From positions 1 through 64,000 of IMG/VR virus record IMGVR_UViG_3300024495_000015: DNA of 64,000 nucleotides. The stretch is one strand, 5' to 3'. Below are positions 1 to 64,000 of the stretch, one piece after another; within the stretch, counting starts at the first letter, position 1, and the number at the start of each line of letters is the position of its first letter. A model generated the notes under the pieces. It made no database searches, had not been told where the DNA came from, and was given only the letters and a program-made list of their open reading frames with translations. Source of the stretch: a virus. Both the position numbers and the translations under genes were made by a program.

Positions 1-1
1 A

Positions 2-319
2 GAAGCAACAAAGAATAAGTTTAAAATTAAAATCAAACAAGTTAAACCTGTTCTCCATTATGTGATGGCAGAAGCAGGTCATATTGATATTTTTGAATAC
101 TCAGCAGAAGGAACAAGATTAGTTGCTCAAGTTGATAATGTTGAACAGTACATTAGAGACCAAATAGAGCAAAACACACTTTACGAAATTGAAAATAAAG
201 TAATCATTGATGAACCAATAAAAGATAAGTTCACAAAAGAAGGACAAGAAAGATTCAAACCTCTCTATGCCCCTCCTAAAAAGATTGCTAAAAAATTATC
301 TGCTCGCTTGTCTTTTTGA
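2..319 (+). CDS. Hypothetical protein, partial at left edge
   Basis: This is the only convincing plus-strand gene. The frame is open from base 2 without a stop, so the start lies outside the window; the first internal GTG-ATG pair is at 62-67. The visible part is 105 residues, acidic in the middle and Lys-rich near the end. I do not recognise a family. Its last 24 bases overlap the convergent nuclease gene, so it marks a strand switch. Confidence 0.6.
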   Translation, partial: EATKNKFKIKIKQVKPVLHYVMAEAGHIDIFEYSAEGTRLVAQVDNVEQYIRDQIEQNTLYEIENKVIIDEPIKDKFTKEGQERFKPLYAPPKKIAKKLSARLSF

Positions 320-736
320 TTCCAATAGAGAAAAATCTTTCTTTTTAGTTCCACCATCATATTCCCAAGCATATCCTTCATCAATCATCATTTGATTAAC
401 TGATTTCTTTTTATTGACTGCGGATACTTCAGCATCTCCAATAAACAAATGTCCCAGAATTCTTCCGTACTTTTCGGTAGAATCTGGGAGTTCTGTTTTA
501 ACAATAATATCAGTTTGTCCATCTAACTTTTTCTTGAGCCATTCTTTAACTTCAAGACCAAGTGCTTTTTCTTTTGCATCAGTTGTTCTGCTCTCTGGGG
601 TATCGACACCAGCAAGACGAATTCTTTTTTCTAAACTTATATCAAACCCTAAATCTATTGACGCATCTATTGTATCACCATCTACAACTTTTAAAACTGA
701 TTTAATCCTATAAATGTATGGGTCTTTATCTGCCAT
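296..736 (-). CDS. Staphylococcal nuclease-like (thermonuclease) protein
   Basis: 146 residues with the whole SNase catalytic pattern: Asp21 in VVDGDTID, Arg40, Asp45 and Glu48 in RLAGVDTPE, and Arg92 in EKYGR. These match the Asp/Arg/Asp/Glu/Arg set of staphylococcal nuclease. The family makes Ca-dependent cuts in DNA and RNA. No signal peptide is visible, so it should act in the host cytoplasm, for example in host DNA breakdown (inference). The gene is convergent with the left-edge gene and overlaps its 3' end by 24 bases. Confidence 0.88.
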   Translation of the reverse strand: MADKDPYIYRIKSVLKVVDGDTIDASIDLGFDISLEKRIRLAGVDTPESRTTDAKEKALGLEVKEWLKKKLDGQTDIIVKTELPDSTEKYGRILGHLFIGDAEVSAVNKKKSVNQMMIDEGYAWEYDGGTKKKDFSLLESKRQASR

Positions 737-740
737 TTAT

Positions 741-1331
741 TTAATTTGATTTACTCTTACTATATATTCTTCCCTGAACCCATCCACATTCAGGAACTTC
801 ATTACGACCAAAAAGTCTTTCAACTTCACCATCATTCCACCACTTTCTCCCAGTCATATAATTTTTTCTTTTGTCCTTGAATTCTTGGGAACGAACTGCT
901 CCTTTCTTATTTTGTGGTAGTTTTTCTATATGTTCCTTTGTTTTTTTCTTACCAGATAAAGCATTACTTATGTTTTCTCTATGAGATTTTGAAGCAGTCT
1001 TACCATAAAAAGGGTGATTTATACCACTCATCCTCAAACTATGAGATTTCTTTTGTTCTTCACTAATAATCTTACCAGAAGTTCCCTCACCACCATCAGT
1101 AAGGTTTCTCAAAATCCCAGTCCCATTATCTTTTCTACCATAAACAGCAATCATATAAATTTCGTGTTTGATTGCCTCTTGTTCTGTTAGATTTCTTTTT
1201 AGATATATTATTCTATCTTTACTTGGTAAAGGTACAATTCTTTTTTTAACATACAATCTAAACCCTTTACCTTTACCGATGTAATAAGGTGTTCCGTCTT
1301 CCCGCAAGTATGCGTAAGTATAATATTCCAT
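741..1331 (-). CDS. GIY-YIG homing endonuclease with NUMOD3-like motif
   Basis: 196 residues. The N-terminus carries a GIY-YIG-type core: YAYL (residues 6-9), then YYIGKGKGFR (16-25) with a likely catalytic Arg, then a Glu in an IKHEIY helix and the NLTDGGEG turn common in phage members. The middle (GINHPFYGK followed by SH..N.S) is a NUMOD3-like DNA-binding motif. It is free-standing, Lys-rich and ends in a WWNDG module. It lies 4 bases upstream of the nuclease gene and has its own late promoter motif. Free-standing homing endonucleases of this type promote their own spread between related phages. Confidence 0.85.
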   Translation of the reverse strand: MEYYTYAYLREDGTPYYIGKGKGFRLYVKKRIVPLPSKDRIIYLKRNLTEQEAIKHEIYMIAVYGRKDNGTGILRNLTDGGEGTSGKIISEEQKKSHSLRMSGINHPFYGKTASKSHRENISNALSGKKKTKEHIEKLPQNKKGAVRSQEFKDKRKNYMTGRKWWNDGEVERLFGRNEVPECGWVQGRIYSKSKSN

Positions 1332-1353
1332 CTGCTTTGTTTGTGGTTATAGT

Positions 1354-1361
1354 TATTTATA
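1354..1361 (-). promoter_or_regulatory. T4-type late promoter (TATAAATA)
   Basis: An exact TATAAATA on the minus strand, 23 bases before the GIY-YIG start codon. This is the T4 late -10 consensus read by gp55-programmed RNA polymerase; a gp55 gene is present in this window. Confidence 0.65.
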
Positions 1362-1427
1362 CAAGAAAAGGAGCATTTCTGCTCCCAATCCTTTGCTTGA
1401 ATAACCACAAACAAGCACTAATATTTA

Positions 1428-1970
1428 TCATCCAAGAATAGAATCTCTCCACTCTTCACTCATATTCACCATAATTGCTTCTGCTGCTTCTGGTGTTTCA
1501 GCATATCCTTCATCAAGTAAGTGTGAGAGGATGATGTCGTAGAGGTCATATTGGTCAGAAAGTCCCTGCCTCTCAGCAGCATTTGACATTCTTCTTCTCA
1601 TATCCTCTCTTTTTCTTTTTTTAATTTCTTCTGGACTTATCTTAGATGCTTTTTTTTCTTGTTGAGATTGATAATATTTCCCGTGAAAACCCGAACCTCC
1701 AATACTTCTTGCAGTGGGTTTTCCTTTACCTCTCCTTTGTTTATGTGCTTGCTGCCTATTTTGATTTACACTCGTATCACCGGATCTAACAATCATATCC
1801 AATCGTCTTCTGTTTTTTGGACTTAATCTATCAATATGTCTTTTGTCACGAACATTCATTTTCTTCCAATCATCCATAGTATCATCAACTTTTGCTTCAT
1901 CAAGTTGCTGTTGATTTTCAACAACTTCCATATATGCTTCTTGAAGACTACGAAAATCTTGTGCGTCCAT
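1428..1970 (-). CDS. Conserved cyanophage-type hypothetical protein with N-terminal L-x-E-A motifs
   Basis: 180 residues. The N-terminus has two L-x-E-A sites, LQEA (residues 9-12) and LDEA (23-26), of the form cut by T4-type prohead proteases. The centre (70-125) is strongly basic (Arg, Lys, Gln); the C-terminus is an acidic helix ending near EEWRDSILG. It resembles the N-terminus of the 36324-37220 product, also L-x-E-A at residues 9-12. Function is not recognised; a virion-associated role is inferred from the processing-like sites. Confidence 0.65.
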   Translation of the reverse strand: MDAQDFRSLQEAYMEVVENQQQLDEAKVDDTMDDWKKMNVRDKRHIDRLSPKNRRRLDMIVRSGDTSVNQNRQQAHKQRRGKGKPTARSIGGSGFHGKYYQSQQEKKASKISPEEIKKRKREDMRRRMSNAAERQGLSDQYDLYDIILSHLLDEGYAETPEAAEAIMVNMSEEWRDSILG

Positions 1971-1996
1971 TTTTATGAATACTTTTTAGGTATTTA

Positions 1997-2209
1997 TTAG
2001 AATGGCAACTTGAACTTCTCAGTATTTAGTTTAGGAATAGGTAGTTTCTCAAATGCTTTATTAACTTGATTCTCTACGACTTTACCAACAAACTCTTCTG
2101 GATTGTTGAGGATTGCTTCCGCTTTCTTATAAGTCACATAAGCACCGTAACAAAGTGCTCCACTAATTGCCAGACTCGTTGCTGACAGAATGATTGCTAG
2201 ATTTTTCAT
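1997..2209 (-). CDS. Small membrane protein
   Basis: 70 residues with one hydrophobic segment at the N-terminus (about residues 3-24) and a soluble charged tail ending in Pro/Lys/Phe-rich sequence. It could be a membrane anchor or an uncleaved signal. Its start lies inside the 3' end of the next mini-gene upstream (47-base overlap), so the two are probably translated together. It lies downstream of the lysis-like genes; no family assigned. Confidence 0.65.
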   Translation of the reverse strand: MKNLAIILSATSLAISGALCYGAYVTYKKAEAILNNPEEFVGKVVENQVNKAFEKLPIPKLNTEKFKLPF

Positions 2210-2312
2210 CTTTCATTTCCTCGTGTGCTAATCGTAGTATGTAGTAAATTACATATGCAGTAAAGATAAGACCGCATCCCAATATTGTAACAACTCCCCA
2301 CGGAAAATCCAT
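2163..2312 (-). CDS. Small membrane protein (49 aa)
   Basis: 49 residues beginning MDFPWGVVTILGCG, with one clear transmembrane helix (about residues 5-27) and a charged, Ser/Asn-rich tail. Its ATG overlaps the stop of the upstream secreted protein in a TGATG junction, typical of translational coupling. It overlaps the next gene by 47 bases. One short helix near a lysozyme fits an accessory lysis protein, but this is only inference. Confidence 0.6.
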   Translation of the reverse strand: MDFPWGVVTILGCGLIFTAYVIYYILRLAHEEMKDEKSSNHSVSNESGN

Positions 2313-3058
2313 CAATACTTACCCTCAGTGCAATACTCAACTTTCTTATTTGGATAATAAGGATACTTACCTTCTTGTGGTTTCATCCATCCACATCCAA
2401 TTAACCAATCCATCGTCATTGGGGTAGGACGAATTTGTTCCCACAGAGGACCATTCGCACACATTTCTAACTTTTCTGCAGTCTGATTTGATTGCTCTTC
2501 TGCCCAGTTAGCATCTGCTTCCCAGGGAACAGCACGACTTTGCATCATTGATTCATAAGTTAATCTAGTTTGCTTCATTACCCATGCAGGTATTTCAGAA
2601 TCCTGATGTACCTGAGCCATAAAAGAAGTTTGTAGTCCACCACCCATACAATCTTGTACAGCGTGCCACCCTTCATGTCTCATTGTTCCCAGAAACTCTC
2701 TAGGATCTTTGAGAAGTTGTTCATTCACGAAGAAACGATTATAGTTTGGCTTATATAATCCTACTGTTCTTGGAGTAAAGTATCTTTCCGGTGCAACATA
2801 AACAGGAACATTTACACCATCAAGAGCAGTAATAATTCTTTTTAGTTCTTCTCTGAACGGGTCAAAATCTGGATTCTTTAGTAGTTCAGAATCCACTGTG
2901 AGTTTCTCTATACCCTCAGTGCATTCTAGGAGAATCATGCAACCCATTGCCTCTGCACTATAAGGTCTTACTGTTGGTTGCTTTGGTTCCAGTGATGATG
3001 CAATAGCAGGAAATGCTAAGGATAAAACTAAACCAACTGAGGTGAACAACTTTTTCAT
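2312..3058 (-). CDS. Secreted HExxH-type metallopeptidase-like protein
   Basis: 248 residues from the ATG at 3058, chosen because it overlaps the upstream stop in ATGA. The N-terminus (MKKLFTSVGLVLSLAFPAIA) is a clean signal peptide, so the product should reach the periplasm. RHEGWHAVQDC contains HEGWH (about residues 128-132), a zincin HExxH motif. Several Cys suggest disulfides. The HExxH and export are seen; peptidase activity is inferred, and the third zinc ligand is not certain. A role in envelope damage would suit the neighbouring lysozyme. Confidence 0.7.
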   Translation of the reverse strand: MKKLFTSVGLVLSLAFPAIASSLEPKQPTVRPYSAEAMGCMILLECTEGIEKLTVDSELLKNPDFDPFREELKRIITALDGVNVPVYVAPERYFTPRTVGLYKPNYNRFFVNEQLLKDPREFLGTMRHEGWHAVQDCMGGGLQTSFMAQVHQDSEIPAWVMKQTRLTYESMMQSRAVPWEADANWAEEQSNQTAEKLEMCANGPLWEQIRPTPMTMDWLIGCGWMKPQEGKYPYYPNKKVEYCTEGKY

Positions 3059-3255
3059 TCGTTCCACCATCCTTCTTCTTTGTGTATCCAGACTTTCAAA
3101 TCTTTTACATACTTTCTCAAGATCTGGGCCTGCTCTTCATGCCAAAAATCACCCGTCTCCATGTGAAGACGGGTGTGATTATCTATAGCTTTGAGTATTT
3201 GGTGGATGGGAGCATTCCAACACTCTCGTTTTGGAGTGTTCCATTCTCTTGGCAT
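3055..3255 (-). CDS. Conserved hypothetical protein, Trp/His-rich
   Basis: 66 residues, MPREWNTPKRECWNAP then a charged helix (HMETGDFWHEEQAQILRK). Trp and His are over-represented. The stop overlaps the start of the secreted metallopeptidase-like gene in ATGA. No membrane segment or known domain; a small soluble protein of unknown role. Confidence 0.7.
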   Translation of the reverse strand: MPREWNTPKRECWNAPIHQILKAIDNHTRLHMETGDFWHEEQAQILRKYVKDLKVWIHKEEGWWNE

Positions 3256-3350
3256 TGGTATGTAAATGTGTAAATTTGATTATCACTTAAAAAATCAGTT
3301 TGACATAAGTTAGGTCCAACTAACACATGACCAACAATAGTCAAAGTCAT
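3183..3350 (-). CDS. Small hypothetical protein (55 aa)
   Basis: Frame from ATG 3350: MTLTIVGHVLVGPNLCQTDF then a Gln/Asn/Thr-rich part. It overlaps the next gene by 73 bases, which is long, but the first 35 residues look protein-like and the space is otherwise empty. No function recognised. Confidence 0.45.
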   Translation of the reverse strand: MTLTIVGHVLVGPNLCQTDFLSDNQIYTFTYQCQENGTLQNESVGMLPSTKYSKL

Positions 3351-3358
3351 GAATTCAA

Positions 3359-3481
3359 TCATTTTTTCTTTCCACCATTCTTTGCTTTTTTAGCGTTAGC
3401 ATTACCAGAGTTTTGCTTTTTGTTGTTAGAAGATCCAGCACCGCCAGAACCTTTTTTACCTTTATTTGCAGACTTAGACAT
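3359..3481 (-). CDS. Lys/Gly/Asn-rich basic peptide (40 aa)
   Basis: 40 residues, MSKSANKGKKGSGG through NAKKAKNGGKKK, nearly all Lys, Gly, Asn, Ser and Ala: disordered and very basic. ATG 3481 overlaps the stop of the holin-like gene (TAATG), which supports real coupled translation. It may bind nucleic acid or anionic envelope polymer; unproven. Confidence 0.55.
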   Translation of the reverse strand: MSKSANKGKKGSGGAGSSNNKKQNSGNANAKKAKNGGKKK

Positions 3482-3825
3482 TATGCTCCACCTGTGCGAG
3501 GTTGTACTTGACCTTCCAGAACTTCTACTCTTTCTTCAAGAGTTGGTTCCGATGCGGAAACTTCGGGAGTAGGTAGTTCAGGAAGAGATTCTACAACCTC
3601 TTCTCTTTTTGTCTCATCCTTTTTTTCATCATCATCACCACCCTTCTTCATTGTGTTAATACCAAAGGTTGCAGCAGATGCGGTGAAAACAGTAGCAATG
3701 AAAGTGGGGTCCATCTTAGATAGAGCACCAGCATAACTAGCAGTAAGGAGAGCAGCAGACCAACCCAAAATCGCAATGCGTATAACAGTACTCATACACT
3801 TTTCCTTTTTAGTTTGTGTTTCCAT
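3481..3825 (-). CDS. Holin-like membrane protein with two possible starts
   Basis: 114 residues from ATG 3825, or 104 from ATG 3795. Two hydrophobic segments (about residues 14-34 and 42-58 of the long form) are joined by a short turn, then comes a long charged tail rich in Lys, Asp and Glu. Both starts have Shine-Dalgarno sequences (AAAGGA and AAGGA). The gene follows the lysozyme gene with 18 bases between, the usual place for a holin. Size, topology and context fit a holin; no sequence family is claimed. Confidence 0.6.
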   Translation of the reverse strand: METQTKKEKCMSTVIRIAILGWSAALLTASYAGALSKMDPTFIATVFTASAATFGINTMKKGGDDDEKKDETKREEVVESLPELPTPEVSASEPTLEERVEVLEGQVQPRTGGA

Positions 3826-3843
3826 TTGTTCCTTTGTGTGAGG

Positions 3844-4515
3844 TTAACCTTTTTTCCAAGCTTCACCTTCTGCTTTTCTTCTACGAGCAAGTCCTGCTTC
3901 TACATTTGAACCAGGATTACGATAGAGGAATAACGCATCAGGAACCAAGTCCCATTCTTTATTCTTCAAGCGTTTAGTAATAGTATTAAAGTTATCACCA
4001 CCGTAAAAACCGGCACCAAGATTATAAGCAAAGCTGAGCAGAGCGCCTCTTTTTCCATCTGACATTTCACTCCAATAAGGGATTTTTCTTAATGCAGGAA
4101 GAAACTCTTTCTTACACTGCTCAATTAAAAGTTCATCTGCTTCCGCCTGAGTGAGTGTATCTCCCATATGGAACGCTGAACCATCTTTCTTACGGGTTGA
4201 ACCCCAACCAATCGTGATTGGAAGTCCTCCAGTAAGAGGATCGGGATATGCTTTTAGATGACATCCCTCAAACTCTTTGATTAATTTGAGTCCCATCATT
4301 GGAACATCATCACCACCAACTACAGGTGCTGCAGCAGCGGGAGTGGATGCTGGTGCAGCACTAGTCTTTTTTCCTCTGTAAATCTCCGCCCAATCAATAT
4401 TATCTTCTAGATATTTGACTGGGAGATTATCTTCCAACCACTGAACTGCTTTAACATGATTAGGATTCTTCTCGTCATAGAATTTGAAGAAGTTATGAAG
4501 ATCGATTCTTGCCAT
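3844..4515 (-). CDS. Phage endolysin, GH24-type lysozyme with N-terminal module
   Basis: 223 residues. Residues 1-47 form a module (DLHNFFKFYDEKNPNH...) nearly identical to the N-terminus of the C39-like peptidase upstream. An Ala/Pro linker (51-66) follows, then the lysozyme domain: LIKEFEG with the likely catalytic Glu83, then KAYPDPLTGG and TIGWGST, as in phage muramidases of family GH24. It cleaves the glycan strands of peptidoglycan. There is no signal peptide, so release through a holin is expected. Start ATG 4515 has GGAG 7 bases upstream. Confidence 0.87.
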   Translation of the reverse strand: MARIDLHNFFKFYDEKNPNHVKAVQWLEDNLPVKYLEDNIDWAEIYRGKKTSAAPASTPAAAAPVVGGDDVPMMGLKLIKEFEGCHLKAYPDPLTGGLPITIGWGSTRKKDGSAFHMGDTLTQAEADELLIEQCKKEFLPALRKIPYWSEMSDGKRGALLSFAYNLGAGFYGGDNFNTITKRLKNKEWDLVPDALFLYRNPGSNVEAGLARRRKAEGEAWKKG

Positions 4516-4600
4516 TGTTGTCTCCGAAATACCGTTGATAAAGTTCGTTTGCTTCTAAATGCTTTCCGTTATTTGTAAGATCTTTAATCACCTTAAGCAT
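4493..4600 (-). CDS. Small hypothetical protein (35 aa)
   Basis: Fills the gap between the peptidase and lysozyme genes: MLKVIKDLTNNGKHLEANEL then YQRYFGDNN. An AAAGAAAG purine run precedes the ATG and the end overlaps the lysozyme start by 23 bases. It looks like a short helix-turn-helix-sized peptide; function unknown. Confidence 0.4.
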   Translation of the reverse strand: MLKVIKDLTNNGKHLEANELYQRYFGDNNGKNRSS

Positions 4601-4613
4601 CTTTCTTTTAAAA

Positions 4614-5285
4614 TTAATCGAAGATTCTTCCCCATCCATCGTTGCCTCCTGGACACCAACGGTGCTTAAGAACTGCTTTAGTATAAATGGTTTTCTTTCC
4701 GTTAGTTACAGGACCAGTGTAATTATCATTTAGTGATCCATATGGGTCATTAACATAGTACCCTTTTCCATCTGGTGTCTTGCCGATTACAACACACATG
4801 TGCCCACCAGTAGGTGCAGAAAGAGAACCCCTATGGAGTATGCCAATAACAACGGGCTTCCCAGCGTCCAGACTTTTATCGATATCAGCAAAAGATAAAT
4901 TGTAACTAAAGTGTGACTTAACACCATAACCTGCCAGAACCTTCGTCTGTACGGCATGGTCCGTTGTATCACCAATTGCGAATACTTTCTTAACATATTC
5001 ATCGTCGCCTTTGATACTGCCTGGCTTGAGGAAAGCAAGGCACATAGCACACGATGAAGAGTTGCAAGTTCTATGTGCATCTCTGTAGTTGTCTACTTGG
5101 TTGAAGTATGGAACTGCTAGAACTGCTGGTGTAGGGGGCTTAGTTCTAAAAATTCCAATCCAATCAGTTTCCGCATCATCTAAAAACTGAGAGGGAAGAT
5201 TATCTTCTAACCACTGGACCGCTGCAACATGATTTGAATTGCTATCATCATAAAACTTAAAAAAGTTATGAAGATCTAGGGTCAT
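4614..5285 (-). CDS. C39-like cysteine peptidase with the same N-terminal module as the lysozyme
   Basis: 223 residues. Residues 3-47 repeat the lysozyme N-terminal module (DLHNFFKFYDDSNSNH, AVQWLEDNLP). From residue 55 the domain reads as a peptidase C39-like (papain-like) fold: Cys in HRTCNSSSCAM (74 or 79), His162 in GGHMCVVIG and Asp180 in VNDPYG form a plausible catalytic set. Such enzymes cut peptide bonds; beside a lysozyme a peptidoglycan cross-link target is likely but inferred. It is the first gene after a late promoter at 5311. Confidence 0.75.
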   Translation of the reverse strand: MTLDLHNFFKFYDDSNSNHVAAVQWLEDNLPSQFLDDAETDWIGIFRTKPPTPAVLAVPYFNQVDNYRDAHRTCNSSSCAMCLAFLKPGSIKGDDEYVKKVFAIGDTTDHAVQTKVLAGYGVKSHFSYNLSFADIDKSLDAGKPVVIGILHRGSLSAPTGGHMCVVIGKTPDGKGYYVNDPYGSLNDNYTGPVTNGKKTIYTKAVLKHRWCPGGNDGWGRIFD

Positions 5286-5310
5286 GGATTATCTCTATAA
5301 ACACTGAGAA

Positions 5311-5318
5311 TATTTATA
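5311..5318 (-). promoter_or_regulatory. T4-type late promoter fused to a terminator
   Basis: Exact TATAAATA on the minus strand, 26 bases before the C39-like peptidase start. Its 5' end runs straight out of the U-tract of the upstream terminator (TTTTTTTATAAATA). Confidence 0.75.
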
Positions 5319-5321
5319 AAA

Positions 5322-5343
5322 AAAGCGCCCCTTTGGGCGCTTT
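5322..5343 (-). terminator. Intrinsic terminator after the peroxiredoxin gene
   Basis: AAAGCGCCC / GGGCGCTTT, a 9-bp GC-rich stem with a 4-base loop, followed by seven T on the minus strand. It sits 8 bases after the peroxiredoxin stop. Confidence 0.9.
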
Positions 5344-5351
5344 GATTATTT

Positions 5352-5879
5352 TCAAGCAGTAACAGTTTCTCGAACCGTAGATTTCACATAATCAAGAACC
5401 ACTTCTGGAGTAGTCGCTTCGTAAGGGTCGGTTTCTGCATTATCCCGCTGCCCATCCTCAACGAATAGTTTTTCGATGATTCCGTTATCCACGACTGCAG
5501 CATAACGCCAAGAGCGATCACCGAAACCAAGGTTAGACTTAGTGACAAGCATTCCCATAGAGCGTGTGAAATATGCATTGCCGTCTGGAATGAGTTTTAC
5601 ATTCTTGATGTTCTGATCTTGTGCCCAAGCATTCATCACAAACCCATCATTAACAGAGATGCAGTAAATAGCGTCGATGCCACTACCAACAAAGTCGTCG
5701 TATTTCTCTTCGAATCCAGGTAGCTGATAGGCACTGCAAGTAGGAGTGAAAGCACCAGGCAGACTAAACAGGACCACACGCTTTCCATCGAAAAGTTCTG
5801 CAGTTGTACGATTTACAAACTCTCCGTTCTCACGAAATACAAATTCAACTTGAGGAACTTGATATTGTTCTTTACGCAT
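5352..5879 (-). CDS. Peroxiredoxin (Prx5/AhpC-TSA family)
   Basis: 175 residues from ATG 5879; a longer in-frame reading to 5969 is the hli gene in another frame and is not used. LPGAFTPTC holds the peroxidatic Cys48 in the family's P-x-x-x-T-x-x-C setting, followed by LPGFEEKYDDF and a later Arg in RSWRYA. These enzymes reduce hydrogen or alkyl peroxides with thiols. It ends the light/redox cassette and would protect the infected phototroph from peroxide (inference). Confidence 0.9.
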   Translation of the reverse strand: MRKEQYQVPQVEFVFRENGEFVNRTTAELFDGKRVVLFSLPGAFTPTCSAYQLPGFEEKYDDFVGSGIDAIYCISVNDGFVMNAWAQDQNIKNVKLIPDGNAYFTRSMGMLVTKSNLGFGDRSWRYAAVVDNGIIEKLFVEDGQRDNAETDPYEATTPEVVLDYVKSTVRETVTA

Positions 5880-5890
5880 TTTAACCTCCA

Positions 5891-5998
5891 TCACCATACA
5901 CCAGGAATGATTTGACCAGTAAGGGTATAAGAACCCATTGCGGCAACAATACCAATCATTGCTGCCCAACCATTAATGCGTTCTGCGCGTTCGTTCAT
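5891..5998 (-). CDS. hli: High-light-inducible protein, short form (35 aa)
   Basis: [20 protein letters not shown] followed by a second half of the helix ending TGQIIPG. E-R-x-N-G-x-x-A-M-I-G is the chlorophyll-binding motif of the HLIP/CAB helix. One thylakoid-membrane helix; the protein binds chlorophyll or dissipates excess light near photosystem II. ATG 5998 overlaps the upstream stop in ATGA, and the stop lies 12 bases before the peroxiredoxin start. Confidence 0.88.
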   Translation of the reverse strand: MNERAERINGWAAMIGIVAAMGSYTLTGQIIPGVW

Positions 5999-6273
5999 TG
6001 TTTTTCTCCTTGATAAGAATGTTTTTGTTTAAGTTCAGGATTTGGTTGTGAAGGAACAACTGGGTTCCTTGATTTGTTTTTAATGACGATGAAAGCATCG
6101 TTTTGGTAAGATACAGTTCCAAATGGTTTTGCCCATTTTGGATTTGCATCTGGACTAGTAGGAGTTCCTGTGACTGCTACACCACCAATTTCAACTGAGA
6201 TATCATCATCTTTATCCCATCCAAGTGTTTCAAGAGCAATAGCAAATTGCCCTAGCATACCAGCAGTACTCAC
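5995..6273 (-). CDS. Hypothetical protein in the redox cassette
   Basis: 92 residues, soluble, beginning [21 protein letters not shown] central Gly/Val beta-like region ([12 protein letters not shown]) is followed by a basic tail. It overlaps ferredoxin upstream and hli downstream by 4 bases each (ATGA), so it is translated with them. Not recognised beyond cyanophage context. Confidence 0.65.
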
Positions 6274-6563
6274 AGATTTTCTTCCTGTTCAGTAAGGATC
6301 ACACAATCACTTGTGGGATAAGCAACGCAAGTGAGAACCCAACCTTCTGCTTGTTGATCATCATCAAGGAACGATTGTTCTTCGTTGTCAACGGTGCCAG
6401 AGATGAGTTTTCCAGCGCAGGCACTACAAGCACCTGCTTTACACGATGAAGGGAGGTCAACACCTGCCTCTTCTGCTGCTTCAAGAATGTACTGGTCATC
6501 AGCACATTCAATAGTGGTTTCTGTGCCATCAGGGGATTGGAGAGTGACATTAAAAACGGTCAT
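6270..6563 (-). CDS. petF: Plant-type [2Fe-2S] ferredoxin
   Basis: 97 residues from ATG 6563; this start overlaps the previous stop in TAATG and matches the beginning of ferredoxins, so the longer reading to 6578 is rejected. Cluster ligands are Cys41, Cys46, Cys49 (CKAGACSAC) and Cys79, the exact C-x4-C-x2-C...C spacing of the photosynthetic family. It carries electrons from photosystem I to soluble reductases. Phage copies are thought to redirect photosynthetic electrons during infection. Confidence 0.92.
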
Positions 6564-6649
6564 TAGTAAGTCTCGCAAATTTTTTCAACAGATGCTGCCA
6601 GTAATACAAAAAAGGCAACGGATGTTATTGTAAAGATAGTTGAAGTCAT
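6563..6649 (-). CDS. Mini membrane protein (28 aa)
   Basis: [20 protein letters not shown] then VEKICETY: one transmembrane helix with a short polar tail. Stop and ferredoxin start overlap (TAATG), which argues that it is translated. Size and shape recall the tiny subunits of photosynthetic membrane complexes, but no specific subunit can be named. Confidence 0.5.
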
Positions 6650-6658
6650 TGTCAACCC

Positions 6659-6868
6659 TCAGAAGATTCCGAAGAAGAGGTGCCCAGTGAGAGCATAAGA
6701 AATAGCGCCAGCAACAATGCCGACCATAGCCCAGCGTCCATTCATTTTCTCCGCTTTCTCTGCATAAGGTTCGATACCATAACGCTCAAGGGCTTCTTTG
6801 GTCATATACATCGCGGGTTCTTTGGCAAACATATTCATTTGCCCAAACTCGTTTTTTGTTACGGTCAT
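6659..6868 (-). CDS. hli: High-light-inducible protein, long form (69 aa)
   Basis: A soluble lead (residues 1-38) precedes AEKMNGRWAMVGIVAGAIS, the HLIP chlorophyll-binding helix with the E-x-x-N-G-R-x-A-M signature intact, then ALTGHLFFG. It is the first gene of the light/redox cassette and starts about 20 bases downstream of the predicted transcription start of a consensus promoter. Confidence 0.92.
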   Translation of the reverse strand: MTVTKNEFGQMNMFAKEPAMYMTKEALERYGIEPYAEKAEKMNGRWAMVGIVAGAISYALTGHLFFGIF

Positions 6869-6894
6869 TTTCGTTTATTACGAATTGTTACACA

Positions 6895-6923
6895 ATTATA
6901 TAGCAAAAATAAAGGGGTGTCAA
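6895..6923 (-). promoter_or_regulatory. Perfect consensus sigma-70 promoter
   Basis: TTGACA (6918-6923) - 17 bases - TATAAT (6895-6900), read leftwards. Both hexamers match consensus exactly and spacing is optimal. The -35 lies in the loop and descending arm of the terminator hairpin at 6913-6931. It should drive hli-petF-hli-peroxiredoxin early with host polymerase. Confidence 0.88.
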
Positions 6924-6931
6924 GCACCCCT
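6913..6931 (-). terminator. Intrinsic terminator after the barrel-like gene
   Basis: AGGGGTG / CACCCCT stem, 5-base loop, then TTATTTTT on the minus strand. It ends the 6964-7410 gene and overlaps the next promoter. Confidence 0.75.
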
Positions 6932-6963
6932 GGTAGTCATTTATACTTAGTTTTGTTAGGAAA

Positions 6964-7410
6964 TCAGAACTTCCAAGCAAGTCCAACAGTAGGAACAACG
7001 GAAGTACCATCAGTCAGAGCAACTTTCACATCAGCAAACACAACTGCATGTTCCGCAAGTTGAGTTTCAGCACCTGCTTGAATATAACCAACTGTATCAT
7101 TATCAAAGGTAAGAATACCAGCATCACCAAAAGCAGCACCACCACCCAGATAAACATTGGTGTTTTCTGCAACAGCGAGATCGTAGGTTGCGCCAATGGC
7201 ACCTTCAACCTCGCTATTAATAGTCACTTGAGGACGGACAGAAAGAGGGAGATTACCTGCCTCTACACGACCAACAATAGTTGCTGCAGCACCTTGACCA
7301 TCAGTGCCTACGGCAATACCAGGACCAACATAGGAACCTTCAAGACCACCAGCAAGTGCTGAACCACCAGCAAAAACAGCAGTAGTAGTAGCAAGAATAA
7401 TAGATTTCAT
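6964..7410 (-). CDS. Outer-membrane beta-barrel-like protein with signal peptide
   Basis: 148 residues. A signal peptide (MKSIILATTTAVFAGGSALA) is followed by Gly- and Val-rich alternating sequence and a C-terminal GLAWKF; a terminal Phe is the usual barrel-assembly signal. About eight short strands would fit a small OmpX/OmpA-like barrel. It has its own sigma-70 promoter and terminator. Insertion into the host outer membrane during infection, for example to mask the receptor, is an inference. Confidence 0.65.
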   Translation of the reverse strand: MKSIILATTTAVFAGGSALAGGLEGSYVGPGIAVGTDGQGAAATIVGRVEAGNLPLSVRPQVTINSEVEGAIGATYDLAVAENTNVYLGGGAAFGDAGILTFDNDTVGYIQAGAETQLAEHAVVFADVKVALTDGTSVVPTVGLAWKF

Positions 7411-7439
7411 AGTTTGTTCAACCCATTTTAAAGTTTACT

Positions 7440-7458
7440 AGTCTCATTGTGCGAGACT
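7440..7458 (-). other. Stem-loop at the predicted 5' end of the barrel-gene mRNA
   Basis: AGTCTC / GAGACT with a 7-base loop, starting at about +1 of the promoter at 7465-7493. A 5'-terminal hairpin of this kind can protect an mRNA from RNase E; this is inference. Confidence 0.5.
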
Positions 7459-7464
7459 TGATAC

Positions 7465-7493
7465 ATTTTACATTTGCTTCGGGATCATGTCAA
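7465..7493 (-). promoter_or_regulatory. Sigma-70 promoter for the barrel-like gene
   Basis: TTGACA (7488-7493) - 17 bases - TAAAAT (7465-7470) on the minus strand. The -35 overlaps the last codons of the GT25 gene. Confidence 0.75.
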
Positions 7494-8287
7494 GTATTTT
7501 GTTGTGCAACAGAGTTTTCGGTTATTCGACCCAAATATGGATCATAATTCATATATTCTCGAATATCAACATCTGCACCAGATTGTTGCCACCAGTTTAG
7601 CAATGCATCATGAGGACCTTTATGAAAAATATTAAGATGATCTGTATGGATTGTAGATCCCATATCCAAGTTATACAAGAATAGAGGAATTGTATATGTT
7701 TTACCGGTTTCCAAAATTGTATCTTCAGAAACTGCTCTTGGTTTTACACCATTATCAAGTTTATATTTACTACCGCGAATATGATGCTTCATAAGTTTTG
7801 CAGCATGATGTCTACTGATTAAGTAAATTGCTGCGGAAAAATCATTAATAAATTTCAAGTGCAATTTTACATGAATATCTCCAGTACAAATTGTAGTTAA
7901 TTGCACGCAATCCCAATCATATGGAAGAAGTGAGAAAAATTCTGTCCAAGTAAAATTCCAATATCTGGCAATATCAAGATTTACATCATCTTCTAAAATT
8001 AAACAATATTCATCATTTGTATTTTCATAAAAATGTCGAATTGCTTTGAGATGAGACATACAACATCCCAACTCATTCTGAGATACATTATCAGGAATTC
8101 TTCCTTTTAAATGGGAAGATACATCATCAACCCTACCATCATAACCGGAAATGCGTGTATGATTTTCGATTTCCCAATACTTAAATTGATTTTCCATATA
8201 CTCACGACGATGAGTATCTGCATCTAAATTTAACCAATAGATGTTAGGAAGATCTTTAAGTTTAAATACTGATTTGTTCTTATCCAT
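7490..8287 (-). CDS. Glycosyltransferase family 25-like (LPS/glycan)
   Basis: 265 residues. YWLNLDADTHRREYM near the N-terminus, GCCMSHLKAI in the middle and LILEDDVN (the E-D-D metal/nucleotide-sugar motif) are the three hallmarks of GT25 enzymes, which move galactosyl-type residues onto LPS or protein. It ends the glycan operon. Start ATG 8287 overlaps the upstream stop (TGATG); the GTG just before it is not needed. Confidence 0.8.
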   Translation of the reverse strand: MDKNKSVFKLKDLPNIYWLNLDADTHRREYMENQFKYWEIENHTRISGYDGRVDDVSSHLKGRIPDNVSQNELGCCMSHLKAIRHFYENTNDEYCLILEDDVNLDIARYWNFTWTEFFSLLPYDWDCVQLTTICTGDIHVKLHLKFINDFSAAIYLISRHHAAKLMKHHIRGSKYKLDNGVKPRAVSEDTILETGKTYTIPLFLYNLDMGSTIHTDHLNIFHKGPHDALLNWWQQSGADVDIREYMNYDPYLGRITENSVAQQNT

Positions 8288-9834
8288 CACTGAAAATACT
8301 TGACAATGTTTTCTCTATTTCCTTTAATATAACCGATACATTCTTTTAAATCATCTGGAAGATTATTCCATAAATTTGCCATTTCTTGTCCAGCTTCATC
8401 TTTGTTATAATTTGTTCCTTGTGCATGTTGGATTTGATGATCATAATCTCTGATCACTGGTCTCTTCATAATAAAAGAAATTGCATTCATTACAAGATCC
8501 CAACCCCACCCCATTTTCATAGTCTCGGGAGTCATAATCTTTAAAAGATCTCTCTTGTAAAAATCACCAATCACATCTTTATGAATAAACCATACTGTTT
8601 CATCAGTACACGCAACCATTTTAATATTAGAATCTTCAGATTCTAATCCTTCAATATCAGTCTGATCTGGAGTGTACCAAATGTTAGTTACATCCGGAGC
8701 ATAAACTCCCCATTCATATAGATTATAATACTTTCTTGCATCATCAACAAGTTGTTTCCAATTAGTATATTGAGTATCTCCTTGGATATGAAGTAAAACT
8801 TTTTTATCATCTTTAAAGAGTTCCAGTGCTTTAGTAAATTGAGATGTAAAATAAGCAGAGTCTCCAAGATTAACCCAACCTTCTCTAGTATTATTATCAT
8901 CACTATTGATAACAGTAACATCATCAAATACTTCTTTCAGTGCATCTTCAATGGCACAAGTTTTTTCAAACTGACGATTCCAATTAAAAATGAATGGTTG
9001 AATATCCTTTACTCTAATTTGAGGAAATCTTTCCAAGTAACCTCTACCATTAAGATCCGCATGATCTCCATGATCATTGCTAGTATTTAAATCCTGATAA
9101 AGAATCTCAACATAAGGATTTAAAATACGCGCATAGTTTGTAATGTTTGAAGACTTACCAATAATTGTTTTACACATTGACAAGGTAGTTGCATCAATCA
9201 AAACTTCATCACCAGCAAGAATTCTTTCGGCACTATTAGGTTCTGCTTGAATAGAATAATGAAGACCAGCAGTACTCATCGTGCGTTGATGATCATAATG
9301 ATGAATTGTGATATCTAGGAAATAATTTTTAAATTCGTCAATTACATTACTTTGATCTGTCGTAAGAAATATACAATCATATCCACCAGAATTAAACTCT
9401 TCTTTGGCTACCTTTAAGTATTTTTCAATAGCAACAAATTCAGTATGACCAACTCCATCAGTTCCACGATAGTGAACACCCAAAGCATTTTTATATTTTT
9501 CTTTAGCAATACTATCAATTTTTGCTTGCATTCTTTCATTATAAGGCAAGTACTTGCGGTACTTATCCAAATCAAAGTCCCTAAAAGATGCCCAAGGATA
9601 GTCACAATCCCATCCATCTTGAGAATTAAACGCTTTATTGGCATCATCAGATACACGAGAGGAATCAAACCAATGATCTGGAGTTCCATACAACATAAAC
9701 ATTGATGGAGAAACGCAGACTTGATTAAGATCAACTCCTTTATTCTCAAGTGTTCTAAAACTTGTCAAAATAGTAAGATAGTTTGAGAGAAATCCGCGAT
9801 GCATTCCCTCAACTAACTTAATCTCAAAACTCAT
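8287..9834 (-). CDS. Two-domain glycosyltransferase: fucosyltransferase-like N-terminus fused to a second domain
   Basis: 515 residues. The first half (1-255) has GVHYRGTDGVGH, the H-x-R-G-T-D motif of NodZ/FUT8-type GDP-fucose transferases, followed by LTTDQSNV. The second half (270-515) is unlike it, with FIFNWNRQFEKTC, a W-x-x-L-G-D-x-A-Y-F segment and LLHIQGDTQY, as in some phage and algal-virus glycosyltransferases. It may attach and extend a sugar in one polypeptide. A second fucosyltransferase-like gene is at 17248. Confidence 0.7.
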   Translation of the reverse strand: MSFEIKLVEGMHRGFLSNYLTILTSFRTLENKGVDLNQVCVSPSMFMLYGTPDHWFDSSRVSDDANKAFNSQDGWDCDYPWASFRDFDLDKYRKYLPYNERMQAKIDSIAKEKYKNALGVHYRGTDGVGHTEFVAIEKYLKVAKEEFNSGGYDCIFLTTDQSNVIDEFKNYFLDITIHHYDHQRTMSTAGLHYSIQAEPNSAERILAGDEVLIDATTLSMCKTIIGKSSNITNYARILNPYVEILYQDLNTSNDHGDHADLNGRGYLERFPQIRVKDIQPFIFNWNRQFEKTCAIEDALKEVFDDVTVINSDDNNTREGWVNLGDSAYFTSQFTKALELFKDDKKVLLHIQGDTQYTNWKQLVDDARKYYNLYEWGVYAPDVTNIWYTPDQTDIEGLESEDSNIKMVACTDETVWFIHKDVIGDFYKRDLLKIMTPETMKMGWGWDLVMNAISFIMKRPVIRDYDHQIQHAQGTNYNKDEAGQEMANLWNNLPDDLKECIGYIKGNRENIVKYFQ

Positions 9835-9835
9835 T

Positions 9836-10192
9836 TCAATCTCCTTTAATTACACGATAACTATCTTCATCAAAATGTTGCGTTGAAAATTCAAAAAGTT
9901 CAGTATCTTCAAGAGCAATCATTTGATGTCTTAATCCACGATAAACATGAAACTTATCTCCTTTATTCAGGGTCAGTTCATGTGCTAAAGCAATATCATC
10001 TTCATCATAATATTTTAACAAAATTTTTCCAGATTGTAAATAGAAAACTTCATCTTTCAATTTATGAAAATGCCAGGAGCATCTTTTACCCTTAACAAAA
10101 TATAAAAGTTTTCCACAGTACTCTTCTGAATTGACAATCCATTTTTCAAATCCCCATCCTTTAGGGACAAATTTAATTTCCGAAGAACTCAT
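9836..10192 (-). CDS. Cupin protein (sugar-nucleotide type)
   Basis: 118 residues from ATG 10192, chosen because AAGGA lies about 10 bases upstream. GWGFEKWIV, CSWHFHKLKDEVFYLQSG and VYRGLRHQMIA show both cupin beta-barrel motifs with metal-binding His. The domain resembles the cupin half of type II phosphomannose isomerase/GDP-mannose pyrophosphorylase. It could isomerise or bind sugar phosphates for the cluster; catalytic role is unproven. Confidence 0.72.
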   Translation of the reverse strand: MSSSEIKFVPKGWGFEKWIVNSEEYCGKLLYFVKGKRCSWHFHKLKDEVFYLQSGKILLKYYDEDDIALAHELTLNKGDKFHVYRGLRHQMIALEDTELFEFSTQHFDEDSYRVIKGD

Positions 10193-10496
10193 TTGCGTTA
10201 ATTCCTTTGTCATCTATGTAGACATCACCAGCAGGTTTACCCATAAACAATTTGTGATATTTACAACCCCATTCTTTAAGTTGTAACTCTGTTATATATC
10301 TCAAATCTGACTCTGCTAGTTGTGCATTATTATCATATCTACCCATACCTCGTGCAGTAAGATAAACAATGTAATGTCCTTCATCATAAAGTTGATTGAT
10401 TACTTTTATCCTATCTCTTTTTGGTGTAGATGATGAATAACTATCGCCATCAGATTTATCACAAATAGTTCCATCAATGTCAACAACGTATTTCAT
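10173..10496 (-). CDS. HAD-superfamily phosphatase, small capsule/LPS type
   Basis: 107 residues from ATG 10496 (GGAG nine bases upstream). VVDIDGTIC is HAD motif I, YLTARGM motif II, FMGKPAGD contains the motif III Lys, and YIDDKG motif IV. There is no cap domain. In heptose pathways a HAD phosphatase (GmhB) removes the 7-phosphate before nucleotide activation; the position beside the HldE halves suggests a similar role here (inference). Confidence 0.78.
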   Translation of the reverse strand: MKYVVDIDGTICDKSDGDSYSSSTPKRDRIKVINQLYDEGHYIVYLTARGMGRYDNNAQLAESDLRYITELQLKEWGCKYHKLFMGKPAGDVYIDDKGINANEFFGN

Positions 10497-11229
10497 TAAT
10501 GTCATCTCCACTTAAAACATAAGTCCCAAAGTTTTGAACTGCTATTGCAGCTGCCTTGTTAGCGTAAGGTATTGCTTTTTCTATCGTACCACACTCTAGG
10601 TAAAAGTAAACTAGTGCAGATAAAAAGGTGTCTCCCGCGCCACAAACATCAAATACACTTACTTTTTCTCCAGGGTAAGTTATACCATCATATTCTGCTC
10701 CACCAGAACCTCTAGTAATGATAATGTTGTCATGTTTACTTTTTAAGAGTTTCGATTCATTATCATTAATCTTAATAAAACAATTTGACTCTGGGAGAAT
10801 TGTCTTTTTACTATCAACAAAAACAGGAATTCTAGAGTTAAAAACTACTTCAAATAATTTTTGTTGAGTAATAAATCCTTTGTCATAATCAGAAATAACC
10901 AATGCATCATATTTTTCATTTGGTATTTCATATTCCATTGGAGATAAAGGATCCTCAATATCTACGCGAAGAATTTGATGATTATATTTTTCATCAATAT
11001 ATCTTGTTTTATAAATTTTTTCTTTATTGGTTAGCATATAAACTTCCATACCGAATGCTTGGAGATTATCTCTAACATTCCACGCCATCCCATTCTTACT
11101 TTCTTTTCTATGAAACTTAAGAATTGGCACTGGTGCTTCTGGATTTAATCTTTCACAAGTTCCATAGACATATTCATCGACGCAACTATCTCCGATTAAT
11201 AATATCTTGTATGGTTTTTGTTGTGGCAT
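10480..11229 (-). CDS. hldE (kinase half): PfkB-family sugar kinase, HldE N-terminal type (heptose-7-phosphate kinase)
   Basis: 249 residues. LLIGDSCVDEYVYG followed by LNPEAPVPIL is the signature of HldE domain I, which phosphorylates D-glycero-D-manno-heptose-7-phosphate. FDVCGAGDTFLSA holds the catalytic Asp and anion hole. The usual length for the kinase domain is about 310, so this copy is short. AGGAG lies 5 bases before the start, which overlaps the adenylyltransferase gene by 44 bases. Substrate may be a related sugar. Confidence 0.8.
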   Translation of the reverse strand: MPQQKPYKILLIGDSCVDEYVYGTCERLNPEAPVPILKFHRKESKNGMAWNVRDNLQAFGMEVYMLTNKEKIYKTRYIDEKYNHQILRVDIEDPLSPMEYEIPNEKYDALVISDYDKGFITQQKLFEVVFNSRIPVFVDSKKTILPESNCFIKINDNESKLLKSKHDNIIITRGSGGAEYDGITYPGEKVSVFDVCGAGDTFLSALVYFYLECGTIEKAIPYANKAAAIAVQNFGTYVLSGDDINEIRC

Positions 11230-11584
11230 AATCTCCTATCCTATCAAAGAATATTAATTCAGCAGCATAATAAGAACCTATTACAGACTTACCTTTCCAG
11301 TCAGAACCAACAACCATTATATCAGGTTTAAAGGATTTTACCAAACCCTCAAGTTCTTCATCGCTAGAAAACAGTTTTACCTCATCCACTGCCTTTAGAT
11401 TTTCTAGAAAAAATTTCCTTTCATCTTGATTATGTATGGGTCTTGTTGAACCCTTCTTTTCTTTTACTCTTTCATCAGTATCAATACCAACACACAAATA
11501 ATCACCAAGACTTTTTGCATAATTCAAAAGTTCAAGGTGACCTCTATGTAGAATATCAAATGTTCCGTTTACAAAAATGTTCAT
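11186..11584 (-). CDS. hldE (transferase half): Nucleotidylyltransferase, HldE C-terminal type
   Basis: 132 residues. VNGTFDILHRGHLELL contains the H-x-G-H nucleotide motif, GIDTDERVKEKKG follows and IMVVGSDWKGK and ATTKTI complete the cytidylyltransferase fold of HldE domain II. It activates a sugar 1-phosphate with ATP (ADP-heptose type). In most bacteria this domain is fused to the kinase; here they are separate overlapping genes. Confidence 0.82.
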   Translation of the reverse strand: MNIFVNGTFDILHRGHLELLNYAKSLGDYLCVGIDTDERVKEKKGSTRPIHNQDERKFFLENLKAVDEVKLFSSDEELEGLVKSFKPDIMVVGSDWKGKSVIGSYYAAELIFFDRIGDYATTKTIQDIINRR

Positions 11585-12377
11585 AACAGTTTTTAATCTC
11601 TTTTTCTAATCCACTAAACTTTATTCCAAAAGTTTTTAACAATTCACCAGAACCACAATACGACTTGTCCATCCCTTCTTCCAAAACAGTTACGGGAACT
11701 TTATATTCCGATAGACTGTTTATAATCCTAGAAACATCAGACAATTTCGTTTTTGTTTCATAAACTAAATTAACTTCCTTTGGTAAATCTTTTCTCAATT
11801 CAAGATATAAATCAATAACTTTTTTTGTATCTTCTATTCCAAAAAAGTCCATAAACTTATCCTTAAAAATAACAATTTCTTTCTTAAGGATATAATTTTT
11901 TATATTCACAGAGGTAAACATATTATCTGGAGTTTCTGGTCCAAATACATTAAAGAACCTCAAGTTATAAACATGATCCAATTGACGACATCTTTGTGAT
12001 ATAAGACACTTTGCAAAACCATAATAATCTTCAGGAATTATTTCTCCCACTTGATTTTCTTTTGCAAGATAAATGTCTTTTTGTCTACCAAATGCAGCAC
12101 CACTACAAAAATTAATCATTGGAACTTTTTGTGCTGCAAGGTTTTCAAACATTTTCATATTTACATAAAAATCGTCAGGAATATCCTGACGAATTCTACG
12201 ACCACCTTTAATTGCAGCGTGGAGAATAAAATCAATATTATTCTCCTTTACAAACAAATCAACCAGACCTTTATTTGTATAATCAACATCAGGATAAAAA
12301 ACATCATGAGTTTTAAGAAGATGCGGTATGACTTCTCTCCCTAAAAATCCACGATGTCCAGTAAAAAGAATATTCAT
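11556..12377 (-). CDS. NAD-dependent epimerase/dehydratase (extended SDR)
   Basis: 273 residues. ILFTGHRGFLG is the Rossmann G-x-x-G-x-x-G, LHAAIKGG and NFCSGAAFG mark the conserved strand ends and YYGFAK the catalytic Y-x-x-x-K. The family changes nucleotide-sugar stereochemistry or dehydrates them. Beside the HldE halves an HldD-like or fucose-synthase-like role is possible; motifs alone do not decide. Confidence 0.8.
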   Translation of the reverse strand: MNILFTGHRGFLGREVIPHLLKTHDVFYPDVDYTNKGLVDLFVKENNIDFILHAAIKGGRRIRQDIPDDFYVNMKMFENLAAQKVPMINFCSGAAFGRQKDIYLAKENQVGEIIPEDYYGFAKCLISQRCRQLDHVYNLRFFNVFGPETPDNMFTSVNIKNYILKKEIVIFKDKFMDFFGIEDTKKVIDLYLELRKDLPKEVNLVYETKTKLSDVSRIINSLSEYKVPVTVLEEGMDKSYCGSGELLKTFGIKFSGLEKEIKNCYEHFCKRNI

Positions 12378-12844
12378 CTACTTAGGTTAATATAGGAAGG
12401 AGAAGAACCATACAGAAATTCTTTAATATTAATGTCTTCTTTATCCTTTGGTCTAAAAGTTTTTATGTTTGGAAACAAAGAAAGAACTTGTTGGTCTTCA
12501 CAAGCATAGTGAGAAAATCCACAAACTCCATAGTCATCATCTCTACCACTTCCCACAAGTTTAACAGGGATATTCTCGTGGTTTACATAGTTGCGAATAA
12601 ACTCAAATGGACGATAAAGAACAAATGGAGTAATAGAGTAAACAACAGGAATAATACCTTCCATTGCCATACCAACTGCCATACCGATCATAAGTTGTTC
12701 AGAAGCACCAGGATTAATAACTCTATTCGGAAACTCTTTTCTCAAATCATCAAATAATCCATATCCAACATCACCAACCAAAAGAGAGATATTTTCATTC
12801 TCTCTCATTTCACTAGTTAGTAAATCTCTAAAAGTTCTTCTCAT
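12374..12844 (-). CDS. Transketolase-like subunit, pyrimidine-binding domain
   Basis: 156 residues. LLVGDVGYGLFDDL, NPGASEQLMIGMAVGMAMEG with the conserved Glu that activates thiamine diphosphate, and YSITPFVLYRPFE match the PYR domain of transketolase. The C-terminal domain is absent. It overlaps its PP-domain partner by 4 bases, so both should form one enzyme as in two-subunit transketolases. Confidence 0.82.
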   Translation of the reverse strand: MRRTFRDLLTSEMRENENISLLVGDVGYGLFDDLRKEFPNRVINPGASEQLMIGMAVGMAMEGIIPVVYSITPFVLYRPFEFIRNYVNHENIPVKLVGSGRDDDYGVCGFSHYACEDQQVLSLFPNIKTFRPKDKEDINIKEFLYGSSPSYINLSR

Positions 12845-13464
12845 AGTGCCTCCAAAGCAGATTGATATTGTTCCTCACTAAAGTTTGTATAATGTGCATG
12901 AAGACCTTCTAAACCATAATGATTTACTGTTGTCCTTACAAAGTTTACATATGGATTAAATGCTTTAATCCTATTTTCAAGATAGTCTAAGTCAACAGCA
13001 TCATAAGCAGCCCATCCATTTGCGTTCACATAAATCTTGAGATTGTGAAGATTGTTCTCATAAGCAAAACGAAGTGCTTCCCACACAGAACCTTCTGCTG
13101 ATTCGCCATCAGAAATCATACAGTAAACATTACGATTAGGATTTGCAAGTGCTCTTCCAACAGCAACTGTAATGCCCATTCCAAGACTTCCTGTTGAGCA
13201 ATGAAGTTTTACAGTCTCATCTCTTTTTGGATGCTCTCCATATTTTTCTAGAAGTTCTTCAGCATTAAATCCAAAGTACTTTTCAAGAACAACATATAAA
13301 GACACTACTGCGTGACCATTTGAAAGAATAAAAATATCATCTTCATTCATTTCACTATAGATCTTATCAATTAGGTCAAGACAAGAAAAGTAACTTCCTA
13401 GATGATGAAGTTGCTTTTCATAACAGATATCAAGAAGTCTCCTAGTCAGTTTTTCATCCGTCAT
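12841..13464 (-). CDS. Transketolase-like subunit, diphosphate-binding domain
   Basis: 207 residues from ATG 13464 (GGAG nine bases upstream). HHLGSYFSCLDLI, LSNGHAVVSLY, CSTGSLGMGITVAVGRA and SDGESAEGSVWEAL...NANG are the thiamine diphosphate and metal motifs of the transketolase N-terminal domain. Split transketolases occur in sugar-biosynthesis clusters, where they move two-carbon units to make unusual ketoses; sedoheptulose-7-phosphate, the heptose precursor, is one possible product. Confidence 0.85.
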   Translation of the reverse strand: MTDEKLTRRLLDICYEKQLHHLGSYFSCLDLIDKIYSEMNEDDIFILSNGHAVVSLYVVLEKYFGFNAEELLEKYGEHPKRDETVKLHCSTGSLGMGITVAVGRALANPNRNVYCMISDGESAEGSVWEALRFAYENNLHNLKIYVNANGWAAYDAVDLDYLENRIKAFNPYVNFVRTTVNHYGLEGLHAHYTNFSEEQYQSALEAL

Positions 13465-14164
13465 AACCAAGAACTCCATCATAAGTAAGTTTCATTGTCT
13501 TTTTACCAAGTGATTCAAGTCTTTCAATAACTTTATTCACATTCTCTTCCATCTTACCAACACCCTCAAAATCATGAACCTCAACATAGATTGCATCAAT
13601 TTCTTTAATAGCGTCTTCGAATGATGGATCATGCACAACTACATTTTCAAATCCTTCAATGTCCATCTTTACAAAATTCACTCTCTTTTTCACAGTATTT
13701 TTAATAAAATCGGCAAGAGTTGTAGTAGGAACCATGACACTATCAGTGCCACCAGGATCAATACCATGACGAAGAAAAGAATTCATAGTCGAATTGCTAC
13801 TATTCAACTGAAACTCTTCTTCTCCATTTTTAGTATGAATAGCAACTTGATGTGGAAAAATATTTTTTACCTTAAGACTTTTTAAAATATCTCCCATAAT
13901 TTCAATATGAGATGGAGTTGGTTCTACTGCATATACTTCTTTACAGATAGAACTCATATAAAGAGAAAACAATCCAATATTAGCACCAAGATCAACCATT
14001 ACAACATCTTCATTGTCCTCAAGAAATGAATAAAAACCATCCTCAAATTGATCAAGAATTGCAATTGTTTTTGAATGAGGTGTATTATGGTGCTCCAAAA
14101 ACTTTTTAGATTTGGAAAGATCATATGTTTCAAGATCTTTAATTGTTTTCAAAATAACAGACAT
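13454..14164 (-). CDS. FkbM-family SAM methyltransferase
   Basis: 236 residues. VMVDLGANIGLFSLYMSS is motif I (SAM binding), VYAVEPTPSHIE the acidic loop and VKMDIEGFENVV the FkbM hallmark. Such enzymes O-methylate sugars in glycans. Its stop overlaps the start of the transketolase subunit by 11 bases. Confidence 0.85.
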   Translation of the reverse strand: MSVILKTIKDLETYDLSKSKKFLEHHNTPHSKTIAILDQFEDGFYSFLEDNEDVVMVDLGANIGLFSLYMSSICKEVYAVEPTPSHIEIMGDILKSLKVKNIFPHQVAIHTKNGEEEFQLNSSNSTMNSFLRHGIDPGGTDSVMVPTTTLADFIKNTVKKRVNFVKMDIEGFENVVVHDPSFEDAIKEIDAIYVEVHDFEGVGKMEENVNKVIERLESLGKKTMKLTYDGVLGYDG

Positions 14165-14165
14165 T

Positions 14166-15044
14166 TTATTCTCCTAAAATTGTTTGAATGTAATCGCGTA
14201 CTTCTGATTTAATTATACCATATAACCAGTTATAATGGTCACCATATTGTTTAATAGTTTCCATTGTACCTACTCCAGCGGCATGAAGTATGCTTGTTCT
14301 CAATGGTTCTCCCGTAATTGGGTGATCAATATAAACAGAGTTGTCTTTTATGTAAAGATTTTTCCAACTCTCACAATGATCTTTTTCTCCCCACTGATTA
14401 ACTATACCATAAGTTACACCACTTCCCTCTCTATCAATTATTTCACTTGTATACTTATCTTTTGCATGAAATATATGATTCCAAGTATCTTGTTCATTAC
14501 GAATTAAGGGCCATGGTTTATAGGTAAAAGTTCTTCCATCACTTTGCTCAGCAACAAACTTATTAAAGTCTCTCCACTCATACCAAAATTGCTTATCATT
14601 TGAAGCAATAAATCCCGCATTAAGAAACTCATTTACACCTATCATTCCACCATCGCCATATGGTTCATAAAAAGGACTTACACAAGGTTGTGCTGATCCT
14701 GCTTTACCAAAGAAGTTATTGTTTCTAACTCCTATCAATTCTGCATTTGAATCAATAACTTTATCAAGACTACCAATACAAAAAGAGTCTGCATCAATAT
14801 GAATTACCATATCATAATCTTCAACTAAAGGAAGACATGTCACGACCATCATCCAATCAGAAAACCTAACATTTTCTGCACCAAGCCAAGGATATTCTTT
14901 TGTTATATTTTTTGTATCCTCTGTCCCAAAAATATGAAAGTCTATCTCCGGATGAAAATGATTGATGAGTTTTTGCAACTTATCTGGTCTTAGATAAGGT
15001 GCATAGTCATCAGTACACCATGTAGAAACTGCAATCTTTTTCAT
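14166..15044 (-). CDS. Glycosyltransferase, GT8-like GT-A fold
   Basis: 292 residues. STWCTDDYAPYL begins a GT-A domain; MVIHIDADSFCIGSL has the D-x-D metal motif in the context seen in GT8-type enzymes; LNAGFIASN and QDTWNHIFH follow in the expected order. It transfers a sugar from a nucleotide donor with retention in known relatives; donor here unknown. Confidence 0.75.
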   Translation of the reverse strand: MKKIAVSTWCTDDYAPYLRPDKLQKLINHFHPEIDFHIFGTEDTKNITKEYPWLGAENVRFSDWMMVVTCLPLVEDYDMVIHIDADSFCIGSLDKVIDSNAELIGVRNNNFFGKAGSAQPCVSPFYEPYGDGGMIGVNEFLNAGFIASNDKQFWYEWRDFNKFVAEQSDGRTFTYKPWPLIRNEQDTWNHIFHAKDKYTSEIIDREGSGVTYGIVNQWGEKDHCESWKNLYIKDNSVYIDHPITGEPLRTSILHAAGVGTMETIKQYGDHYNWLYGIIKSEVRDYIQTILGE

Positions 15045-15664
15045 TTTATTTTTTTGAAGATAGATGTAAGTATATTTGGATATGAATGCTCGGTCTTACG
15101 AATAGAGTCTTCAATATTTGTATGGTTAACATATTCATAATTTTGAGACTCAACAAAACTCCTCAAAGATTTTTCATCAAAATGCCAGAGGTGTTCATCT
15201 GGTCTTCTATGCTTCCAATTTTCAAACCATTCATCATTAAAATTATGACACCAAGGAACACTTATACAAATATAATCACACTGCAGTTTATCTAAAAAGT
15301 AAATATCATCAAAATGTTCTAAAGAATCAAAGAAACTAATGACATCATAATGACTATCAAAGATATTATCTACAGTTTTAATTTTACTTGGCAAATTAAC
15401 ACCACTAACATCATACCCAAAACAATTTGGAATTATTTCACTACATGTTTTTAAAAAACTTCCATTCCCGTATCCAACATCAAGAATAGAATTTGGAACT
15501 TTACCTAGAGAACCTATAACAAATCCAAGTCTTAGATAAGACATATAGTTTGTCAATTCGCCATAAGAGTTATATCTAGTATCGACATATTTTTGATCAT
15601 ATGTAATTGGTTTGCATATAATCTGTTTTATTACGCCATTATCATCTTTTTGATAGTTTTTCAT
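15041..15664 (-). CDS. Class I SAM-dependent methyltransferase
   Basis: 207 residues. SILDVGYGNGSFLKTC (motif I), FGYDVSG (motif II) and VISFFDSLEHFDD (motif IV) define a Methyltransf_23-like fold. WHFDEKSLRSF is typical of the C-terminal lobe. It likely methylates a sugar intermediate. Overlaps both neighbours by 4 bases (ATGA). Confidence 0.8.
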   Translation of the reverse strand: MKNYQKDDNGVIKQIICKPITYDQKYVDTRYNSYGELTNYMSYLRLGFVIGSLGKVPNSILDVGYGNGSFLKTCSEIIPNCFGYDVSGVNLPSKIKTVDNIFDSHYDVISFFDSLEHFDDIYFLDKLQCDYICISVPWCHNFNDEWFENWKHRRPDEHLWHFDEKSLRSFVESQNYEYVNHTNIEDSIRKTEHSYPNILTSIFKKIK

Positions 15665-16440
15665 ATTTTTTGATCATATTCAACGATAACCCAACGATTA
15701 TCATTTAAATGGGAATTTACCAACAGCAATCCATTATCAGCTCTTAGATCATGAAAATAAAGATCTGCTTTTAAGTCTAAAGGTAAAGAATCAACTAGAC
15801 AAAATACAGAACTTGGGGAAACATGAATCTCTGTAGCATTTTCAATGACTTTAATCCAATCTAATAGATTATCTGTTATATTATCTTTTATTTTTATGAT
15901 TGTCAAGTCAGAGTTTTTGCCATTTCTCCAACCAAACATATCAAATTCATATTCATCGCTTGCACTTGATGAATCGTGTACAAGAATATAATTTTTTACA
16001 TTCCCAACTACTTTTTCGTAAAGATCATCCGCTCCCTTTATTTGTTTTGGTAATTTGAAATTACTATATCTTTCCGAATAAAGAACTTCTGCTTGTTCAT
16101 AAAACTGTCTCTCAAAATTTATTCCAACCCATTTTGGGGGGCATTGTTCTCTTTCCAGATAAGTATAAATGACTTTATCATAACCTATTTTAAGGTAATC
16201 AAATTTAGTTTCAGAAGACCAATCAGAAACTTCTTTTTCAAGATTATCCCAATCATTATCAAATGCTTTTGGAATAATATTTGGGAAATCTTGATAGAGA
16301 CAATCTATTGTGTTATAAAACTTTTTTCTGCATGGTAAATATAAAGTCTCATACTTTTGTGCATAATGATGCACCATACCATTACAAAGAAAATGATCAC
16401 CCAAACCAGGATGATGATGAAGAATTAAATTTTTTTTCAT
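15661..16440 (-). CDS. GT-B glycosyltransferase-like protein, paralog A (GT9-like)
   Basis: 259 residues. LILHHHPGLGDHFLCNGMVHHY opens the protein and has the G-x-G-D loop of GT-B enzymes such as LPS heptosyltransferases (GT9); KNYILVHDSSSASDEYEF and EIHVSPSSVFCLVDSL are the later donor-side segments. It is about 40% similar by eye to the next gene and is a tandem duplicate. GT9 assignment is tentative. Confidence 0.6.
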   Translation of the reverse strand: MKKNLILHHHPGLGDHFLCNGMVHHYAQKYETLYLPCRKKFYNTIDCLYQDFPNIIPKAFDNDWDNLEKEVSDWSSETKFDYLKIGYDKVIYTYLEREQCPPKWVGINFERQFYEQAEVLYSERYSNFKLPKQIKGADDLYEKVVGNVKNYILVHDSSSASDEYEFDMFGWRNGKNSDLTIIKIKDNITDNLLDWIKVIENATEIHVSPSSVFCLVDSLPLDLKADLYFHDLRADNGLLLVNSHLNDNRWVIVEYDQKI

Positions 16441-17246
16441 TACATTAAATGAGAGTATCTAACTATGTTCCAGCGATTAAATCCTGTTGCTAAACAATTT
16501 ATTTGCTGCATAGTGTTATATCGAATATCATGATAAAAAAGTTTGGCATTAATTTTAGTACATACACTATCAACAAGATGAAAAAATCCACTGTTTACAC
16601 AATGTATCTCTCTTGCATTTTCAATTAGTTTCATATAAGAAAGAACATTATTAGTTTGCCCCTTTTTAATTTCAATTACTTTGCTTGGAATTTTTTCATC
16701 AGGTCTCCAAGATGAAATTTCTATGGGATATTCATTTCTAAAACTTGAATTTTTATGAACTACAATGTAGTCATTATTATCACCAACTAATTTTTCATAG
16801 ACTTCATCAACATCAGGAATTTTTTTAGGCAAAACAAACTTTTCATATCTATCTTTATAAAACATATTTGCTTGTTCATAAAACTGTCTTTCAAAGTTTG
16901 GAGCAAACTTTTCTGGATATGCTTCACCTTCTCCTCTTGGAGTATTTTTCCTCATCATTTCTCGATAATTTAAGTTCTCAAACCCAAGTCTTATAATTGG
17001 GTATCCCATCTGTTGAGCCCAAGGAAACATTTCTCTTTCAAGAGTTGCCCAATCATCATGAAAAGAATGAACAATAATATTTGGATAATCACTATACAAA
17101 CATTCTAAAGTTTCAAAATACCTATGATGAGTAGGGATATGCAAACGATCGGTCATTTTTACATATTCATGAACAATTGCATTACAAATGAAATGATCAC
17201 CAAGTCCAGTATGATGATGAAAAACTAAATCAGAATATTTTTGCAT
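16440..17246 (-). CDS. GT-B glycosyltransferase-like protein, paralog B (GT9-like)
   Basis: 268 residues. LVFHHHTGLGDHFICNAIVH, NFERQFYEQANMFYKDRY, DYIVVHKNSS and EIHCVNSGFFHLVDSV line up with paralog A over the full length. Stop and start of the pair share a base. Probably adds a second residue of similar type; acceptor and donor unknown. Confidence 0.6.
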   Translation of the reverse strand: MQKYSDLVFHHHTGLGDHFICNAIVHEYVKMTDRLHIPTHHRYFETLECLYSDYPNIIVHSFHDDWATLEREMFPWAQQMGYPIIRLGFENLNYREMMRKNTPRGEGEAYPEKFAPNFERQFYEQANMFYKDRYEKFVLPKKIPDVDEVYEKLVGDNNDYIVVHKNSSFRNEYPIEISSWRPDEKIPSKVIEIKKGQTNNVLSYMKLIENAREIHCVNSGFFHLVDSVCTKINAKLFYHDIRYNTMQQINCLATGFNRWNIVRYSHLM

Positions 17247-17247
17247 A

Positions 17248-18090
17248 TTAGTTTAGATTACCAAATTCATCAAATTGAAAAACATTATTGACACTTCCTC
17301 GATAAAGATTCATCCATAAACCACAATTGCCCGTATGATTGACGACATATGAACATTCAGAAACACACCTAAGTGCAGAATCAAACCACTGCATCCAATC
17401 CATAGTATCTTTCCCTTCGTTCTCCATTACAGTGTTCATTGCATCTGTACCGTAAGTCGAAGGAGTTTCTTCAAAGTGAATAACCATATCTCCAAGTTCA
17501 TTTTTAAAATAATCTATAACTTGTGTCTGATCACTTTGAACTAAAACTTTTTTAGCAGAAGTTGCTTGTAAAAGTTGCTTAACCGCTATCAAATAATTTG
17601 AAGGATGCGATAAACGAACTTCAGTCCACTTATCAGTTCCTCTATAAAGAACAGAAATTGTTTCTGTAGGATTAATATTATATTTTTGCATTAAAAAATT
17701 TTTTCTTTCCAAAATTAAATCACTTGGATTAAAAAACTTATTAATTACTTGATTATAATATTCAAAATCATAAAGTCCAAATTGCTTTTTATTTTCGTCA
17801 GGCAAAGCAACTTTTTTAAACAACTTTACTTTTTTATTAAAATCAATTTTATAAAAATCTGGGAAAATATCACGATTCTCATCTTTTTTGAATCTCTTGA
17901 ATCCCATTGAATAATTAATTACATCAGGTTCTATACCATGACTTAATAAGATTAAGAGAGAAAGAAATGCTTGTGTTTGATTAGAATAAAACCCACAGTT
18001 CCACATGCAATCCAGCTGATTCATTTCTGGATGATTAATCGAACTGCACCCCCCAGTAGATGCAGTATATTTACAATGTCGTAACTTCAT
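17248..18090 (-). CDS. Fucosyltransferase-like (NodZ/FUT8-type) glycosyltransferase
   Basis: 280 residues. SVLYRGTDKWTEV carries the R-G-T-D motif, VLVQSDQTQVIDYF the next conserved strand, and SECSYVVNHTGNCGLWMNLYRG the C-terminal donor site. These enzymes use GDP-fucose-type donors. The preceding gene makes GDP-L-galactose in plants, so GDP-L-galactose is a possible donor (inference). It overlaps that gene by 4 bases. Confidence 0.72.
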   Translation of the reverse strand: MKLRHCKYTASTGGCSSINHPEMNQLDCMWNCGFYSNQTQAFLSLLILLSHGIEPDVINYSMGFKRFKKDENRDIFPDFYKIDFNKKVKLFKKVALPDENKKQFGLYDFEYYNQVINKFFNPSDLILERKNFLMQKYNINPTETISVLYRGTDKWTEVRLSHPSNYLIAVKQLLQATSAKKVLVQSDQTQVIDYFKNELGDMVIHFEETPSTYGTDAMNTVMENEGKDTMDWMQWFDSALRCVSECSYVVNHTGNCGLWMNLYRGSVNNVFQFDEFGNLN

Positions 18091-19172
18091 TTTAATTCAA
18101 TTTGAGTTTTAATCCAGTTATAAGTTTTACGAATACCCTCTTCAAGAGTTTGAGAGTAATCCCAACCTAGTTTTTCGCGAATAAGATCATTGTTAGAATT
18201 TCGACCACGAACACCTAGAGGACCATCAATATGATTTTTTTCTACAACTTTACCTGCGACTTTAGCAGCAGTATCTACTAGTTGATTAATAGTAACCATT
18301 TCTTCAGAACCAATATTCACAGGTCCAATAAAATCACTATCCATCAATCTGCGGGTTGCTTCGATACATTCATCAATATACAAGAAGGAACGAGTTTGTA
18401 ACCCGTCTCCCCACACCTCGATAGTTCCACCTTCCTCTGAAAGGTAGGCAACTTTACGGCAAATTGCTGCAGGAGATTTTTCCCTTCCCCCTTCCCAGGT
18501 TCCTTCAGGTCCAAAGATATTATGATACCGAGCAACCCGAACAGGGATCCCGTGATTACGAGAATAAGCGAAAAACAACCGCTCTGAGAAGAGTTTTTCC
18601 CAACCATATTCAGAATCTGGTGCTGCGGGATATGCTGATTCTTCACGGCAATCTGGATTATTGGGATCAAGTTGATTATGTTCTGGATACATGCAAGCAG
18701 AACTAGAATAAAAGATTTTAGTCTGATAGTCTAGAACAGGTCGAACACATTCAGTACCATTATCTACACCATTAAAAGTTTCATTAAACTGACGCTGTGC
18801 TTCAAGAACATTAAGATTAATGGTTGCAGAGTTATGCATGATGTCTGCATCATTTTCGCCAGTGAAAACAAATCCAGCACCACCCATATCTGCAGCAAAC
18901 TGATAAATCTCATGGAAAGGGCGAATGTAACGATAAGGGACTGAATTATAAAAATTACCCTGTTCGCCTTTGAATTCAAGGGTACATCGAACAAAACCCA
19001 TGTCCCTCAAGTCTCCCAAAACAAATTCATCTGCTTCGGAAATTGAAAACTCGGGATACTTAATATCAACTCCACGGACCCAATATCCCTCAGACTTTAA
19101 TCTCTTTACCATGTGACTTCCAATGAATCCACCAGCACCTAATACAAGTGCAGTTTTCTTATAATCACTCAT
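18087..19172 (-). CDS. GDP-mannose 3,5-epimerase-like protein
   Basis: 361 residues, the family's usual length. VLGAGGFIGSHMV is the NAD site; YSSSACMYPE contains the catalytic Cys; SEYGWEK the Y-x-x-x-K; and ARYHNIFGPEGTWEGGREK is diagnostic for plant-type GDP-mannose 3,5-epimerase, which converts GDP-D-mannose to GDP-L-galactose and GDP-L-gulose. First gene of the glycan operon. Other GDP-sugar epimerases lack the GTWEGGREK segment. Confidence 0.85.
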   Translation of the reverse strand: MSDYKKTALVLGAGGFIGSHMVKRLKSEGYWVRGVDIKYPEFSISEADEFVLGDLRDMGFVRCTLEFKGEQGNFYNSVPYRYIRPFHEIYQFAADMGGAGFVFTGENDADIMHNSATINLNVLEAQRQFNETFNGVDNGTECVRPVLDYQTKIFYSSSACMYPEHNQLDPNNPDCREESAYPAAPDSEYGWEKLFSERLFFAYSRNHGIPVRVARYHNIFGPEGTWEGGREKSPAAICRKVAYLSEEGGTIEVWGDGLQTRSFLYIDECIEATRRLMDSDFIGPVNIGSEEMVTINQLVDTAAKVAGKVVEKNHIDGPLGVRGRNSNNDLIREKLGWDYSQTLEEGIRKTYNWIKTQIELK

Positions 19173-19198
19173 AGATCAATAAATTTCTCTTAGTATAT

Positions 19199-19204
19199 AT
19201 TATA
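19199..19204 (-). promoter_or_regulatory. -10 element (TATAAT) before the glycan operon
   Basis: Exact TATAAT 27 bases before the epimerase gene, placed directly after a terminator U-tract (TTTTTTTGTATAAT). No good -35 is visible at 17 bases, so strength is uncertain. Confidence 0.5.
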
Positions 19205-19364
19205 CAAAAAAAGAGGGGTTATGTAAACCCCTCTTTTGAAAATTCAGGCTCGCCACCAATTCTTTGACTGGAAATTGGAAACCAGGCGGAGAAAGAATTC
19301 CCCATCCGCACCACTTGCTCTTGAGAGAAGCAAGAAACTCATAGGGGTCATTTGACTCCACCAC
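19200..19364 (-). other. In-frame open extension after the 19365 gene (possible GTG-start mini-gene)
   Basis: Directly after the TAA of the 19365-19598 gene the same frame stays open for 54 codons with protein-like content (NDPYEFLASLKSK, SPPGFQFPVKEL). It begins GTG GTG but has no Shine-Dalgarno. An alternative frame has ATG 19351 with GGAG upstream (35 residues). Which frame, if any, is used cannot be settled. Confidence 0.35.
19211..19235 (-). terminator. Intrinsic terminator upstream of the glycan operon
   Basis: AAGAGGGGTT / AACCCCTCTT, 10-bp stem, 5-base loop, then seven T on the minus strand. It also has an A-rich flank, so it could work in both directions. Confidence 0.85.
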
Positions 19365-19598
19365 TTAGTTTTGAGAAACTAAGAAAAGTTGGGTTAACTT
19401 TGATATCTCGGTAATACCAAAGAATGCACATAAGAATAATACATCCCAAAGTTTTAGTTTAATAGCAAAAGGTATTGTGAGTAGTCCCCCAATAACTTTT
19501 ATCATTAAACCGTATTTAAATTCTCCCCACAACATAGTTTGATAACCAATTATAAGGAGAATGTTTCCAATCCACCGAAGCAAATCAGATTTAGACAT
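19365..19598 (-). CDS. Small multi-pass membrane protein
   Basis: 77 residues with three hydrophobic stretches (about 8-22, 32-46 and 50-72): LLRWIGNILLIIGYQTM, IKVIGGLLTIPFAIKL, DVLFLCAFFGI. GGGAG stands 11 bases before the ATG. No known family; the composition suggests an inner- or thylakoid-membrane protein. Confidence 0.65.
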   Translation of the reverse strand: MSKSDLLRWIGNILLIIGYQTMLWGEFKYGLMIKVIGGLLTIPFAIKLKLWDVLFLCAFFGITEISKLTQLFLVSQN

Positions 19599-19646
19599 AA
19601 GGGGTTTTGCTCCCGACCAGTGCTGTTAAAGTCCATCCGTGACTAT

Positions 19647-19886
19647 TTACTCATCATCATCTCTCACATAACAAGGAACACGATCTGGATCTAACCATTT
19701 CGCATATTCAATATCTTCCATTGCAGTAGAACATTGTAAAACATTATCAAAAAGATAAATGTCATTCCAGCGTTTGGTATACTCGTTTTGTTTTTGCATA
19801 CGGTAATCAGGTTTACCGTTGATTTCAAGGATACCCGCCTCAATAAAGCGATATCCTTCTCGTTCAAGAAGAACTTTTGTCTTCAT
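19647..19886 (-). CDS. Hypothetical protein, acidic tail
   Basis: 79 residues, MKTKVLLEREGYRFIEAGIL followed by a Tyr/Arg-rich middle and an acidic end (VRDDDE). Overlaps the upstream stop by 4 bases (ATGA). Soluble, function unknown. Confidence 0.65.
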   Translation of the reverse strand: MKTKVLLEREGYRFIEAGILEINGKPDYRMQKQNEYTKRWNDIYLFDNVLQCSTAMEDIEYAKWLDPDRVPCYVRDDDE

Positions 19887-20098
19887 GCCACCTCTACAGA
19901 TTCGAGATCAGCAAGAACATATTCCATAAGCATTTCATAGTCATCTAGAGGATCACCAGAGAATACTACACCTTCGTTCTCATAGTACCGACGAACCTTT
20001 TTGTAGAGTTTCGGATTCTTTACATCAAGGTAGAAGTCACCGTTTGCTGCTCCACGAAGAGTTTGGATGTCTTTCTTGAATTTTGCTGTGAGAGTCAT
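19883..20098 (-). CDS. Conserved hypothetical protein
   Basis: 71 residues from ATG 20098, which lies 23 bases downstream of the -10 at 20121; the longer reading to 20149 would cross the promoter. MTLTAKFKKDIQTLRGAANG, a Lys-rich KLYKKVRRYYEN helix and an acidic C-terminus. Probably a small folded protein of the early operon; role unknown. Confidence 0.65.
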   Translation of the reverse strand: MTLTAKFKKDIQTLRGAANGDFYLDVKNPKLYKKVRRYYENEGVVFSGDPLDDYEMLMEYVLADLESVEVA

Positions 20099-20120
20099 TG
20101 TTTTGAATGTTGACCTTAGT

Positions 20121-20149
20121 ATTATAAGGGGTTGACTTGAAGAAGTCAA
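20121..20149 (-). promoter_or_regulatory. Sigma-70 promoter with -35 inside a hairpin
   Basis: TTGACT (20144-20149) - 17 bases - TATAAT (20121-20126), minus strand. The -35 forms one arm of the palindrome TTGACTT-CTTC-AAGTCAA (20132-20149). It lies just after tRNA-Met and drives 19883 and 19647. Confidence 0.82.
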
Positions 20150-20174
20150 GGTGGACAGTAGAGTTTCTGTCCTA

Positions 20175-20247
20175 TGCTCGTCAGGGGAATCTAACCCCTC
20201 TTCGGCGCTTTATGAGAACGCTGCATTCGACAGATTGCTAGACGAGC
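20175..20247 (-). tRNA. tRNA with CAT anticodon (Met; or Ile if lysidinylated)
   Basis: 73 bases. Acceptor GCTCGTC/GACGAGC, anticodon stem GCGTT/AGCGC with loop CTCATAA, T arm AGGGG/CCCCT with loop TTAGATT. The D loop has only one clear G pair partner and the T loop has A for C, so it is slightly degenerate. Its first 10 bases are also the end of the HNH gene. Confidence 0.75.
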
Positions 20248-20681
20248 GTTTGTAAAAATTGATTCCAAGAATTTCCATTATGGAGTTCTTGATGACAATT
20301 ATGACATAAAAGATCACACTTGTCTATTTCTTCTTTTAGAGTTTCATACTTTGTATTTCCAAATCTTCTAGCATCAAGATTTAGTTCTTTTTGTGATGGA
20401 TCTCTATGATGAAAGCACAGCATTGCTGGTCTGTTTTCACCACACTGTTGACATTTTCCACCTTTATTTTGAATTGCTTCCCATTTTCTTTCATAAGAAA
20501 CTCTTTTTTGTCTTTCGTAAGTGTTTCTTTGTACTTGTTTAGGTTTATAGTTTGTGTCGTTTTTATAACGCCATCTTTGTCTACAAGCATTGCTACACCA
20601 TTTTTTTAGTCGTCCTTTTGTGACTCTTTCATTTAATATATCACAACCACAATTATGACAGGTAGATATTAAAGTAAACAT
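20238..20681 (-). CDS. HNH endonuclease with N-terminal zinc fingers
   Basis: 147 residues. Two treble-clef-like Cys sets at the N-terminus (CHNCGCD, WCSNACRQR), then KCQQCGENRP, CFHHRDPSQKELN and LLCHNCHQELHNG, a complete HNH nuclease core with a structural zinc site. The last codons and the TAG stop lie inside the tRNA-Met acceptor stem. It has a late promoter at 20708. A free-standing homing endonuclease is the likely role. Confidence 0.83.
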   Translation of the reverse strand: MFTLISTCHNCGCDILNERVTKGRLKKWCSNACRQRWRYKNDTNYKPKQVQRNTYERQKRVSYERKWEAIQNKGGKCQQCGENRPAMLCFHHRDPSQKELNLDARRFGNTKYETLKEEIDKCDLLCHNCHQELHNGNSWNQFLQTLV

Positions 20682-20707
20682 ATTGGTGTTATGAATATAT
20701 ACATAAT

Positions 20708-20715
20708 TATTTATA
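20708..20715 (-). promoter_or_regulatory. T4-type late promoter for the HNH gene
   Basis: Exact TATAAATA, 27 bases before the HNH start, between the HNH gene and tRNA-Ile. Confidence 0.65.
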
Positions 20716-20727
20716 AAAATTATGTAA

Positions 20728-20799
20728 TGGGAATACTGGGAGTTGAACCCAGACTAAGCCCTTATAAGGAGCCCGCTCTAACCATTAAGCTATACTCCC
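20728..20799 (-). tRNA. tRNA-Ile (TAT)
   Basis: 72 bases. Acceptor GGGAGTA/TATTCCC, anticodon loop CTTATAA (anticodon UAU, reads AUA), T arm CTGGG/CCCAG with TTCAACT. AUA is rare in many hosts but common in AT-rich phage. Confidence 0.88.
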
Positions 20800-20838
20800 C
20801 TGAATCCAGATCTATAATAGCGGATCTGGAACGCTTTG

Positions 20839-21069
20839 TCAAGAACCTTCTTCGTGGTCGGTGTGTATTCGTATCACATCGTCGTCCACATCAGATTCTA
20901 CTGCAAACTTTATGGTTTCGTTGTATGGAACAATCACTGCGCTTCTTTCTCCATCAGTAATAATAAACGATTCACCATTTTCTACTCTTTGTATTAGATT
21001 GTCAAAATCTGCTTGAAACTCTTCAACCGTAAATTTTTGGAGATCTGAAAGTTCTGGATACATTTTCAT
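20839..21069 (-). CDS. Phd/YefM-like antitoxin, orphan
   Basis: 76 residues. FTVEEFQADFDNLIQRVENG then ESFIITDGERSAVIVPYNE follows the Phd/YefM fold: N-terminal beta-helix DNA-binding part with V-x-x-F and a G-E-x-x-x-I-T strand pair. The C-terminus is very acidic (VESDVDDDVIRIHTDHEEG), as in toxin-binding tails. No toxin gene is next to it, only tRNAs. It may neutralise a host toxin; inferred. Confidence 0.65.
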   Translation of the reverse strand: MKMYPELSDLQKFTVEEFQADFDNLIQRVENGESFIITDGERSAVIVPYNETIKFAVESDVDDDVIRIHTDHEEGS

Positions 21070-21087
21070 AAAGTGAAGTTTTATGAG

Positions 21088-21161
21088 TCGGGGTGACAGG
21101 ATTCGAACCTGCGACCCTCTGCTCCCAAAGCAGATGCGCTACCAAGCTGCGCTACACCCCG
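21088..21161 (-). tRNA. tRNA-Pro (TGG)
   Basis: 74 bases. Acceptor CGGGGTG/CACCCCG, D arm GCGC...GCGC, anticodon stem TCTGC/GCAGA with loop TTTGGGA, T arm GCAGG/CCTGT with TTCGAAT. All arms sound. Confidence 0.95.
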
Positions 21162-21278
21162 TTACTTGTTTTTGTGTATGTACATAATACCAGCAAAAGG
21201 TACAACTGTCAATCCCATTCCACAAAGAAAAAGAAAGAAAGGACTTGCTGCTAGGGTTTCAACCAAGTGGAAAATCAT
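21162..21278 (-). CDS. Mini membrane protein (38 aa)
   Basis: MIFHLVETLAASPFFLFLCG then GLTVVPFAGIMYI and a short basic tail: one long or two short membrane helices. Its stop ends one base before tRNA-Pro and its start overlaps the next gene by 4 bases. A sigma-70 promoter lies within the coding sequence. Confidence 0.5.
   Translation of the reverse strand: MIFHLVETLAASPFFLFLCGMGLTVVPFAGIMYIHKNK
21184..21212 (-). promoter_or_regulatory. Sigma-70 promoter for tRNA-Pro and the antitoxin
   Basis: TTGACA (21207-21212) - 17 bases - TATTAT (21184-21189), minus strand; predicted start about 15 bases before tRNA-Pro. Confidence 0.7.
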
Positions 21279-21475
21279 CTTCCTCTCCAGTTCTTGTATT
21301 CATAATACATGTATTGGTCAACTTCGTCAAGTCCTTGTAAAGGGGCGTTAACATTCCAAATAGACCATTCTTTGCAAAACTGTTTAATATCTATATTGTT
21401 TACAATATTGTGCCCATACATTCTCACAAAAGAAGACATTGCAAAATTGTATCTTTGTTTATTTGACATATGCAT
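21275..21475 (-). CDS. Hypothetical protein
   Basis: 66 residues, rich in aromatic residues (YNFAMSSFVRMYGHN, DQYMYYEYKNWRG). Soluble, no known domain. It is part of a chain of overlapping mini-genes (21162-22009). A start two codons later at 21469 is also possible. Confidence 0.6.
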   Translation of the reverse strand: MHMSNKQRYNFAMSSFVRMYGHNIVNNIDIKQFCKEWSIWNVNAPLQGLDEVDQYMYYEYKNWRGR

Positions 21476-21551
21476 AATTAAGTCCCCAATAAATCCACAA
21501 ACTAATTGTAGAAAAATATATTAAGGATAATACAAAAAGTGTTTTAGTCAT
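21459..21551 (-). CDS. Mini membrane protein (30 aa)
   Basis: MTKTLFVLSLIYFSTISLWI then YWGLNYAYVK: a single helix with a positive N-terminus. It overlaps the genes on both sides (17 and 8 bases). Function unknown. Confidence 0.5.
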   Translation of the reverse strand: MTKTLFVLSLIYFSTISLWIYWGLNYAYVK

Positions 21552-21657
21552 CTTCTTCGTCCTCGTAAGTTGATGGTTCTTCAAAGAGTTCATCCATTTT
21601 CTGTTGAAAAACTCTTTGGTATAGTTCTTGTAAGTCTTCTTCGGTGAATCTTACCAT
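21544..21657 (-). CDS. Mini acidic protein (37 aa)
   Basis: MVRFTEEDLQELYQRVFQQK then an acidic tail (EEPSTYEDEEDD). One amphipathic helix plus disorder. Six bases lie between the upstream stop and this start. Confidence 0.5.
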   Translation of the reverse strand: MVRFTEEDLQELYQRVFQQKMDELFEEPSTYEDEEDD

Positions 21658-21662
21658 TCTCT

Positions 21663-21863
21663 CTATAAGGATATTTTTAACCAGGGTAATAGAGGAGGAA
21701 TAACACCAACTAATCTTAAAAGTCCCTCAGCAAATAAAGCAAGAACCACCCAACCGACGCACATACTAATGATAGAAGCATTACGGTTGTGTCTTCTGAT
21801 AGCATCATCGATCATCTCCTGAACTTCAGAACGGGTAATAAACTCTTCTTGTTCGTGCATCAT
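21663..21863 (-). CDS. Small membrane protein with N-terminal coiled helix
   Basis: 66 residues: a charged helix (residues 1-29, RSEVQEMIDDAIRRH) then one membrane segment (30-60, ISMCVGWVVLALFAEGLLRL). GGAG stands 7 bases before ATG 21863. The architecture is like small phage membrane anchors; function unknown. Confidence 0.6.
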   Translation of the reverse strand: MMHEQEEFITRSEVQEMIDDAIRRHNRNASIISMCVGWVVLALFAEGLLRLVGVIPPLLPWLKISL

Positions 21864-22009
21864 TTCTCGTCTCCAAGAAACTTTGCAAGAGGATCTTTGC
21901 GGGTTTTTAAAATCTCACATGCTCTATAATAAAACATATTATTGGTGTTACCAGAGGCTTCAAAAGTTGCCTTGATCTTCACCCAATTTTCATAGGTGTG
22001 TTGATCCAT
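21860..22009 (-). CDS. Small hypothetical protein (49 aa)
   Basis: MDQHTYENWVKIKATFEASG, FYYRACEILKTRKDP and an end in FLGDEK. Helical, soluble. ATGATG junction with the next gene. First gene of the mini-gene chain, 21 bases after a TATAAT. Confidence 0.55.
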   Translation of the reverse strand: MDQHTYENWVKIKATFEASGNTNNMFYYRACEILKTRKDPLAKFLGDEK

Positions 22010-22029
22010 AGGTTTGTCCCTGTGATACT

Positions 22030-22035
22030 ATTATA
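22030..22035 (-). promoter_or_regulatory. -10 element (TATAAT) of the mini-gene chain
   Basis: TATAAT with TTGACT 21 bases upstream (too far) or TTTGAA at 16 bases. A usable but imperfect sigma-70 promoter. Confidence 0.45.
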
Positions 22036-22122
22036 TACTAATCACAGACACTTCAAAGTCAACTTTTTGTGTTCATATCGTAACACTGTTGAAGAAATTA
22101 TTAAATTTGTAAGTTATCTTAA

Positions 22123-22205
22123 CGGAAAGAACAGGAATCGAACCTGCGAGGGCGTTAACCCCAGCCGCTTTCAAGGCGGTGTCCTCGACCAACCGGACTC
22201 TTTCC
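22123..22205 (-). tRNA. tRNA-Ser (TGA)
   Basis: 83 bases with a long variable arm. Acceptor GGAAAGA/TCTTTCC, anticodon loop CTTGAAA (UGA), T arm CAGG/CCTG with TTCGATT. The outermost anticodon-stem pair is an A-C mismatch. Confidence 0.88.
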
Positions 22206-22215
22206 AGTAATAGGT

Positions 22216-22467
22216 TCAACGAACCTCAAAATCCAAACGCTTTACTTTGCGTTGGCGTCTTGCCTCTTGCCAGGCAATATCTTGTGAAGTCAGAACATTT
22301 GATTTTTGTTCTTTCTGAATAGAGTTTAGCATAACAATACGAGATAAGTCAACTGCTGAAACTTTATCTCCACGGATCGTTGCCATATTAGGACATCCAC
22401 AAGTGACTGTTTTTGATGGGTGTCCTGTTAATTCTTTATTGCAATCTTTGCATCTTATTGAAATCAT
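22216..22467 (-). CDS. Conserved hypothetical protein with zinc-ribbon-like Cys
   Basis: 83 residues. ISIRCKDCNKEL...VTCGCPN gives C-x2-C and C-x-C, a half zinc-ribbon. The C-terminus is basic (EARRQRKVKRLDFEVR). May bind RNA or DNA; not assigned. It lies 10 bases upstream of tRNA-Ser. Confidence 0.68.
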   Translation of the reverse strand: MISIRCKDCNKELTGHPSKTVTCGCPNMATIRGDKVSAVDLSRIVMLNSIQKEQKSNVLTSQDIAWQEARRQRKVKRLDFEVR

Positions 22468-22482
22468 TATTCTTCATCCTAT

Positions 22483-22917
22483 TCATTGTAAGTGAGACCT
22501 TAACATCCAAATAAACTTACCGTGAGACTCCATCAAATCTTGAACTAGATTAGCAGTTGCATATTGCTTTTGTGCTTCGGATTCCTCTGAAATCTCTTGC
22601 ATCATTTCACAAAACTTTTCATTATTTTCAAGAAGTTCTTGAAGCATTTCTCTTGCTCCAGATGAACTTGCTGCTTCTTTGATTTGAGTTACCTCAAGCA
22701 TTCTCGAAAGAGAACTGAGAGGTTTTACATTCAAATAACGCATATGTTCTGAGAGACGATCGATCTCTTCAAACATAGTCTCATACTGACCACCAAAAAG
22801 TTGATGGAGTTGAGTAAAGTCTTCACCTACAACATTCCAGTGAAATGCCCAAGTTTTATGGAATAAAACAAAAAGCGATGACTGTGCATCACTCAAGAGT
22901 TTATAAAGTTTTTCCAT
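22483..22917 (-). CDS. dps: Dps-family ferritin-like protein
   Basis: 144 residues. His26 (FHWNVVG), His38 (LHQLF), Asp53 (EEID) and Glu57 (SEHM) reproduce the Dps ferroxidase ligands with the exact 12/15/4 spacing of E. coli Dps (His51, His63, Asp78, Glu82). The four-helix length fits. The family oxidises iron with hydrogen peroxide inside a 12-mer shell, and some members bind DNA. There is no basic N-terminal tail here, so iron/peroxide detoxification is more likely than DNA packing. Confidence 0.85.
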   Translation of the reverse strand: MEKLYKLLSDAQSSLFVLFHKTWAFHWNVVGEDFTQLHQLFGGQYETMFEEIDRLSEHMRYLNVKPLSSLSRMLEVTQIKEAASSSGAREMLQELLENNEKFCEMMQEISEESEAQKQYATANLVQDLMESHGKFIWMLRSHLQ

Positions 22918-22947
22918 TATACTCTTTTTTTATTTTTATTTATCAAG

Positions 22948-23020
22948 TGGGAGCAGAGGGATTCGAACCCCCGACATTCTGCGTGTAAAGCAGACGCTGC
23001 TACCGCTGAGCTATGCTCCC
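22948..23020 (-). tRNA. tRNA-Val (TAC)
   Basis: 73 bases. Acceptor GGGAGCA/TGCTCCC, anticodon stem TCTGC/GCAGA with loop TTTACAC, T arm GGGGG/CCCTC with TTCGAAT. The first 21 bases are also the end of an HNH gene. Confidence 0.93.
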
Positions 23021-23431
23021 GTATTTAGGATGCCCACCGTTTTTATATCTTCCACCTCTACTCTTATTTGGAGGTTGAGTTTTAAGAGAGTGGCAATTTG
23101 GACAGAGAACCTGCAAATTGCTTGGCGAATGATTAAATGGGTCATCGTCAATATGGTCGATTTCTAATGGAACTTTACCAGTATGGATATTAGTTCCAGA
23201 CCAACCACATTTAGAGCACTTGTGTAGTGCTTCCTCCAAAAGATAGTTTCTTACATATTGCGATAAATTGTAAGAAGAACCACCTGAAACTAAACCTTGT
23301 TTCCATTCAGTAATATACTGATTTCTTGTGTGTTCTTGTTGACATTTGTTGTTACAATACTTACCTCTTTTATGATAAGGATTGTAAGTAAATATCGTAG
23401 AACAATTTAAACAAGTAGCGGTTTGTTTCAT
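23000..23431 (-). CDS. HNH endonuclease overlapping tRNA-Val
   Basis: 143 residues. N-terminal zinc motif (ATCLNCSTIF, YCNNKCQQE), then KCSKCGWSG, LEIDHIDDDPFNHSPSNL and LCPNCHSLK: a complete HNH core with I-D-H as the catalytic His. The C-terminal GSIAQR and TAG stop are encoded by the tRNA-Val 5' end. Late promoter at 23453. Likely a homing endonuclease. Confidence 0.87.
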   Translation of the reverse strand: MKQTATCLNCSTIFTYNPYHKRGKYCNNKCQQEHTRNQYITEWKQGLVSGGSSYNLSQYVRNYLLEEALHKCSKCGWSGTNIHTGKVPLEIDHIDDDPFNHSPSNLQVLCPNCHSLKTQPPNKSRGGRYKNGGHPKYGSIAQR

Positions 23432-23452
23432 CAGTTTAGTAGAACACTTTAT

Positions 23453-23460
23453 TATTTATA
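23453..23460 (-). promoter_or_regulatory. T4-type late promoter for the HNH gene
   Basis: Exact TATAAATA, 22 bases before the HNH start codon. Confidence 0.65.
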
Positions 23461-23474
23461 AGGTATTCTACTAA

Positions 23475-23546
23475 CTCCCCCGACAAGATTCGAACTTGTG
23501 ACCTGGAAATTAACAGTTTCTCGCGCTACCGCTGCGCCACAGGGGA
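23475..23546 (-). tRNA. tRNA-Asn (GTT)
   Basis: 72 bases. Acceptor TCCCCTG/CGGGGGA, D arm GCGC...GCGC, anticodon loop CTGTTAA (GUU), T arm ACAAG/CTTGT with TTCGAAT. One mismatch at the top of the anticodon stem. Confidence 0.9.
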
Positions 23547-23551
23547 ATAAG

Positions 23552-23571
23552 TGTAGGTGAACCAACCTACA
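23552..23571 (-). other. Stem-loop in tRNA spacer
   Basis: TGTAGGT / ACCTACA, 7-bp perfect stem with a 6-base loop, between tRNA-Asn and the tRNA-like gene. A shorter GAGA/TCTC hairpin follows at 23577-23588. Confidence 0.55.
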
Positions 23572-23601
23572 GTTTAGAGATTGCTCTCAAGGTCTTTTAT
23601 G

Positions 23602-23676
23602 TGCCTCTGGCTGGGAATCGAACCCAGTATCCAACTCCTTTGTCAGGGTGTCCTTACCAATAGACTACGCAGAGGA
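23602..23676 (-). tRNA. tRNA-like gene with irregular anticodon arm (anticodon unresolved)
   Basis: A canonical T arm (CTGGG-TTCGATT-CCCAG), a D arm (GTC...GAC) and an acceptor of six pairs (CCTCTG/CAGAGG) are clear. The anticodon arm does not fold to 5+7+5: the best stem has a mismatch and an 8-base loop CTGACAAA, or a bulge and a 5-base loop. A GAC (Val) reading is possible. It may be a decaying or atypical tRNA. Confidence 0.5.
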
Positions 23677-23679
23677 AAT

Positions 23680-23743
23680 GGGAAGTATTAGAGGACTTCC
23701 CAGCAAGGGTGATCAATCCCTTGACCTATGAGAGTCCCATAGG
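23680..23743 (-). other. Three consecutive stem-loops in tRNA spacer
   Basis: GGGAAGT/ACTTCCC (23680-23701), AAGGG/CCCTT (23705-23722) and CCTATG/CATAGG (23725-23743), with loops of 8, 8 and 7 bases. No open frame. They could be processing signals or remnants of a lost tRNA. Confidence 0.55.
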
Positions 23744-23788
23744 ATTTAGTTGGCGTCTTTCTATGCTATCTGCATAACGACTACCAAG

Positions 23789-23860
23789 AGCGAAAGACGA
23801 GATTCGAACTCGCAACAACCTGCTTGGAAGGCAGGGACTCTACCGTTGAGTTACTTTCGC
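23789..23860 (-). tRNA. tRNA-Gly (TCC)
   Basis: 72 bases. Acceptor GCGAAAG/CTTTCGC, anticodon stem CCTGC/GCAGG with loop CTTCCAA, T arm GCGAG/CTCGT with TTCGAAT. All arms sound. Confidence 0.94.
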
Positions 23861-23899
23861 AATGAGACAATCATAAACTATTTAAGTTAGATTGTCAAG

Positions 23900-23981
23900 T
23901 GTCGATGAAAGGACTTGAACCTTCATGGATTGCTCCACTGGAACCTAAACCCAGCGCGTATACCAATTCCGCCACATCGAC
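23900..23981 (-). tRNA. tRNA-Leu (TAG)
   Basis: 82 bases with a class II variable arm (TGGAGCAATCCA). Acceptor GTCGATG/CATCGAC, anticodon loop TTTAGGT (UAG), T loop TTCAAGT. Confidence 0.93.
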
Positions 23982-24078
23982 TAGATGGAGTAAGCGTAAT
24001 ATACCTCAAGGATATAACAGAGGCTTACCCTCTATCTTGCTACGGCATTCTGGTTTATCTTTCCAGCGCAAGTAGCAA
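23982..24078 (-). other. Structured spacer between tRNA-Leu and tRNA-Arg
   Basis: Two hairpins: AGAT-GAG-TAAGC pairing with GCTTA-CTC-ATCT (23983-24037, imperfect) and TTGCTAC/GTAGCAA (24037-24078) enclosing CTGG/CCAG. No gene. Confidence 0.5.
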
Positions 24079-24152
24079 CGACTCAGGAGGGACTTGAACC
24101 CCCGACCAACTGCTTAGAAGGCAGATGCTCTATCCAACTGAGCTACTGAGTC
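24079..24152 (-). tRNA. tRNA-Arg (TCT)
   Basis: 74 bases. Acceptor GACTCAG/CTGAGTC, D arm GCTC...GAGC, anticodon stem TCTGC/GCAGT with loop CTTCTAA, T arm GGGGG/CCCTC with TTCAAGT. Reads AGA. Confidence 0.94.
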
Positions 24153-24174
24153 ATTTGTTTACCTGTATATTGTA

Positions 24175-24573
24175 TCACTCCTTAGGGCAGGTGTCAACCC
24201 ATGGAGCACATAACCTCATTTCACCTCCTAATAATTTTTGAGCTTCAGAGTTATCTGGAGCTTTCTCGATCAACCGTGGCAAAGGTACTCTAGGTGGATC
24301 TGAGTCTCTTGTCAAGCGTTCATAGTCACGAATCGCTTTATCCACATCACGCTCAACCCTTCTATCCACTACACCAGGATCCTGAAGCAGTACATCGTTG
24401 ATTATGGTGCCTGGGAACAGAGTCCTCTGAACCTCGTCTAGAAGGTCCCAGAGACGCTCCTGAGGCGCTCCAGTGCATTGGGAGAGGGTTGCTACGATAG
24501 CACTGAGTATGACGCTTATAAGGAGTATCTGCTTCTTATCTGGTTTCTTTTTTCCGAAGTTAAAATTGAACAT
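24175..24573 (-). CDS. Conserved hypothetical membrane-anchored protein
   Basis: 132 residues: a basic N-terminus (MFNFNFGKKKPDKKQ), one membrane segment (16-34) ending in LSQC, then a charged soluble domain (ERLWDLLDEVQRTLFPG ...). The Cys after the hydrophobic run is lipobox-like but has Gln before it, which is unusual. Anchoring in the inner membrane with a periplasmic domain is likely. Function unknown. Confidence 0.62.
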   Translation of the reverse strand: MFNFNFGKKKPDKKQILLISVILSAIVATLSQCTGAPQERLWDLLDEVQRTLFPGTIINDVLLQDPGVVDRRVERDVDKAIRDYERLTRDSDPPRVPLPRLIEKAPDNSEAQKLLGGEMRLCAPWVDTCPKE

Positions 24574-24579
24574 AAAAAA

Positions 24580-24604
24580 AGAGGAGTAGCAACCACTCTC
24601 CTCT
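24580..24604 (-). terminator. Intrinsic terminator after the 24643 gene
   Basis: AGAGGAG / CTCCTCT stem, 11-base loop, then seven T on the minus strand. Confidence 0.75.
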
Positions 24605-24642
24605 ATTTATTATTCAGTTGTCATATTCTATATTTTATTGTA

Positions 24643-25296
24643 TCAAACTTCTACCGTGATCAGTTTGGAAGCATACTCATGAGCATACGAAGTGCGGGCA
24701 CCATGATGCCCCCAACCAATCCAACTATACGCATAGTCCATGTAACGATTGATAGACTTGCCAGGAGTTTTCATCCTGTCTTCAATTCGTTGCCATTGAA
24801 CCTCAGTCATTAGATAACGAAGTTGCGTGTGAAGTGATGATGGAGAACCACCATACCTCTTAGCAAAATCACCCAATCCATAATATCTGTCGGCAGATGT
24901 CCATTGAATCAGTCCATAACCGCGACCGCAGTTATGCCAACTGGTTCTGCTACCACCTTCGCAAATGTTAGGAATAAAAGTTGATTCCTGACGGATATTG
25001 CCCATAATGGTAGCAAGGGCGTTTCTGTCTTTAATACCACGATCCTGGAAAAAATCCAAGGTAGCATTCTCATATTCATTACACCCTTTACAAATTAGCC
25101 TTTTCTCTTTTGGCTTTATTGGTGCAACCTCGCGGATTGCTGTCGTCTCTGGTTCAAACTCTTTAATAATTGAGTAAGGTTTTTCTTCCACTGGGGGAGG
25201 CGGACCTTGCAGTTTATAACTAGAGAAAGGCAGTGATGCCGTATTGGTTGTAACCATTGCCATAAGGGGAACGGCTACAGTAAAGAAGTTAAGCAT
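24643..25296 (-). CDS. Peptidoglycan hydrolase-like protein (Phage_lysozyme2 / tail-lysin type)
   Basis: 217 residues from ATG 25296; a TTG at 25350 is less likely. A hydrophobic N-terminus (LNFFTVAVPLMAMV) and a Pro-rich linker lead to the domain NALATIMGNIRQES (with the likely catalytic Glu), NICEGGSRTS and GYGLIQWTSADRYY, the hallmarks of Phage_lysozyme2. These enzymes cut peptidoglycan during DNA entry or release. The signal-anchor points to export to the periplasm. Confidence 0.75.
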   Translation of the reverse strand: MLNFFTVAVPLMAMVTTNTASLPFSSYKLQGPPPPVEEKPYSIIKEFEPETTAIREVAPIKPKEKRLICKGCNEYENATLDFFQDRGIKDRNALATIMGNIRQESTFIPNICEGGSRTSWHNCGRGYGLIQWTSADRYYGLGDFAKRYGGSPSSLHTQLRYLMTEVQWQRIEDRMKTPGKSINRYMDYAYSWIGWGHHGARTSYAHEYASKLITVEV

Positions 25297-25399
25297 TAAA
25301 ATTAATTGAACTCTACATCCGTATAGAAAGGGGGTACACCCTTTTCTCAAAGGGCACTTTCCACGGCTCTAAATGTCACTCAAAGTCTCATTATAAGAA

Positions 25400-25419
25400 A
25401 ACCCACCTTATGGTGGGTT
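25400..25419 (-). terminator. Hairpin with short U-tract at the start of a transcript
   Basis: AACCCACC / GGTGGGTT, 8-bp stem, 4-base loop, followed by TTCTT. It is placed at about +1 of the promoter at 25426-25454, so it may end upstream transcripts and also cap the new one. Confidence 0.6.
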
Positions 25420-25425
25420 ATTAAC

Positions 25426-25454
25426 ATTATAAGTTTTTATTTAGATTTTGTCAA
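25426..25454 (-). promoter_or_regulatory. Perfect consensus sigma-70 promoter
   Basis: TTGACA (25449-25454) - 17 bases - TATAAT (25426-25431), minus strand, in the gap before the hydrolase gene. A second TATAAT lies at 25390-25395, after the hairpin. Confidence 0.82.
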
Positions 25455-25463
25455 TTGGTTGGA

Positions 25464-25685
25464 TTACCGAACATCAACTTCTTGCTCATCTGTCCAATCA
25501 TCATCCTCCAAACAAAGATAATTCAGTTCTTGCATTCCTTCTGGGATATTAATCCACTCATCAAATTCGGAAGCAATTGCAAGAGCATTAAGTTGATCCT
25601 CCATTCCACCATGATCTGCAAGGTGACGAATCCGATCAATAGACCAATTCCTCACATAAGGAACTGGTTCAATCTGAGTTTCCAT
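25464..25685 (-). CDS. Conserved hypothetical acidic protein
   Basis: 73 residues from ATG 25685. METQIEPVPYVRNWSIDRIR, HLADHGGMEDQLNALAIAS and a very acidic end (LEDDDWTDEQEVDV). The open frame continues upstream to 25901 only as a shadow of the SegE-type gene. Overlaps that gene by 17 bases. Unknown function. Confidence 0.62.
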   Translation of the reverse strand: METQIEPVPYVRNWSIDRIRHLADHGGMEDQLNALAIASEFDEWINIPEGMQELNYLCLEDDDWTDEQEVDVR

Positions 25686-26115
25686 AATAATCTTTTCGGA
25701 AGTACCTGTTGAGGATGTTGCTATTGTAGTAGGCGGGTGTTCCGTTGTCAAGTGATTCTGTGAGAACTCCGTTGACGAATAACTGTCTCGTTTCTTCGAA
25801 GTTTGTTTTGCCCTTTGTTTTATGTAATGATAAGATAGTTCGACTAAAATTTTCTCTGCCCAATTTGTCAATGTCTTCTTTAAGTTCCGGACAAGACCCA
25901 TAGTATTCTTTCCAATTAGATTCTGATTTTACTTTTCGTTTTTTACCTTTTGGTGTTCTAAATTGCCAAAGGTATTTTCTACCAATATATCTCTTACCGT
26001 TTAGTTTATTTTCAATCAAATAAACAAATCCATAATGGTCTCCGATATCTTCACTTGTGAAAGGATTCCCATTATAGATCCAAGGATTATCATAGTCAAT
26101 ATCTATACTCATCAA
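25669..26115 (-). CDS. SegE-type GIY-YIG endonuclease-like protein
   Basis: 148 residues. YGFVYLIENKLNGKRYIGRK is a GIY-YIG core (G-F-V-Y...Y-I-G-R), then SNWKEYYGSCPELK and LGRENFSRTIL as in the SegE-like group of phage proteins. Relatives include homing endonucleases of T-even phage. Next to nrdB it may be a mobile-intron-less homing gene or a domesticated nuclease. Confidence 0.72.
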   Translation of the reverse strand: MMSIDIDYDNPWIYNGNPFTSEDIGDHYGFVYLIENKLNGKRYIGRKYLWQFRTPKGKKRKVKSESNWKEYYGSCPELKEDIDKLGRENFSRTILSLHKTKGKTNFEETRQLFVNGVLTESLDNGTPAYYNSNILNRYFRKDYYGNSD

Positions 26116-26257
26116 TAATATCTAAAACCTCATTCAGATATTTATGAGCAAGTCCTTTCATATCCATTTCTGGTCGAATATGATCTTTGTGTAATTTATC
26201 TTTTAATTTTAAAACACGAACTTTAAGTTCGTCTTTGTTTATTTGATTTTTTGGCAT
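26096..26257 (-). CDS. Small basic hypothetical protein (53 aa)
   Basis: MPKNQINKDELKVRVLKLKD, then HKDHIRPEMDMKG and LAHKYLNEVLDIIDEY. Helical and charged, no membrane segment. Overlaps the SegE-type gene by 20 bases. Confidence 0.55.
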   Translation of the reverse strand: MPKNQINKDELKVRVLKLKDKLHKDHIRPEMDMKGLAHKYLNEVLDIIDEYRY

Positions 26258-26287
26258 AAAAAAGAGGAGTGTGACCTCCCCTATCTA

Positions 26288-26434
26288 TCAGATATCATTT
26301 AACCATTCTTTACAAAAGTCATAATCTCCAAACATAAACTCATCACATTCTGCCGCTTCTTTGTATGCGTTCAGAATTTCCTGTTCACACCATTCATCAT
26401 AGTTTGAATCCTGAGAAAGTATTTTTGGTAACAT
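26288..26434 (-). CDS. Small acidic hypothetical protein (48 aa) overlapping nrdB
   Basis: ATG 26434 lies inside the nrdB 3' end in another frame: MLPKILSQDSNYDEW, EQEILNAYKEAAECDEFMFG and KEWLNDI. Acidic, aromatic, no domain recognised. Fills the otherwise empty 107 bases after nrdB. Confidence 0.5.
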   Translation of the reverse strand: MLPKILSQDSNYDEWCEQEILNAYKEAAECDEFMFGDYDFCKEWLNDI

Positions 26435-27527
26435 CTTGTTTGATTCCACCAACTACATATGATTCTACTTCCGTTTCCTGGGGAGCAACCTGGAGACCTT
26501 TAGAAGAAATCCAGTGCTGTGTCCAAGGAAGTGGGTTGTTGTTTGCTGAAATATCGTATTGGGGTTTTAATCCAATTGCTTTAAGTCTTCTATTTGCAAT
26601 CCACTCTACATATTGCTGAAGAAGTTTATCATTGAGTCCAATCATACTGCCATCTTTGAACAGATAGTCTGCCCAACGCTTTTCTTCATTAACAGCACGA
26701 TCAAACATCTTATAAGTCCATTCTTCCTCTTCTTTCATAATCTTTTGCATTTCAGGATCATCACCATCTCTCCACTTATTCAGAATGTTTTGAGTAAGTG
26801 CTAGATGTTGATTTTCGTCTCTTGCGATGAGAGAGATAATCTTAGCTGATCCCTCCATAAGCTTAAGTTCACCAAAGGCGAAACTACAAGCAAAACTAAC
26901 GTAGAAGCGAATACCCTCAAGAATATTAACATTTGCGACTGCTCTATAGAGTTTTCGTTTAACATCATTGATTGTTTCCTTTGCGTATGAGACTCCTTCA
27001 AGATTATGCATCCAAGCATTGGATGTACCATAAGTTTGGGCTGATTGAATGAAATCATCATATGATTTTGTAACGGTCTTAGCGCGTTCCAGAATACGCT
27101 CATCGCCAATAATAGTATCAAAAACTTCAGATGGGTCTGAATAAATGTTTTTAATAATATAAGTGTATGAACGACTATGAATCATTTCCATAAATCCCCA
27201 TACTTCCATACATGCTTCCAATTCAGGTAGTGAGCAGTAAGGAATGAATGCCATACCAGGACCACGACCCTGAACAGAGTCAAGCATAATCTGATACTTC
27301 AGATTAGAAGTATAGATATGCTTTTGTTCGGGACGAAGTGTTTGATAATCTCCACGATCTTTTTGGAGAGATACCTCTTCGGGTCTCCAGAAGTATCCAA
27401 GTTGCTGAGTAGTTAATTTGTCAAAGATGGGATACTTGTATGAGTCATATCTCTGAATCCCAAGAGGTTTACCAAAAAACATTGGTTGCTTCTTGGTATC
27501 TACTTTTTCAGTATTAAAAACGGTCAT
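26397..27527 (-). CDS. nrdB: Class Ia ribonucleotide reductase, small (beta) subunit
   Basis: 376 residues from ATG 27527, where homology to T4 NrdB begins (TVFN then PMFFG). A GTG at 27584 with GGAGG upstream would add 19 residues, overlapping nrdA. EMIHSRSY and RDENQHL are the E-x-x-H iron ligand pairs that hold the di-iron/tyrosyl radical cofactor. With NrdA it makes deoxynucleotides for phage DNA. Confidence 0.93.
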   Translation of the reverse strand: MTVFNTEKVDTKKQPMFFGKPLGIQRYDSYKYPIFDKLTTQQLGYFWRPEEVSLQKDRGDYQTLRPEQKHIYTSNLKYQIMLDSVQGRGPGMAFIPYCSLPELEACMEVWGFMEMIHSRSYTYIIKNIYSDPSEVFDTIIGDERILERAKTVTKSYDDFIQSAQTYGTSNAWMHNLEGVSYAKETINDVKRKLYRAVANVNILEGIRFYVSFACSFAFGELKLMEGSAKIISLIARDENQHLALTQNILNKWRDGDDPEMQKIMKEEEEWTYKMFDRAVNEEKRWADYLFKDGSMIGLNDKLLQQYVEWIANRRLKAIGLKPQYDISANNNPLPWTQHWISSKGLQVAPQETEVESYVVGGIKQDVTKNTFSGFKL

Positions 27528-27564
27528 TCCTTTAATTTCGGTGGTTTCTTCGGTTGAAGAAATT

Positions 27565-29862
27565 TTAAACTGCACAGGATTCACACTCTCCCTCCTCTAC
27601 TGTACTTAACTCACTTAGCAAATCTTGAAGATTGGGTTTTTCTTCTACTACTTCATCAGTCTTAATATCATAAGTATTTTGATAGTAAGAAGTTTTCCAC
27701 CCGTACTTGTATGTAGTCAAAAAGTCATTTGCCATTACAGAAACTGGAACTTCATTGTCATCATAGTTCTCTGGATTGTAACTCCAGTTTCCAGAAATTG
27801 CCTGATCAAAGAATTTTTGCATCACAGCAACAACATTAATATAACCACGATTGGACTCCATATCCCAAAGAAGCGTATAGTTATTCTTAAGAGCATGATA
27901 TTGTGGAACAATTTGTTTGAGTGGTCCCTTTTTACTTTTCTTAACGGACAAGAATCCGCGAGGTGGTTCGATTCCATTTGTTGCGTTTGACACAACGGAA
28001 CTGCTCTCCGATGGCATTTGTGCGGACAGTGTTGAGTGCCTGAGACCGTGTTCCAAGATAGATGCTCTAAGATTTTCCCAATCATGCTGAAGGTTTATGG
28101 ATGAAATTTCGTCTACATCTTTTTTATAAGTGTCGATTGGAAGAATGCCATCTGCATACTTGGTGCGTCCAAAATATTCACAATAACCCTTTTCTTTAGC
28201 AAGTTGGTTTGATGACTTCAAAAGGTAATACTGGAAAGATTCTGACAAACCATGAACAGCATCCCATGCTTCCTGAGAATCATAATCGAATCCAAGTTTT
28301 GCCAAATAGTGTGCAAGACCAATAAACCCTATACCAAGAGAACGACGCGCCTTGGTGGCGATTTCTGCCGCCTCTACGGGGTACTTTTGATAGTCAATCA
28401 ACTCATCCAAACCACGAACAGAAAGATCACAAAGTTCTTCAAGTTCTTCATCAGACTTTACCTTTCCAACATTGATAGCTGAAAGAATACAAAGAGCAAT
28501 CTCACCCATCTTATCATCAATATGATGAATTGGATCAGTAGGAAGAGTAATCTCTTGGCAGAGATTGGACATATTCACCTTATCTTTAAATGAAGAATGA
28601 GAGTTGCAATGATCAATATTCATAATATAGATCCTACCCGTCTCAGCTCTTTCTTTAAGGAGATTGAGAATGAGTTCTTGTGCTTTAACAGTTTTTTTCG
28701 GAATGGACGAATCCTTTTCATATGCACAGTAGAGCTCATCAAAACCAGCGAGTCCAAAGCAATCATAAAGTCCAGGTACATCATGTGGGGAGAAAAGCGT
28801 GATCTCACCATCTTGAATGAACCTCTCATAGAAGAGTTTGCTGATTTGAATGCTGTAATCAAGTTTGCGAACACGATTATCCTCCGTACCCTTATTGTTT
28901 TTAAGAACAAGAATATCTTCTATTTCTTGGTGCCAGATTGGGAAGTGGACTGTCGCGGATCCACCTCGTATGCCATTCTGCGTGCAACATCTGACAGTTG
29001 CTTCAAACTTCTTGAGAAATGGTACAACACCCGTGTGTTGAACTTCTCCCCCTCTGATTTTGCTGTTGATGCCACGGATCCTACCAGCGTTGATGCCGAT
29101 TCCCGCCCTCTGTGCAACATATCTACCAATAGCCATATCAGAGCTAAAGATAGAATCGAGGGTGTCATCAACATCAACAAGAACACAACTAGCAAATTGT
29201 CTAAGTGGCGTTCGCACTCCTGCCATGATGGGAGTTGGGATGTTGATTTTGTGCTTGGAGATTGCGTCATAATACCTCTTAACATATGACATTCTAGTTT
29301 CTTTTGGGTACTCTGCGAAGATAGTGAGAGCAATCATCATATACATGAATTGCGGAGTTTCATATACTCCACCACCGCTTCTATCTTGCACGAGGTACTT
29401 ATCAACGACTTGACGTAGACCTGCATAAGTGAACAAATAGTCGCGGTCATGATCAATATATGAATCAACTTTATCAATTTCTTCTTTTGAATACTTGTTA
29501 AAAATATCATTATCATATACTTCTCGATTTACACAATTGTAAATATGGTGCTCAAGAGAAGGCAATTCTTTCATCTTTCCATAAAGTTGCTTACGGACTG
29601 CAAAAAGAAGCAGACGAGCAGCAACATATTGATAGTTAGGATGCTCCAAATCGATTAAATCCGATGCAGAACGAATCAAGATTTCTTGAATTTCTGCGGT
29701 AGTAATTCCATCATAAAACTGAATACCCGAAGTCATCTCAACTTGACTCGCAGAGACCCCCGCAAGACCCCTACATGCCTCCTCAACCATCAAATGCATC
29801 TTATCTAGGTCAAGAGATTCAATTCGACCATCACGCTTTTTAACCTTTGTACCGTTGCTCAT
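27565..29862 (-). CDS. nrdA: Class Ia ribonucleotide reductase, large (alpha) subunit
   Basis: 765 residues, normal for the family. An ATP-cone at the N-terminus (KKRDGRIESLDLDKM), the active-site N-x-C-x-E in SNLCQEITLP, and a C-terminal CESC pair that is re-reduced by thioredoxin or glutaredoxin. It reduces ribonucleoside diphosphates. The stop lies close to nrdB and its start overlaps gp61 by 4 bases. Confidence 0.95.
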   Translation of the reverse strand: MSNGTKVKKRDGRIESLDLDKMHLMVEEACRGLAGVSASQVEMTSGIQFYDGITTAEIQEILIRSASDLIDLEHPNYQYVAARLLLFAVRKQLYGKMKELPSLEHHIYNCVNREVYDNDIFNKYSKEEIDKVDSYIDHDRDYLFTYAGLRQVVDKYLVQDRSGGGVYETPQFMYMMIALTIFAEYPKETRMSYVKRYYDAISKHKINIPTPIMAGVRTPLRQFASCVLVDVDDTLDSIFSSDMAIGRYVAQRAGIGINAGRIRGINSKIRGGEVQHTGVVPFLKKFEATVRCCTQNGIRGGSATVHFPIWHQEIEDILVLKNNKGTEDNRVRKLDYSIQISKLFYERFIQDGEITLFSPHDVPGLYDCFGLAGFDELYCAYEKDSSIPKKTVKAQELILNLLKERAETGRIYIMNIDHCNSHSSFKDKVNMSNLCQEITLPTDPIHHIDDKMGEIALCILSAINVGKVKSDEELEELCDLSVRGLDELIDYQKYPVEAAEIATKARRSLGIGFIGLAHYLAKLGFDYDSQEAWDAVHGLSESFQYYLLKSSNQLAKEKGYCEYFGRTKYADGILPIDTYKKDVDEISSINLQHDWENLRASILEHGLRHSTLSAQMPSESSSVVSNATNGIEPPRGFLSVKKSKKGPLKQIVPQYHALKNNYTLLWDMESNRGYINVVAVMQKFFDQAISGNWSYNPENYDDNEVPVSVMANDFLTTYKYGWKTSYYQNTYDIKTDEVVEEKPNLQDLLSELSTVEEGECESCAV

Positions 29863-30827
29863 ATTTTCTTCCAGGTAGTAAATTTAAGTTTTGCTTCTAA
29901 TCCAGAGTAAGTATTTGATTCTATCACATTTTGAACGTTAAGTCCAGATAAAACCATATCATTGATGTCTTTTTCTTTTATTGTTGAAGGCCAGATGACA
30001 ACTTTTTGTCCATCTTCGATAACACGGGAAATTCTTGATAAGATTTCTGAATTACGTGGTTCGTTATCGTATATCCAAACACAATCACAAATACCCCACT
30101 TAGCAACATCACCATCAGCTCCGCAAAGAGCAATCGCGTTGCGAATGAAAGTTGAGTCGAATGGACCTTCGGTGATGTAGACAGTTTCACTTTTTTGGAC
30201 TTCATCAAGACCATAGATTTTTGGTGCATCGTCACTGAGCATTATAGTAATGTATTTAATCTTGCTGGAACTTAAAGATCTTCCTTGAAATCCAACAAGA
30301 GTATTTTGATAGAACAAAGGAATAACAATCCTAGGTTCATCTTTAGAAGTATCATCGAAGACTTCTTTTAGGGAATTAGTCCACGATTTAAACTGATCTG
30401 TGTAATAAAATTTATCCGGGTTTAGTTTTCTATTCTCTAGATACTTTTTTGCATCAGAATTTTCGGATGCTTTTGGTAAGTTTATCTTTGATTTAAACTT
30501 TGGCGCTTCAAATTTAAATACAGGTTCATCGACAACAAAGTTTTTACCCGTATTTCCCGATTTAAATTTTTCGAAAGTATATTGTTTATAGATTACGGAA
30601 TCAATTTGCTTTAAAAAATTATTAAAAGAAATATTAATACCACAGTTATGACACTTAAAGTTTGTATTAGTTTTTACTTGGTATAAATATCCTCTTGCTT
30701 TGGTTTTATTTTTTTGAGAATCGCCACAAATAGGACAACGAAAGTTGTAAAGATTATGCTTTACTCTTTTAAATTTTTGAAATCTAGAAGAAATCAAATT
30801 GATGTATTTAACATCAATAAAATCCAT
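29859..30827 (-). CDS. 61: DNA primase (T4 gp61-like)
   Basis: 322 residues. CPICGDSQKNKTKARG with FKCHNCG forms the zinc-binding domain; VYITEGPFDS is the TOPRIM Glu motif and WIYDNEPR the Asp motif. It makes RNA primers for lagging strands together with gp41. Driven by the promoter at 30854. Confidence 0.9.
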   Translation of the reverse strand: MDFIDVKYINLISSRFQKFKRVKHNLYNFRCPICGDSQKNKTKARGYLYQVKTNTNFKCHNCGINISFNNFLKQIDSVIYKQYTFEKFKSGNTGKNFVVDEPVFKFEAPKFKSKINLPKASENSDAKKYLENRKLNPDKFYYTDQFKSWTNSLKEVFDDTSKDEPRIVIPLFYQNTLVGFQGRSLSSSKIKYITIMLSDDAPKIYGLDEVQKSETVYITEGPFDSTFIRNAIALCGADGDVAKWGICDCVWIYDNEPRNSEILSRISRVIEDGQKVVIWPSTIKEKDINDMVLSGLNVQNVIESNTYSGLEAKLKFTTWKKI

Positions 30828-30853
30828 GACAATACACTGTGTGGAGTCTGTTT

Positions 30854-30881
30854 ATTCTACTAGGTTATCGTGTTTTGTCAA
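30854..30881 (-). promoter_or_regulatory. Sigma-70 promoter for gp61-nrdA-nrdB
   Basis: TTGACA (30876-30881) - 16 bases - TAGAAT (30854-30859), minus strand, 27 bases before the gp61 start. Confidence 0.75.
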
Positions 30882-30890
30882 GACACAAAA

Positions 30891-30920
30891 CAGTTATAAG
30901 ACCTGTCCACTTTATAACTG
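30891..30920 (-). repeat. Inverted repeat upstream of the gp61 promoter
   Basis: CAGTTATA - 14 bases - TATAACTG, followed on the minus strand by TTTTGTG. It may be a weak terminator for the 30995 gene or a protein-binding dyad. The 75 bases between it and the gp61 promoter and the 30995 gene hold nothing else. Confidence 0.5.
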
Positions 30921-30994
30921 AGTTTGTAATCTTTTGAAGAGAATATATGGTTGTTTTATTTTTAGTTTTCATTGGCACCAGTGCCAACACTTGA

Positions 30995-31342
30995 TTATTT
31001 AGTTTTAACTTGTTCGGTTAAAGAATTTATTGAAGAATTTATAAAATCTGTTACAAATGGAACAAACAACAAAGCAAGTGCTACAACACCTGCTGCCATC
31101 CATTTGAACTTAGAAAGTTCGTCTACTTTTACTTCAAGTTTACCCATTTTTTCATTGATATCCACATCACTTCTTGCACAATTAAAAATTCTTTCATCAT
31201 GAACTGCAAGCATTTTACAAATATTCTGATTTGTTTCACTGAGAGTTTGAATGGCAGCGTCTACACGCTCTACCATTTCCTCATGAATTTTCACTCTTTC
31301 TTCAAGAACCGCAACTTTAATCTTTGAGTCTTGTCCGAACAT
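30995..31342 (-). CDS. Coiled-coil protein with C-terminal membrane anchor
   Basis: 115 residues: a long amphipathic coiled coil (10-85; VAVLEERVKIHEEMVERVDA) and one membrane segment (about 83-100; WMAAGVVALALLFVPFV). This is the layout of XhlA-like haemolysin/holin-associated proteins, though no sequence identity is claimed. Possibly part of the envelope or lysis apparatus. Confidence 0.58.
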   Translation of the reverse strand: MFGQDSKIKVAVLEERVKIHEEMVERVDAAIQTLSETNQNICKMLAVHDERIFNCARSDVDINEKMGKLEVKVDELSKFKWMAAGVVALALLFVPFVTDFINSSINSLTEQVKTK

Positions 31343-31347
31343 TGTCT

Positions 31348-31563
31348 TTAAGTTGATTGTTTTTTAGGATCCCAACGATTTCTGGAATTTTTTCCTAATC
31401 CAATTATCTTTTTTCTTCTAGTCATTCCCATAACAGGATCAAAACCAGCAGTTGGACCCTTTGCTTGAGCGGATCCAGAAAAACCACCAGATCCTCCTGG
31501 AGCATTTGCGACCATTTGCTCTCTTATTATTTCAATTATCCTGTCCAGTTTCTTCTTTTCCAT
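31348..31563 (-). CDS. Small virion-like protein with GPTAGFDPV motif
   Basis: 71 residues from ATG 31563. An N-terminal helix (MEKKKLDRIIEIIREQM) leads to a Gly/Ser/Ala-rich stretch with KGPTAGFDPVMG and a basic tail. The GPTAGFDPV string is also present in gp23 of this window. Structural role suspected. Confidence 0.55.
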   Translation of the reverse strand: MEKKKLDRIIEIIREQMVANAPGGSGGFSGSAQAKGPTAGFDPVMGMTRRKKIIGLGKNSRNRWDPKKQST

Positions 31564-31936
31564 TGTAGATTTTATACAGTTCGGACAAACAATACATATC
31601 AACCTGAATGTTACTCACACTAGACTTTGGATACTCTGGTAACTTACCCAAAAAAATAATAAAAGATTTAACTACATTCCACAAATCTTTTTCAAGTTTA
31701 AAAAATAACATTGGAGTTGCCGCTTCACCAAATATATTATAGAGAATAATAAAGTGATTTAAAATCAAGTGAGTTTTCAATTCACCTGATTTTTTATATC
31801 GCTTCAATAATCTTTTAATGTACTTAAAATGATTTAAATCTTTATCAAAATCTTCTTTGGTTACCGCTTGAGGATTTTCATAGTTTTTTATTGCAAATAA
31901 AAGAAAATTATCATCATTCAATTCAGTAAATAACAT
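31532..31936 (-). CDS. Conserved hypothetical protein of T4-like cyanophages
   Basis: 134 residues, mostly helical and aromatic: DDNFLLFAIKNYENPQAV, HLILNHFIILYNIFGEAATP, FFKLEKDLW. Not membrane-like despite hydrophobic runs. It overlaps the next gene by 32 bases. Function not recognised. Confidence 0.65.
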   Translation of the reverse strand: MLFTELNDDNFLLFAIKNYENPQAVTKEDFDKDLNHFKYIKRLLKRYKKSGELKTHLILNHFIILYNIFGEAATPMLFFKLEKDLWNVVKSFIIFLGKLPEYPKSSVSNIQVDMYCLSELYKIYNGKEETGQDN

Positions 31937-31948
31937 AGACTATTAAAT

Positions 31949-32713
31949 TCAAGCAGGTGGATAAAGTGGAGTATTACCAGTAGTAATTCCAGACATTGCA
32001 ACAAGAACTTCGGTCTTGACTCTCATTTCACCTTCAACTCCCATGTAAGTTGTAACCCCAACCCATCCCTCATGAGTTAAAGCGTATGAAGTTCCTTGTG
32101 CTACTTCAATTCCAGCATCAGCAACACCATAAACTGATCTAGCATATCCATCAGCAAGTCTTGCGAATCTTAATATATCACCTGTACTAATTCCAGCACT
32201 AATTGTTGAAGCAAGAGAAATTGTCGTTGCTCCAATGCTATTAATAACAACATTATTACCATTGTTTACTAGAGCATCACCAACAACTACTCCAGTTGCC
32301 CCATTTAAAACACTTGACGAAATAACATTTGTTCCAATTCCAGCAGATGCTGTTGCAGTTCCAGTATATGTAATTGGTGAAAAACTTCTAGCGGCAATAT
32401 TTGCTGCACTGAATGTACTATCGAGAACAGTATACTTAGGTAATTCGCTAATATCAAATTGAACTCCAGAAATAGTAGCACCGCTTAAATTGGAGGTAGA
32501 AGCAATTGAAAGTTGTGTTGCACTTGTAATTCCCACAATTACAGCATCACCATAATAAGTACCCGTTCTAGATCCAAAACGAATAACATCACCAACTGCT
32601 GCAGCACCTGCATTGCCAAAAGTAGTACCACTACCGGTCACAGTCAAAGTTTGATAGTCTAAAGATACTGTACCACCAGAACCTTTAGCATCATTATTTC
32701 CCCAGAGTGCCAT
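31949..32713 (-). CDS. Virion structural protein, Ser/Thr/Gly-rich
   Basis: 254 residues, low-complexity beta-rich sequence (VTGSGTTFGNAG, VGDVIRFGSRTG twice with variation: VGDVIRFG and TGDILRFA). The end, HEGWVGVTTYMGVEGEMR then VLVAMSG, is a pattern typical of cyanophage structural proteins. Two repeat halves suggest a duplicated beta domain. Late promoter at 32748. Confidence 0.68.
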   Translation of the reverse strand: MALWGNNDAKGSGGTVSLDYQTLTVTGSGTTFGNAGAAAVGDVIRFGSRTGTYYGDAVIVGITSATQLSIASTSNLSGATISGVQFDISELPKYTVLDSTFSAANIAARSFSPITYTGTATASAGIGTNVISSSVLNGATGVVVGDALVNNGNNVVINSIGATTISLASTISAGISTGDILRFARLADGYARSVYGVADAGIEVAQGTSYALTHEGWVGVTTYMGVEGEMRVKTEVLVAMSGITTGNTPLYPPA

Positions 32714-32747
32714 GTTCTTTCTTCCGTAAAAGTTATTTGCTAAAAAT

Positions 32748-32755
32748 TATTTATA
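32748..32755 (-). promoter_or_regulatory. T4-type late promoter fused to a terminator
   Basis: Exact TATAAATA directly after a terminator U-tract (TTTTTTTTATAAATA), 35 bases before the 31949-32713 gene. Confidence 0.75.
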
Positions 32756-32760
32756 AAAAA

Positions 32761-32785
32761 AAGAGACCTTACTTTTTGGTCTCTT
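32761..32785 (-). terminator. Intrinsic terminator
   Basis: AAGAGACC / GGTCTCTT, 8-bp stem, 9-base loop, then eight T on the minus strand; overlaps the end of the 32769 mini-gene. Confidence 0.88.
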
Positions 32786-32933
32786 TATGTAAAACAACCC
32801 TCAAAAAATTAGTTGTCAGATCAAGTAATCCATTTTCCTCAAATCTTTTTGTTTTTGCTAACCACTCGGAAGTGGTTAGCAGTAGACCGAGAACAATGGT
32901 AACTCCCCAGTTGGTCACAAAACAAGTAATCAT
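32769..32933 (-). CDS. Small membrane protein (54 aa)
   Basis: MITCFVTNWGVTIVLGLLLT then SEWLAKTKRF and a basic tail. One membrane helix. Overlaps the upstream gene in ATGA and ends inside the terminator stem. Confidence 0.55.
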   Translation of the reverse strand: MITCFVTNWGVTIVLGLLLTTSEWLAKTKRFEENGLLDLTTNFLRVVLHKETKK

Positions 32934-33103
32934 GCTTGTGGCGTAAAGAGTTTATCCTTTACAAGATCATAAACTACATTATCAATGCTATTATCTGTAC
33001 TATCAACATACTTTTTAAGTAAGTCAAGAACAAGATTTTTAACTGCTGGATGTGTCGCGATTTGAATTAAAAGTGGTTTTACCACTGCAACTACTGCGCC
33101 CAT
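32930..33103 (-). CDS. Small hypothetical protein (57 aa)
   Basis: MGAVVAVVKPLLIQIATHPA, VLDLLKKYVDSTDN and a tail in FTPQA. An optimal GGAGG Shine-Dalgarno lies 7 bases before the ATG. Amphipathic helix, perhaps membrane-peripheral. Unknown. Confidence 0.6.
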   Translation of the reverse strand: MGAVVAVVKPLLIQIATHPAVKNLVLDLLKKYVDSTDNSIDNVVYDLVKDKLFTPQA

Positions 33104-33142
33104 GATGTTCCTCCGTAAGAGAGTATCCTATCTTATTTAGGA

Positions 33143-34843
33143 TTACATTAAAGATCCTTTACCATGTTTGGAAATCATTTGTTGTCTCACAAAATCTAAC
33201 GCTCTTTGGGAGGTCTCTTTATGTCTTTTCATTCTTGCTTCTCTTTCTGCTGGAGTTTCTGGTTTTGATGCAGATTGTTTTGCAGGAGATGTTGAAGAAC
33301 GAGCACCCATTCCACCACGCTCAAGTTGTCTATCCTTCATTCGATCAGAATCTTCTTCAGAAACAGTTTCTGGTTTTCTTTGCTTCATTAATGCTTGTTT
33401 TCTAAGAGTAGCAATCCTAGTGTCAAGAGAAGCTCTTTGTTTTTGAACTTGAAGTTCTTGAGGGGTTAATGCAGTAGAATCTGCGACTGCTTCTTCAACT
33501 TTTTTAGGAATTCTTTCATGTTTTGTTTTTGCAAAATCACGAATTTTTTTCTCACTCATATCATCAACAATTTTAAGAACAGCATCACTTACTTCAGATC
33601 TTGGAGTCTGACCTCTTTTTACCGAAAGAGCAAGTCCAAATATTTTTTGCTGCTGCTCACTAGCAGCTTTTTCATTGATTACTTCCTCAGATACTGCTTT
33701 TTTAATTTTTTTAGCAGCAGTAACAGTTCCAGTAACACCAGATTTTACGCCTTTACCAAATTCAGATGCTCCTTTTGCAGCAACTCTTAGTGCTTTTCCT
33801 GCAGTTTGAGTTGCTGCACGATGCCTTTCCATTCCAGATTGGTATGCTTTTACTGCGCCAAAAATTCCTTTTGCAATTGCATCTCTTACTGGTTTCTTAG
33901 ATGGTTGCTTTTCAACAGCTTTTTTAATAGCAACTGATTTTTTTCTGACAGTTGACGATGCAGGACTTGACTTAAATCTTCGAGTAGTTCCATACTTTTG
34001 AACTGCTGCCTTTGTTGCTTGAGACGGTGCAGTTCCTTTTGGAAGTTTTTGAGGACTTTTCTTTTTACCAAGTAAAGTTCTTGCTTCGTTTAATGTATAT
34101 TCTTCCGAAATTTCAAAAACAAAATTTACAAATTCCTCAAGCCCAAGTTCTTCAATAAGAATATCTAAACCTTCTTCATTTAAACCCTGTTCATAAAAAT
34201 ATTCAGTCGCAATATCAACAGTTTCAGTAAGAACTTCTTCATCAAGTTCTACCATTTCAATCAATGTTCCACCAAGATTTTCAACTGATTCACCTATTTT
34301 AATACCAGACCCAATTGCACTTGTTTTTATTTTATTTTTTACTTGCTTTTCAACAATTTTTTGATTTTCCTTATTATCAACTTTATCGGTAATTTCAACC
34401 AAATCTTCTCTCCAATTGGAGAATCCTTCTTTTGCAACTTTTTTGCTTCCACCCATTTCATCCTTACCCAACCTACCCGCAATTACATCACCTCTAGTTA
34501 CTTTGTCATATGGAGGATAATTATTTGCAAGATTGCCATCATTTGTTTTCTTCGCTTCTTCCATTTTTTGCTTCGCTTTATCTCTCAAAGCCTTCTTCAT
34601 GGATTCTTTTTCATTACCATCCTTGTCAAAATCCAAGTAATCTGGTTTTGCTGCTTCCTTGATACCTTTCTTTTCTCTCATTGCCTTTGCTTTTGCAAGT
34701 GTTCTTTCTCTGGCAGCATCTTGCTCACTTTTAGGAATAGCAGTCACTGCACCAAGTCTTTCTGCAGGTTTACCAGGAACTGCAGATTCAGAAACTTGCT
34801 CCAGATATACTCTGGAAATATCATTCAGAGGATTGGTTGACAT
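33143..34843 (-). CDS. Large basic mosaic protein with DUF3008-like segment and prohead-protease-like sites
   Basis: 566 residues. Parts in order: N-terminal L/I-rich region with VYLEQVSE; YLDFDKDGNEKESMKK; an acidic region (185-250); the site LNE|A at 251-254; then a Lys/Ala/Ser-rich basic region (255-390); a DUF3008-like module (QQKIFGLALSVKRGQTPRSE, KIRDFAKTKHE); and a basic tail. The T4-type consensus L-x-E|A precedes the basic half, so it may be matured inside the head. No enzymatic motif. Confidence 0.6.
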   Translation of the reverse strand: MSTNPLNDISRVYLEQVSESAVPGKPAERLGAVTAIPKSEQDAARERTLAKAKAMREKKGIKEAAKPDYLDFDKDGNEKESMKKALRDKAKQKMEEAKKTNDGNLANNYPPYDKVTRGDVIAGRLGKDEMGGSKKVAKEGFSNWREDLVEITDKVDNKENQKIVEKQVKNKIKTSAIGSGIKIGESVENLGGTLIEMVELDEEVLTETVDIATEYFYEQGLNEEGLDILIEELGLEEFVNFVFEISEEYTLNEARTLLGKKKSPQKLPKGTAPSQATKAAVQKYGTTRRFKSSPASSTVRKKSVAIKKAVEKQPSKKPVRDAIAKGIFGAVKAYQSGMERHRAATQTAGKALRVAAKGASEFGKGVKSGVTGTVTAAKKIKKAVSEEVINEKAASEQQQKIFGLALSVKRGQTPRSEVSDAVLKIVDDMSEKKIRDFAKTKHERIPKKVEEAVADSTALTPQELQVQKQRASLDTRIATLRKQALMKQRKPETVSEEDSDRMKDRQLERGGMGARSSTSPAKQSASKPETPAEREARMKRHKETSQRALDFVRQQMISKHGKGSLM

Positions 34844-34855
34844 CTTAATAAGTAC

Positions 34856-36133
34856 TTACTTTTTTGCCTTATACTTATTTATGAAATTGGTTCCATATGA
34901 CTTTCCTCCAAATTGGAGATATTGTTTATTAGTTCCAACCGATCCTGGAGTCATTTTTGCATAGTGTTTAAATGCACCAAGAGTTCCAACAAGAGTATTT
35001 GGATGTACTTTATCTCTCATTGGACTATTCATTTCTACTTCAGAATATTCCATCAAATCTTTGATCCAAGATTTAAACATATATCCTTCTTCCGTCACAC
35101 ATATCAAATGATTAGTTCCTCTACGCATTACTTCACCAATTAATCCTGTATTTAAATTTTGAATTTTATCGCCTATTTTAAATATTTTTCCCTTTACATA
35201 ATTTTCACGAAGATTTTTCATATCATACTTAGGGGCAATATCCCATAGAGAATAACTTTCCTTTTTAACCTTAGATTTCTTAACTTTCATTCCCTGTCGA
35301 ACAGCATCAAAAAGTGTTTGTGTTTCTCCATCATCTAATGTTTTTGGTGTTCCTCTACGGAAAGAATTAAAATCATTATCTAATACTGCTTTTCTCATTT
35401 TAGATGCAGACATTCCCTCGATACCTTCTGCATCAGCATCTCTTACTCCAGCAGATACAACTCGAATTAAATCAAAATTATATAGTTCTCCATTATATTT
35501 TTGGGCAAGGTTTTCAAATTCTGCCTGACGATCAGAACCCACAACAATATTCACACTAGTATATCCTTCTTCTTGTGCTGCAACAAGAACATCAAAGATT
35601 GTTCTCATATATGGGTCATTAATAATGTTCTCCTCAAAATCTGGGAACATTTTTTTCATGTAAGAAATTTTGATATCAGGATCTAGTGGATTTTTCTTTG
35701 GATCTTGAGTTCTTGAAGGATAAATCTTAATATCTCCACCAACAGAAATCCTCTTTGCCGACTTAAGAAGTTTATCATGACCAATTGTTGGTGGGTTAAA
35801 GCGACCAAAAACAATAGTAAGTGGTGATAGTTCTTCTTCAGGTTGCTCTTCTGGTGCTTGTCCTGATACCGCTTGAGGTTGTGGTGCAGGTGCTTGTGTT
35901 GCTTGAGTTGCTTGAGGTAATTGAGTTTTTGCTTGTTTATTTACTGGTTGCTTTTCTCCCTTTGTCGGTCTACCATCAGTGAATTTAAGTTTCCCTTCTT
36001 CTGTTCTTGCAACTGTTTTGCCAGATCTATCTACCCATCCACCATGACCATCTCCACGCAATCCAAGTTTTTTCGCCTGCATAGATGCTTGCGATTGCGT
36101 TGCTTCTGATAAAAATTGGAAGAAACTCTTCAT
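34856..36133 (-). CDS. Nucleotidyltransferase-like protein with capsid-targeting-like N-terminus
   Basis: 425 residues. The first 11, MKSFFQFLSEA, match the T4 internal-protein targeting sequence pattern (MKTYQEFIAE|A) with the L-x-E|A cut at the same place. A Gln/Pro/Ala-rich linker (65-105) leads to a cytidylyltransferase fold: LTIVFGRFNPPTIGHDKLL with the x-x-G-H nucleotide motif, VVGSDRQAEF and EGMSASKMRKAV (S-x-S/T-x-x-R). The C-terminal third (305-425) is unassigned. NMN- or phosphopantetheine-type substrates are possible. Confidence 0.7.
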   Translation of the reverse strand: MKSFFQFLSEATQSQASMQAKKLGLRGDGHGGWVDRSGKTVARTEEGKLKFTDGRPTKGEKQPVNKQAKTQLPQATQATQAPAPQPQAVSGQAPEEQPEEELSPLTIVFGRFNPPTIGHDKLLKSAKRISVGGDIKIYPSRTQDPKKNPLDPDIKISYMKKMFPDFEENIINDPYMRTIFDVLVAAQEEGYTSVNIVVGSDRQAEFENLAQKYNGELYNFDLIRVVSAGVRDADAEGIEGMSASKMRKAVLDNDFNSFRRGTPKTLDDGETQTLFDAVRQGMKVKKSKVKKESYSLWDIAPKYDMKNLRENYVKGKIFKIGDKIQNLNTGLIGEVMRRGTNHLICVTEEGYMFKSWIKDLMEYSEVEMNSPMRDKVHPNTLVGTLGAFKHYAKMTPGSVGTNKQYLQFGGKSYGTNFINKYKAKK

Positions 36134-36181
36134 ATTGTTTATTTTTATACTTTTATTTATTTTTTTCTGCTTTTATATTTA

Positions 36182-36255
36182 TGGAGAATAGGAGACTCGA
36201 ACTCCTGACATCCTGCTTGCAAAGCAGGCGCTCTACCAGACTGAGCTAATTCCCC
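36182..36255 (-). tRNA. tRNA-Ala (TGC)
   Basis: 74 bases. Acceptor GGGGAAT/ATTCTCC, D arm GCTC...GAGC, anticodon stem CCTGC/GCAGG with loop TTTGCAA, T arm AGGAG/CTCCT with TTCGAGT. It stands alone, 12 kb from the tRNA island, between two virion-type genes. Confidence 0.94.
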
Positions 36256-36265
36256 AAGTTTAGAC

Positions 36266-36294
36266 ATTATAAAACCCCTCAACTAAAAAGTCAA
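36266..36294 (-). promoter_or_regulatory. Sigma-70 promoter for tRNA-Ala, fused to a terminator
   Basis: TTGACT (36289-36294) - 17 bases - TATAAT (36266-36271), minus strand. The -35 is part of the ascending arm of the hairpin at 36273-36300. Confidence 0.8.
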
Positions 36295-36300
36295 GGGGTT
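36273..36300 (-). terminator. Intrinsic terminator after the 36324 gene
   Basis: AACCCCTTGACT / AGTTGAGGGGTT with a TTTT loop, a 12-bp stem allowing two G-T pairs, then TTAT. Carries the next promoter's -35. Confidence 0.75.
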
Positions 36301-36323
36301 AAAGCAACCTTCCGATTTATTTA

Positions 36324-37220
36324 TCAGATAGTTTCAGTAACCATAATTTTCAATGCTTCTTCTCTAGTGTTACCTTGCTCCATCAATTCGGCAAGAGTTG
36401 TATCAAATACATCAACTTCTTCAGTTGCCATTCTTGAAGCAAGTTTTGAAGCACCAGAAGCAACTCCAGATGCAGCTGCTCCTACTGCTTTTTTAACACC
36501 TCTCTTTGTTCTTGCTGCAGTGTACTTAGCACTTTGCTTTGCTTTTCCAGCAACATCAGATGCTGCTTGTCCTGCTTTTCTTGCAGCACTATAAGCACCT
36601 ACTTGCGCTTGAGCGATTTTCTTCTTAATTCTACCTTTAATATCAGCAGCAACTTTTGCTCTCAGTCCTCTTCTCTTTTCAGGATCCTTCGATCTTGCAG
36701 CCATTCCTGCAGCAGGGTGAAGACCTCTCTTTGTTGCATATGCAGCTGCTGGTCTATCAACAGCACGGAACTTTGCTTCTTTTCCAGCTTCCTTTGCTTT
36801 TGCAACTGCTGCTTTACCAGCAGACTTTGCTTTTCCAAGTGCAGACTTAACAGCACCTTTTACTTTAGCAATTTTTTCTGCTCTCTTTTCCTTTCTGACT
36901 ACAGATGCGCCTGCCTTTCTTGCTTGACTTGCCGCTTTTTCTGAAGATTGTGCATACTGCTTTCTTGCCGCAGCACGAGCACTCATATCAACTCTTGCTT
37001 CCGAAAGAACTTCTTCAAAGATTTCTTCCACTTCATCAAAATCATATCCTTCTTCAAGCATTTCATCAATTGTTTCTTCTACAATTGTATCAATTTCTTC
37101 GTCAGTAAGATCTTCAATGCCAGCAAACTCATCTGACATTTCTTCCAACTCATCTCTAAGATCTTCATCATAAATTGCACTATATGCTTCACACAAACCT
37201 CTAAGTTCTTTAGAATCCAT
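36324..37220 (-). CDS. Histone-H1-like basic protein with acidic propeptide-like N-terminus
   Basis: 298 residues. Residues 1-74 are very acidic and contain LCE|A (9-12) and VLSE|A (72-75), both of the T4 prohead-protease form L-x-E|A. Residues 75-265 are Lys/Ala/Arg-rich (GAVKSALGKAKSAGKAAVAK), like histone H1 tails, and the end is acidic again. After cutting at 74 the main product would be a DNA-condensing internal head protein (inference). Late promoter at 37249. Confidence 0.65.
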   Translation of the reverse strand: MDSKELRGLCEAYSAIYDEDLRDELEEMSDEFAGIEDLTDEEIDTIVEETIDEMLEEGYDFDEVEEIFEEVLSEARVDMSARAAARKQYAQSSEKAASQARKAGASVVRKEKRAEKIAKVKGAVKSALGKAKSAGKAAVAKAKEAGKEAKFRAVDRPAAAYATKRGLHPAAGMAARSKDPEKRRGLRAKVAADIKGRIKKKIAQAQVGAYSAARKAGQAASDVAGKAKQSAKYTAARTKRGVKKAVGAAASGVASGASKLASRMATEEVDVFDTTLAELMEQGNTREEALKIMVTETI

Positions 37221-37248
37221 TTGAAAGTTTTTAGTAATTCTGTATATT

Positions 37249-37256
37249 TATTTATA
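37249..37256 (-). promoter_or_regulatory. T4-type late promoter fused to a terminator
   Basis: Exact TATAAATA directly after the terminator U-tract (TTTTTTTATAAATA), 29 bases before the histone-like gene. Confidence 0.75.
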
Positions 37257-37262
37257 AAAAAA

Positions 37263-37276
37263 GACCCCGAAGGATC
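37263..37276 (-). terminator. Intrinsic terminator with UUCG tetraloop
   Basis: GATCC-TTCG-GGGTC-type hairpin on the minus strand closing a C(UUCG)G loop, then seven T. It overlaps the stop codon of the 37275 gene. Confidence 0.75.
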
Positions 37277-37460
37277 AAATACCAAGAACAGCACCAATAT
37301 TATCGTCAAGTTGTTGAATTACTTCACGAATATCAATTACACGCGGAGGAACACTCACTTCATCATAAGTATATCCTTTTTGTGCATCAAACAAAACTTG
37401 ACGAACTGCTGCTGCTGCACGAGCATCCATTTTAATTGTTACTTGTTTTTCTTTAGTCAT
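37275..37460 (-). CDS. Conserved hypothetical protein
   Basis: 61 residues: MTKEKQVTIKMDARAAAAVR, FDAQKGYTYDEVSVPPR and VIDIREVIQQL. Helix-strand-helix pattern, no known domain. Overlaps mazG by 4 bases. Confidence 0.65.
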   Translation of the reverse strand: MTKEKQVTIKMDARAAAAVRQVLFDAQKGYTYDEVSVPPRVIDIREVIQQLDDNIGAVLGI

Positions 37461-37861
37461 AGATCTCCATTTTTACGATTTTCAGAACGCTCAATACTGA
37501 AAGCACCTTCAGGATAACGAGCATTTAATTTCTCAAAGTTCATTTGAATAACTTCTTCAAGAGAAATATCAAGTCCAATACATGCCTGAGAAACATACCA
37601 CATAATGTCCCCAAGTTCACGCTTCAAGTGAAACAAGTTTTCTTGATTTACAGGTTTACCTTGAAAGACAATCTTCTTTACAATTTCAGTAAATTCACCT
37701 GCTTCGGCAGACATTCCTACAGCAGCAGTAAGCAGTCTTTCGGTAGGAAACTCCTGTTCCCTTAGTTCCATAAGACTGTTGATGAAAGATGCGTGGTCTT
37801 TACTAGGATTAGAAGTAGTGGTATTAACGAACTCGACATACTTATTAAGATCAATAGTCAT
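37457..37861 (-). CDS. mazG: MazG-like nucleotide pyrophosphohydrolase
   Basis: 134 residues. MSAEAGEFTEIVKK and LKRELGDIMWYVSQ carry the E-x-x-E and E-x-x-D metal ligands of all-alpha NTP pyrophosphatases. Phage MazG may lower (p)ppGpp-like or aberrant NTP pools in the host. Start overlaps gp41's stop (TGATG). Confidence 0.88.
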   Translation of the reverse strand: MTIDLNKYVEFVNTTTSNPSKDHASFINSLMELREQEFPTERLLTAAVGMSAEAGEFTEIVKKIVFQGKPVNQENLFHLKRELGDIMWYVSQACIGLDISLEEVIQMNFEKLNARYPEGAFSIERSENRKNGDL

Positions 37862-39237
37862 CAGAATTTAAATCCCTCAAATGATTTTTTAGGTTTCTTT
37901 TCTTCATAATCATACTCTTCATCCTTTCCGTTGTCAAGAATATCTTGCTGAGCAGATTGTTCACAATCATAAAGTCTCATCTTGGCACGATCAATACCAA
38001 CAACAAAACGCTTATGAATTGTTGGATCATTATAACGATTCTTAAGTTGTTTCACAAGAATTTGACCAAGACCTTCAAGTTCTTCTGTAGAAATTAACGC
38101 AAACATCAAGTCAGCAGTTGCAGGGAGACCGAAAGACTCAGAAGTATCTGTTAGTTCCACATCAGAAGAACCATAACCAGAACGAGTAGTCTGAGTAGCA
38201 CTTACAATGGGAACATTAAATTCCACAGCAAGACCACGAAGTTCTTCTGCAATTGCTTTTACAAAAGTATAAGAGTTGATATTACTATTACCCTTATACC
38301 TTGAAGATGAACAAATGTTTAGATAATCAATAAAGATAATATCTGGTTTGAACGATTTCTTAAGAGCAAGTTCATTCAGAAGAGACTTAAAATGTCCAGA
38401 GTGTGCAGAAGCAGTTGGATACTCTTTAATGATTAAAGTACCTTGAGTTTTCTTTGCAAGGTTTGTAACCTTATTCTCAAACATTTGCTTTGGTAGATCT
38501 ACAATATCCTGAATAGGAACATTCAGGAGGTTTGCGTCAATTCTTTCAGCAATGCGTTCTTCTGCCATTTCCAGCGTAATGTACAGAACGTTCCGTCCCT
38601 GGAGCAAGACGGAGCTAGCCATATGGCACATGAATAAAGACTTCCCGACGCCCGTACCAGCAAGAGCGATGTTAAGAGTTTTGTTAGGGAGACCACCTTT
38701 CGTGATTTTATTAAAGTATTCGAGATCAAATTCAATTTTATCCTCCTTTTTATGATATGATTCGTATCTTTGTTCATAGTCTTGTAGATAATCATGTCCG
38801 ATATGAGTATCAAAACTTACAGCAAGAGCATCAGAAAGAATAGAAGGAATACTGTCACGATTTTTCTTTTCATCTTTACCGTCTGTAATATGAATTGATT
38901 CCATAAGTGCCAAATAAATGGCACGATCACGACACCATTTTTCAGTGGTATTAACTAACCAATCAAACTCAACAGGCACATCATCCAAACAAGAAATTAC
39001 TTGCACAATTTCCTTAAAAGACTGTTCATTAATGTCTGTTCTTTTTTCTATCTCGATACAAAGAACCTCTTTAGTTGTTGGTTGATTGTATTGTTGTACA
39101 AAAGACTGAATTTCTTCAAATATAATTTTTTGATTAAGGTCTTCAAAATATTCAGATTTAATAAAAGGAATTACTTTCCTAATGTATTGTTCATTGTATA
39201 AAAGGTTTCTAAGAATTAGAAACTCAACTTTCTCCAT
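37861..39237 (-). CDS. 41: Replicative DNA helicase (T4 gp41-like)
   Basis: 458 residues, DnaB-type. [17 protein letters not shown] is Walker [14 protein letters not shown] Walker [12 protein letters not shown] the sensor and KNRYNDP the arginine region. It unwinds DNA at the fork and loads with gp61. Confidence 0.95.
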
Positions 39238-40231
39238 AACTAAATTCCTTTCGTGCGATTTGGTCTAATTGTTCCATTACTTCTTCTGTGAAGTATACTT
39301 CAGGTTCTTTTAGAATCTGTTTAGCATAAATTTTCTTACCATCAATTTCATAGCGTCCTGCTACATTCTTCCAGAGTCCACCAATCTCACCAAGTTCCAG
39401 AAGACCATAGTAACGATCAAGGCCGCGCTCATCATAATACAGACGGATCTCAACATCTTTATTCTCCTTACTCAAACGCGATTTAGCAGTCTTAGCTTTG
39501 ATAATATTGCCGACCACTTCTGTTCCATCCTTTTCTTTCTTTTTGCTGAGATAAATGATCGTACTTGCTGCGTATTTGAGTCCAGAACCTCCCCCCATTT
39601 CTTTCGTTGGTACATAAGCTCCGATGACATCGTATGTATGATTTGTGACAAGGAGTGGAACATTTGCTTGACCTAATTTAAGTGTGAGCATTCGGAATGC
39701 ACCTTTGACAAGTTGAGATTTAGTCATATCACGAACTTGTTTATCATTGAGTGCATCAGTGATTTCTTTTTCAGTGGAAAGCATTCCTAAAGAGTCTAGC
39801 ACAAACATGCAAGGTTTGCGTTCTTCTACAGGTTTTTTTAAGTATAGGTCTACTGCTTTTAATGCTTTTCCACGAAATTCTTCAATAGTAACAACATTAA
39901 CAACCACAAGGCGAGAAGTATCAATTCCACGGGATTCTACAAGTGATTTAGTAATAGCAGCCTCAGTATCAAAATAGAGACAATAACCATCGGGATTGGT
40001 ATCAAGAAAATTCTTAACAACGGCGAGCGAGAAGAAAGTTTTTCCAGTACTAGACTCTCCAGCAATAGCAGTAATCTTGTTCCCAGATACACCACCAAAT
40101 ATACTACCTGAAACCAGTGCATTAAAAATGTACGAACCAGTGTCAACATATTTTTCAGTCTCATCAATGTCTGCGGCAAGTTGCGTATACTCACCACCAA
40201 TTTCTTTTACAATATCTTTTAAGAAATCCAT
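39224..40231 (-). CDS. uvsX: RecA-like recombinase UvsX
   Basis: 335 residues. [16 protein letters not shown] is Walker [12 protein letters not shown] Walker [12 protein letters not shown] and [14 protein letters not shown] the L-loop and polymerisation parts. Carries strand exchange for recombination-dependent replication with UvsY, gp46/47 and UvsW, all present here. Confidence 0.95.
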
Positions 40232-40350
40232 AATTTATTTTTCCTGTTTATGTTAAAAGTCCACAATTTATTATAAAGATCTTTTTGATTAGAATTTTTA
40301 AGAATCTCTATAATTATTTTAAATTCTTTTTCTGTTATAGGTATGTCCAT
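40219..40350 (-). CDS. Small hypothetical protein (43 aa) between gp43 and uvsX
   Basis: [20 protein letters not shown] then [15 protein letters not shown]. Its ATG shares a base with the gp43 stop (TAATG) and it overlaps uvsX by 13 bases, so it is a plausible coupled gene. Unknown function. Confidence 0.5.
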
Positions 40351-42845
40351 TAAGAAAAAAATGATTCTAAACTTACAGTTTTTTCAACATTCCAACCAAT
40401 AGAATCAAGAATAATTTTAAGTGGTTCTAAAAATGCCTTCTCAAATTGTAAATCATAGTCTATGTATCTGTCAAGATTAAGCTCTTTAGGAAAATCTTGA
40501 ATAAATGAGATTACATTCTCGTGGATAATATTGGGTTTTTTGAGGTAGATAAACTTAATTTTTTCTCCATTCTGTATAAGAGAATATTTGTTAGTTAATT
40601 TATTACTCTTTATGTAATGATTAAACAAGAGAGCTCCGCGAACATGAATTGGAGTTCCTTTGATGTAAATATCGGAAGAAGATTGATATTTAGTTACATC
40701 AGAAGCTGATCGTGGGAAAGAGATAGATTCTGGAGAAAGTGTCCTGAATTCAAGGCGACAATTATCAATAAAATTAATTATATCATCCTCCGTCCCATTC
40801 ATCAAAATTTTAAAGGAATCTTTTAGCATTTTACGACATGGCGCAGGAGTGGAAGATTTAATTGCCTCAATCCCTTTAATTTTTAATTTAGGTTCCTCAT
40901 AACGAACTCCCTCACTATCCCAAACACTGAGAATATATCGCTTCTTCGCAGTCCAAATACCACGCTCAGCAATACATTCACGCTTCATAAACATCTTCTG
41001 TTCATAAGCATTCACATAGTCCGCCAATTCTTGATAAGAACTTTCAATATACTTTTCAAATTCCACAGAACAGACCTTATCAAGGAACGAAACAATGCCT
41101 TGAGTAGTTTTCTCTCTTCCTTGGAATACACTTTCAACCAAAGGGCCCATATTAATATACAGAGAGTCGGTATCAGAAGCAATAACATAATCAAAATCCC
41201 CACTTTTAAGAATTTTATTCAAATAAGAATTCACCTTATTCATAATCCACTGAATAGCAACTTGACCAGAGAGAGTGATTGCTTCAGCGTTTGCCAGTTT
41301 GTAATAACGGAAATACTGATTCCCAATGGCACCATAAGCAGAGTTCAATTGAATCTTTCTCGCCATCTGAATATTATTGCAGCGAGATATCTCCTTAATC
41401 AACTCTTTGTTCTTTGTCTTTTCATATTCCTGTTCTGCAGCAAGCATCTTCTTCTTAAAGACTACCCGTTCATTATAAATTTTTTCCATCAGTTCCGGAA
41501 GAAACCCACGAACCTCTTTAAGAAACATTGCACCATTTGCACATACTGCATAATCTTTATACATCTCAAAGTTAAGACTTTGATCCAAAATCTTATCGAC
41601 AGAAACTGTTGGATGTTTTTCTTCTAAAAGAGTTTCTGGTGAGATGTTATACATCATAATCAAGTGTGGGTACAGTGAGTTCAAGTCAAAACTCACAACC
41701 CAATCATACATTCCAGGAACAGGTTCTTTTACATAGGCACCAGCATACTTTTCATCCTTCTGTGTTTTATTTTTTGGAGGAATGACAATGTTTCTTTTCT
41801 TGAGATATGTGTAGATAATGTTATCCCACATACGAACTTGGTAGAACACATCAGCATAGTTCACTTTAGCGTCATATGCCATTGTCAACGCAAGTTCAAT
41901 CAATTTCATCTTGTCTTCCAGTCGGTCAACAAGTTCCACATCCTTGATGTTGTACTCTACGAATTTCTGCCATCCTTTAGTGTAGAAATCTTTAAAAGTG
42001 TCAAACTCTGAGTGATCCAGTTTCTTCTGACCCAGTTCTACTTCGGCAATGTAATCTAGTCGATAAGATTCTTGTGCTTTATATGTAAATTTTTTATAAA
42101 GATCAAGGTAATCAAGTTGAGTCAATCCACCAACATCAAATGTTGTATGCTTACGACCATTAATATAAATCTCACCTTCAGTTACAAGTCCCCAATTGGA
42201 AAATCGTTTCATTAGTTTTTCACCAAGAACACGATTCAATCTTTTACAGATATATGGAATGTCATATAACTGAATGTTCCAACCAGTCACAACATCGGGA
42301 ACATCGACCATCCAATAATTAATGAAACTATTAAGAAGTTCATATTCACTTGGGCAGTAATGATAAGTTACATTACTCTGTTTATTATTAAATGGTTTAA
42401 CTCCCCAAGTAATAATTTCTTTAGTTGTATAGTCCTGAATTGTAATTGCAAGAATTTCTTCAGAGCAAGATTCTACATCAGGGAATCCTTGCTCTGATGC
42501 AACCTCAATATCCAAAGTTACAAGTTTGATTTTACTAATGTCAAACTTGATTTCATCTTCCGAATATTTTTCCGAAATATATTGATAGATATAACGATCA
42601 TTTCCATAGATCTCGAACCCATCGATTTCATCATATTTTTTATAGAACTCCCGACAATCTTTAACTGTACCTGGATTGATTGGTTCTACTGCTTCTCCAC
42701 TTAATGTCCTATACTTAGAATCTTTTTTAGTTTTTACAAAAAGAGTAGGAAAAAACTCATCTCTTGTTTCAAATCTTTTACCATTTTCTACGCCACGAAC
42801 CAAAAATTGATTTCCAATCAACTGAACATTAGTGTAAAATCTCAT
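40350..42845 (-). CDS. 43: Family B DNA polymerase (T4 gp43-like)
   Basis: 831 residues, usual for cyanomyoviruses. Exonuclease motif LVTLDIEVASE, polymerase motifs DLNSLYPHLIM, AYGAIGN and ASDTDSLYINMG are intact. It makes and proofreads phage DNA. Overlaps the next gene by 4 bases. Confidence 0.97.
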   Translation of the reverse strand: MRFYTNVQLIGNQFLVRGVENGKRFETRDEFFPTLFVKTKKDSKYRTLSGEAVEPINPGTVKDCREFYKKYDEIDGFEIYGNDRYIYQYISEKYSEDEIKFDISKIKLVTLDIEVASEQGFPDVESCSEEILAITIQDYTTKEIITWGVKPFNNKQSNVTYHYCPSEYELLNSFINYWMVDVPDVVTGWNIQLYDIPYICKRLNRVLGEKLMKRFSNWGLVTEGEIYINGRKHTTFDVGGLTQLDYLDLYKKFTYKAQESYRLDYIAEVELGQKKLDHSEFDTFKDFYTKGWQKFVEYNIKDVELVDRLEDKMKLIELALTMAYDAKVNYADVFYQVRMWDNIIYTYLKKRNIVIPPKNKTQKDEKYAGAYVKEPVPGMYDWVVSFDLNSLYPHLIMMYNISPETLLEEKHPTVSVDKILDQSLNFEMYKDYAVCANGAMFLKEVRGFLPELMEKIYNERVVFKKKMLAAEQEYEKTKNKELIKEISRCNNIQMARKIQLNSAYGAIGNQYFRYYKLANAEAITLSGQVAIQWIMNKVNSYLNKILKSGDFDYVIASDTDSLYINMGPLVESVFQGREKTTQGIVSFLDKVCSVEFEKYIESSYQELADYVNAYEQKMFMKRECIAERGIWTAKKRYILSVWDSEGVRYEEPKLKIKGIEAIKSSTPAPCRKMLKDSFKILMNGTEDDIINFIDNCRLEFRTLSPESISFPRSASDVTKYQSSSDIYIKGTPIHVRGALLFNHYIKSNKLTNKYSLIQNGEKIKFIYLKKPNIIHENVISFIQDFPKELNLDRYIDYDLQFEKAFLEPLKIILDSIGWNVEKTVSLESFFS

Positions 42846-43102
42846 TCTTTAATCAAGTCCTCATATTTTTCAAGTAAAGTTGGAGTTGGATCCACAAGCG
42901 TAAGAATCTTTTCCGAACTCATCATAAAAGTTTTTTCTTTTGTGAACCCACAAAGGAATGGTTCCATAGTGTGATCATTTTTCACGACGAATGGATTAAT
43001 CAGTTTACAATCTGGTTCTCCAATGTCTGCACCGACTTCTTCAATTTCACTTATAAGAATTAAACTATTCGTTAATGCTAATATTTTGATCATTTTTTTC
43101 AT
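42842..43102 (-). CDS. Sm-like-domain small protein A
   Basis: 86 residues (or 83 from ATG 43093). A short N-terminal strand (IKILALTNSLILISEI), PFVVKNDHTMEPF and KILTLVDPTPTLLEKYEDL. The order resembles the 43065 and 56472 products and a small Sm-like beta barrel. RNA or protein binding suspected. Confidence 0.5.
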   Translation of the reverse strand: MKKMIKILALTNSLILISEIEEVGADIGEPDCKLINPFVVKNDHTMEPFLCGFTKEKTFMMSSEKILTLVDPTPTLLEKYEDLIKE

Positions 43103-43394
43103 TTTTTAAAATGTCCTCTTGATACATGTTTGATAATTGATCTATGGGATCGACTAGAGTAATTACCCAATCTAAAGATACAGGAACTCTAGTATCTTTA
43201 GTAAGAAGAATCCAAGGAACCAATCTTATTTTAACAGAATTTGTTTCAACAGATTCCTTTTCTTCACTTGATTTCATTTTAATACTGCATGGTTTATTGA
43301 AGATATAACCAACTACTTTATCTTCAACCACCATTTCTTGTATATCCGCGATAATGTCTTCGCCAGATTTTAAAATTGCAAGTTTTACAGTCAT
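43065..43394 (-). CDS. Sm-like-domain small protein B
   Basis: 109 residues. LAILKSGEDIIADIQEM, PCSIKMK, VRLVPWILLTKD and VITLVDPIDQLSNMYQED follow the small barrel pattern shared with 42842 and 56472. First gene after the promoter at 43416, upstream of gp43. Function unknown. Confidence 0.55.
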   Translation of the reverse strand: MTVKLAILKSGEDIIADIQEMVVEDKVVGYIFNKPCSIKMKSSEEKESVETNSVKIRLVPWILLTKDTRVPVSLDWVITLVDPIDQLSNMYQEDILKNEKNDQNISINE

Positions 43395-43415
43395 CGTTGC
43401 TCCATACCTCTTAGC

Positions 43416-43444
43416 ATTCTACCAATAAAAAAAGGAGGAGTCAA
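43416..43444 (-). promoter_or_regulatory. Sigma-70 promoter for the gp43 operon, fused to a terminator
   Basis: TTGACT (43439-43444) - 17 bases - TAGAAT (43416-43421), minus strand. The -35 overlaps the descending arm of the terminator hairpin. Confidence 0.78.
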
Positions 43445-43468
43445 CCTGGATTTTGCCAGGTGCTCCTC
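43435..43468 (-). terminator. Intrinsic terminator
   Basis: Double-part stem GAGGAG...CTCCTC enclosing ACCTGG/CCAGGT, then seven T on the minus strand. Ends the Hsp20/43493 unit. Confidence 0.85.
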
Positions 43469-43492
43469 GCGCCGACGATATTCAATTACTAT

Positions 43493-43657
43493 TTATTCTC
43501 CACCATCTCCACCATCCCCATTGCCACCCGCACTTGATCGACTTCTTACCGGAACTGCTTTTCCTTTTGGAATGTTTTTTTGCTTTCCTCCAGAATAAAC
43601 AGTGTGAGGAATAGAATTCTTATATGCGATTGTTTTGAACTCGTCGAAAGATTTCAT
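43493..43657 (-). CDS. Small protein (54 aa) with MKSF-type N-terminus
   Basis: MKSFDEFKTIAYKNSIPHTV, a basic middle (KQKNIPKGKAVPVRSRSS) and a Gly/Asp-rich end. The start resembles the capsid-targeting-like N-terminus of the 34856 product but has no L-x-E site. Disordered; may be virion-associated. Confidence 0.5.
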   Translation of the reverse strand: MKSFDEFKTIAYKNSIPHTVYSGGKQKNIPKGKAVPVRSRSSAGGNGDGGDGGE

Positions 43658-43670
43658 TTTTTATTTTTAT

Positions 43671-44111
43671 TTAGAGATAATCCTTTCGTTTATGATGGTC
43701 AGGAACAATTCTACCAAGAGTAATATTCAAAAGCCCATCCTCAAAATCAACTGATCTAACTTCCGTATCATCAGAGAGCGTCCACGCTCTCTTAAAACTC
43801 CGTTGAGCCAAACCTTTGTGGAGATAGTTGGACTCCGTTTCTTTATCTTCTTTTTGGCCTTCAACAAAGAGTTTACCATCTTGTGTGTAGACATAAACCT
43901 CCTTCTTTCTAAATCCAGCAAGAGCAAGTTCAAGTCGTGATTCTACATTGCTGACTTGAACTAAGTTGTATGGTGGATAGTTAGTAGTGGTTTCATGAAG
44001 ATTGAATAGACGATCAAAATATTCATCCATTCCAATACTATTGCGTGCGATTCTATCCATCAAAGCAGGAAGATCTGCATGTGTAAACCGTGAAGTTACA
44101 AGGTTAGTCAT
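43671..44111 (-). CDS. Small heat-shock protein (Hsp20 family)
   Basis: 146 residues from ATG 44111; an upstream in-frame reading to 44162 overlaps the -10 and is rejected. YPPYNLVQVSNVESRLELALAG, FVEGQKED, YLHKGLAQRSFKRAWTL and GLLNITLG form the alpha-crystallin domain. It holds unfolding proteins for refolding; common in cyanomyoviruses. Confidence 0.93.
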   Translation of the reverse strand: MTNLVTSRFTHADLPALMDRIARNSIGMDEYFDRLFNLHETTTNYPPYNLVQVSNVESRLELALAGFRKKEVYVYTQDGKLFVEGQKEDKETESNYLHKGLAQRSFKRAWTLSDDTEVRSVDFEDGLLNITLGRIVPDHHKRKDYL

Positions 44112-44171
44112 TATGGTAGCTCCTTTAAAAGCGAGTTTGTATTGTGTGGACCCTTTCGGCATCCATTACTA

Positions 44172-44177
44172 ATTATA
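44172..44177 (-). promoter_or_regulatory. -10 element (TATAAT) before the Hsp20 gene
   Basis: Exact TATAAT soon after a terminator U-tract; no clear -35 at 17 bases. Supports the 44111 start. Confidence 0.5.
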
Positions 44178-44190
44178 CAAGAAACGAAAA

Positions 44191-44220
44191 AAAGAGGTAT
44201 CGGTAAAACCGAACCTCTTT
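44191..44220 (-). terminator. Intrinsic terminator
   Basis: AAAGAGG/CCTCTTT with an inner CGGT/ACCG pair set, U-tract on the minus strand, A-tract on the other side, so possibly bidirectional. Between regA and the Hsp20 gene. Confidence 0.82.
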
Positions 44221-44242
44221 TTAGGGTGTTCCGACTTTTGTA

Positions 44243-44264
44243 GAGTGCCGCACGAATGGCACTC
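44243..44264 (-). other. Stem-loop after the regA stop
   Basis: GAGTGCC / GGCACTC, perfect 7-bp stem with an 8-base loop, 7 bases after the regA stop and without a U-tract. May protect the 3' end or pause polymerase before the terminator. Confidence 0.5.
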
Positions 44265-44270
44265 AACTAT

Positions 44271-44708
44271 TTATTCGGTTTCTACTGCTTTTCCTTTTTT
44301 ACCGATGTTATACTTTTGTTCTAGAATCCAATCACCTTTATCCTTATATGCAAGAACTTTAATTTGGTTCAGAGGTGCAATATCAGAAACTTTATCTTGA
44401 TTTAGAACGGTAATAAGTCCCCAATCGGCAAGTAAACGAACAATACGATTTCGTCTCTGAACATCATTTACGGTAAGATTTGCATGTTTACCGTCCAGTG
44501 CAAATAGTTCTTTAAAATGAACAATGTAATATTTGCCTTGTTTATGTAAAATATGGCAAGACTGATAGAGTTTTTTCTCTTTGCGCGATGCAACTCCAAT
44601 TCTGGTCAAAGTCTCACGAACCTTGAGGAAATCGTCTGGTTCATTAAGAATTACCTCCACCATTTGGTCTTGCGACCAATCAACCGTAGGTTCTACCGTA
44701 GTAGTCAT
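44271..44708 (-). CDS. regA: Translational repressor RegA
   Basis: 145 residues. DFLKVRETLTRIGVASRKEK, LYQSCHILHKQGKYYIVHFKE-type central strands, and RNRIVRLLADWGLITV match the T4 RegA fold. It binds AU-rich start regions of early mRNAs and lowers their translation. Order gp44-gp62-RegA is as in T4. Overlaps gp62 by 4 bases. Confidence 0.92.
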   Translation of the reverse strand: MTTTVEPTVDWSQDQMVEVILNEPDDFLKVRETLTRIGVASRKEKKLYQSCHILHKQGKYYIVHFKELFALDGKHANLTVNDVQRRNRIVRLLADWGLITVLNQDKVSDIAPLNQIKVLAYKDKGDWILEQKYNIGKKGKAVETE

Positions 44709-45082
44709 TTTGATCCTCCAATGTCAAGTCTTTTTTTAATAAAATTAATTTGTTCTTTTGTCAGGATTTTTAGAGCTTGAAATGCTTTTTCATTACTATA
44801 ACCATAGTATTGTTTTATACATTCTAAGTCCGTGACCTTATCCTTTCGGAGCCAAGGAGAAAATCTCTTCTTTTTCCTCAAACTATTTAGATAAAAAGAA
44901 TATTGCAGATCTTTATCTAGGTGATGGTTCATATTCATTTCATTTACAAATAGAACACAATCTATATGACCAGATAAACATCTATTAATAATGTAAGGAG
45001 AATACTCTTTTACTATTGATGGATCATCCATCAAATTTTCTTTTGTAAAATTAATTGAGTTTAACCAGTCCTTCAATTCCAT
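44705..45082 (-). CDS. 62: Clamp-loader small subunit (T4 gp62-like)
   Basis: 125 residues from ATG 45082, chosen because MELKDWLNSINFTKENLMDD is the usual cyanophage start; the reading to 45163 is in the dam gene. KKKRFSPWLRKDKVTDLE and YYGYSNEKAFQAL are characteristic. With gp44 it loads the gp45 clamp. Overlaps dam by 32 bases. Confidence 0.85.
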   Translation of the reverse strand: MELKDWLNSINFTKENLMDDPSIVKEYSPYIINRCLSGHIDCVLFVNEMNMNHHLDKDLQYSFYLNSLRKKKRFSPWLRKDKVTDLECIKQYYGYSNEKAFQALKILTKEQINFIKKRLDIGGSK

Positions 45083-45902
45083 AATTAAAAAGCAGAAGTT
45101 CTTTACGTTGTTTTTGTTCACGCATATATTCACCAACTGAACGCATAGTATAAGTAAGATCAAACTCGGCAGCGTTCCAATTCTTGAATCGGTTTTTTAC
45201 AAGTTGGTCTGAGTTGTAACTAATCAGTTGATGCATAGGATAATGAAAATCACAATCAGCAGCAAACTTATCGTGATCAAATCCTTTGTGCATTGATCCC
45301 TTTCTCCCATAGAGATTATCCTTAATGTCATAAGGAGGATCGAGATACACAAAAGCAGTAGTGTCTCCATCCAGAAGATAATCGTATGAGTAATTAGTTA
45401 TACGCCATTTAGAAATTAACGAAGAATACGCAAGCAGTTTTTCGATACCTCGCATAGAGAAATTGGAATTAGATGCTTGCTGCGAAAATGATGAACTCTC
45501 TGTGAGACCACTGAAAGAACACTTATTGACAACATAGAAAGCCACAGCACGATCAAAATTTGACACGGTTTTGTCATTGATCCGTTCCTTTGATTGAAGG
45601 AAAAGTTCTCTTGCTTTGTCTGGGGTATTATTTGCGTTTTTTAAATCAACAAGTTCACTTTTTAAATCATATCCAAACATCTGGAGTTGTTGCCAGAAGT
45701 TTACCAGAGGTTCATAAAGATCATTCACCCAAATATCTAGGTTGGGATACTTCTTCGTGATATAAATCGCAACACTTCCACCACCAAGAAATGGTTCACG
45801 AAATTCACTATAGTCACGAAGGTCTGGAAAATATGATCCAATCTTTTCACAGGCACGAGACTTACCTCCTGGGTAGCGCAATGGCGTCTTAAGAGATTTC
45901 AT
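45051..45902 (-). CDS. dam: DNA adenine methyltransferase (Dam, D12 class)
   Basis: 283 residues. TPLRYPGGKSRACEKI is the SAM motif, EPFLGGGSVAIYI the next, VYLDPPYD the catalytic D-P-P-Y. It makes N6-methyladenine, possibly at GATC. It lies between gp44 and gp62, which are adjacent in T4, so it is an insertion together with the 45899 gene. Confidence 0.92.
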   Translation of the reverse strand: MKSLKTPLRYPGGKSRACEKIGSYFPDLRDYSEFREPFLGGGSVAIYITKKYPNLDIWVNDLYEPLVNFWQQLQMFGYDLKSELVDLKNANNTPDKARELFLQSKERINDKTVSNFDRAVAFYVVNKCSFSGLTESSSFSQQASNSNFSMRGIEKLLAYSSLISKWRITNYSYDYLLDGDTTAFVYLDPPYDIKDNLYGRKGSMHKGFDHDKFAADCDFHYPMHQLISYNSDQLVKNRFKNWNAAEFDLTYTMRSVGEYMREQKQRKELLLFNYGIEGLVKLN

Positions 45903-46420
45903 TTTAAATCAAACTTTATACGATTTTTAAATTTTTCAATTTCAATAGGACTGAAAGAAGATCCATATAGTTTACCATATTTAAAGTCAACTTTTCTAAC
46001 TTTATCAATTTGACCATTTGGTAAGTTTCTATCAGTAACTGGAAACTTTAAAATATCATTTTTCCAAGCAATAGCAAACTTGGTTAGATTATTATTAAAC
46101 CACACCATTCCAAATTCAGGATATTCAAGATACTTAGATTTTCTATCCAAAAAACTTAAGCATCTCCAATTAGATGGCCAATCATCTTTCCAAGTTTTGC
46201 ACCTTTCAAGATCAAAAGCACATTTAAGTTGGTTATCAAAATAAACACCAATATCTACACCATACTTACCAAAAGGTTTTGTGACAATTTTACATTGGTC
46301 GGGATATTTATTGCGAAGAAATTTTACAAATATTTCGCTTTCATTATTGTCATCAAAAGAATCAATTCTGTCTTGAAAAGTTCCATATTCAAAAATTGTA
46401 TCTTTAGTGACTGTTTTCAT
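45899..46420 (-). CDS. Nuclease-like protein paired with Dam (PD-(D/E)XK candidate)
   Basis: 173 residues. KYGVDIGVYFDNQLKCAFDL followed by ERCKTW gives Asp56, Asp70/Glu72 and Lys75, similar to but not identical with a PD-(D/E)XK site. RWCLSF-like Trp-rich strands follow. It overlaps dam by 4 bases (ATGA). A restriction endonuclease partner of Dam is possible; the nuclease call is tentative. Confidence 0.5.
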   Translation of the reverse strand: MKTVTKDTIFEYGTFQDRIDSFDDNNESEIFVKFLRNKYPDQCKIVTKPFGKYGVDIGVYFDNQLKCAFDLERCKTWKDDWPSNWRCLSFLDRKSKYLEYPEFGMVWFNNNLTKFAIAWKNDILKFPVTDRNLPNGQIDKVRKVDFKYGKLYGSSFSPIEIEKFKNRIKFDLK

Positions 46421-47358
46421 TTGAATTCACACTCACACATAATTTCAGTTAATGCAGCAAGAAGATTTACTTCTTGGTCAGCCACGAACGCACATTGGTA
46501 TTGATACTTAGCAATAACAAGAACGGCAGCAGGGATAGATGCGGGAACAAGGCAATCGTAAGAGGCGTCATAAATCCTGCGAAGAAGACTAGAAGCATCG
46601 TTGTCCAAGTTGGAGACCACCCACTTTCGGACTTCAGGAAAGTTTTTATCCTTGAGATTTTTAATAAGTTCATTTACAGAGATGTCTGAGAAAGATGCAA
46701 GAATGCCCGAGTCGATTTTTCCTCCTGTAGAATATCTCTGGCATTCGTTGAGGACCCTACGAAAGTCTGGGAAGTGTTTTGATACAAGTTCCGCAACGAC
46801 TTTTTGATCATATTCAATCTTTTCCGCATCCAAGATTGATTGAAGTCGTTGGAAGAAACTACCTGCAAGTTGAACTCTTTGCTTCCCTTTGATGGTGAAG
46901 TCGATGACGGCACATCGGGAGTGAAGAGGTTCAATAATCTTGTTCTTGTAGTTACAGGTGAAGATGAATCGACAGTTATTATAAAATGCCTCAATATTCG
47001 CCCGTAGTAGGAGTTGTACATCGTTCCCTGTGTTATCAGCTTCATCGATGATAATGACTTTGTGTTTAGCAGATCCCGTAAGTGAGACGGTCGAAGCAAA
47101 GTTCTTTGCTTGGTTCCGTACAGTATCCAGGAAACGCCCTTCGTCGGATCCATTGATGACATAATAATCTGCCCCCAATTCATTACATAATGCTTTTGCG
47201 ATTGTAGTTTTACCAATACCAGGAGGTCCTGCAAGAAGGAGATTTGGAATCTCACCTTTCGCTACAAACTCCTTAAATGTTTTTTTAGTGTCATCGGGCA
47301 AAATACAGTCATCAATCACTTGAGGACGATATTTTTCCACAAAAAGAAATTCACTTGC
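46417..47358 (-). CDS. 44: Clamp-loader large subunit, AAA+ ATPase (T4 gp44-like)
   Basis: 313 residues from ATG 47358. FVEKYRPQ starts the protein, LAGPPGIGKTTIAKAL is Walker A, VIIIDEADN Walker B, EPLHSRCAVIDF the Arg finger. Loads the sliding clamp. Overlaps the 45899 gene by 4 bases, so the insertion junction is tight. Confidence 0.95.
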   Translation of the reverse strand, partial: ASEFLFVEKYRPQVIDDCILPDDTKKTFKEFVAKGEIPNLLLAGPPGIGKTTIAKALCNELGADYYVINGSDEGRFLDTVRNQAKNFASTVSLTGSAKHKVIIIDEADNTGNDVQLLLRANIEAFYNNCRFIFTCNYKNKIIEPLHSRCAVIDFTIKGKQRVQLAGSFFQRLQSILDAEKIEYDQKVVAELVSKHFPDFRRVLNECQRYSTGGKIDSGILASFSDISVNELIKNLKDKNFPEVRKWVVSNLDNDASSLLRRIYDASYDCLVPASIPAAVLVIAKYQYQCAFVADQEVNLLAALTEIMCECEFK

Positions 47359-47363
47359 CATAA

Positions 47364-47876
47364 TCAAATCCAATTAGGTTTTCTTTCTGGCATACGGAGA
47401 TAGTTATCAGCAACCCAAGGTTTGGATGCAATGTATCTTTTGTATGCTTCAAATGTATCAATAGTGTCGTCAAACTTCCATTCCTCAGGCATAGCACGAG
47501 CAAATGGAGTCACTTCTGTAATCTTACCCTTAGGAAACAAGTAGTATGCATCCACAAGGGTTTTGTAGCAGGAGTGAGTTTTATTATACCGCAGGCAGTA
47601 TTCATCAGACAAGTTCAATCCCCACTTGATTAACCAGTAGGCATTATGGATACTCTCCAGTGCCCACTTGGTGCAGGGATGATTGCGGAATGCTCCTTTC
47701 TCGGTCTTGTAGGGGGTTCCATCTGCTTTAGGGAGAGTGCCGTAACCGTATCCCCATTTTTCTGACGCAACGATAGAGAGCATCTGACAGCACTCTAGGG
47801 GCATCTTGACAATGTGTTTGTCGGGGAGGCAAATAGCACTCTCAGCGGGCCAAGGAGAAGTAACGAAGATATTCAT
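47364..47876 (-). CDS. Conserved phage hypothetical protein
   Basis: 170 residues from ATG 47876, overlapping the gp45 stop (TGATG). MNIFVTSPWPAESAICLPDK, HIVKMPLECCQML, NHPCTKWALESIHNAYWL and LRYNKTHSCYKTLVD are strongly patterned with conserved-looking His, Cys and Trp, so an enzyme is likely. It sits between gp45 and gp44. Reaction not known. Confidence 0.7.
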   Translation of the reverse strand: MNIFVTSPWPAESAICLPDKHIVKMPLECCQMLSIVASEKWGYGYGTLPKADGTPYKTEKGAFRNHPCTKWALESIHNAYWLIKWGLNLSDEYCLRYNKTHSCYKTLVDAYYLFPKGKITEVTPFARAMPEEWKFDDTIDTFEAYKRYIASKPWVADNYLRMPERKPNWI

Positions 47877-48541
47877 CAACCAAAGGTAGAATCGGGTTCC
47901 ATAGCAATATAATAAGTCACATCAAACCCAGTATTCTTGAACCGTGACAAAAGTTTAGAAGAAATCACCACCTCATAAGAACCAGGGATAATCTTGATGT
48001 TTTCTACTTTGAAATTAAAAGTGAATACCTCATCTGTTTCACCGACCACCACAGAGAAATCATTGGAAGTATCGTTCTTTTTATCGCGAACAACCAATTT
48101 TACAACACCTGCTTCACCAACCACAGACAGGTCAGGAAGTTGATACACAGCAGCAGCTTTAAGCAGTTTATCAAGTTCTTTGGTATCAAGAATGAAACAA
48201 ACATCTTCTGAGGGTAGAGAGATAGATTTGTCTGGAGGAGTAACAATTACATTAGGATCTGCAAAAAAATATTTGGAACGAGAACGACCTTCTTTAATGA
48301 CTACATAACCGTCATTCTGAAAATCAAGTTCAGCATTTTGATGGAGGTTGAGTCCATTCAGAAATTGGTTTAGATCATAGATACCAAAATCCTTAGGCAG
48401 TTCTTCTTCAATTGTTGCCTCTGCGAGAATATTTTTCATCACAGAAATTGTGCGAAGATTGCTTCCTTCTTTAAACAGAATGGACTGATTAATAGAAGAA
48501 AAGTTCTTGAGCAGAGTCAAAGTTTTGTCAGAGAGTTTCAT
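47876..48541 (-). CDS. 45: Sliding clamp (T4 gp45-like)
   Basis: 221 residues from ATG 48541. MKLSDKTLTLLKNFSSINQS and the repeated beta-alpha-beta pattern (DFGIYDLNQFLNGL, TKELDKLLKAAAVYQLPDLS, VISSKLLSRFKN) match T4-type clamps. It tethers gp43 and also activates late transcription with gp55. Confidence 0.93.
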   Translation of the reverse strand: MKLSDKTLTLLKNFSSINQSILFKEGSNLRTISVMKNILAEATIEEELPKDFGIYDLNQFLNGLNLHQNAELDFQNDGYVVIKEGRSRSKYFFADPNVIVTPPDKSISLPSEDVCFILDTKELDKLLKAAAVYQLPDLSVVGEAGVVKLVVRDKKNDTSNDFSVVVGETDEVFTFNFKVENIKIIPGSYEVVISSKLLSRFKNTGFDVTYYIAMEPDSTFG

Positions 48542-48543
48542 AA

Positions 48544-49050
48544 TCAATAGTTGTAAGTGTTAGTGGTGTTTTTATGAAGTCCAGCGAAATGATAAAGAAG
48601 AACGCAATAATGAATTGCCTTCAAAATGTCCATTTTGGACTTACCATTCTTCTTACCAAACCGCGAGAGATACTTGATAGCGTTGGAACGAGTGAATGGT
48701 TCACCATCTCCAATACTCTCAATCAAATCGAGAGTTTGAGTTTTAGATTGTTCTGAAGTGTAGTGAGAATGATAAGTACTTGCAATATACTCTTCTACTG
48801 CTTTCAGAGTTTTATCTTCTTCATATTTCCAGAAACCATTTTTGTTTGTATCTTCAGGCATTTTCAAATTAAAAGTAGAAGGTAGATTCAGAGATAGATG
48901 ATCATCACCAAGTCCACCAGAAAGTCGGGAACTAAGGACAAACATATCGGGAGAAGGACACGGATTTCCAGTTAGACTAATACCATCTTCTTCCCAGAAA
49001 TCTTGATTAGGGATTGAACTTTCGTAAGTGCTCTCAAAGTTTTCGGACAT
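48544..49050 (-). CDS. DUF3310-type (SaV-like) protein
   Basis: 168 residues. The N-terminal half is disordered; the C-terminal half (LDLIESIGDGEPFTRSNAIK, YLSRFGKKNGK, DILKAIHYCVLL) is the helical domain called DUF3310, common in phage replication regions. Role unproven. First gene after the terminator at 49077. Confidence 0.8.
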   Translation of the reverse strand: MSENFESTYESSIPNQDFWEEDGISLTGNPCPSPDMFVLSSRLSGGLGDDHLSLNLPSTFNLKMPEDTNKNGFWKYEEDKTLKAVEEYIASTYHSHYTSEQSKTQTLDLIESIGDGEPFTRSNAIKYLSRFGKKNGKSKMDILKAIHYCVLLYHFAGLHKNTTNTYNY

Positions 49051-49076
49051 TGTATTTCATAGTAAAGGACAAAAAG

Positions 49077-49096
49077 AGGAGGCACATTGACCTCCT
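49077..49096 (-). terminator. Intrinsic terminator after the CobS-like gene
   Basis: AGGAGG / CCTCCT stem, 8-base loop, then CTTTTT on the minus strand, 10 bases after the CobS stop. Confidence 0.78.
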
Positions 49097-49105
49097 TATA
49101 TCCTA

Positions 49106-50197
49106 TCAGTTTGACTGCTGTTCGTCAACAGGAAGTTGAAAGTCAGCATCAACCTTGTCATAAAGTTCAAGGAATGCTTGCTTGGTTTCATCATCAAAGC
49201 GGTTAACGCACACTTGGATTGCCTTTGCTTTATCTTGGAAAATGCTGTAAGCACGGATGATGTGAACCAGACGGCGGGTGCTGATGATCTCCTCAATACC
49301 ACCATCGTAGAAAGTCTTACGGATGATGTCTGCCCAATCGACCAGGCGCTTACAGAAATTACGATCTTCAATACCCAGATCCAAAGCAATACCTTCCAGA
49401 ATCTTCTGCTCAGTTGCAGGGGCGGGATAGGACTGCTCAAAGGTCACAGGGAAACGCTCAAGGAATGCTTCGTTGAGAACATTGGTGCCGATGAAGCGAC
49501 CATCATCAGAACCCTTACCCTTGGTGTTGGCGGTGGCGATCACATTGAAACCAGAGGCAGGTTTCACGAAGCGACCGATCTTTTTGAGGAACACACCTTT
49601 ACCTTCCAGAATGGATTGCAGGCACAGGATCTTATTAGAAGCAAGGTCAATCTCATCCAGCAGCAGCACTGCACCACGCTCAAGTGCTTCCACTACAGGA
49701 CCATTGTGCCATACAGTCTCACCATTGACAAGACGGAAACCACCAATCAGGTCATCTTCATCAGTCTCGATGGTAATGTTGACACGAATCAATTCACGCT
49801 TCAGTTGAGCACATGCTTGCTCAACGCTGAAAGTTTTACCATTACCAGACAGACCAGTGACGAACACAGGATAAAAGATATTGGACTGAATAACTTTTTT
49901 AATATCACCAAAGTTACCAAACTTGACGAAGGTATCATCTTTATCGGGAATGAGGTTTTGTTCGATAGGGGGAACCACTGCAGGTGCTTGGAAAGTGCGT
50001 TCGATTTCTTGTACTTTTTGTTGCGTCACTTCAAGATTCCATTTACCACGACCAACTTTAAATTGATCAAGTTTTTTAGTAACAGTTTGATAGTTAGCAT
50101 CGTTCAGATTACACCAGGCACGGATATCAGCACCAGTGATGGTGTTTCCATACAGGTTCTGTAGAGAAGTGCGGATGTAGTCGGAGGAGAGTGCCAT
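49106..50197 (-). CDS. cobS: CobS-like MoxR-type AAA+ ATPase
   Basis: 363 residues from ATG 50197; the upstream ATG 50224 overlaps the -10 and would be untranscribed. FVTGLSGNGKTFSVEQ is Walker A, GAVLLLDEIDLAS Walker B, VIATANTKGKGSDDG sensor 1 and NEAFLERFPVTFEQSYP the Arg region. In bacteria CobS with CobT and CobN inserts cobalt. Next to a VWA partner at 50444 it may act as a remodelling ATPase rather than in cobalamin. Confidence 0.9.
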   Translation of the reverse strand: MALSSDYIRTSLQNLYGNTITGADIRAWCNLNDANYQTVTKKLDQFKVGRGKWNLEVTQQKVQEIERTFQAPAVVPPIEQNLIPDKDDTFVKFGNFGDIKKVIQSNIFYPVFVTGLSGNGKTFSVEQACAQLKRELIRVNITIETDEDDLIGGFRLVNGETVWHNGPVVEALERGAVLLLDEIDLASNKILCLQSILEGKGVFLKKIGRFVKPASGFNVIATANTKGKGSDDGRFIGTNVLNEAFLERFPVTFEQSYPAPATEQKILEGIALDLGIEDRNFCKRLVDWADIIRKTFYDGGIEEIISTRRLVHIIRAYSIFQDKAKAIQVCVNRFDDETKQAFLELYDKVDADFQLPVDEQQSN

Positions 50198-50222
50198 TAG
50201 TTTGCTTTGTTTCAACCTAGTC

Positions 50223-50228
50223 ATTATA
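50223..50228 (-). promoter_or_regulatory. -10 element (TATAAT) of the CobS unit
   Basis: Exact TATAAT, 25 bases before the CobS start at 50197, downstream of a terminator; no clear -35. Confidence 0.55.
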
Positions 50229-50237
50229 GAGCAAAAA

Positions 50238-50256
50238 GAGGTCCTCCTGGGACCTC
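50238..50256 (-). terminator. Intrinsic terminator after the 50262 gene
   Basis: GAGGTCC / GGACCTC, 7-bp stem, 5-base loop, then TTTTT on the minus strand. Confidence 0.85.
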
Positions 50257-50261
50257 GGTGG

Positions 50262-50447
50262 TCAGTTTGCCAACTGGTTCTTGAGTTCTCTTAGGTACTC
50301 TTCACTTGCAATATGACCTGTATATCCTGGATAGTACTTATTTACTAAAGAGTCAATGCCCATAGCAGTTGTACTGCTATTACATTTAATCCATACTTCT
50401 TTTGTATTGTATTCTACCACATGTTCGAATGGAAATTTTTGTTTCAT
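50262..50447 (-). CDS. Conserved hypothetical protein
   Basis: 61 residues, MKQKFPFEHVVEYNTKEVWI, NKYYPGYTGHIASEEYLREL. Compact and soluble; overlaps the CobT-like stop by 4 bases (ATGA). Unknown function. Confidence 0.65.
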   Translation of the reverse strand: MKQKFPFEHVVEYNTKEVWIKCNSSTTAMGIDSLVNKYYPGYTGHIASEEYLRELKNQLAN

Positions 50448-52630
50448 GCAACTAAAGAAATGAACTCACCAAGAACTTTTTTATTTAGTTTTTTAGTCTT
50501 AAGGGACTTAACGAACGCAGATTTAATTTGGGATTTAGTTGCATCTTCGGAAACTTCAAACTCAGTTTCTTGAGAAAGTGCAGTTGCAGACATTCCAAAG
50601 TACGCATCATATCCAGACTTTGTAATTGTGAAACTCTTCAGTTTCTTCCAATCATTTTGAATTTTCTCATATTCTTTTTCAAGTTGAGAATGATACATTT
50701 GAACAAAGCGACTGAAGTTGCGACTTTCAAGAACACGAATACCAATAAAGTTCATGGAAGTAAACTTATCTTTCAGGTTCCTAAGAAGAACATCAGTAAA
50801 TTCATGATAACCATATCCAATCTTATAGGTAGTTCCAAGTTTACGATCACGAAGGAATGTCGTATGTGGATTAATATACCCAGTTCCAAGAAATGGTTTC
50901 TTTTCCCACTGGCGTTTAACTTCTTTGTGGTGGACAAGTTGATTTGCTTCACCATCAGTAAGAACAATACATTGAACTTTTTGAAGTTTGTTTTCCTTTT
51001 GGAACTTAGGAAGAATCTGATGAAGAGTAATCAGAGATTCATTCAAAGGAGTTCCTGAGAGAGAAAGACGATTTGGATAAGTATAGGGAGAACTATAAGT
51101 CCTACCAAAACAATAAGCAAGACGCCAAATATTCAACATTTGATGCTCAAGAACACTACCAGAAACTTTACTAGTGAGAATATTCATCATGGAGAAAGTT
51201 TCATCTACAACCAGAAGACCATCTTTCTTTTGGTAATGTGGAGTGCGGTCTGCAGCAAGATAACGATCATTTTCATAATCATACTCACCACGACGCCACT
51301 CACTAGTAAAAGCATAAACCTCAAAAGGAATGGATACTTTCTTACAGAACCAAACAAGATTGAAGAGTTGCTTACATGTATCAAGCATCACATCACACAT
51401 AGAACCACTCCAGTCCAAAACAAATACAAGACCATGATTCTTGCCATCAGGAATCACAGATACTTTCTTGAACAAGTCTTCATTGTACTTGTAAGTATGA
51501 AGACGAGATGTATCGAGAACACCAGTGCGAGCAGTTGATGCACGAGCATACTGATCTGCAGCCTTACGACATTCAAATTCTTTTACCAAGTAGTTGACTT
51601 CTTTTTGAGCAGAAGATTTAAACTTTTTAAAGTCAAGATCAGATTCTTTATAGAGATTTGTAGGAGTATAACTTTGTCTTTCCGCATGTTCATTATGGAT
51701 TTTTTGTTGATGAGCAAAAGAATCATCAATATCTTTATGAACTTCAGAGTTCTTACCAATAACAGTATCAAGATTTACTTGAGGAACCTCAATATAAACA
51801 TTTTCATATCCATCGTTACCCACAAGGTCACGAATCTTATCTTCCAAAGACTCTGCAGTGCGAACTTCAGGTTCTTCTTTTTCCCCAGAAGATTTTACGG
51901 GAGTTTCATCACCTTGAGCAGTGCCACCATAGGACTCTGAAGACTCTTTTTCAGAGGAGTTATCACTCTCACCTTCTTGCTCAGAAGAGGAGTCATTAGT
52001 CTCCACAAAATCACTTGCAGGAGACTGTGAATTTCCTTGAGTTTCGTGAGAATCAAAGTCAGCAACCTTCTGCTGTTGTTCCTTTTCTTTTTTACAATAA
52101 TTATAAAGTTCTTCAGCAGCAATCAGTGTATCTGCAAAACTTTCACAAGCATCAATGATATTAATGATTTCTTTTTCCTCTGGAGTAAAATCAAGAGTCA
52201 AAAAGTTGCCAACTTTAAAATAAAGGTTAGCGCGGTCAGCAAGATTAAAAGTAGAAATATCTTCTTCTTTGAGTTGAAAGAAATCTTCTTCGTTCAGTTC
52301 CTTATATCCATTAAAGAAAGTCTTAGCAAGACCAGCATACTTACGCTTCATCAGTTTTTCAATGCGAGCATCCTCAACCACATTCACAAACTGCTGAGGA
52401 ACTTTTGCAGTTTCGCTCCAATCCTCATCAGGAGTAAAGAGTGCGTGACCCACCTCATGACCAACCAGAAGGTCATATACAAGGTTACTTGCCTTTTCCC
52501 ACAAAGGCAGAGTCAGAACACGAGTATGAACATTGAAACAAGCAGTAGGAACCTTCTTGTGTTCCACCACAAGGTCTTCAGTAGCAAGAAGTTTGGCAAG
52601 TTGAGATTTGATTTCGTGAGAGACTGCCAT
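50444..52630 (-). CDS. cobT: CobT-like protein: metallopeptidase-like domain plus VWA domain
   Basis: 728 residues from ATG 52630 (ATG 52657 is an alternative). LVGHEVGHALFTP has HExxH, and VNVVEDARIEKLM downstream supplies the Glu ligand usual for gluzincins. A disordered Ser/Glu region (about 200-280) follows, then FVLDWSGSM, a MIDAS VWA motif, about residue 410. The HEVGH plus VWA layout is that of CobT/MoxR-partner proteins. Likely works with the CobS-like ATPase just downstream. Confidence 0.8.
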   Translation of the reverse strand: MAVSHEIKSQLAKLLATEDLVVEHKKVPTACFNVHTRVLTLPLWEKASNLVYDLLVGHEVGHALFTPDEDWSETAKVPQQFVNVVEDARIEKLMKRKYAGLAKTFFNGYKELNEEDFFQLKEEDISTFNLADRANLYFKVGNFLTLDFTPEEKEIINIIDACESFADTLIAAEELYNYCKKEKEQQQKVADFDSHETQGNSQSPASDFVETNDSSSEQEGESDNSSEKESSESYGGTAQGDETPVKSSGEKEEPEVRTAESLEDKIRDLVGNDGYENVYIEVPQVNLDTVIGKNSEVHKDIDDSFAHQQKIHNEHAERQSYTPTNLYKESDLDFKKFKSSAQKEVNYLVKEFECRKAADQYARASTARTGVLDTSRLHTYKYNEDLFKKVSVIPDGKNHGLVFVLDWSGSMCDVMLDTCKQLFNLVWFCKKVSIPFEVYAFTSEWRRGEYDYENDRYLAADRTPHYQKKDGLLVVDETFSMMNILTSKVSGSVLEHQMLNIWRLAYCFGRTYSSPYTYPNRLSLSGTPLNESLITLHQILPKFQKENKLQKVQCIVLTDGEANQLVHHKEVKRQWEKKPFLGTGYINPHTTFLRDRKLGTTYKIGYGYHEFTDVLLRNLKDKFTSMNFIGIRVLESRNFSRFVQMYHSQLEKEYEKIQNDWKKLKSFTITKSGYDAYFGMSATALSQETEFEVSEDATKSQIKSAFVKSLKTKKLNKKVLGEFISLVA

Positions 52631-52799
52631 GAGGTTTGTTTCGTATGAGACCATCATAAAACGAAAGGTCGCCTTTTGGGCGACCCATGTGACGCTTTTT
52701 GAACTGGGCGAGTCGTGCTTTTGCTTGCCTCAGTGCTTGCGGTTTAAGTTTTCGTTTCTGTTCTTTCTTTGAATGGTGTTTCCAGTTTGGGACTTGCAT
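52578..52799 (-). CDS. Small basic protein (73 aa)
   Basis: MQVPNWKHHSKKEQKRKLKP, QALRQAKARLAQFKKRHMG then a less convincing tail to 52578 that overlaps the CobT-like start by 53 bases and crosses a hairpin. Lys/Arg-rich and helical; may bind nucleic acid. Strong start, uncertain end. Confidence 0.55.
   Translation of the reverse strand: MQVPNWKHHSKKEQKRKLKPQALRQAKARLAQFKKRHMGRPKGDLSFYDGLIRNKPHGSLSRNQISTCQTSCY
52667..52685 (-). terminator. Terminator-like hairpin upstream of the CobT-like gene
   Basis: GGTCGCC / GGCGACC, 7-bp stem, 5-base loop, then TTTCGTTTT on the minus strand. It lies in the middle of the 73-aa frame, so it could act as an attenuator. Confidence 0.6.
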
Positions 52800-52813
52800 T
52801 GTTATTAAGTGGA

Positions 52814-54526
52814 TCAGACCACCATATGCGAAAAACCTTTTACTTTTTCAAACTTTATGACACTTTCAAATCTGTCCTCAAGACCTGTCTTATGAGAGAT
52901 AACAAAAATGTTTGCGTCTTTAATTACATAACGAATGATTTTAAGAAACTCTTCGGTTCCAGTGGAATCCAAAGAACTATCAAAAATTTCATCAAGAATC
53001 ATTAGATTAGTATTCACCGAGTTCTTCATTCTTGCAACTTCTCTCCAAGTAAAAAGAAGTGCTAGGTCGATTCTTTGTTTTTCTCCTTCACTAAAAGAAG
53101 CATAGGAGAAATCTTCGTGAATGGGTGACTGGACGGTTTCGTTAAACTCCTCATCAAGAGTAAAGTTAATATAGAAGTCCATCATTTGCAGATAACGATT
53201 GACCTGCTGATTGATGAGTGGCAAATACTTCTTAATAATTTTGGATTTTACTCCACCGTCTTTGAGCAAACTATACGAAAAATCGTAATAGTTGATTGTG
53301 TCTTTTTTAGAAGCGAGTTCGTCGTATGTAATTTTTAAGTTGTCTTTGAAGGATTCTAACTTCTCATGTTCAGAATTTCGGTTTGCAAGGTTCTCGGTAA
53401 GAACTTGAATTTCTTTTTCAAGATTTCGGATTTGTCTTTGTAATCCGTTAATCTTAATATTGTTTTGAGAAATGCCATTCGTTAATTTTGAAATCTCCTT
53501 CGACAGAGTATTGAATTGACGCTCTCGCTCTTCTTCCTCTTTAATTGCCTCCTCTAGTTCTTTATAACCAGATTGCAACTCTTTTGCTTTATTTTGAGCG
53601 TCGTTAATTCTATTTATTCTGAAGATCTCTTCGATAGACTGTGTGCAGGTGGGGCATACCGTATTCTCTGTAAAGAACTTATGCTCTTTAGTAATGGTAG
53701 ATACTTTTTGAGAAATCTTACCCTTTAAGTTTCCAAGTTTGCGTAGTTTTTCTGCATATCCAACCAACTTATCTTGCTCTCGAATATACTCATAAAGAGG
53801 TTCTTCTAAAGTACTATTCTCATTCATATATTGTTGGATTTCTTTATCCAAATCGGAAATTTTCCGATTACTATTATCAATACTTTCTTTTCCGCGATTC
53901 TCAAGTTCTTCAATGAACTCCTGTTGCATTTTGACTTTATCAAGAAGAGATTCTTTCTTCAGTTCATAAACTTTGATTTCTTCTTTTGTTTGACGAATCT
54001 TTTCTTTGATAACCATATTCATTGAAGAAAAAATCTTGATATCAAGCAAATCCTCAATGACTTCTCTACGATGTGCAGCAGAGAGTTGCATAAAAGGAAC
54101 AAAAGTACTAGAACCCAGAATTACAATCTGAGTGAAGGACTTGTAGTTCATTTTAAGAACATTTTGCTCCAACCACTTCTGCTGATCTAAAGCAGCGGCA
54201 GATTGATCCAAAGAAGTATCATTTCTCCAAATCTCAAAAAGTGCAGGTTTAATTCCCCTTACAACTTTCCAATCAGCATTTCCAATCGAAAACTCTACTT
54301 CAACTCTACAGTCCTTTTCATTTACAGAGTTAATAAGTTGAGGTTTATTAATCTTACGAAATGGTTTTCCAAACAAAGCAAATGTAAGTGCATCCAGAAC
54401 AGTACTTTTTCCTGCTCCATTTGTACCGACAATGAGATTAGTTTTATTTTTTGTAAAATCAACTTCAGTGTACTGATTGCCAGTGCTTAAAAAGTTTTTC
54501 CAACGAATAGTTTTAAATAAAATCAT
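52814..54526 (-). CDS. 46: SbcC-like recombination ATPase (T4 gp46-like)
   Basis: 570 residues. VGTNGAGKSTVLDALTF is Walker A, CPTC the zinc hook in a coiled coil, MILDEIFDSSLD Walker B, FSEGEKQRIDLAL the ABC signature. With gp47 it resects DNA ends and processes host DNA. Confidence 0.93.
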   Translation of the reverse strand: MILFKTIRWKNFLSTGNQYTEVDFTKNKTNLIVGTNGAGKSTVLDALTFALFGKPFRKINKPQLINSVNEKDCRVEVEFSIGNADWKVVRGIKPALFEIWRNDTSLDQSAAALDQQKWLEQNVLKMNYKSFTQIVILGSSTFVPFMQLSAAHRREVIEDLLDIKIFSSMNMVIKEKIRQTKEEIKVYELKKESLLDKVKMQQEFIEELENRGKESIDNSNRKISDLDKEIQQYMNENSTLEEPLYEYIREQDKLVGYAEKLRKLGNLKGKISQKVSTITKEHKFFTENTVCPTCTQSIEEIFRINRINDAQNKAKELQSGYKELEEAIKEEEERERQFNTLSKEISKLTNGISQNNIKINGLQRQIRNLEKEIQVLTENLANRNSEHEKLESFKDNLKITYDELASKKDTINYYDFSYSLLKDGGVKSKIIKKYLPLINQQVNRYLQMMDFYINFTLDEEFNETVQSPIHEDFSYASFSEGEKQRIDLALLFTWREVARMKNSVNTNLMILDEIFDSSLDSTGTEEFLKIIRYVIKDANIFVISHKTGLEDRFESVIKFEKVKGFSHMVV

Positions 54527-54785
54527 GATCAGTGTTTGGAGGAATTACAATGTCATTTGGAGTAATCACTGCATATTGATACCCATGCAGTTCACAAGTT
54601 TTTATCATTACTTCATCTTCAATTTCAATTACATGCATTTCTGGATATCCTTCTTCTTCTAACATCATAGCATACCGAACAGCATCATCCTCTTCCTGAA
54701 AAAGATACAAAATATGTTCTCCCTCATCATCAATTACGGAATATGCTCCTTCAGTTTCTCTGCCATTGATTGTTAGAATAAACAT
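54513..54785 (-). CDS. DUF3110 protein
   Basis: 90 residues. GRETEGAYSVIDDEG, YLFQEEDDAVRYAMMLEEEG and MHVIEIEDEV are the DUF3110 pattern of cyanobacteria and their phages. Function unknown. Placed between gp46 and gp47, with gp46 overlapping by 14 bases. Confidence 0.82.
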   Translation of the reverse strand: MFILTINGRETEGAYSVIDDEGEHILYLFQEEDDAVRYAMMLEEEGYPEMHVIEIEDEVMIKTCELHGYQYAVITPNDIVIPPNTDHDFI

Positions 54786-55826
54786 TTAAACTAATTCACA
54801 TGCCTCTTGATAAATTTCTTGCATCATTTTTTGAATGACTGATTTATCAAGACTAATTTCTGCCTCCTCAATATATCTATTCAGGATAGAAATAGTGTCT
54901 TCGCTTTCAAATGCTTCAAACTCTTCATGTTCTTGAATGTCAAAATTCTCAATGATTTTGAGTTCTGCAATGTTGGAAGAATAAAGTTTATCAATAAACT
55001 TTTCAAACTTTTTAGTGTCAGACTTTTTACGAACAACAACCTTTACGATCTTGTTTTCGTACTCACGAGTATCAAATGTTTGATAGTTAGTGTCCTCATA
55101 ATAAATGTTATGGAACATCTTATAAGGATTGTTTACATGCTCGTGAGTTATCGTTTCAGTATCAAAAATAGTGAATCCACGAGTATCACCAACATCAGTC
55201 CAGTAGATCTCATAGGGATTTCCTAAGTAAAAGACCGTTCCATCATTCGATCTAGTGTGATAGTGTCCCGAGTAGACTCTAGTGAACTTATCAAATAGTT
55301 TGCCCTCCAGACCGTGCTCCATGACGATTTGCTTATTAACTCTAAATCCCTGGAGTTCAAGGTGCCCCATCGCGCACGGGCAAGTTGTCTTTTTAATAAG
55401 TTTGAGAGTACTTTCCTCATTTTCTTGATTAATCCAGGGTATAAAAAGTGTTCGGAGATTATCGAGAATAACTTCAGTTGGTTCCGAATATACCGTCACA
55501 TTATCATACTCACGCAAAAGTAAATCAACTGCATTTACATTATTAGTGTTCTTATAATAAGCCGTATGATTTCCTACAATTGTATGGACCCTTACACCCA
55601 TTTCTTGAAGACGGTCATAGTAATTATTTTTTGCCCAAGATAAAGCAGAGAAATCAATTCCCTTACGACTATCAAAAGTATCTCCCATATCTACAACAGT
55701 AGTAATCCCTTGCTCTTCGAGTGTAGGGAAAAATACATTGTCGTAGAAATTTAGAAAATAATCATGAAAGAGTTTGGAATTCTTTCTCGCACCAAAATGT
55801 TGGTCTGTAATAATTGCTACTTTCAT
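54786..55826 (-). CDS. 47: SbcD-like nuclease (T4 gp47-like)
   Basis: 346 residues. IITDQHFGAR, VVDMGDTFDSRKG, VGNHTAYY and YSGHYHTRS are the metal-binding motifs of Mre11/SbcD phosphoesterases. Forms the resection complex with gp46. Starts just after the gp55 stop. Confidence 0.94.
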   Translation of the reverse strand: MKVAIITDQHFGARKNSKLFHDYFLNFYDNVFFPTLEEQGITTVVDMGDTFDSRKGIDFSALSWAKNNYYDRLQEMGVRVHTIVGNHTAYYKNTNNVNAVDLLLREYDNVTVYSEPTEVILDNLRTLFIPWINQENEESTLKLIKKTTCPCAMGHLELQGFRVNKQIVMEHGLEGKLFDKFTRVYSGHYHTRSNDGTVFYLGNPYEIYWTDVGDTRGFTIFDTETITHEHVNNPYKMFHNIYYEDTNYQTFDTREYENKIVKVVVRKKSDTKKFEKFIDKLYSSNIAELKIIENFDIQEHEEFEAFESEDTISILNRYIEEAEISLDKSVIQKMMQEIYQEACELV

Positions 55827-56348
55827 TCAATACCGCAGTTTGCTGTGAACTCCGTCCTTGATAGAATTATAATCGGAATAGTTCCCGCCGTCAATAGTGT
55901 TGTCGTCTGTGAAGACTTCCGAAAATCCAGACCTTTCAAGGATTTTATTTTTGATTTCCAATTGACGCTTTTCTCTTTGGATGCGACGAAGGAAAGCGTA
56001 GTGAATGATTTGAGTGAAGTATGCGAAAGGATTTTGTGACTTCTCCGGATTGAAATTGTGAATGTACTGAACACAATTTTCAATACCATCAGAAATCATA
56101 TCTTCCTTGAACATGTAGTTCACGAAGTTTGGTTTAAAGGAAAGGTGATTCGCAATCTTTAAGAAACACTCTCCAATGTAGCGGGGAATAGGAGGTTTTG
56201 TATCCCAAGTCTTTGCACGGTCTTCTTTCGTTAATTCTCTGCCAAACTTTTTAATAAAAGTTATTTCAACATCTTCACGATATTTGATGATAGCAGCAAG
56301 GAACTCTTTATTATTGACATAATGCTCTGACCTTTTTCTTTTGGCCAT
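55827..56348 (-). CDS. 55: Late sigma factor (T4 gp55-like)
   Basis: 173 residues from ATG 56348; the ATG at 56366 adds six residues. YVNNKEFLAAIIKY, MISDGIENCVQYIHNFNPEK and QNPFAYFTQIIHYAFLRRI are the core of T4 gp55, which directs host polymerase to TATAAATA promoters; eight exact or near copies of that motif lie in this window. Confidence 0.93.
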   Translation of the reverse strand: MAKRKRSEHYVNNKEFLAAIIKYREDVEITFIKKFGRELTKEDRAKTWDTKPPIPRYIGECFLKIANHLSFKPNFVNYMFKEDMISDGIENCVQYIHNFNPEKSQNPFAYFTQIIHYAFLRRIQREKRQLEIKNKILERSGFSEVFTDDNTIDGGNYSDYNSIKDGVHSKLRY

Positions 56349-56391
56349 GACTGCTGTGGTAATCATAAGTTTTTATCATTATTATGTATAG

Positions 56392-56420
56392 ATTATACCA
56401 CTTATACAAATGCTTGACAA
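56392..56420 (-). promoter_or_regulatory. Sigma-70 promoter for gp55 and gp47-gp46
   Basis: TTGTCA (56415-56420) - 17 bases - TATAAT (56392-56397), minus strand. Overlaps a plus-strand promoter at 56414-56442. Confidence 0.75.
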
Positions 56421-56442
56421 GGTATTCAAAAGTTGATACAAT
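56414..56442 (+). promoter_or_regulatory. Plus-strand sigma-70 promoter facing the opposite way
   Basis: TTGACA (56414-56419) - 17 bases - TACAAT (56437-56442) on the plus strand. Its transcript would be antisense to the 56472-56864 gene. No plus-strand gene follows. Confidence 0.6.
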
Positions 56443-56471
56443 TACCTTTGTGGAGGTTGATAAGATAAGCT

Positions 56472-56864
56472 TTAACTATTTTTATAGAGTTTCTCTAATA
56501 TCTCTTTAGCATCATTGACATTAGAGATATAACCCATTTTACGACTGATTTTTGATTGATTTATACTTTTTTTATCAGATTGTCGTACATAATTTTGATA
56601 CATCATTATTATTTTTATATCTGAAGATTCGGAAAGAGTTAATACATCTTCAAGATTTATTAAAAACATATCTTCCTTTGTTGTTTTTAACCAAGGTTCT
56701 ATTTTATATCCAACAACTCCCATTCTAGTAGTAACTTCGCTTAAAACAATGGGATTTGAAATAATCAATATTGTTCGATCTTCTTCTTCAGAGGCAGCAA
56801 CTTTAGCAAATATTTCTTCCCCTGTTTTTAATTTTATTGTTGCATAAAAATCGTCTTCTATCAT
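56472..56864 (-). CDS. Sm-like-domain small protein C
   Basis: 130 residues. YATIKLKTGEEIFAKVAA, NPIVLSEV, YKIEPWLKTTKEDM and NLEDVLTL follow the barrel pattern of the 42842 and 43065 proteins; a Lys-rich C-terminal helix is added. Overlaps uvsW by 4 bases. Function unknown. Confidence 0.55.
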   Translation of the reverse strand: MIEDDFYATIKLKTGEEIFAKVAASEEEDRTILIISNPIVLSEVTTRMGVVGYKIEPWLKTTKEDMFLINLEDVLTLSESSDIKIIMMYQNYVRQSDKKSINQSKISRKMGYISNVNDAKEILEKLYKNS

Positions 56865-58330
56865 TTTTTTAAATTAATTGTAATTATATCGTAATTAAAA
56901 TTCTCTTCATTATAGATCTTAATTCTTTCAATGAGATGATTTAGAGTATAATTTTTTCTTGCGTTATATGTACAGTCATCAGCGATATCATAAAGTGTTG
57001 CTTTTACTTTGTCTTTTCCTTTTCTAAGAACTCGTCCAATGCTTTGAAGATTACGAATTCTTGATTTGCTTGGTGAGGCAAAAATAACATTATGTAAATT
57101 TTTGATGTTGATTCCGGTAGAAAAAGTTCCATAAGATGCAACAATAATTGCATTATTTTCTCTTTCTGTAATTTCTCTAACCAATTCTCTTTCTTCAGCG
57201 TCAACTCCACCATGAATAAAAAATACTTTACGATCATTTCGCTTATTAGTATTTATCTTTTCAAATAAGATAGCTCCATGCGCTTCTACTCTTGAAAATA
57301 AAATAAGGGTATTTCCTTTTAAATCTAATGCAAGATTTGTAATAAATTTATTTCTTTGTTCATGAGAAATTAAATATTGAATCTCATCTTCATAAGTTTC
57401 AAATTTTTGTGGATTATGTTTTAAAACAATACACTGAATATCTAATTGTGATAAATGACCTTGCCTCATCAATTCATCTGTTTTGGTAACTTTATAAGAT
57501 GGACCAAATAACCCCTCTAAAACCCATTTATGTGTTTGTGTTCCATCAAGAGTTCCAGTAAAACCAAAACGATATTTTGCATGATGAAGTTTGGTCATAA
57601 TTTCTATCAAGGATTTGCTCTTGAAAAGATGAGCTTCATCGCCTATAATTACATTATATTCTTCAAAAAAAGATCTCTCTAGTTTATAAACAGACTGCCA
57701 AGTTGTGATCGTTACAGAATATTCATTTGTTTTTTCTTTACCCGAATAAATACGGTGACAATATGAATCAGCATCCCAACCATAGTCTTGGAAATCCTTG
57801 TACATCTGCTCTACCAAAGATGTCGTTGGAACAACTAGAAGAATTTTTTGTCCTTTATCTACATAATACCTTACGAGGGAATAAATCATCAAGGATTTTC
57901 CTGAGGCTGTGGGTGATATCAATAATTTTCGGTTATGTCGTAGAGCATCGTATACTCCCTCTACTTGATACTCCCGTGGAGAATGAGCACAAATAGATTT
58001 CATATAGTCTTTTACACCTTCATATGAAATATTTTGATTTATTTCGAAAGGTTGTCCGTAAAATTTGTTATCTTCAAACTTATAAGAATATCCGTATTGA
58101 TTGCAAAAATTTACAATTTTATCTAAGAGACCAACATATATTTGTTTCGATCTCATATCATATAAATGAATTTCTCCATTCCAATTTCTACCTCTATACT
58201 GAGGCATAAATTTTGCATTAGGAACCTCAAACTTAAAGTGATCTCTAAGTTCATACTCAATATGAGGTTCTGTATTGATTTTTAAAAATACTTCGTTTGA
58301 TTTAGAAATAATAAGATCGGTTGTGTTCAC
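56861..58330 (-). CDS. uvsW: DNA/RNA helicase UvsW
   Basis: 489 residues. PTASGKSLMIYSLVRYY is Walker A, VIIGDEAHLFK Walker B, GFTGTLDG motif III and LQSIGRVLRKG motif VI of SF2 helicases. It reverses forks, resolves R-loops and branches, and follows UvsX, UvsY, gp46 and gp47 in T4 recombination. Confidence 0.95.
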   Translation of the reverse strand: MNTTDLIISKSNEVFLKINTEPHIEYELRDHFKFEVPNAKFMPQYRGRNWNGEIHLYDMRSKQIYVGLLDKIVNFCNQYGYSYKFEDNKFYGQPFEINQNISYEGVKDYMKSICAHSPREYQVEGVYDALRHNRKLLISPTASGKSLMIYSLVRYYVDKGQKILLVVPTTSLVEQMYKDFQDYGWDADSYCHRIYSGKEKTNEYSVTITTWQSVYKLERSFFEEYNVIIGDEAHLFKSKSLIEIMTKLHHAKYRFGFTGTLDGTQTHKWVLEGLFGPSYKVTKTDELMRQGHLSQLDIQCIVLKHNPQKFETYEDEIQYLISHEQRNKFITNLALDLKGNTLILFSRVEAHGAILFEKINTNKRNDRKVFFIHGGVDAEERELVREITERENNAIIVASYGTFSTGINIKNLHNVIFASPSKSRIRNLQSIGRVLRKGKDKVKATLYDIADDCTYNARKNYTLNHLIERIKIYNEENFNYDIITINLKK

Positions 58331-58358
58331 GATGATTCATTCATCTGTGAATATTTAT

Positions 58359-58796
58359 TTACCCTAGTCCAGCGTTAAATCTCATAAATTCAATTGCATT
58401 CTTGATTTGATATGTTCTATTTTGAATCATTTTTAAAATGCTTTCAATATAAACAAGCATAGTGTCATAATAATCTATTTTCAAACAAACAGTTGACAAT
58501 TTTTCATCGGCATCCAAATATTTTTGCATAGTGTCTTTATCCCTGATTTTTTTGGGAAATGGATTTTCCACATAAACATCAGGATCTGCCTTCCCAGAAT
58601 AGTATTCATATCTTTCATGTCTAATATTTCTTTTTTGTTGTTCTGCTTTTTTTCTCAACAAAAAAATGGTATTGTATAGATCAAAATATTTTGCGTGAAG
58701 GATGGGAATATTTGTAGATTCCGTATGAAGATTATCCATGTCAATTTTGGAGTCCTGCTCCCACATTTTTTGAATAGTATCAAGATCAAAACTCAT
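58359..58796 (-). CDS. uvsY: Recombination mediator UvsY
   Basis: 145 residues. RHERYEYYSGKADPDVY (T4 has YYSGRGD), LKIDYYDTMLVYIESILKMI and NAIEFMRFNAG match T4 UvsY. It loads UvsX on gp32-coated single strands. Overlaps the tail gene by 4 bases. Confidence 0.88.
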   Translation of the reverse strand: MSFDLDTIQKMWEQDSKIDMDNLHTESTNIPILHAKYFDLYNTIFLLRKKAEQQKRNIRHERYEYYSGKADPDVYVENPFPKKIRDKDTMQKYLDADEKLSTVCLKIDYYDTMLVYIESILKMIQNRTYQIKNAIEFMRFNAGLG

Positions 58797-59353
58797 AAAG
58801 GATCGCCATTCAAATCTGTAATATTAAACATAGTATACTTGAAAGATACTTCTGCTGTAAAGTATTGAATGTCTGTTTCTGTAGCATCAAATTGTAATGT
58901 AGTCAAATTATAAGGAAACAAGTCTCTAAATTTTATTTTAAAGTTTGCATTTTGGCTGCTTGTTAAAACAGTTAAAGTTCCATCCGAATACAGATTCATC
59001 AATCCTTTTCTTGGTTGATTCATATTTGGATTTGAAGTTTGTAATTCGTATATTTCTTCCAAGGATTCGGGAAATCCAAGACCACGAATCCAGTTTGAAA
59101 TTTCAGTGTAATTCGTCAAATCCTCATCAACTAAAAACCTAAGAGTGAAATCTTCAAACTCTATCTTTTCCCCAGGTTGAGGTATGTCTCTCAAATATGA
59201 TGGTTGATTGGCAATTCCTAAAGTTAATCCAGGTATATTTGCAGAATTACTAAAAAAGGCAACTTTAGGTGCTCTATTTAAAATAAATTTAAATCCAACA
59301 GGTGCTAGAAAATTTCTATTCTGTATTTGATTCTTAAATGAGTTGGTCGTCAT
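58793..59353 (-). CDS. Virion structural protein, tail-tube-like
   Basis: 186 residues. FLAPVGFKFILNRAPKVAFF, FSNSANIPGLTLG and LRFLVDEDLTNYTEI are a conserved cyanomyovirus pattern close to tail-tube or tail-completion proteins. The exact T4 counterpart (gp19 or gp3) cannot be settled here. Late-like motif at 59363. Confidence 0.68.
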   Translation of the reverse strand: MTTNSFKNQIQNRNFLAPVGFKFILNRAPKVAFFSNSANIPGLTLGIANQPSYLRDIPQPGEKIEFEDFTLRFLVDEDLTNYTEISNWIRGLGFPESLEEIYELQTSNPNMNQPRKGLMNLYSDGTLTVLTSSQNANFKIKFRDLFPYNLTTLQFDATETDIQYFTAEVSFKYTMFNITDLNGDPL

Positions 59354-59362
59354 TTTTTTAAA

Positions 59363-59370
59363 TATTTAGA
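59363..59370 (-). promoter_or_regulatory. Late-promoter-like motif (TCTAAATA) fused to a terminator
   Basis: One mismatch from TATAAATA, placed right after the U-tract of the gp23 terminator, 10 bases before the tail gene start. Confidence 0.5.
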
Positions 59371-59377
59371 TAAAAAA

Positions 59378-59398
59378 AGAGACCCTTTTGGGGTCTCT
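59378..59398 (-). terminator. Intrinsic terminator after gp23
   Basis: AGAGACCC / GGGTCTCT, 8-bp stem, 5-base loop, then seven T on the minus strand. Confidence 0.9.
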
Positions 59399-59420
59399 CG
59401 ATAATCTTATGTGATATTGA

Positions 59421-60851
59421 TCACATGAGGTTCTTAACAGCAACTCTTCTGTAGTAGCGGTTCTGGTTGGTCTGAAGACGACCGAGACCCTGATTGGTTC
59501 CTTCTGCAAATGGGTTAGCAACAAGACCATAACGGGTCTTAAAGCCAATCTTAGGCTGGAAGGAGTTCTCACCAACGGCACGAACCATTTGGAGAGGAAC
59601 ATAAGGACAATAGAAGAGTCCAGCGTCATAAGGGGAAGCACCCTTATAACCAACAACATAATACTGGTTACCTGGTGAGGTGTTACCCGCAGTGAGGTTA
59701 GCAGAATATGGGTCAATGTAGACGCGGAATTTGCCCATTAGAGTACCAGCAAAAGTATTGCCGGTGTCATCAACAGACAGATTAGCGTTAAGTGCAGGGG
59801 TGTAGTCTAGAACACCAGCCATGGTTAGTGCTGAAGCAACATCAGCAGAACACATGATGATGTTACCCTTTCCGCGACGAGTTCTTTGTGCGATTGCGTT
59901 AGCATCACGCTCGATTTGGAATAGGAGACCCTTGAACTTCTCAACTGACCAACGACCGTTGGAGTCAACATCGAGGTCGAAGATACCAGCTGTTGCAGTG
60001 TTTTGAACAGCACCCTGTTCAGCAACCTTATAGATGGTTCTGATAACTTCGCGGTTGATTTCAGCAAGAATCTCAGTTGAGAGAATGTTTGCTAATTCCG
60101 CTTCAGCATTCAGACCATGGATTGCCTTGAGGTCTTGAGCGAGTTCTAATGAGTACTCAGCTTTCAGAGCGCGTGACTTTGCAGTAACAGTGACTTTCTC
60201 GATTGAGAATGCCATCTGGTTGAATGCATCACCAGCTGTACCATCAAGGTTTTCTGCGTCGCCAGTAACCATACCCTGACCTACATTGTAGGCGGTTGAG
60301 GTTGCGCTACCAACTGGGTTTAGAACTGATGGGTTGCTTCCTGCTTGTGCAGTAGTACCCATACCAACGCCAACTTCAGTAAATCCTGCAGCCTCATCAA
60401 AACCTGCGTCTTGACCGGAGAATGCAGTATCTACTTCATTGAAGAAGGTTTCAGTTCCGCTTTGGTTGGTATAGCGGGAACGCATTGCGAAGATAAGTCC
60501 AGTAGGACCACTCATTGGTTGAACGCCAGCCAGGTCATAAGCGACCAGGTTGGGCATTGAACGACGAATGAGTGAAATCAGAACTGGATCAAAACCTGCA
60601 GTAGGACCACCAGCAGCGGAACCGCCACCGAAAGCACCACTAGCACCAGCAGCATTACCGCTGTTGGTTGGTGACTCCATGAGCATACTCATGGAACCGT
60701 TGTCGAAAGCAGATTGCTCTCTTAAAAATTTTTCTTGGTTTTCGAGCAGGACAGCGGTTACAGCTCTACGATGAGAATCTTTGATAGGGTCGATACCCTG
60801 ATAATCTAGTAGAGGTGCCCACTTTTCCTGCAGATGCTCAGAATGGAACAT
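59421..60851 (-). CDS. 23: Major capsid protein (T4 gp23-like)
   Basis: 476 residues. WAPLLDYQGIDPIKDSHRRA, then SMSMLMESPTNSG with a likely prohead-protease cut LME|S at 59-60 (T4 cuts after residue 65), then GPTAGFDPVLISLIRRSMPN and RSRYTNQSGTETFF. HK97-type fold expected. It builds the capsid around gp22 and is cut by gp21. Confidence 0.96.
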   Translation of the reverse strand: MFHSEHLQEKWAPLLDYQGIDPIKDSHRRAVTAVLLENQEKFLREQSAFDNGSMSMLMESPTNSGNAAGASGAFGGGSAAGGPTAGFDPVLISLIRRSMPNLVAYDLAGVQPMSGPTGLIFAMRSRYTNQSGTETFFNEVDTAFSGQDAGFDEAAGFTEVGVGMGTTAQAGSNPSVLNPVGSATSTAYNVGQGMVTGDAENLDGTAGDAFNQMAFSIEKVTVTAKSRALKAEYSLELAQDLKAIHGLNAEAELANILSTEILAEINREVIRTIYKVAEQGAVQNTATAGIFDLDVDSNGRWSVEKFKGLLFQIERDANAIAQRTRRGKGNIIMCSADVASALTMAGVLDYTPALNANLSVDDTGNTFAGTLMGKFRVYIDPYSANLTAGNTSPGNQYYVVGYKGASPYDAGLFYCPYVPLQMVRAVGENSFQPKIGFKTRYGLVANPFAEGTNQGLGRLQTNQNRYYRRVAVKNLM

Positions 60852-60903
60852 TTGCGTTTACCTTTTTTACTAAAGTGATTTTTGGGTTTGATTAATATTA
60901 AGT

Positions 60904-62058
60904 TCAGTTTTTGGCGACTGCCTGAAGAGTTCTTAGGTAGGTAGCCATTTGACCGGAAATTACTTCAGGTGCTGGATCCATACCATCCGACAAAGTTTCA
61001 GTTCTGGCCTGTGGAGAAACTACTCTTGAAGGAAAATATGATTCCTTCAAAGTCTCCAGCTTTTCACGATATTTTGCTTCACTTTCAAACTCAACACTTT
61101 CGGCAAGTGAAGCGAGCTTGTCTTTCTGAGTGTCTGCTAGACCTTCAGCGACTTCTTCAAAGATTCCATCAGCAACCGACTCTGCGAGACGCTTGTTAAG
61201 TGAAATGTTCTTCTCAATTTGCTCGTTGAGTTTTGTCTCCATTTCATCAAGTTTTTCTACCATGCTTTCAAGCACATTATATTTATCTTCAGGGATTGAT
61301 ACATAATGTTCTTCAAAAAGACCCTTCATTCCTGCAAGGAATGATTCGGTCATTTCGGTCTTAAGACCGCTTTCAACTGCAAGAATATTTTCTTGCATCC
61401 ACTCTTCAGATACATACTCAAGGTATGCATCTACGCGCTCCGAAAGTTCAGTTTTAATTTCTTGAACTTCTTCTGCAAGAGCAGCAACATACTGCTCTTC
61501 AAGTGCTTCTTTAATATCAGAAACTTTGGAACGAAGAGCAGCTTCAAAAATGGTTCTTGCTTTTTCTTGGAACTCTTCGGAGAGTTCTTCGCCAGCAAGC
61601 AGAGCATTAACATCTTCTTCGATGCTAAACTCTTCTTCCATTTCTTCTTCTTCTTCTCCTTCCTCTTCTTCCTTCTTTTTGCCTTTCTTACCGCCTTCTT
61701 CTTCCTCTTCTCCTTCCTCTTCTTCCTTAGCGGCTTCTAGGAGCTCTTCATCTTCATCATACTCAAGTTCTTCATCTTCCTTAACACCTTTCATTGCTTC
61801 CGCAGGTTTAGCACCTTTGTTGACAACATCCTTAACTTGCTTAAGGGTTCCTCCAGGTGTTTTAAGTTTTGCAGAATCATCATCTGGACGGTAGTTGGAA
61901 GGATCTGGACCTCCAAGATCTTCCCATCCGCCCGTTTGTCCATCAGGAATATTGCCTGATAGGTTTGGCATTGCTTCTCCAGCCTTTGCATTTGCATTAA
62001 CGGCGGTTTTGGATTGCTTAGTGCCTACTTCCATTTCTTGTAAATCTCCACGAGACAT
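60904..62058 (-). CDS. 22: Prohead core scaffold protein (T4 gp22-like)
   Basis: 384 residues. Runs of Glu and Lys (105-150; EEEEGEEEEEGGKKGKKKEE-like) and long coiled coils (150-330) with several L-x-E|A/S sites (LLE|A, LAE|S) fit the gp22 scaffold, which gp21 degrades. Between gp21 and gp23, the T4 order. Late promoter at 62098. Confidence 0.88.
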   Translation of the reverse strand: MSRGDLQEMEVGTKQSKTAVNANAKAGEAMPNLSGNIPDGQTGGWEDLGGPDPSNYRPDDDSAKLKTPGGTLKQVKDVVNKGAKPAEAMKGVKEDEELEYDEDEELLEAAKEEEEGEEEEEGGKKGKKKEEEEGEEEEEMEEEFSIEEDVNALLAGEELSEEFQEKARTIFEAALRSKVSDIKEALEEQYVAALAEEVQEIKTELSERVDAYLEYVSEEWMQENILAVESGLKTEMTESFLAGMKGLFEEHYVSIPEDKYNVLESMVEKLDEMETKLNEQIEKNISLNKRLAESVADGIFEEVAEGLADTQKDKLASLAESVEFESEAKYREKLETLKESYFPSRVVSPQARTETLSDGMDPAPEVISGQMATYLRTLQAVAKN

Positions 62059-62097
62059 TTGAACTCTCCGATTAACCTTAGTAATTTAATCTATATT

Positions 62098-62105
62098 TAT
62101 TTATA
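62098..62105 (-). promoter_or_regulatory. T4-type late promoter for gp22-gp23
   Basis: Exact TATAAATA (followed by another AATA step), 40 bases before the gp22 start. Confidence 0.75.
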
Positions 62106-62115
62106 AATTAATAAA

Positions 62116-62769
62116 TTACAATGAATTTAAAAACTCATTGAATAATTTAATTTTATGTTCTTCTAGTATTCTTTGATCAACTAGAGCATTAATTTTTCTT
62201 TTGGTATTCTCTGCTAATTTCTCTCGCAAAATACCACCATCCCAAATCCACTCTTTACCTTCCATAATTCCCTGAACAAAAGCGTCAGGTGCAGAAGGAT
62301 CTGCAACAATATCTGCTGCAGTTGCAAGCATAAAATCTTCACCAACTTCTTTAAATCCTTTAGTATTTTCTCTTAAAGAACCAATTCCACGAGATGAAAC
62401 ACCAAGAGTCACTCCATCTTTGAGAAGTGATTCGGCAATTTTACCCATTGGAGTGGATAAAATTTGTGCCTTACCAATAAAGTTATTACCACTTTGCTTG
62501 AGTTCTGTAATTTTATGAGAAACTCTATCAAGATTTACAGTAGGTCCATCTGGATGACCTAATTCGCCAAGTGCTCTACCTTTTTGAACATAATTTTCAT
62601 TATAACGGTTAACTTCTCTTTCCATAATTTGGAAAGGATACATTCTACCATTACGATTAACACATTCACTTTGGAGGAAAACTCCCTGAATATAAAGTTG
62701 TTTTTTACCACCTACAGTTTCGGTGATAACTTCTACTTTTTCTACTTCTTCTCTGATAAGTTTCATCAT
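62116..62769 (-). CDS. 21: Prohead core protease (T4 gp21-like)
   Basis: 217 residues. ECVNRNGRMYPFQIM, RALGELGHPDGPTVNLDRVS with the catalytic His, and TLGVSSRGIGSL with the catalytic Ser form the herpes-type prohead protease site. It cuts at L/I-x-E, degrading gp22 and trimming gp23. Overlaps the next gene by 4 bases. Confidence 0.93.
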   Translation of the reverse strand: MMKLIREEVEKVEVITETVGGKKQLYIQGVFLQSECVNRNGRMYPFQIMEREVNRYNENYVQKGRALGELGHPDGPTVNLDRVSHKITELKQSGNNFIGKAQILSTPMGKIAESLLKDGVTLGVSSRGIGSLRENTKGFKEVGEDFMLATAADIVADPSAPDAFVQGIMEGKEWIWDGGILREKLAENTKRKINALVDQRILEEHKIKLFNEFLNSL

Positions 62770-63317
62770 GCTTGTCCTGAGATTTGTACTTGTTGGTAAT
62801 AAAGAGTTCCTGAACCGACACCATATGCAGAAACTTTATTTGAAATCGAAACACTAGCATCTGTTGGGGCAAATGCAGTTAAAATTCCACTAGAGTTATT
62901 ATCTACGGTCATTCTTGTTTGATAATAACCATTTATACCGGCACTCGTATCAACTGACAAAACTTGTTTATGAGTGAAATCATAATATGACTGACCACCA
63001 ACTGTTAAAGATACATAATCACCAACCCCAAATGGAACTTGAGTTCCTTCTGGAACAATAATAGTTGTTGTTGTACCTGTAGTAACTCCAACAACTTTAT
63101 TTGATGCTTTAGTCAATGCAAGAGTTTCTGATCCACCAGAAGAAATATAATAATCAGTGGAAGTTGCTGAAGGATTTCCTCCCACAGAAATATGAGCTGC
63201 TCCTCCAACAGCAACCACTCTCAAAACACTTGATTGTACTGAAAATGCAGATGATGTTGTTGCAGCACCTGCAGTAAATGTAAATGAGGAACCTGCCCCA
63301 ACTGGTCTGTGAGCCAT
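62766..63317 (-). CDS. Virion structural protein, beta-rich
   Basis: 183 residues of Ser/Thr/Val/Gly-rich beta sequence: MAHRPVGAGSSFTFTAGAAT, VGGNPSATSTDYYISSG, VPEGTQVPFGVGDYVSL. Similar style to the 31949 protein. Likely a tail or neck accessory protein upstream of gp21. Confidence 0.65.
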   Translation of the reverse strand: MAHRPVGAGSSFTFTAGAATTSSAFSVQSSVLRVVAVGGAAHISVGGNPSATSTDYYISSGGSETLALTKASNKVVGVTTGTTTTIIVPEGTQVPFGVGDYVSLTVGGQSYYDFTHKQVLSVDTSAGINGYYQTRMTVDNNSSGILTAFAPTDASVSISNKVSAYGVGSGTLYYQQVQISGQA

Positions 63318-63355
63318 TATTTTTAATAATACACTTTTAGTTATTTATTATTTAA

Positions 63356-64000
63356 TCAAGTTAAGTCATAAAAACTCAAAGCACCAATACAATTTCCACT
63401 TCCAGAAATTGCTCTAACTGCTAATGTAAATGTGTCACTAACTTTTGCTTGAGTTCTTCCAAGTTGTAAATCCCAATTATATTCTGTATTTTCGTTTAAA
63501 GCAGTTGATGCTTTATTTGCAGATGAAATATATTCTGCTCTAACAACTGTTCCACCAGACATAGAAGTTGCAGTTGTATTTTGCTCCACATTTGGAGATG
63601 AAGAATTTACCCAACTTCCGCCACTGAGAGTTGCATTTTTAATGAGAGCGACTTCATAATAAACTGATGTTGCACTATCTGGAAGTGCATTAATTTGATT
63701 CGGAAGAATAACTGCATCTTCTCTTCCTGCTTTGAGACGAATACTTACAAGAGGAATAAAAGTTGTAGATGCTACTGAAACTAGTGCATCTTGTCTTGCT
63801 ACATCTGATGCAACCCTTTTTTCATAACCACCATTAGATTGAATAGAAACGCATATCTGTTTCATTGTTGATGTAGATGTTGTGACTCCAGTGTTTAATA
63901 TTTCATATCTAACTGGAAGTGTAGCAGTTGTCATATATGTACTATTAATTGTATTTGCATGATTAAAGATATGAGTAATATGAAAATTACCATCCTTATT
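63356..64000 (-). CDS. Virion structural protein, partial at right edge
   Basis: The frame is open to base 64000: 22 codons (DGNFHITHIFNHANTINSTY) stand before the ATG at 63934 without a stop and look like coding sequence. So the true start is probably outside, and 63934 is internal. Visible 214 residues, beta-rich (TLPVRYEILNTGVTTSTST, VALIKNATLSGGSW). Likely a fibre or structural protein. Function not assigned. Confidence 0.65.
   Translation of the reverse strand, partial: NKDGNFHITHIFNHANTINSTYMTTATLPVRYEILNTGVTTSTSTMKQICVSIQSNGGYEKRVASDVARQDALVSVASTTFIPLVSIRLKAGREDAVILPNQINALPDSATSVYYEVALIKNATLSGGSWVNSSSPNVEQNTTATSMSGGTVVRAEYISSANKASTALNENTEYNWDLQLGRTQAKVSDTFTLAVRAISGSGNCIGALSFYDLT

Follow-up and report, generated by a model that had tools for sequence, protein, structure and literature searches.

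A T4-type capsid-targeting sequence may address a conserved nucleotidyltransferase to the heads of T4-like cyanophages

The window analyzed here is a 64,000-nucleotide stretch (positions 1 to 64,000) of a virus record of 126,158 bases with a T4-like gene set that includes the gp21 protease, the gp22 scaffold, the gp23 capsid protein, a replicative helicase and a RecA-family recombinase. On the minus strand of the window, positions 34856 to 36133 encode a 425-aa nucleotidyltransferase (NTase) of the T4-GC190 family (phrog_395, E 4e-101), a homologue of Syn9 gp184. The protein falls into T4-GC190 by sequence match, the S-PM2 member of the family carries the label GC 190, and T4-GC190 is a core family in 16 cyanophages (PMC3037559). 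Relatives at E ≤ 0.001 were detected in 535 of 50,697 phage records, mostly those of Synechococcus and Prochlorococcus phages, and members of the family are labeled in the records as cytidyltransferase or NMNAT. The best isolate match to the target is S-SCSM1 ORF91 (59.7% over 100%, tblastn), and the S-CRM01 and Cassandra queries each retrieved one locus in viral contigs. A PDB sequence search with the target found no relative, the best match (E 0.81) being unrelated. A tRNA-Ala gene is located at 36181-36256, just upstream of the enzyme gene; in S-SCSM1, tRNA-Ala lies one gene farther upstream.

The protein consists of a short N-terminal region, a module of about 38 residues (residues 14-51; 35981..36094, minus strand) with the sequence LGLxxDGHGGW..., which recurs in kinases and a Cas9-like protein of virions, the NTase core (residues 104-285; 35279..35824, minus strand), delineated by the predicted structure and PDB matches, and a small C-terminal beta domain (residues 306-363; 35045..35218, minus strand; phrog_4808 and predicted structure). 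A homologue of the beta domain is a stand-alone gene, p141, in S-PM2, where it (L083:8288-8563) is labeled NrdB / ribonucleotide reductase A subunit, apparently a naming error. Also in S-PM2, p138 and p139 (L083:4755-6534) correspond to a single open frame of ~591 aa in related contigs, so that the S-PM2 record may hold a frameshift or a sequencing error.

The target protein starts with MKSFFQFLSEATQSQ, where A11 comes after L8-S9-E10. Likeness to T4 IPII and IPIII, together with conservation, suggests that codons 1-10 (36104..36133, minus strand) encode a capsid targeting sequence, MKSFFQFLSE, with a predicted cut before A11. In T4 IPIII, the residues important for targeting are 4 and 7 and those important for processing are 8 and 10, and gp21 cleaves after L/I-x-E (PMC9026906). 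The 10-residue T4 tag brings LacI into T4 heads and is itself removed by gp21 (PMC10229621). The target has aromatic residues at both targeting positions (F4 and F7), L8 and E10 at the processing positions with the small residue A11 next to them, and a gp21-type prohead protease encoded in the same genome (62116-62769); no [LIVM]xE[AGST] site other than LSE|A at residue 10 occurs in the protein. The initial annotation had drawn attention to this N-terminus, with L-x-E|A at residue 10, and had compared it to the tag of T4 internal proteins that gp21 removes. Both observations held: the sequence is present in the 425-aa ORF and conserved in its close relatives, and the tag form is read directly in T4 IPII and IPIII which, translated from NC_000866, start with MKTYQEFIAEA.

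The start M-K-x-F-x-x-F-[LI]-x-E-A, in which positions 3, 5, 6 and 9 vary, was found in 55 of 55 unique close relatives, one of which (L006) is identical to another protein but cut off by its contig, with starts placed at the first M[KR] within the span of 70-150 aa ahead of the GH motif, a rule that biases position 2 toward K or R. In a 67-row alignment, M1, K2, F4, F7, L8, E10 and A11 are each conserved in at least 90% of the rows, and positions 3, 5, 6 and 9 fall below this level. Across 111 unique N-termini, positions 1, 2, 4, 7, 10 and 11 are fixed, conditional on the looser form of the motif by which these sequences were preselected, and position 8 is L, I or F. The loose motif is present in 121 of the 166 unique family members of the retrieved loci; the 45 members without it are 40 DUF6267 fusions of the S-PM2 type and five others (K64-1, 7t3, Cassandra, XG4 and one metagenomic locus). 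When all six frames of the 126-kb record were scanned (minimum ORF length 40 aa) with the pattern M..[FYWH]..[FYWLM][ILVFM].E, three matches emerged, namely, the target, a 106-aa ORF at 65005 (minus strand) and a 49-aa ORF at 113882 (plus strand), the last of which is taken as a chance match. For the target itself, a chance origin of the motif is ruled out by its conservation and rarity. The 106-aa ORF (L239:2005 on the minus strand; MKSFQQFISES...) is kin of S-SCSM1 ORF30 and S-SZBM1_191, which have the tag, yet are outside the reported mass-spectrometry proteins.

The N-P-P-x-x-G-H and S-A-S-x-x-R motifs noted in the initial annotation were located at G110-R-F-N-P-P-T-I-G-H119 (35777..35806, minus strand) and S242-A-S-K-M-R247 (35393..35410, minus strand). 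Six positions of the first motif (G110, R111, N113, P114, G118 and H119) and three of the second (S242, K245 and R247) show no variation across the 67 rows of the alignment. In the predicted model, ten-residue means of pLDDT are mostly 88-95 over residues 104-285, and structural comparison gave Z scores of 12.9-14.6 to PPAT and NMNAT/NadD, upholding the proposed NTase fold with matches to both families. PPAT tops the structural list, tied with NadD (VIA-align: PPAT 3otw, Z 14.6, rmsd 2.7, 150 aligned residues; NadD 4ymi, Z 13.9, rmsd 3.2, 163 aligned residues), and the 41 Foldseek matches with E ≤ 0.001 include 32 NMNAT/NaMNAT, 8 PPAT and one other structure. The target combines the GH and SxxxxR motifs of NMNAT/NadD with the matching predicted fold; given that PPAT shares both, NMNAT/NadD and PPAT are not separable by fold. 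The resemblance to cellular enzymes of both families is distant, with 9-20% identity among the structural alignments listed and curated cut-offs missed: the target scored 15.1 bits vs 164 for PRK08887, 13 vs 341 for nadR, and 14.7 vs the gathering score of 21 for PF01467 (CTP_transf_like). The NCBIfam equivalog and subfamily NTase matches of the target and Syn9 gp184 are NMNAT/NaMNAT models, far below cut-off, with no CoaD or CCT among them.

The predicted fold is that of an adenylyltransferase of the HIGH superfamily. Most likely, judging from the models, it is NMNAT-like, with NMN/NaMN favored over phosphopantetheine as the acceptor; we use this name because of the Foldseek majority and the NMNAT-type NCBIfam matches. 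An enzyme that is packaged via the tag but is PPAT-like, FAD-type, CTP-using or active on nucleic acid ends, so that its substrate is not NMN/NaMN, is a possible if rather doubtful alternative. It would accommodate the top structural rank of PPAT, the weak match of the homologue from jumbo phage 7t3 to a riboflavin kinase/FAD synthetase model (NCBIfam), and the association with DUF6267, as a fusion or as a neighbor, which would fit a repair role. It runs against the NMNAT/NaMNAT identity of 32 of the 41 best Foldseek matches and of the sub-threshold NCBIfam matches, as well as against the G-S-D-R sequence at residues 199-202, which we take to resemble the G-x-D motif of NadD.

The late promoter of cyanophages is NATAAATA (PMC2984593), and the late-promoter motif AATAAATA is located at 36154..36161 (minus strand), 28 nt upstream of the enzyme start. 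Among 55 unique loci, which are related and hence do not represent independent events, 45 have NATAAATA no more than 40 nt ahead of the start, 44 of them at a distance of 27-29 nt; the background is 220 of 11000 random positions (2.0%) and, for the other ORFs of these loci, 116 of 513 starts. Late expression of the enzyme gene therefore has evidence in the form of this promoter motif.

The packaging of the enzyme in the head, which the initial annotation had proposed, is where the published proteomes bear most directly. Purified virions of S-SM1 contain T4-GC190, which is named there as a core protein of cyanophages (PMC3037559); further detections are S-SCSM1 ORF91 in the virion proteome of that phage (PMC9602691), S-SZBM1_140 in virions with 2 peptides (PMC9146016), and S-CREM2 gp154 in virions with 3 peptides (PMC10665884); the latter paper also cites S-CBWM1 for an NMNAT-like protein. 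The virion presence of this family is already published and is not new here; it means that, for relatives, the proposal survived the test of absence from virions. Thus, the virion location has evidence in relatives, and packaging is favored by homologues in four virion proteomes and by the T4-matching N-terminus, with the reservation that two groups of authors, those of S-SCSM1 and S-CREM2, point out that CsCl-purified preparations may still contain carried-over non-structural proteins (PMC9602691, PMC10665884). In the proteome data consulted, none of the peptides began at A11. Term searches of the S-SM1, S-SCSM1, S-SZBM1 and S-CREM2 proteome papers found no mention of a targeting sequence for the enzyme, and the S-SZBM1 paper describes only general cleavage by the gp21 homologue (PMC9146016). 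Among the papers listed in the literature searches, which covered few subscription papers, none was a cyanophage study of head-protein targeting; the one that brought capsid targeting sequences together with cyanophages names the latter just in a reference. The four phages share with the target the same family ('NMNAT' or 'cytidylyltransferase') and contribute virion mass spectrometry; they differ in that their papers invoke no targeting sequence for it.

Similar sequences are found on other virion proteins. Among the 52 proteins of the S-CREM2 virion table (PMC10665884), the NTase gp154 starts with MKNFSSFLTE, the SAM hydrolase gp6 with MKDFDSFLEE, gp13 with MKDLHSFLTE, the kinase gp14, from a GTG codon, with [M]KRFDAFLTE, and gp136 with MQTFSMFFSE; the Cas9-like gp12 contains RFASFMAE|A at residues 18-26, and gp15 has a shorter tag-like start, MNFSEFNES. 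The whole gp12-gp15 block (L243:7704-13331) is in the virion table, with a tag-like sequence at or near each start. Counterparts of gp12-gp15 are present in S-CRM01, S-B68 and S-H34, with like N-termini in most; the poor ones are, in S-H34, those of the SAM-hydrolase homologue (MKNFEEFKDQ), the kinase (MRLSQFNEN) and the counterpart of gp15 (MALNFSEWKDS) and, in S-B68, that of the kinase (MKRLGRLLAE). For the six S-CREM2 genes checked, ATAAATA lies shortly upstream of gp6, gp13, gp15 and gp154, and not of gp12 or gp14.

For the enrichment counts, from which in-frame internal starts and unannotated ORFs were excluded by eye, the pattern used for the six-frame scan had been fixed before the annotated CDS starts of S-CREM2 and S-SZBM1 were scanned. 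In S-CREM2, it matched 4 of the 52 virion proteins (gp6, gp14, gp136 and gp154) vs 1 of 167 others (gp35, regA; one-sided Fisher P 0.012). The counts were 1/48 vs 1/234 (ORF30) in S-SCSM1, where the 48 virion flags are our own count of the record and the paper gives 45 (PMC9602691), and 0/30 mass-spectrometry proteins vs 2/188 others (191 and 192) in S-SZBM1. S-SZBM1 thus gives no support for enrichment of the fixed motif; pooled over the three phages, the numbers are 5/130 vs 4/589 (P 0.012). A second pattern, in which position 4 was widened after gp13 was seen, gave 5/52 vs 1/167 (gp175) in S-CREM2 and 0/30 vs 3/188 (57, 191 and 192) in S-SZBM1. The flexible form, chosen last and after seeing the data, gave 5/52 virion proteins vs 0/167 other CDS in S-CREM2 (P 0.0006), 1/48 vs 1/234 in S-SCSM1, 1/30 vs 1/188 in S-SZBM1 and 7/130 vs 2/589 pooled (P 0.00014), figures that are to be read as post hoc. 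Both misses of this form belong to one small family (S-SCSM1 ORF30 and S-SZBM1_191), and the tag of the packaged S-SZBM1 NTase is one residue shorter (MRFRQFIIE|A). In a strict scan of IMG/VR for the tag (at least 120 stretches; a sample rather than a census), 75 of the 117 usable proteins were T4-GC190 NTases; the remainder include two DUF6267 proteins (Pfam) and, among those tested, many without a Pfam match.

These data bear on the possibility that the protein is an ordinary metabolic enzyme of the infection period, present in virions through carry-over, with an N-terminus that has no targeting role. The proteome authors raised carry-over themselves, the peptide numbers of 3 and 2 are low, and the motif defined beforehand is not enriched in S-SZBM1. 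We nevertheless regard this as improbable: four papers list homologues in the virion proteomes of four phages, the gene has a late-promoter motif, unrelated virion proteins carry a similar motif, and the fixed positions are those required in T4.

Several genes around the enzyme match virion proteins. Two neighbors on the minus strand look, by sequence, like precursor proteins. One putative internal head protein (36324..37220) consists of 74 acidic residues, an LSE|AR site and a basic remainder (charge −29, then +32), with TATAAATA upstream at 37249-37256, and has a weak match of 47 residues to the S-SCSM1 virion protein ORF92. The other (33143..34843), a homologue of S-SCSM1 ORF92 and ORF93, has an acidic part of 253 residues, an LNE|AR site and a basic remainder (charge −14, then +39). 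Of the unique homologues of the two proteins, 10 of 12 and 42 of 51 contain a [LIVM]xE[AGS][RK] site, a loose pattern that in some cases matches elsewhere in the protein. At 31949..32713 (minus strand), there is a homologue, by sequence match, of the S-SCSM1 virion protein ORF95, and 31532-31936 matches S-SCSM1 ORF96, which lacks a virion flag; ORFs 89-93, 95 and 97 around the S-SCSM1 enzyme carry such flags (MK867354). A small ORF at 31348-31602 matches the S-SCSM1 virion protein ORF97 as well as GPTAGFDP, a stretch from the N-terminal region of gp23 that has a similar counterpart in S-CREM2 gp160 and might be a capsid-docking motif.

The head machinery itself is encoded on the minus strand near the end of the window. 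It includes a gp21-like prohead protease, the candidate cutter (62116..62769; phrog_207, E 7e-83; 41% identity to T4 gp21 over 152 columns), a gp22-like scaffold (60904..62058; phrog_237, E 1e-110) that, by analogy with T4, would be the candidate partner of the targeting sequence, and a gp23-like major capsid protein (59421..60851) with a putative cleavage site, LME|SPTN, in its N-terminal arm. That the family could have become a prohead-core protein with a structural or scaffolding role, keeping the NTase fold without catalysis, gains something from its core status in 16 cyanophages and from the absence of gp67 and gp68 in cyanomyoviruses (PMC2984593), such that core proteins could be replaced, but is very unlikely in view of the GRxNPxxxGH and SxxKxR positions, invariant in 67 rows, and the retention of the motif in the untagged Cassandra (NPPTIGH) and 7t3 (NPVHLGH) homologues.

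We consider it probable that the protein is a late-expressed cargo enzyme of T4-like cyanophages, packaged via its tag, trimmed by gp21 and injected, with the activity of a dinucleotide-cofactor adenylyltransferase. The enzyme would be expressed late from a NATAAATA-type promoter; MKSFFQFLSE would act as a T4-type tag through which it associates with the gp22 scaffold core of the prohead; gp21 would cut after E10 and so free the enzyme inside the head, alongside the DNA; the enzyme would be ejected into the next cell together with the genome; and, in the new host, its HIGH-superfamily core would transfer an adenylyl group to NMN/NaMN, producing NAD/NaAD. Beyond expression and virion location, these steps follow T4 biology, and scaffold binding, cleavage, ejection, substrate and benefit are what we infer. 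The closest parallels are T4 IPII and IPIII, with which the target shares the N-terminal MKx[YF]xxF[IL]xE|A, a gp21-type protease, a late-promoter motif and, in its relatives, the virion location; the cargo here is a conserved enzyme, in contrast to the small internal proteins of T4, and its cleavage is only predicted. T4 Alt, compared by description only, is likewise an enzyme that travels in the head and enters the host on ejection (PMC9026906), but its ADP-ribosyltransferase chemistry is unlike that of the target.

More broadly, we lean, with less confidence, towards a T4-like address code in cyanomyoviruses, M-x(1,2)-[FL]-x-x-F-[LIVMF]-x-E at or near the start, that would govern head loading, gp21 trimming and delivery with the DNA of a whole enzymatic payload. 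Its users would be the NMNAT-like enzyme, the APH-like kinase, the SAM hydrolase, the Cas9-like protein and, in some phages, the ligase-like DUF6267 protein; the 38-residue GHG module, common to three of the proposed payload enzymes, may be a second packaging part. Within the literature searched, the new elements are the explanation by a targeting tag and the spread of the tag over unrelated virion enzymes. The tag would offer a simple reason why enzymes recur in cyanophage virion proteomes, where the authors left cargo vs carry-over open. If the code is real, cargo becomes predictable from sequence and, in abundant photosynthetic cells, the first minutes after infection would involve enzymes delivered ready-made. 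The findings also suggest that the T4 tag is a way of carrying diverse enzymes into hosts, and the cyanophage sequences would provide more natural tags for phage-head loading.

The GHG module was found in 251 ORFs of the retrieved loci, 236 of which have the NTase domain; the other 15, among which S-H34 and S-CRM01 are each counted twice, include kinases, Cas9-like proteins or relatives, cut NTase-like pieces and two further ORFs, L257 and L262, that belong to no assigned group. In the three records scanned (S-SCSM1, S-CREM2 and the source record), its sole bearers are ORF91, gp12 plus gp14, and the target, respectively; the tagged S-CREM2 NTase gp154 lacks it, so that the tag occurs without the module. 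DUF6267 is fused to the NTase in S-PM2-type phages, which lack the tag, and adjoins it in Syn9; that a DUF6267-NMNAT pair recycles NAD is only an idea. A sequence search of DUF6267 for a ligase relationship found no match, and in a structural comparison the rows listed were taken up by the NTase domain. DUF6267 proteins with KxDG, EGFV and KxVDR-like motifs, of the kind found in ligases, are encoded at 113201-114079 of the source record (L369, minus strand) and at L082:5037-5999, L172:155-1927, L340:5149-6393 and L335:4534-5685; those of L340 and L335 themselves start with the targeting motif.
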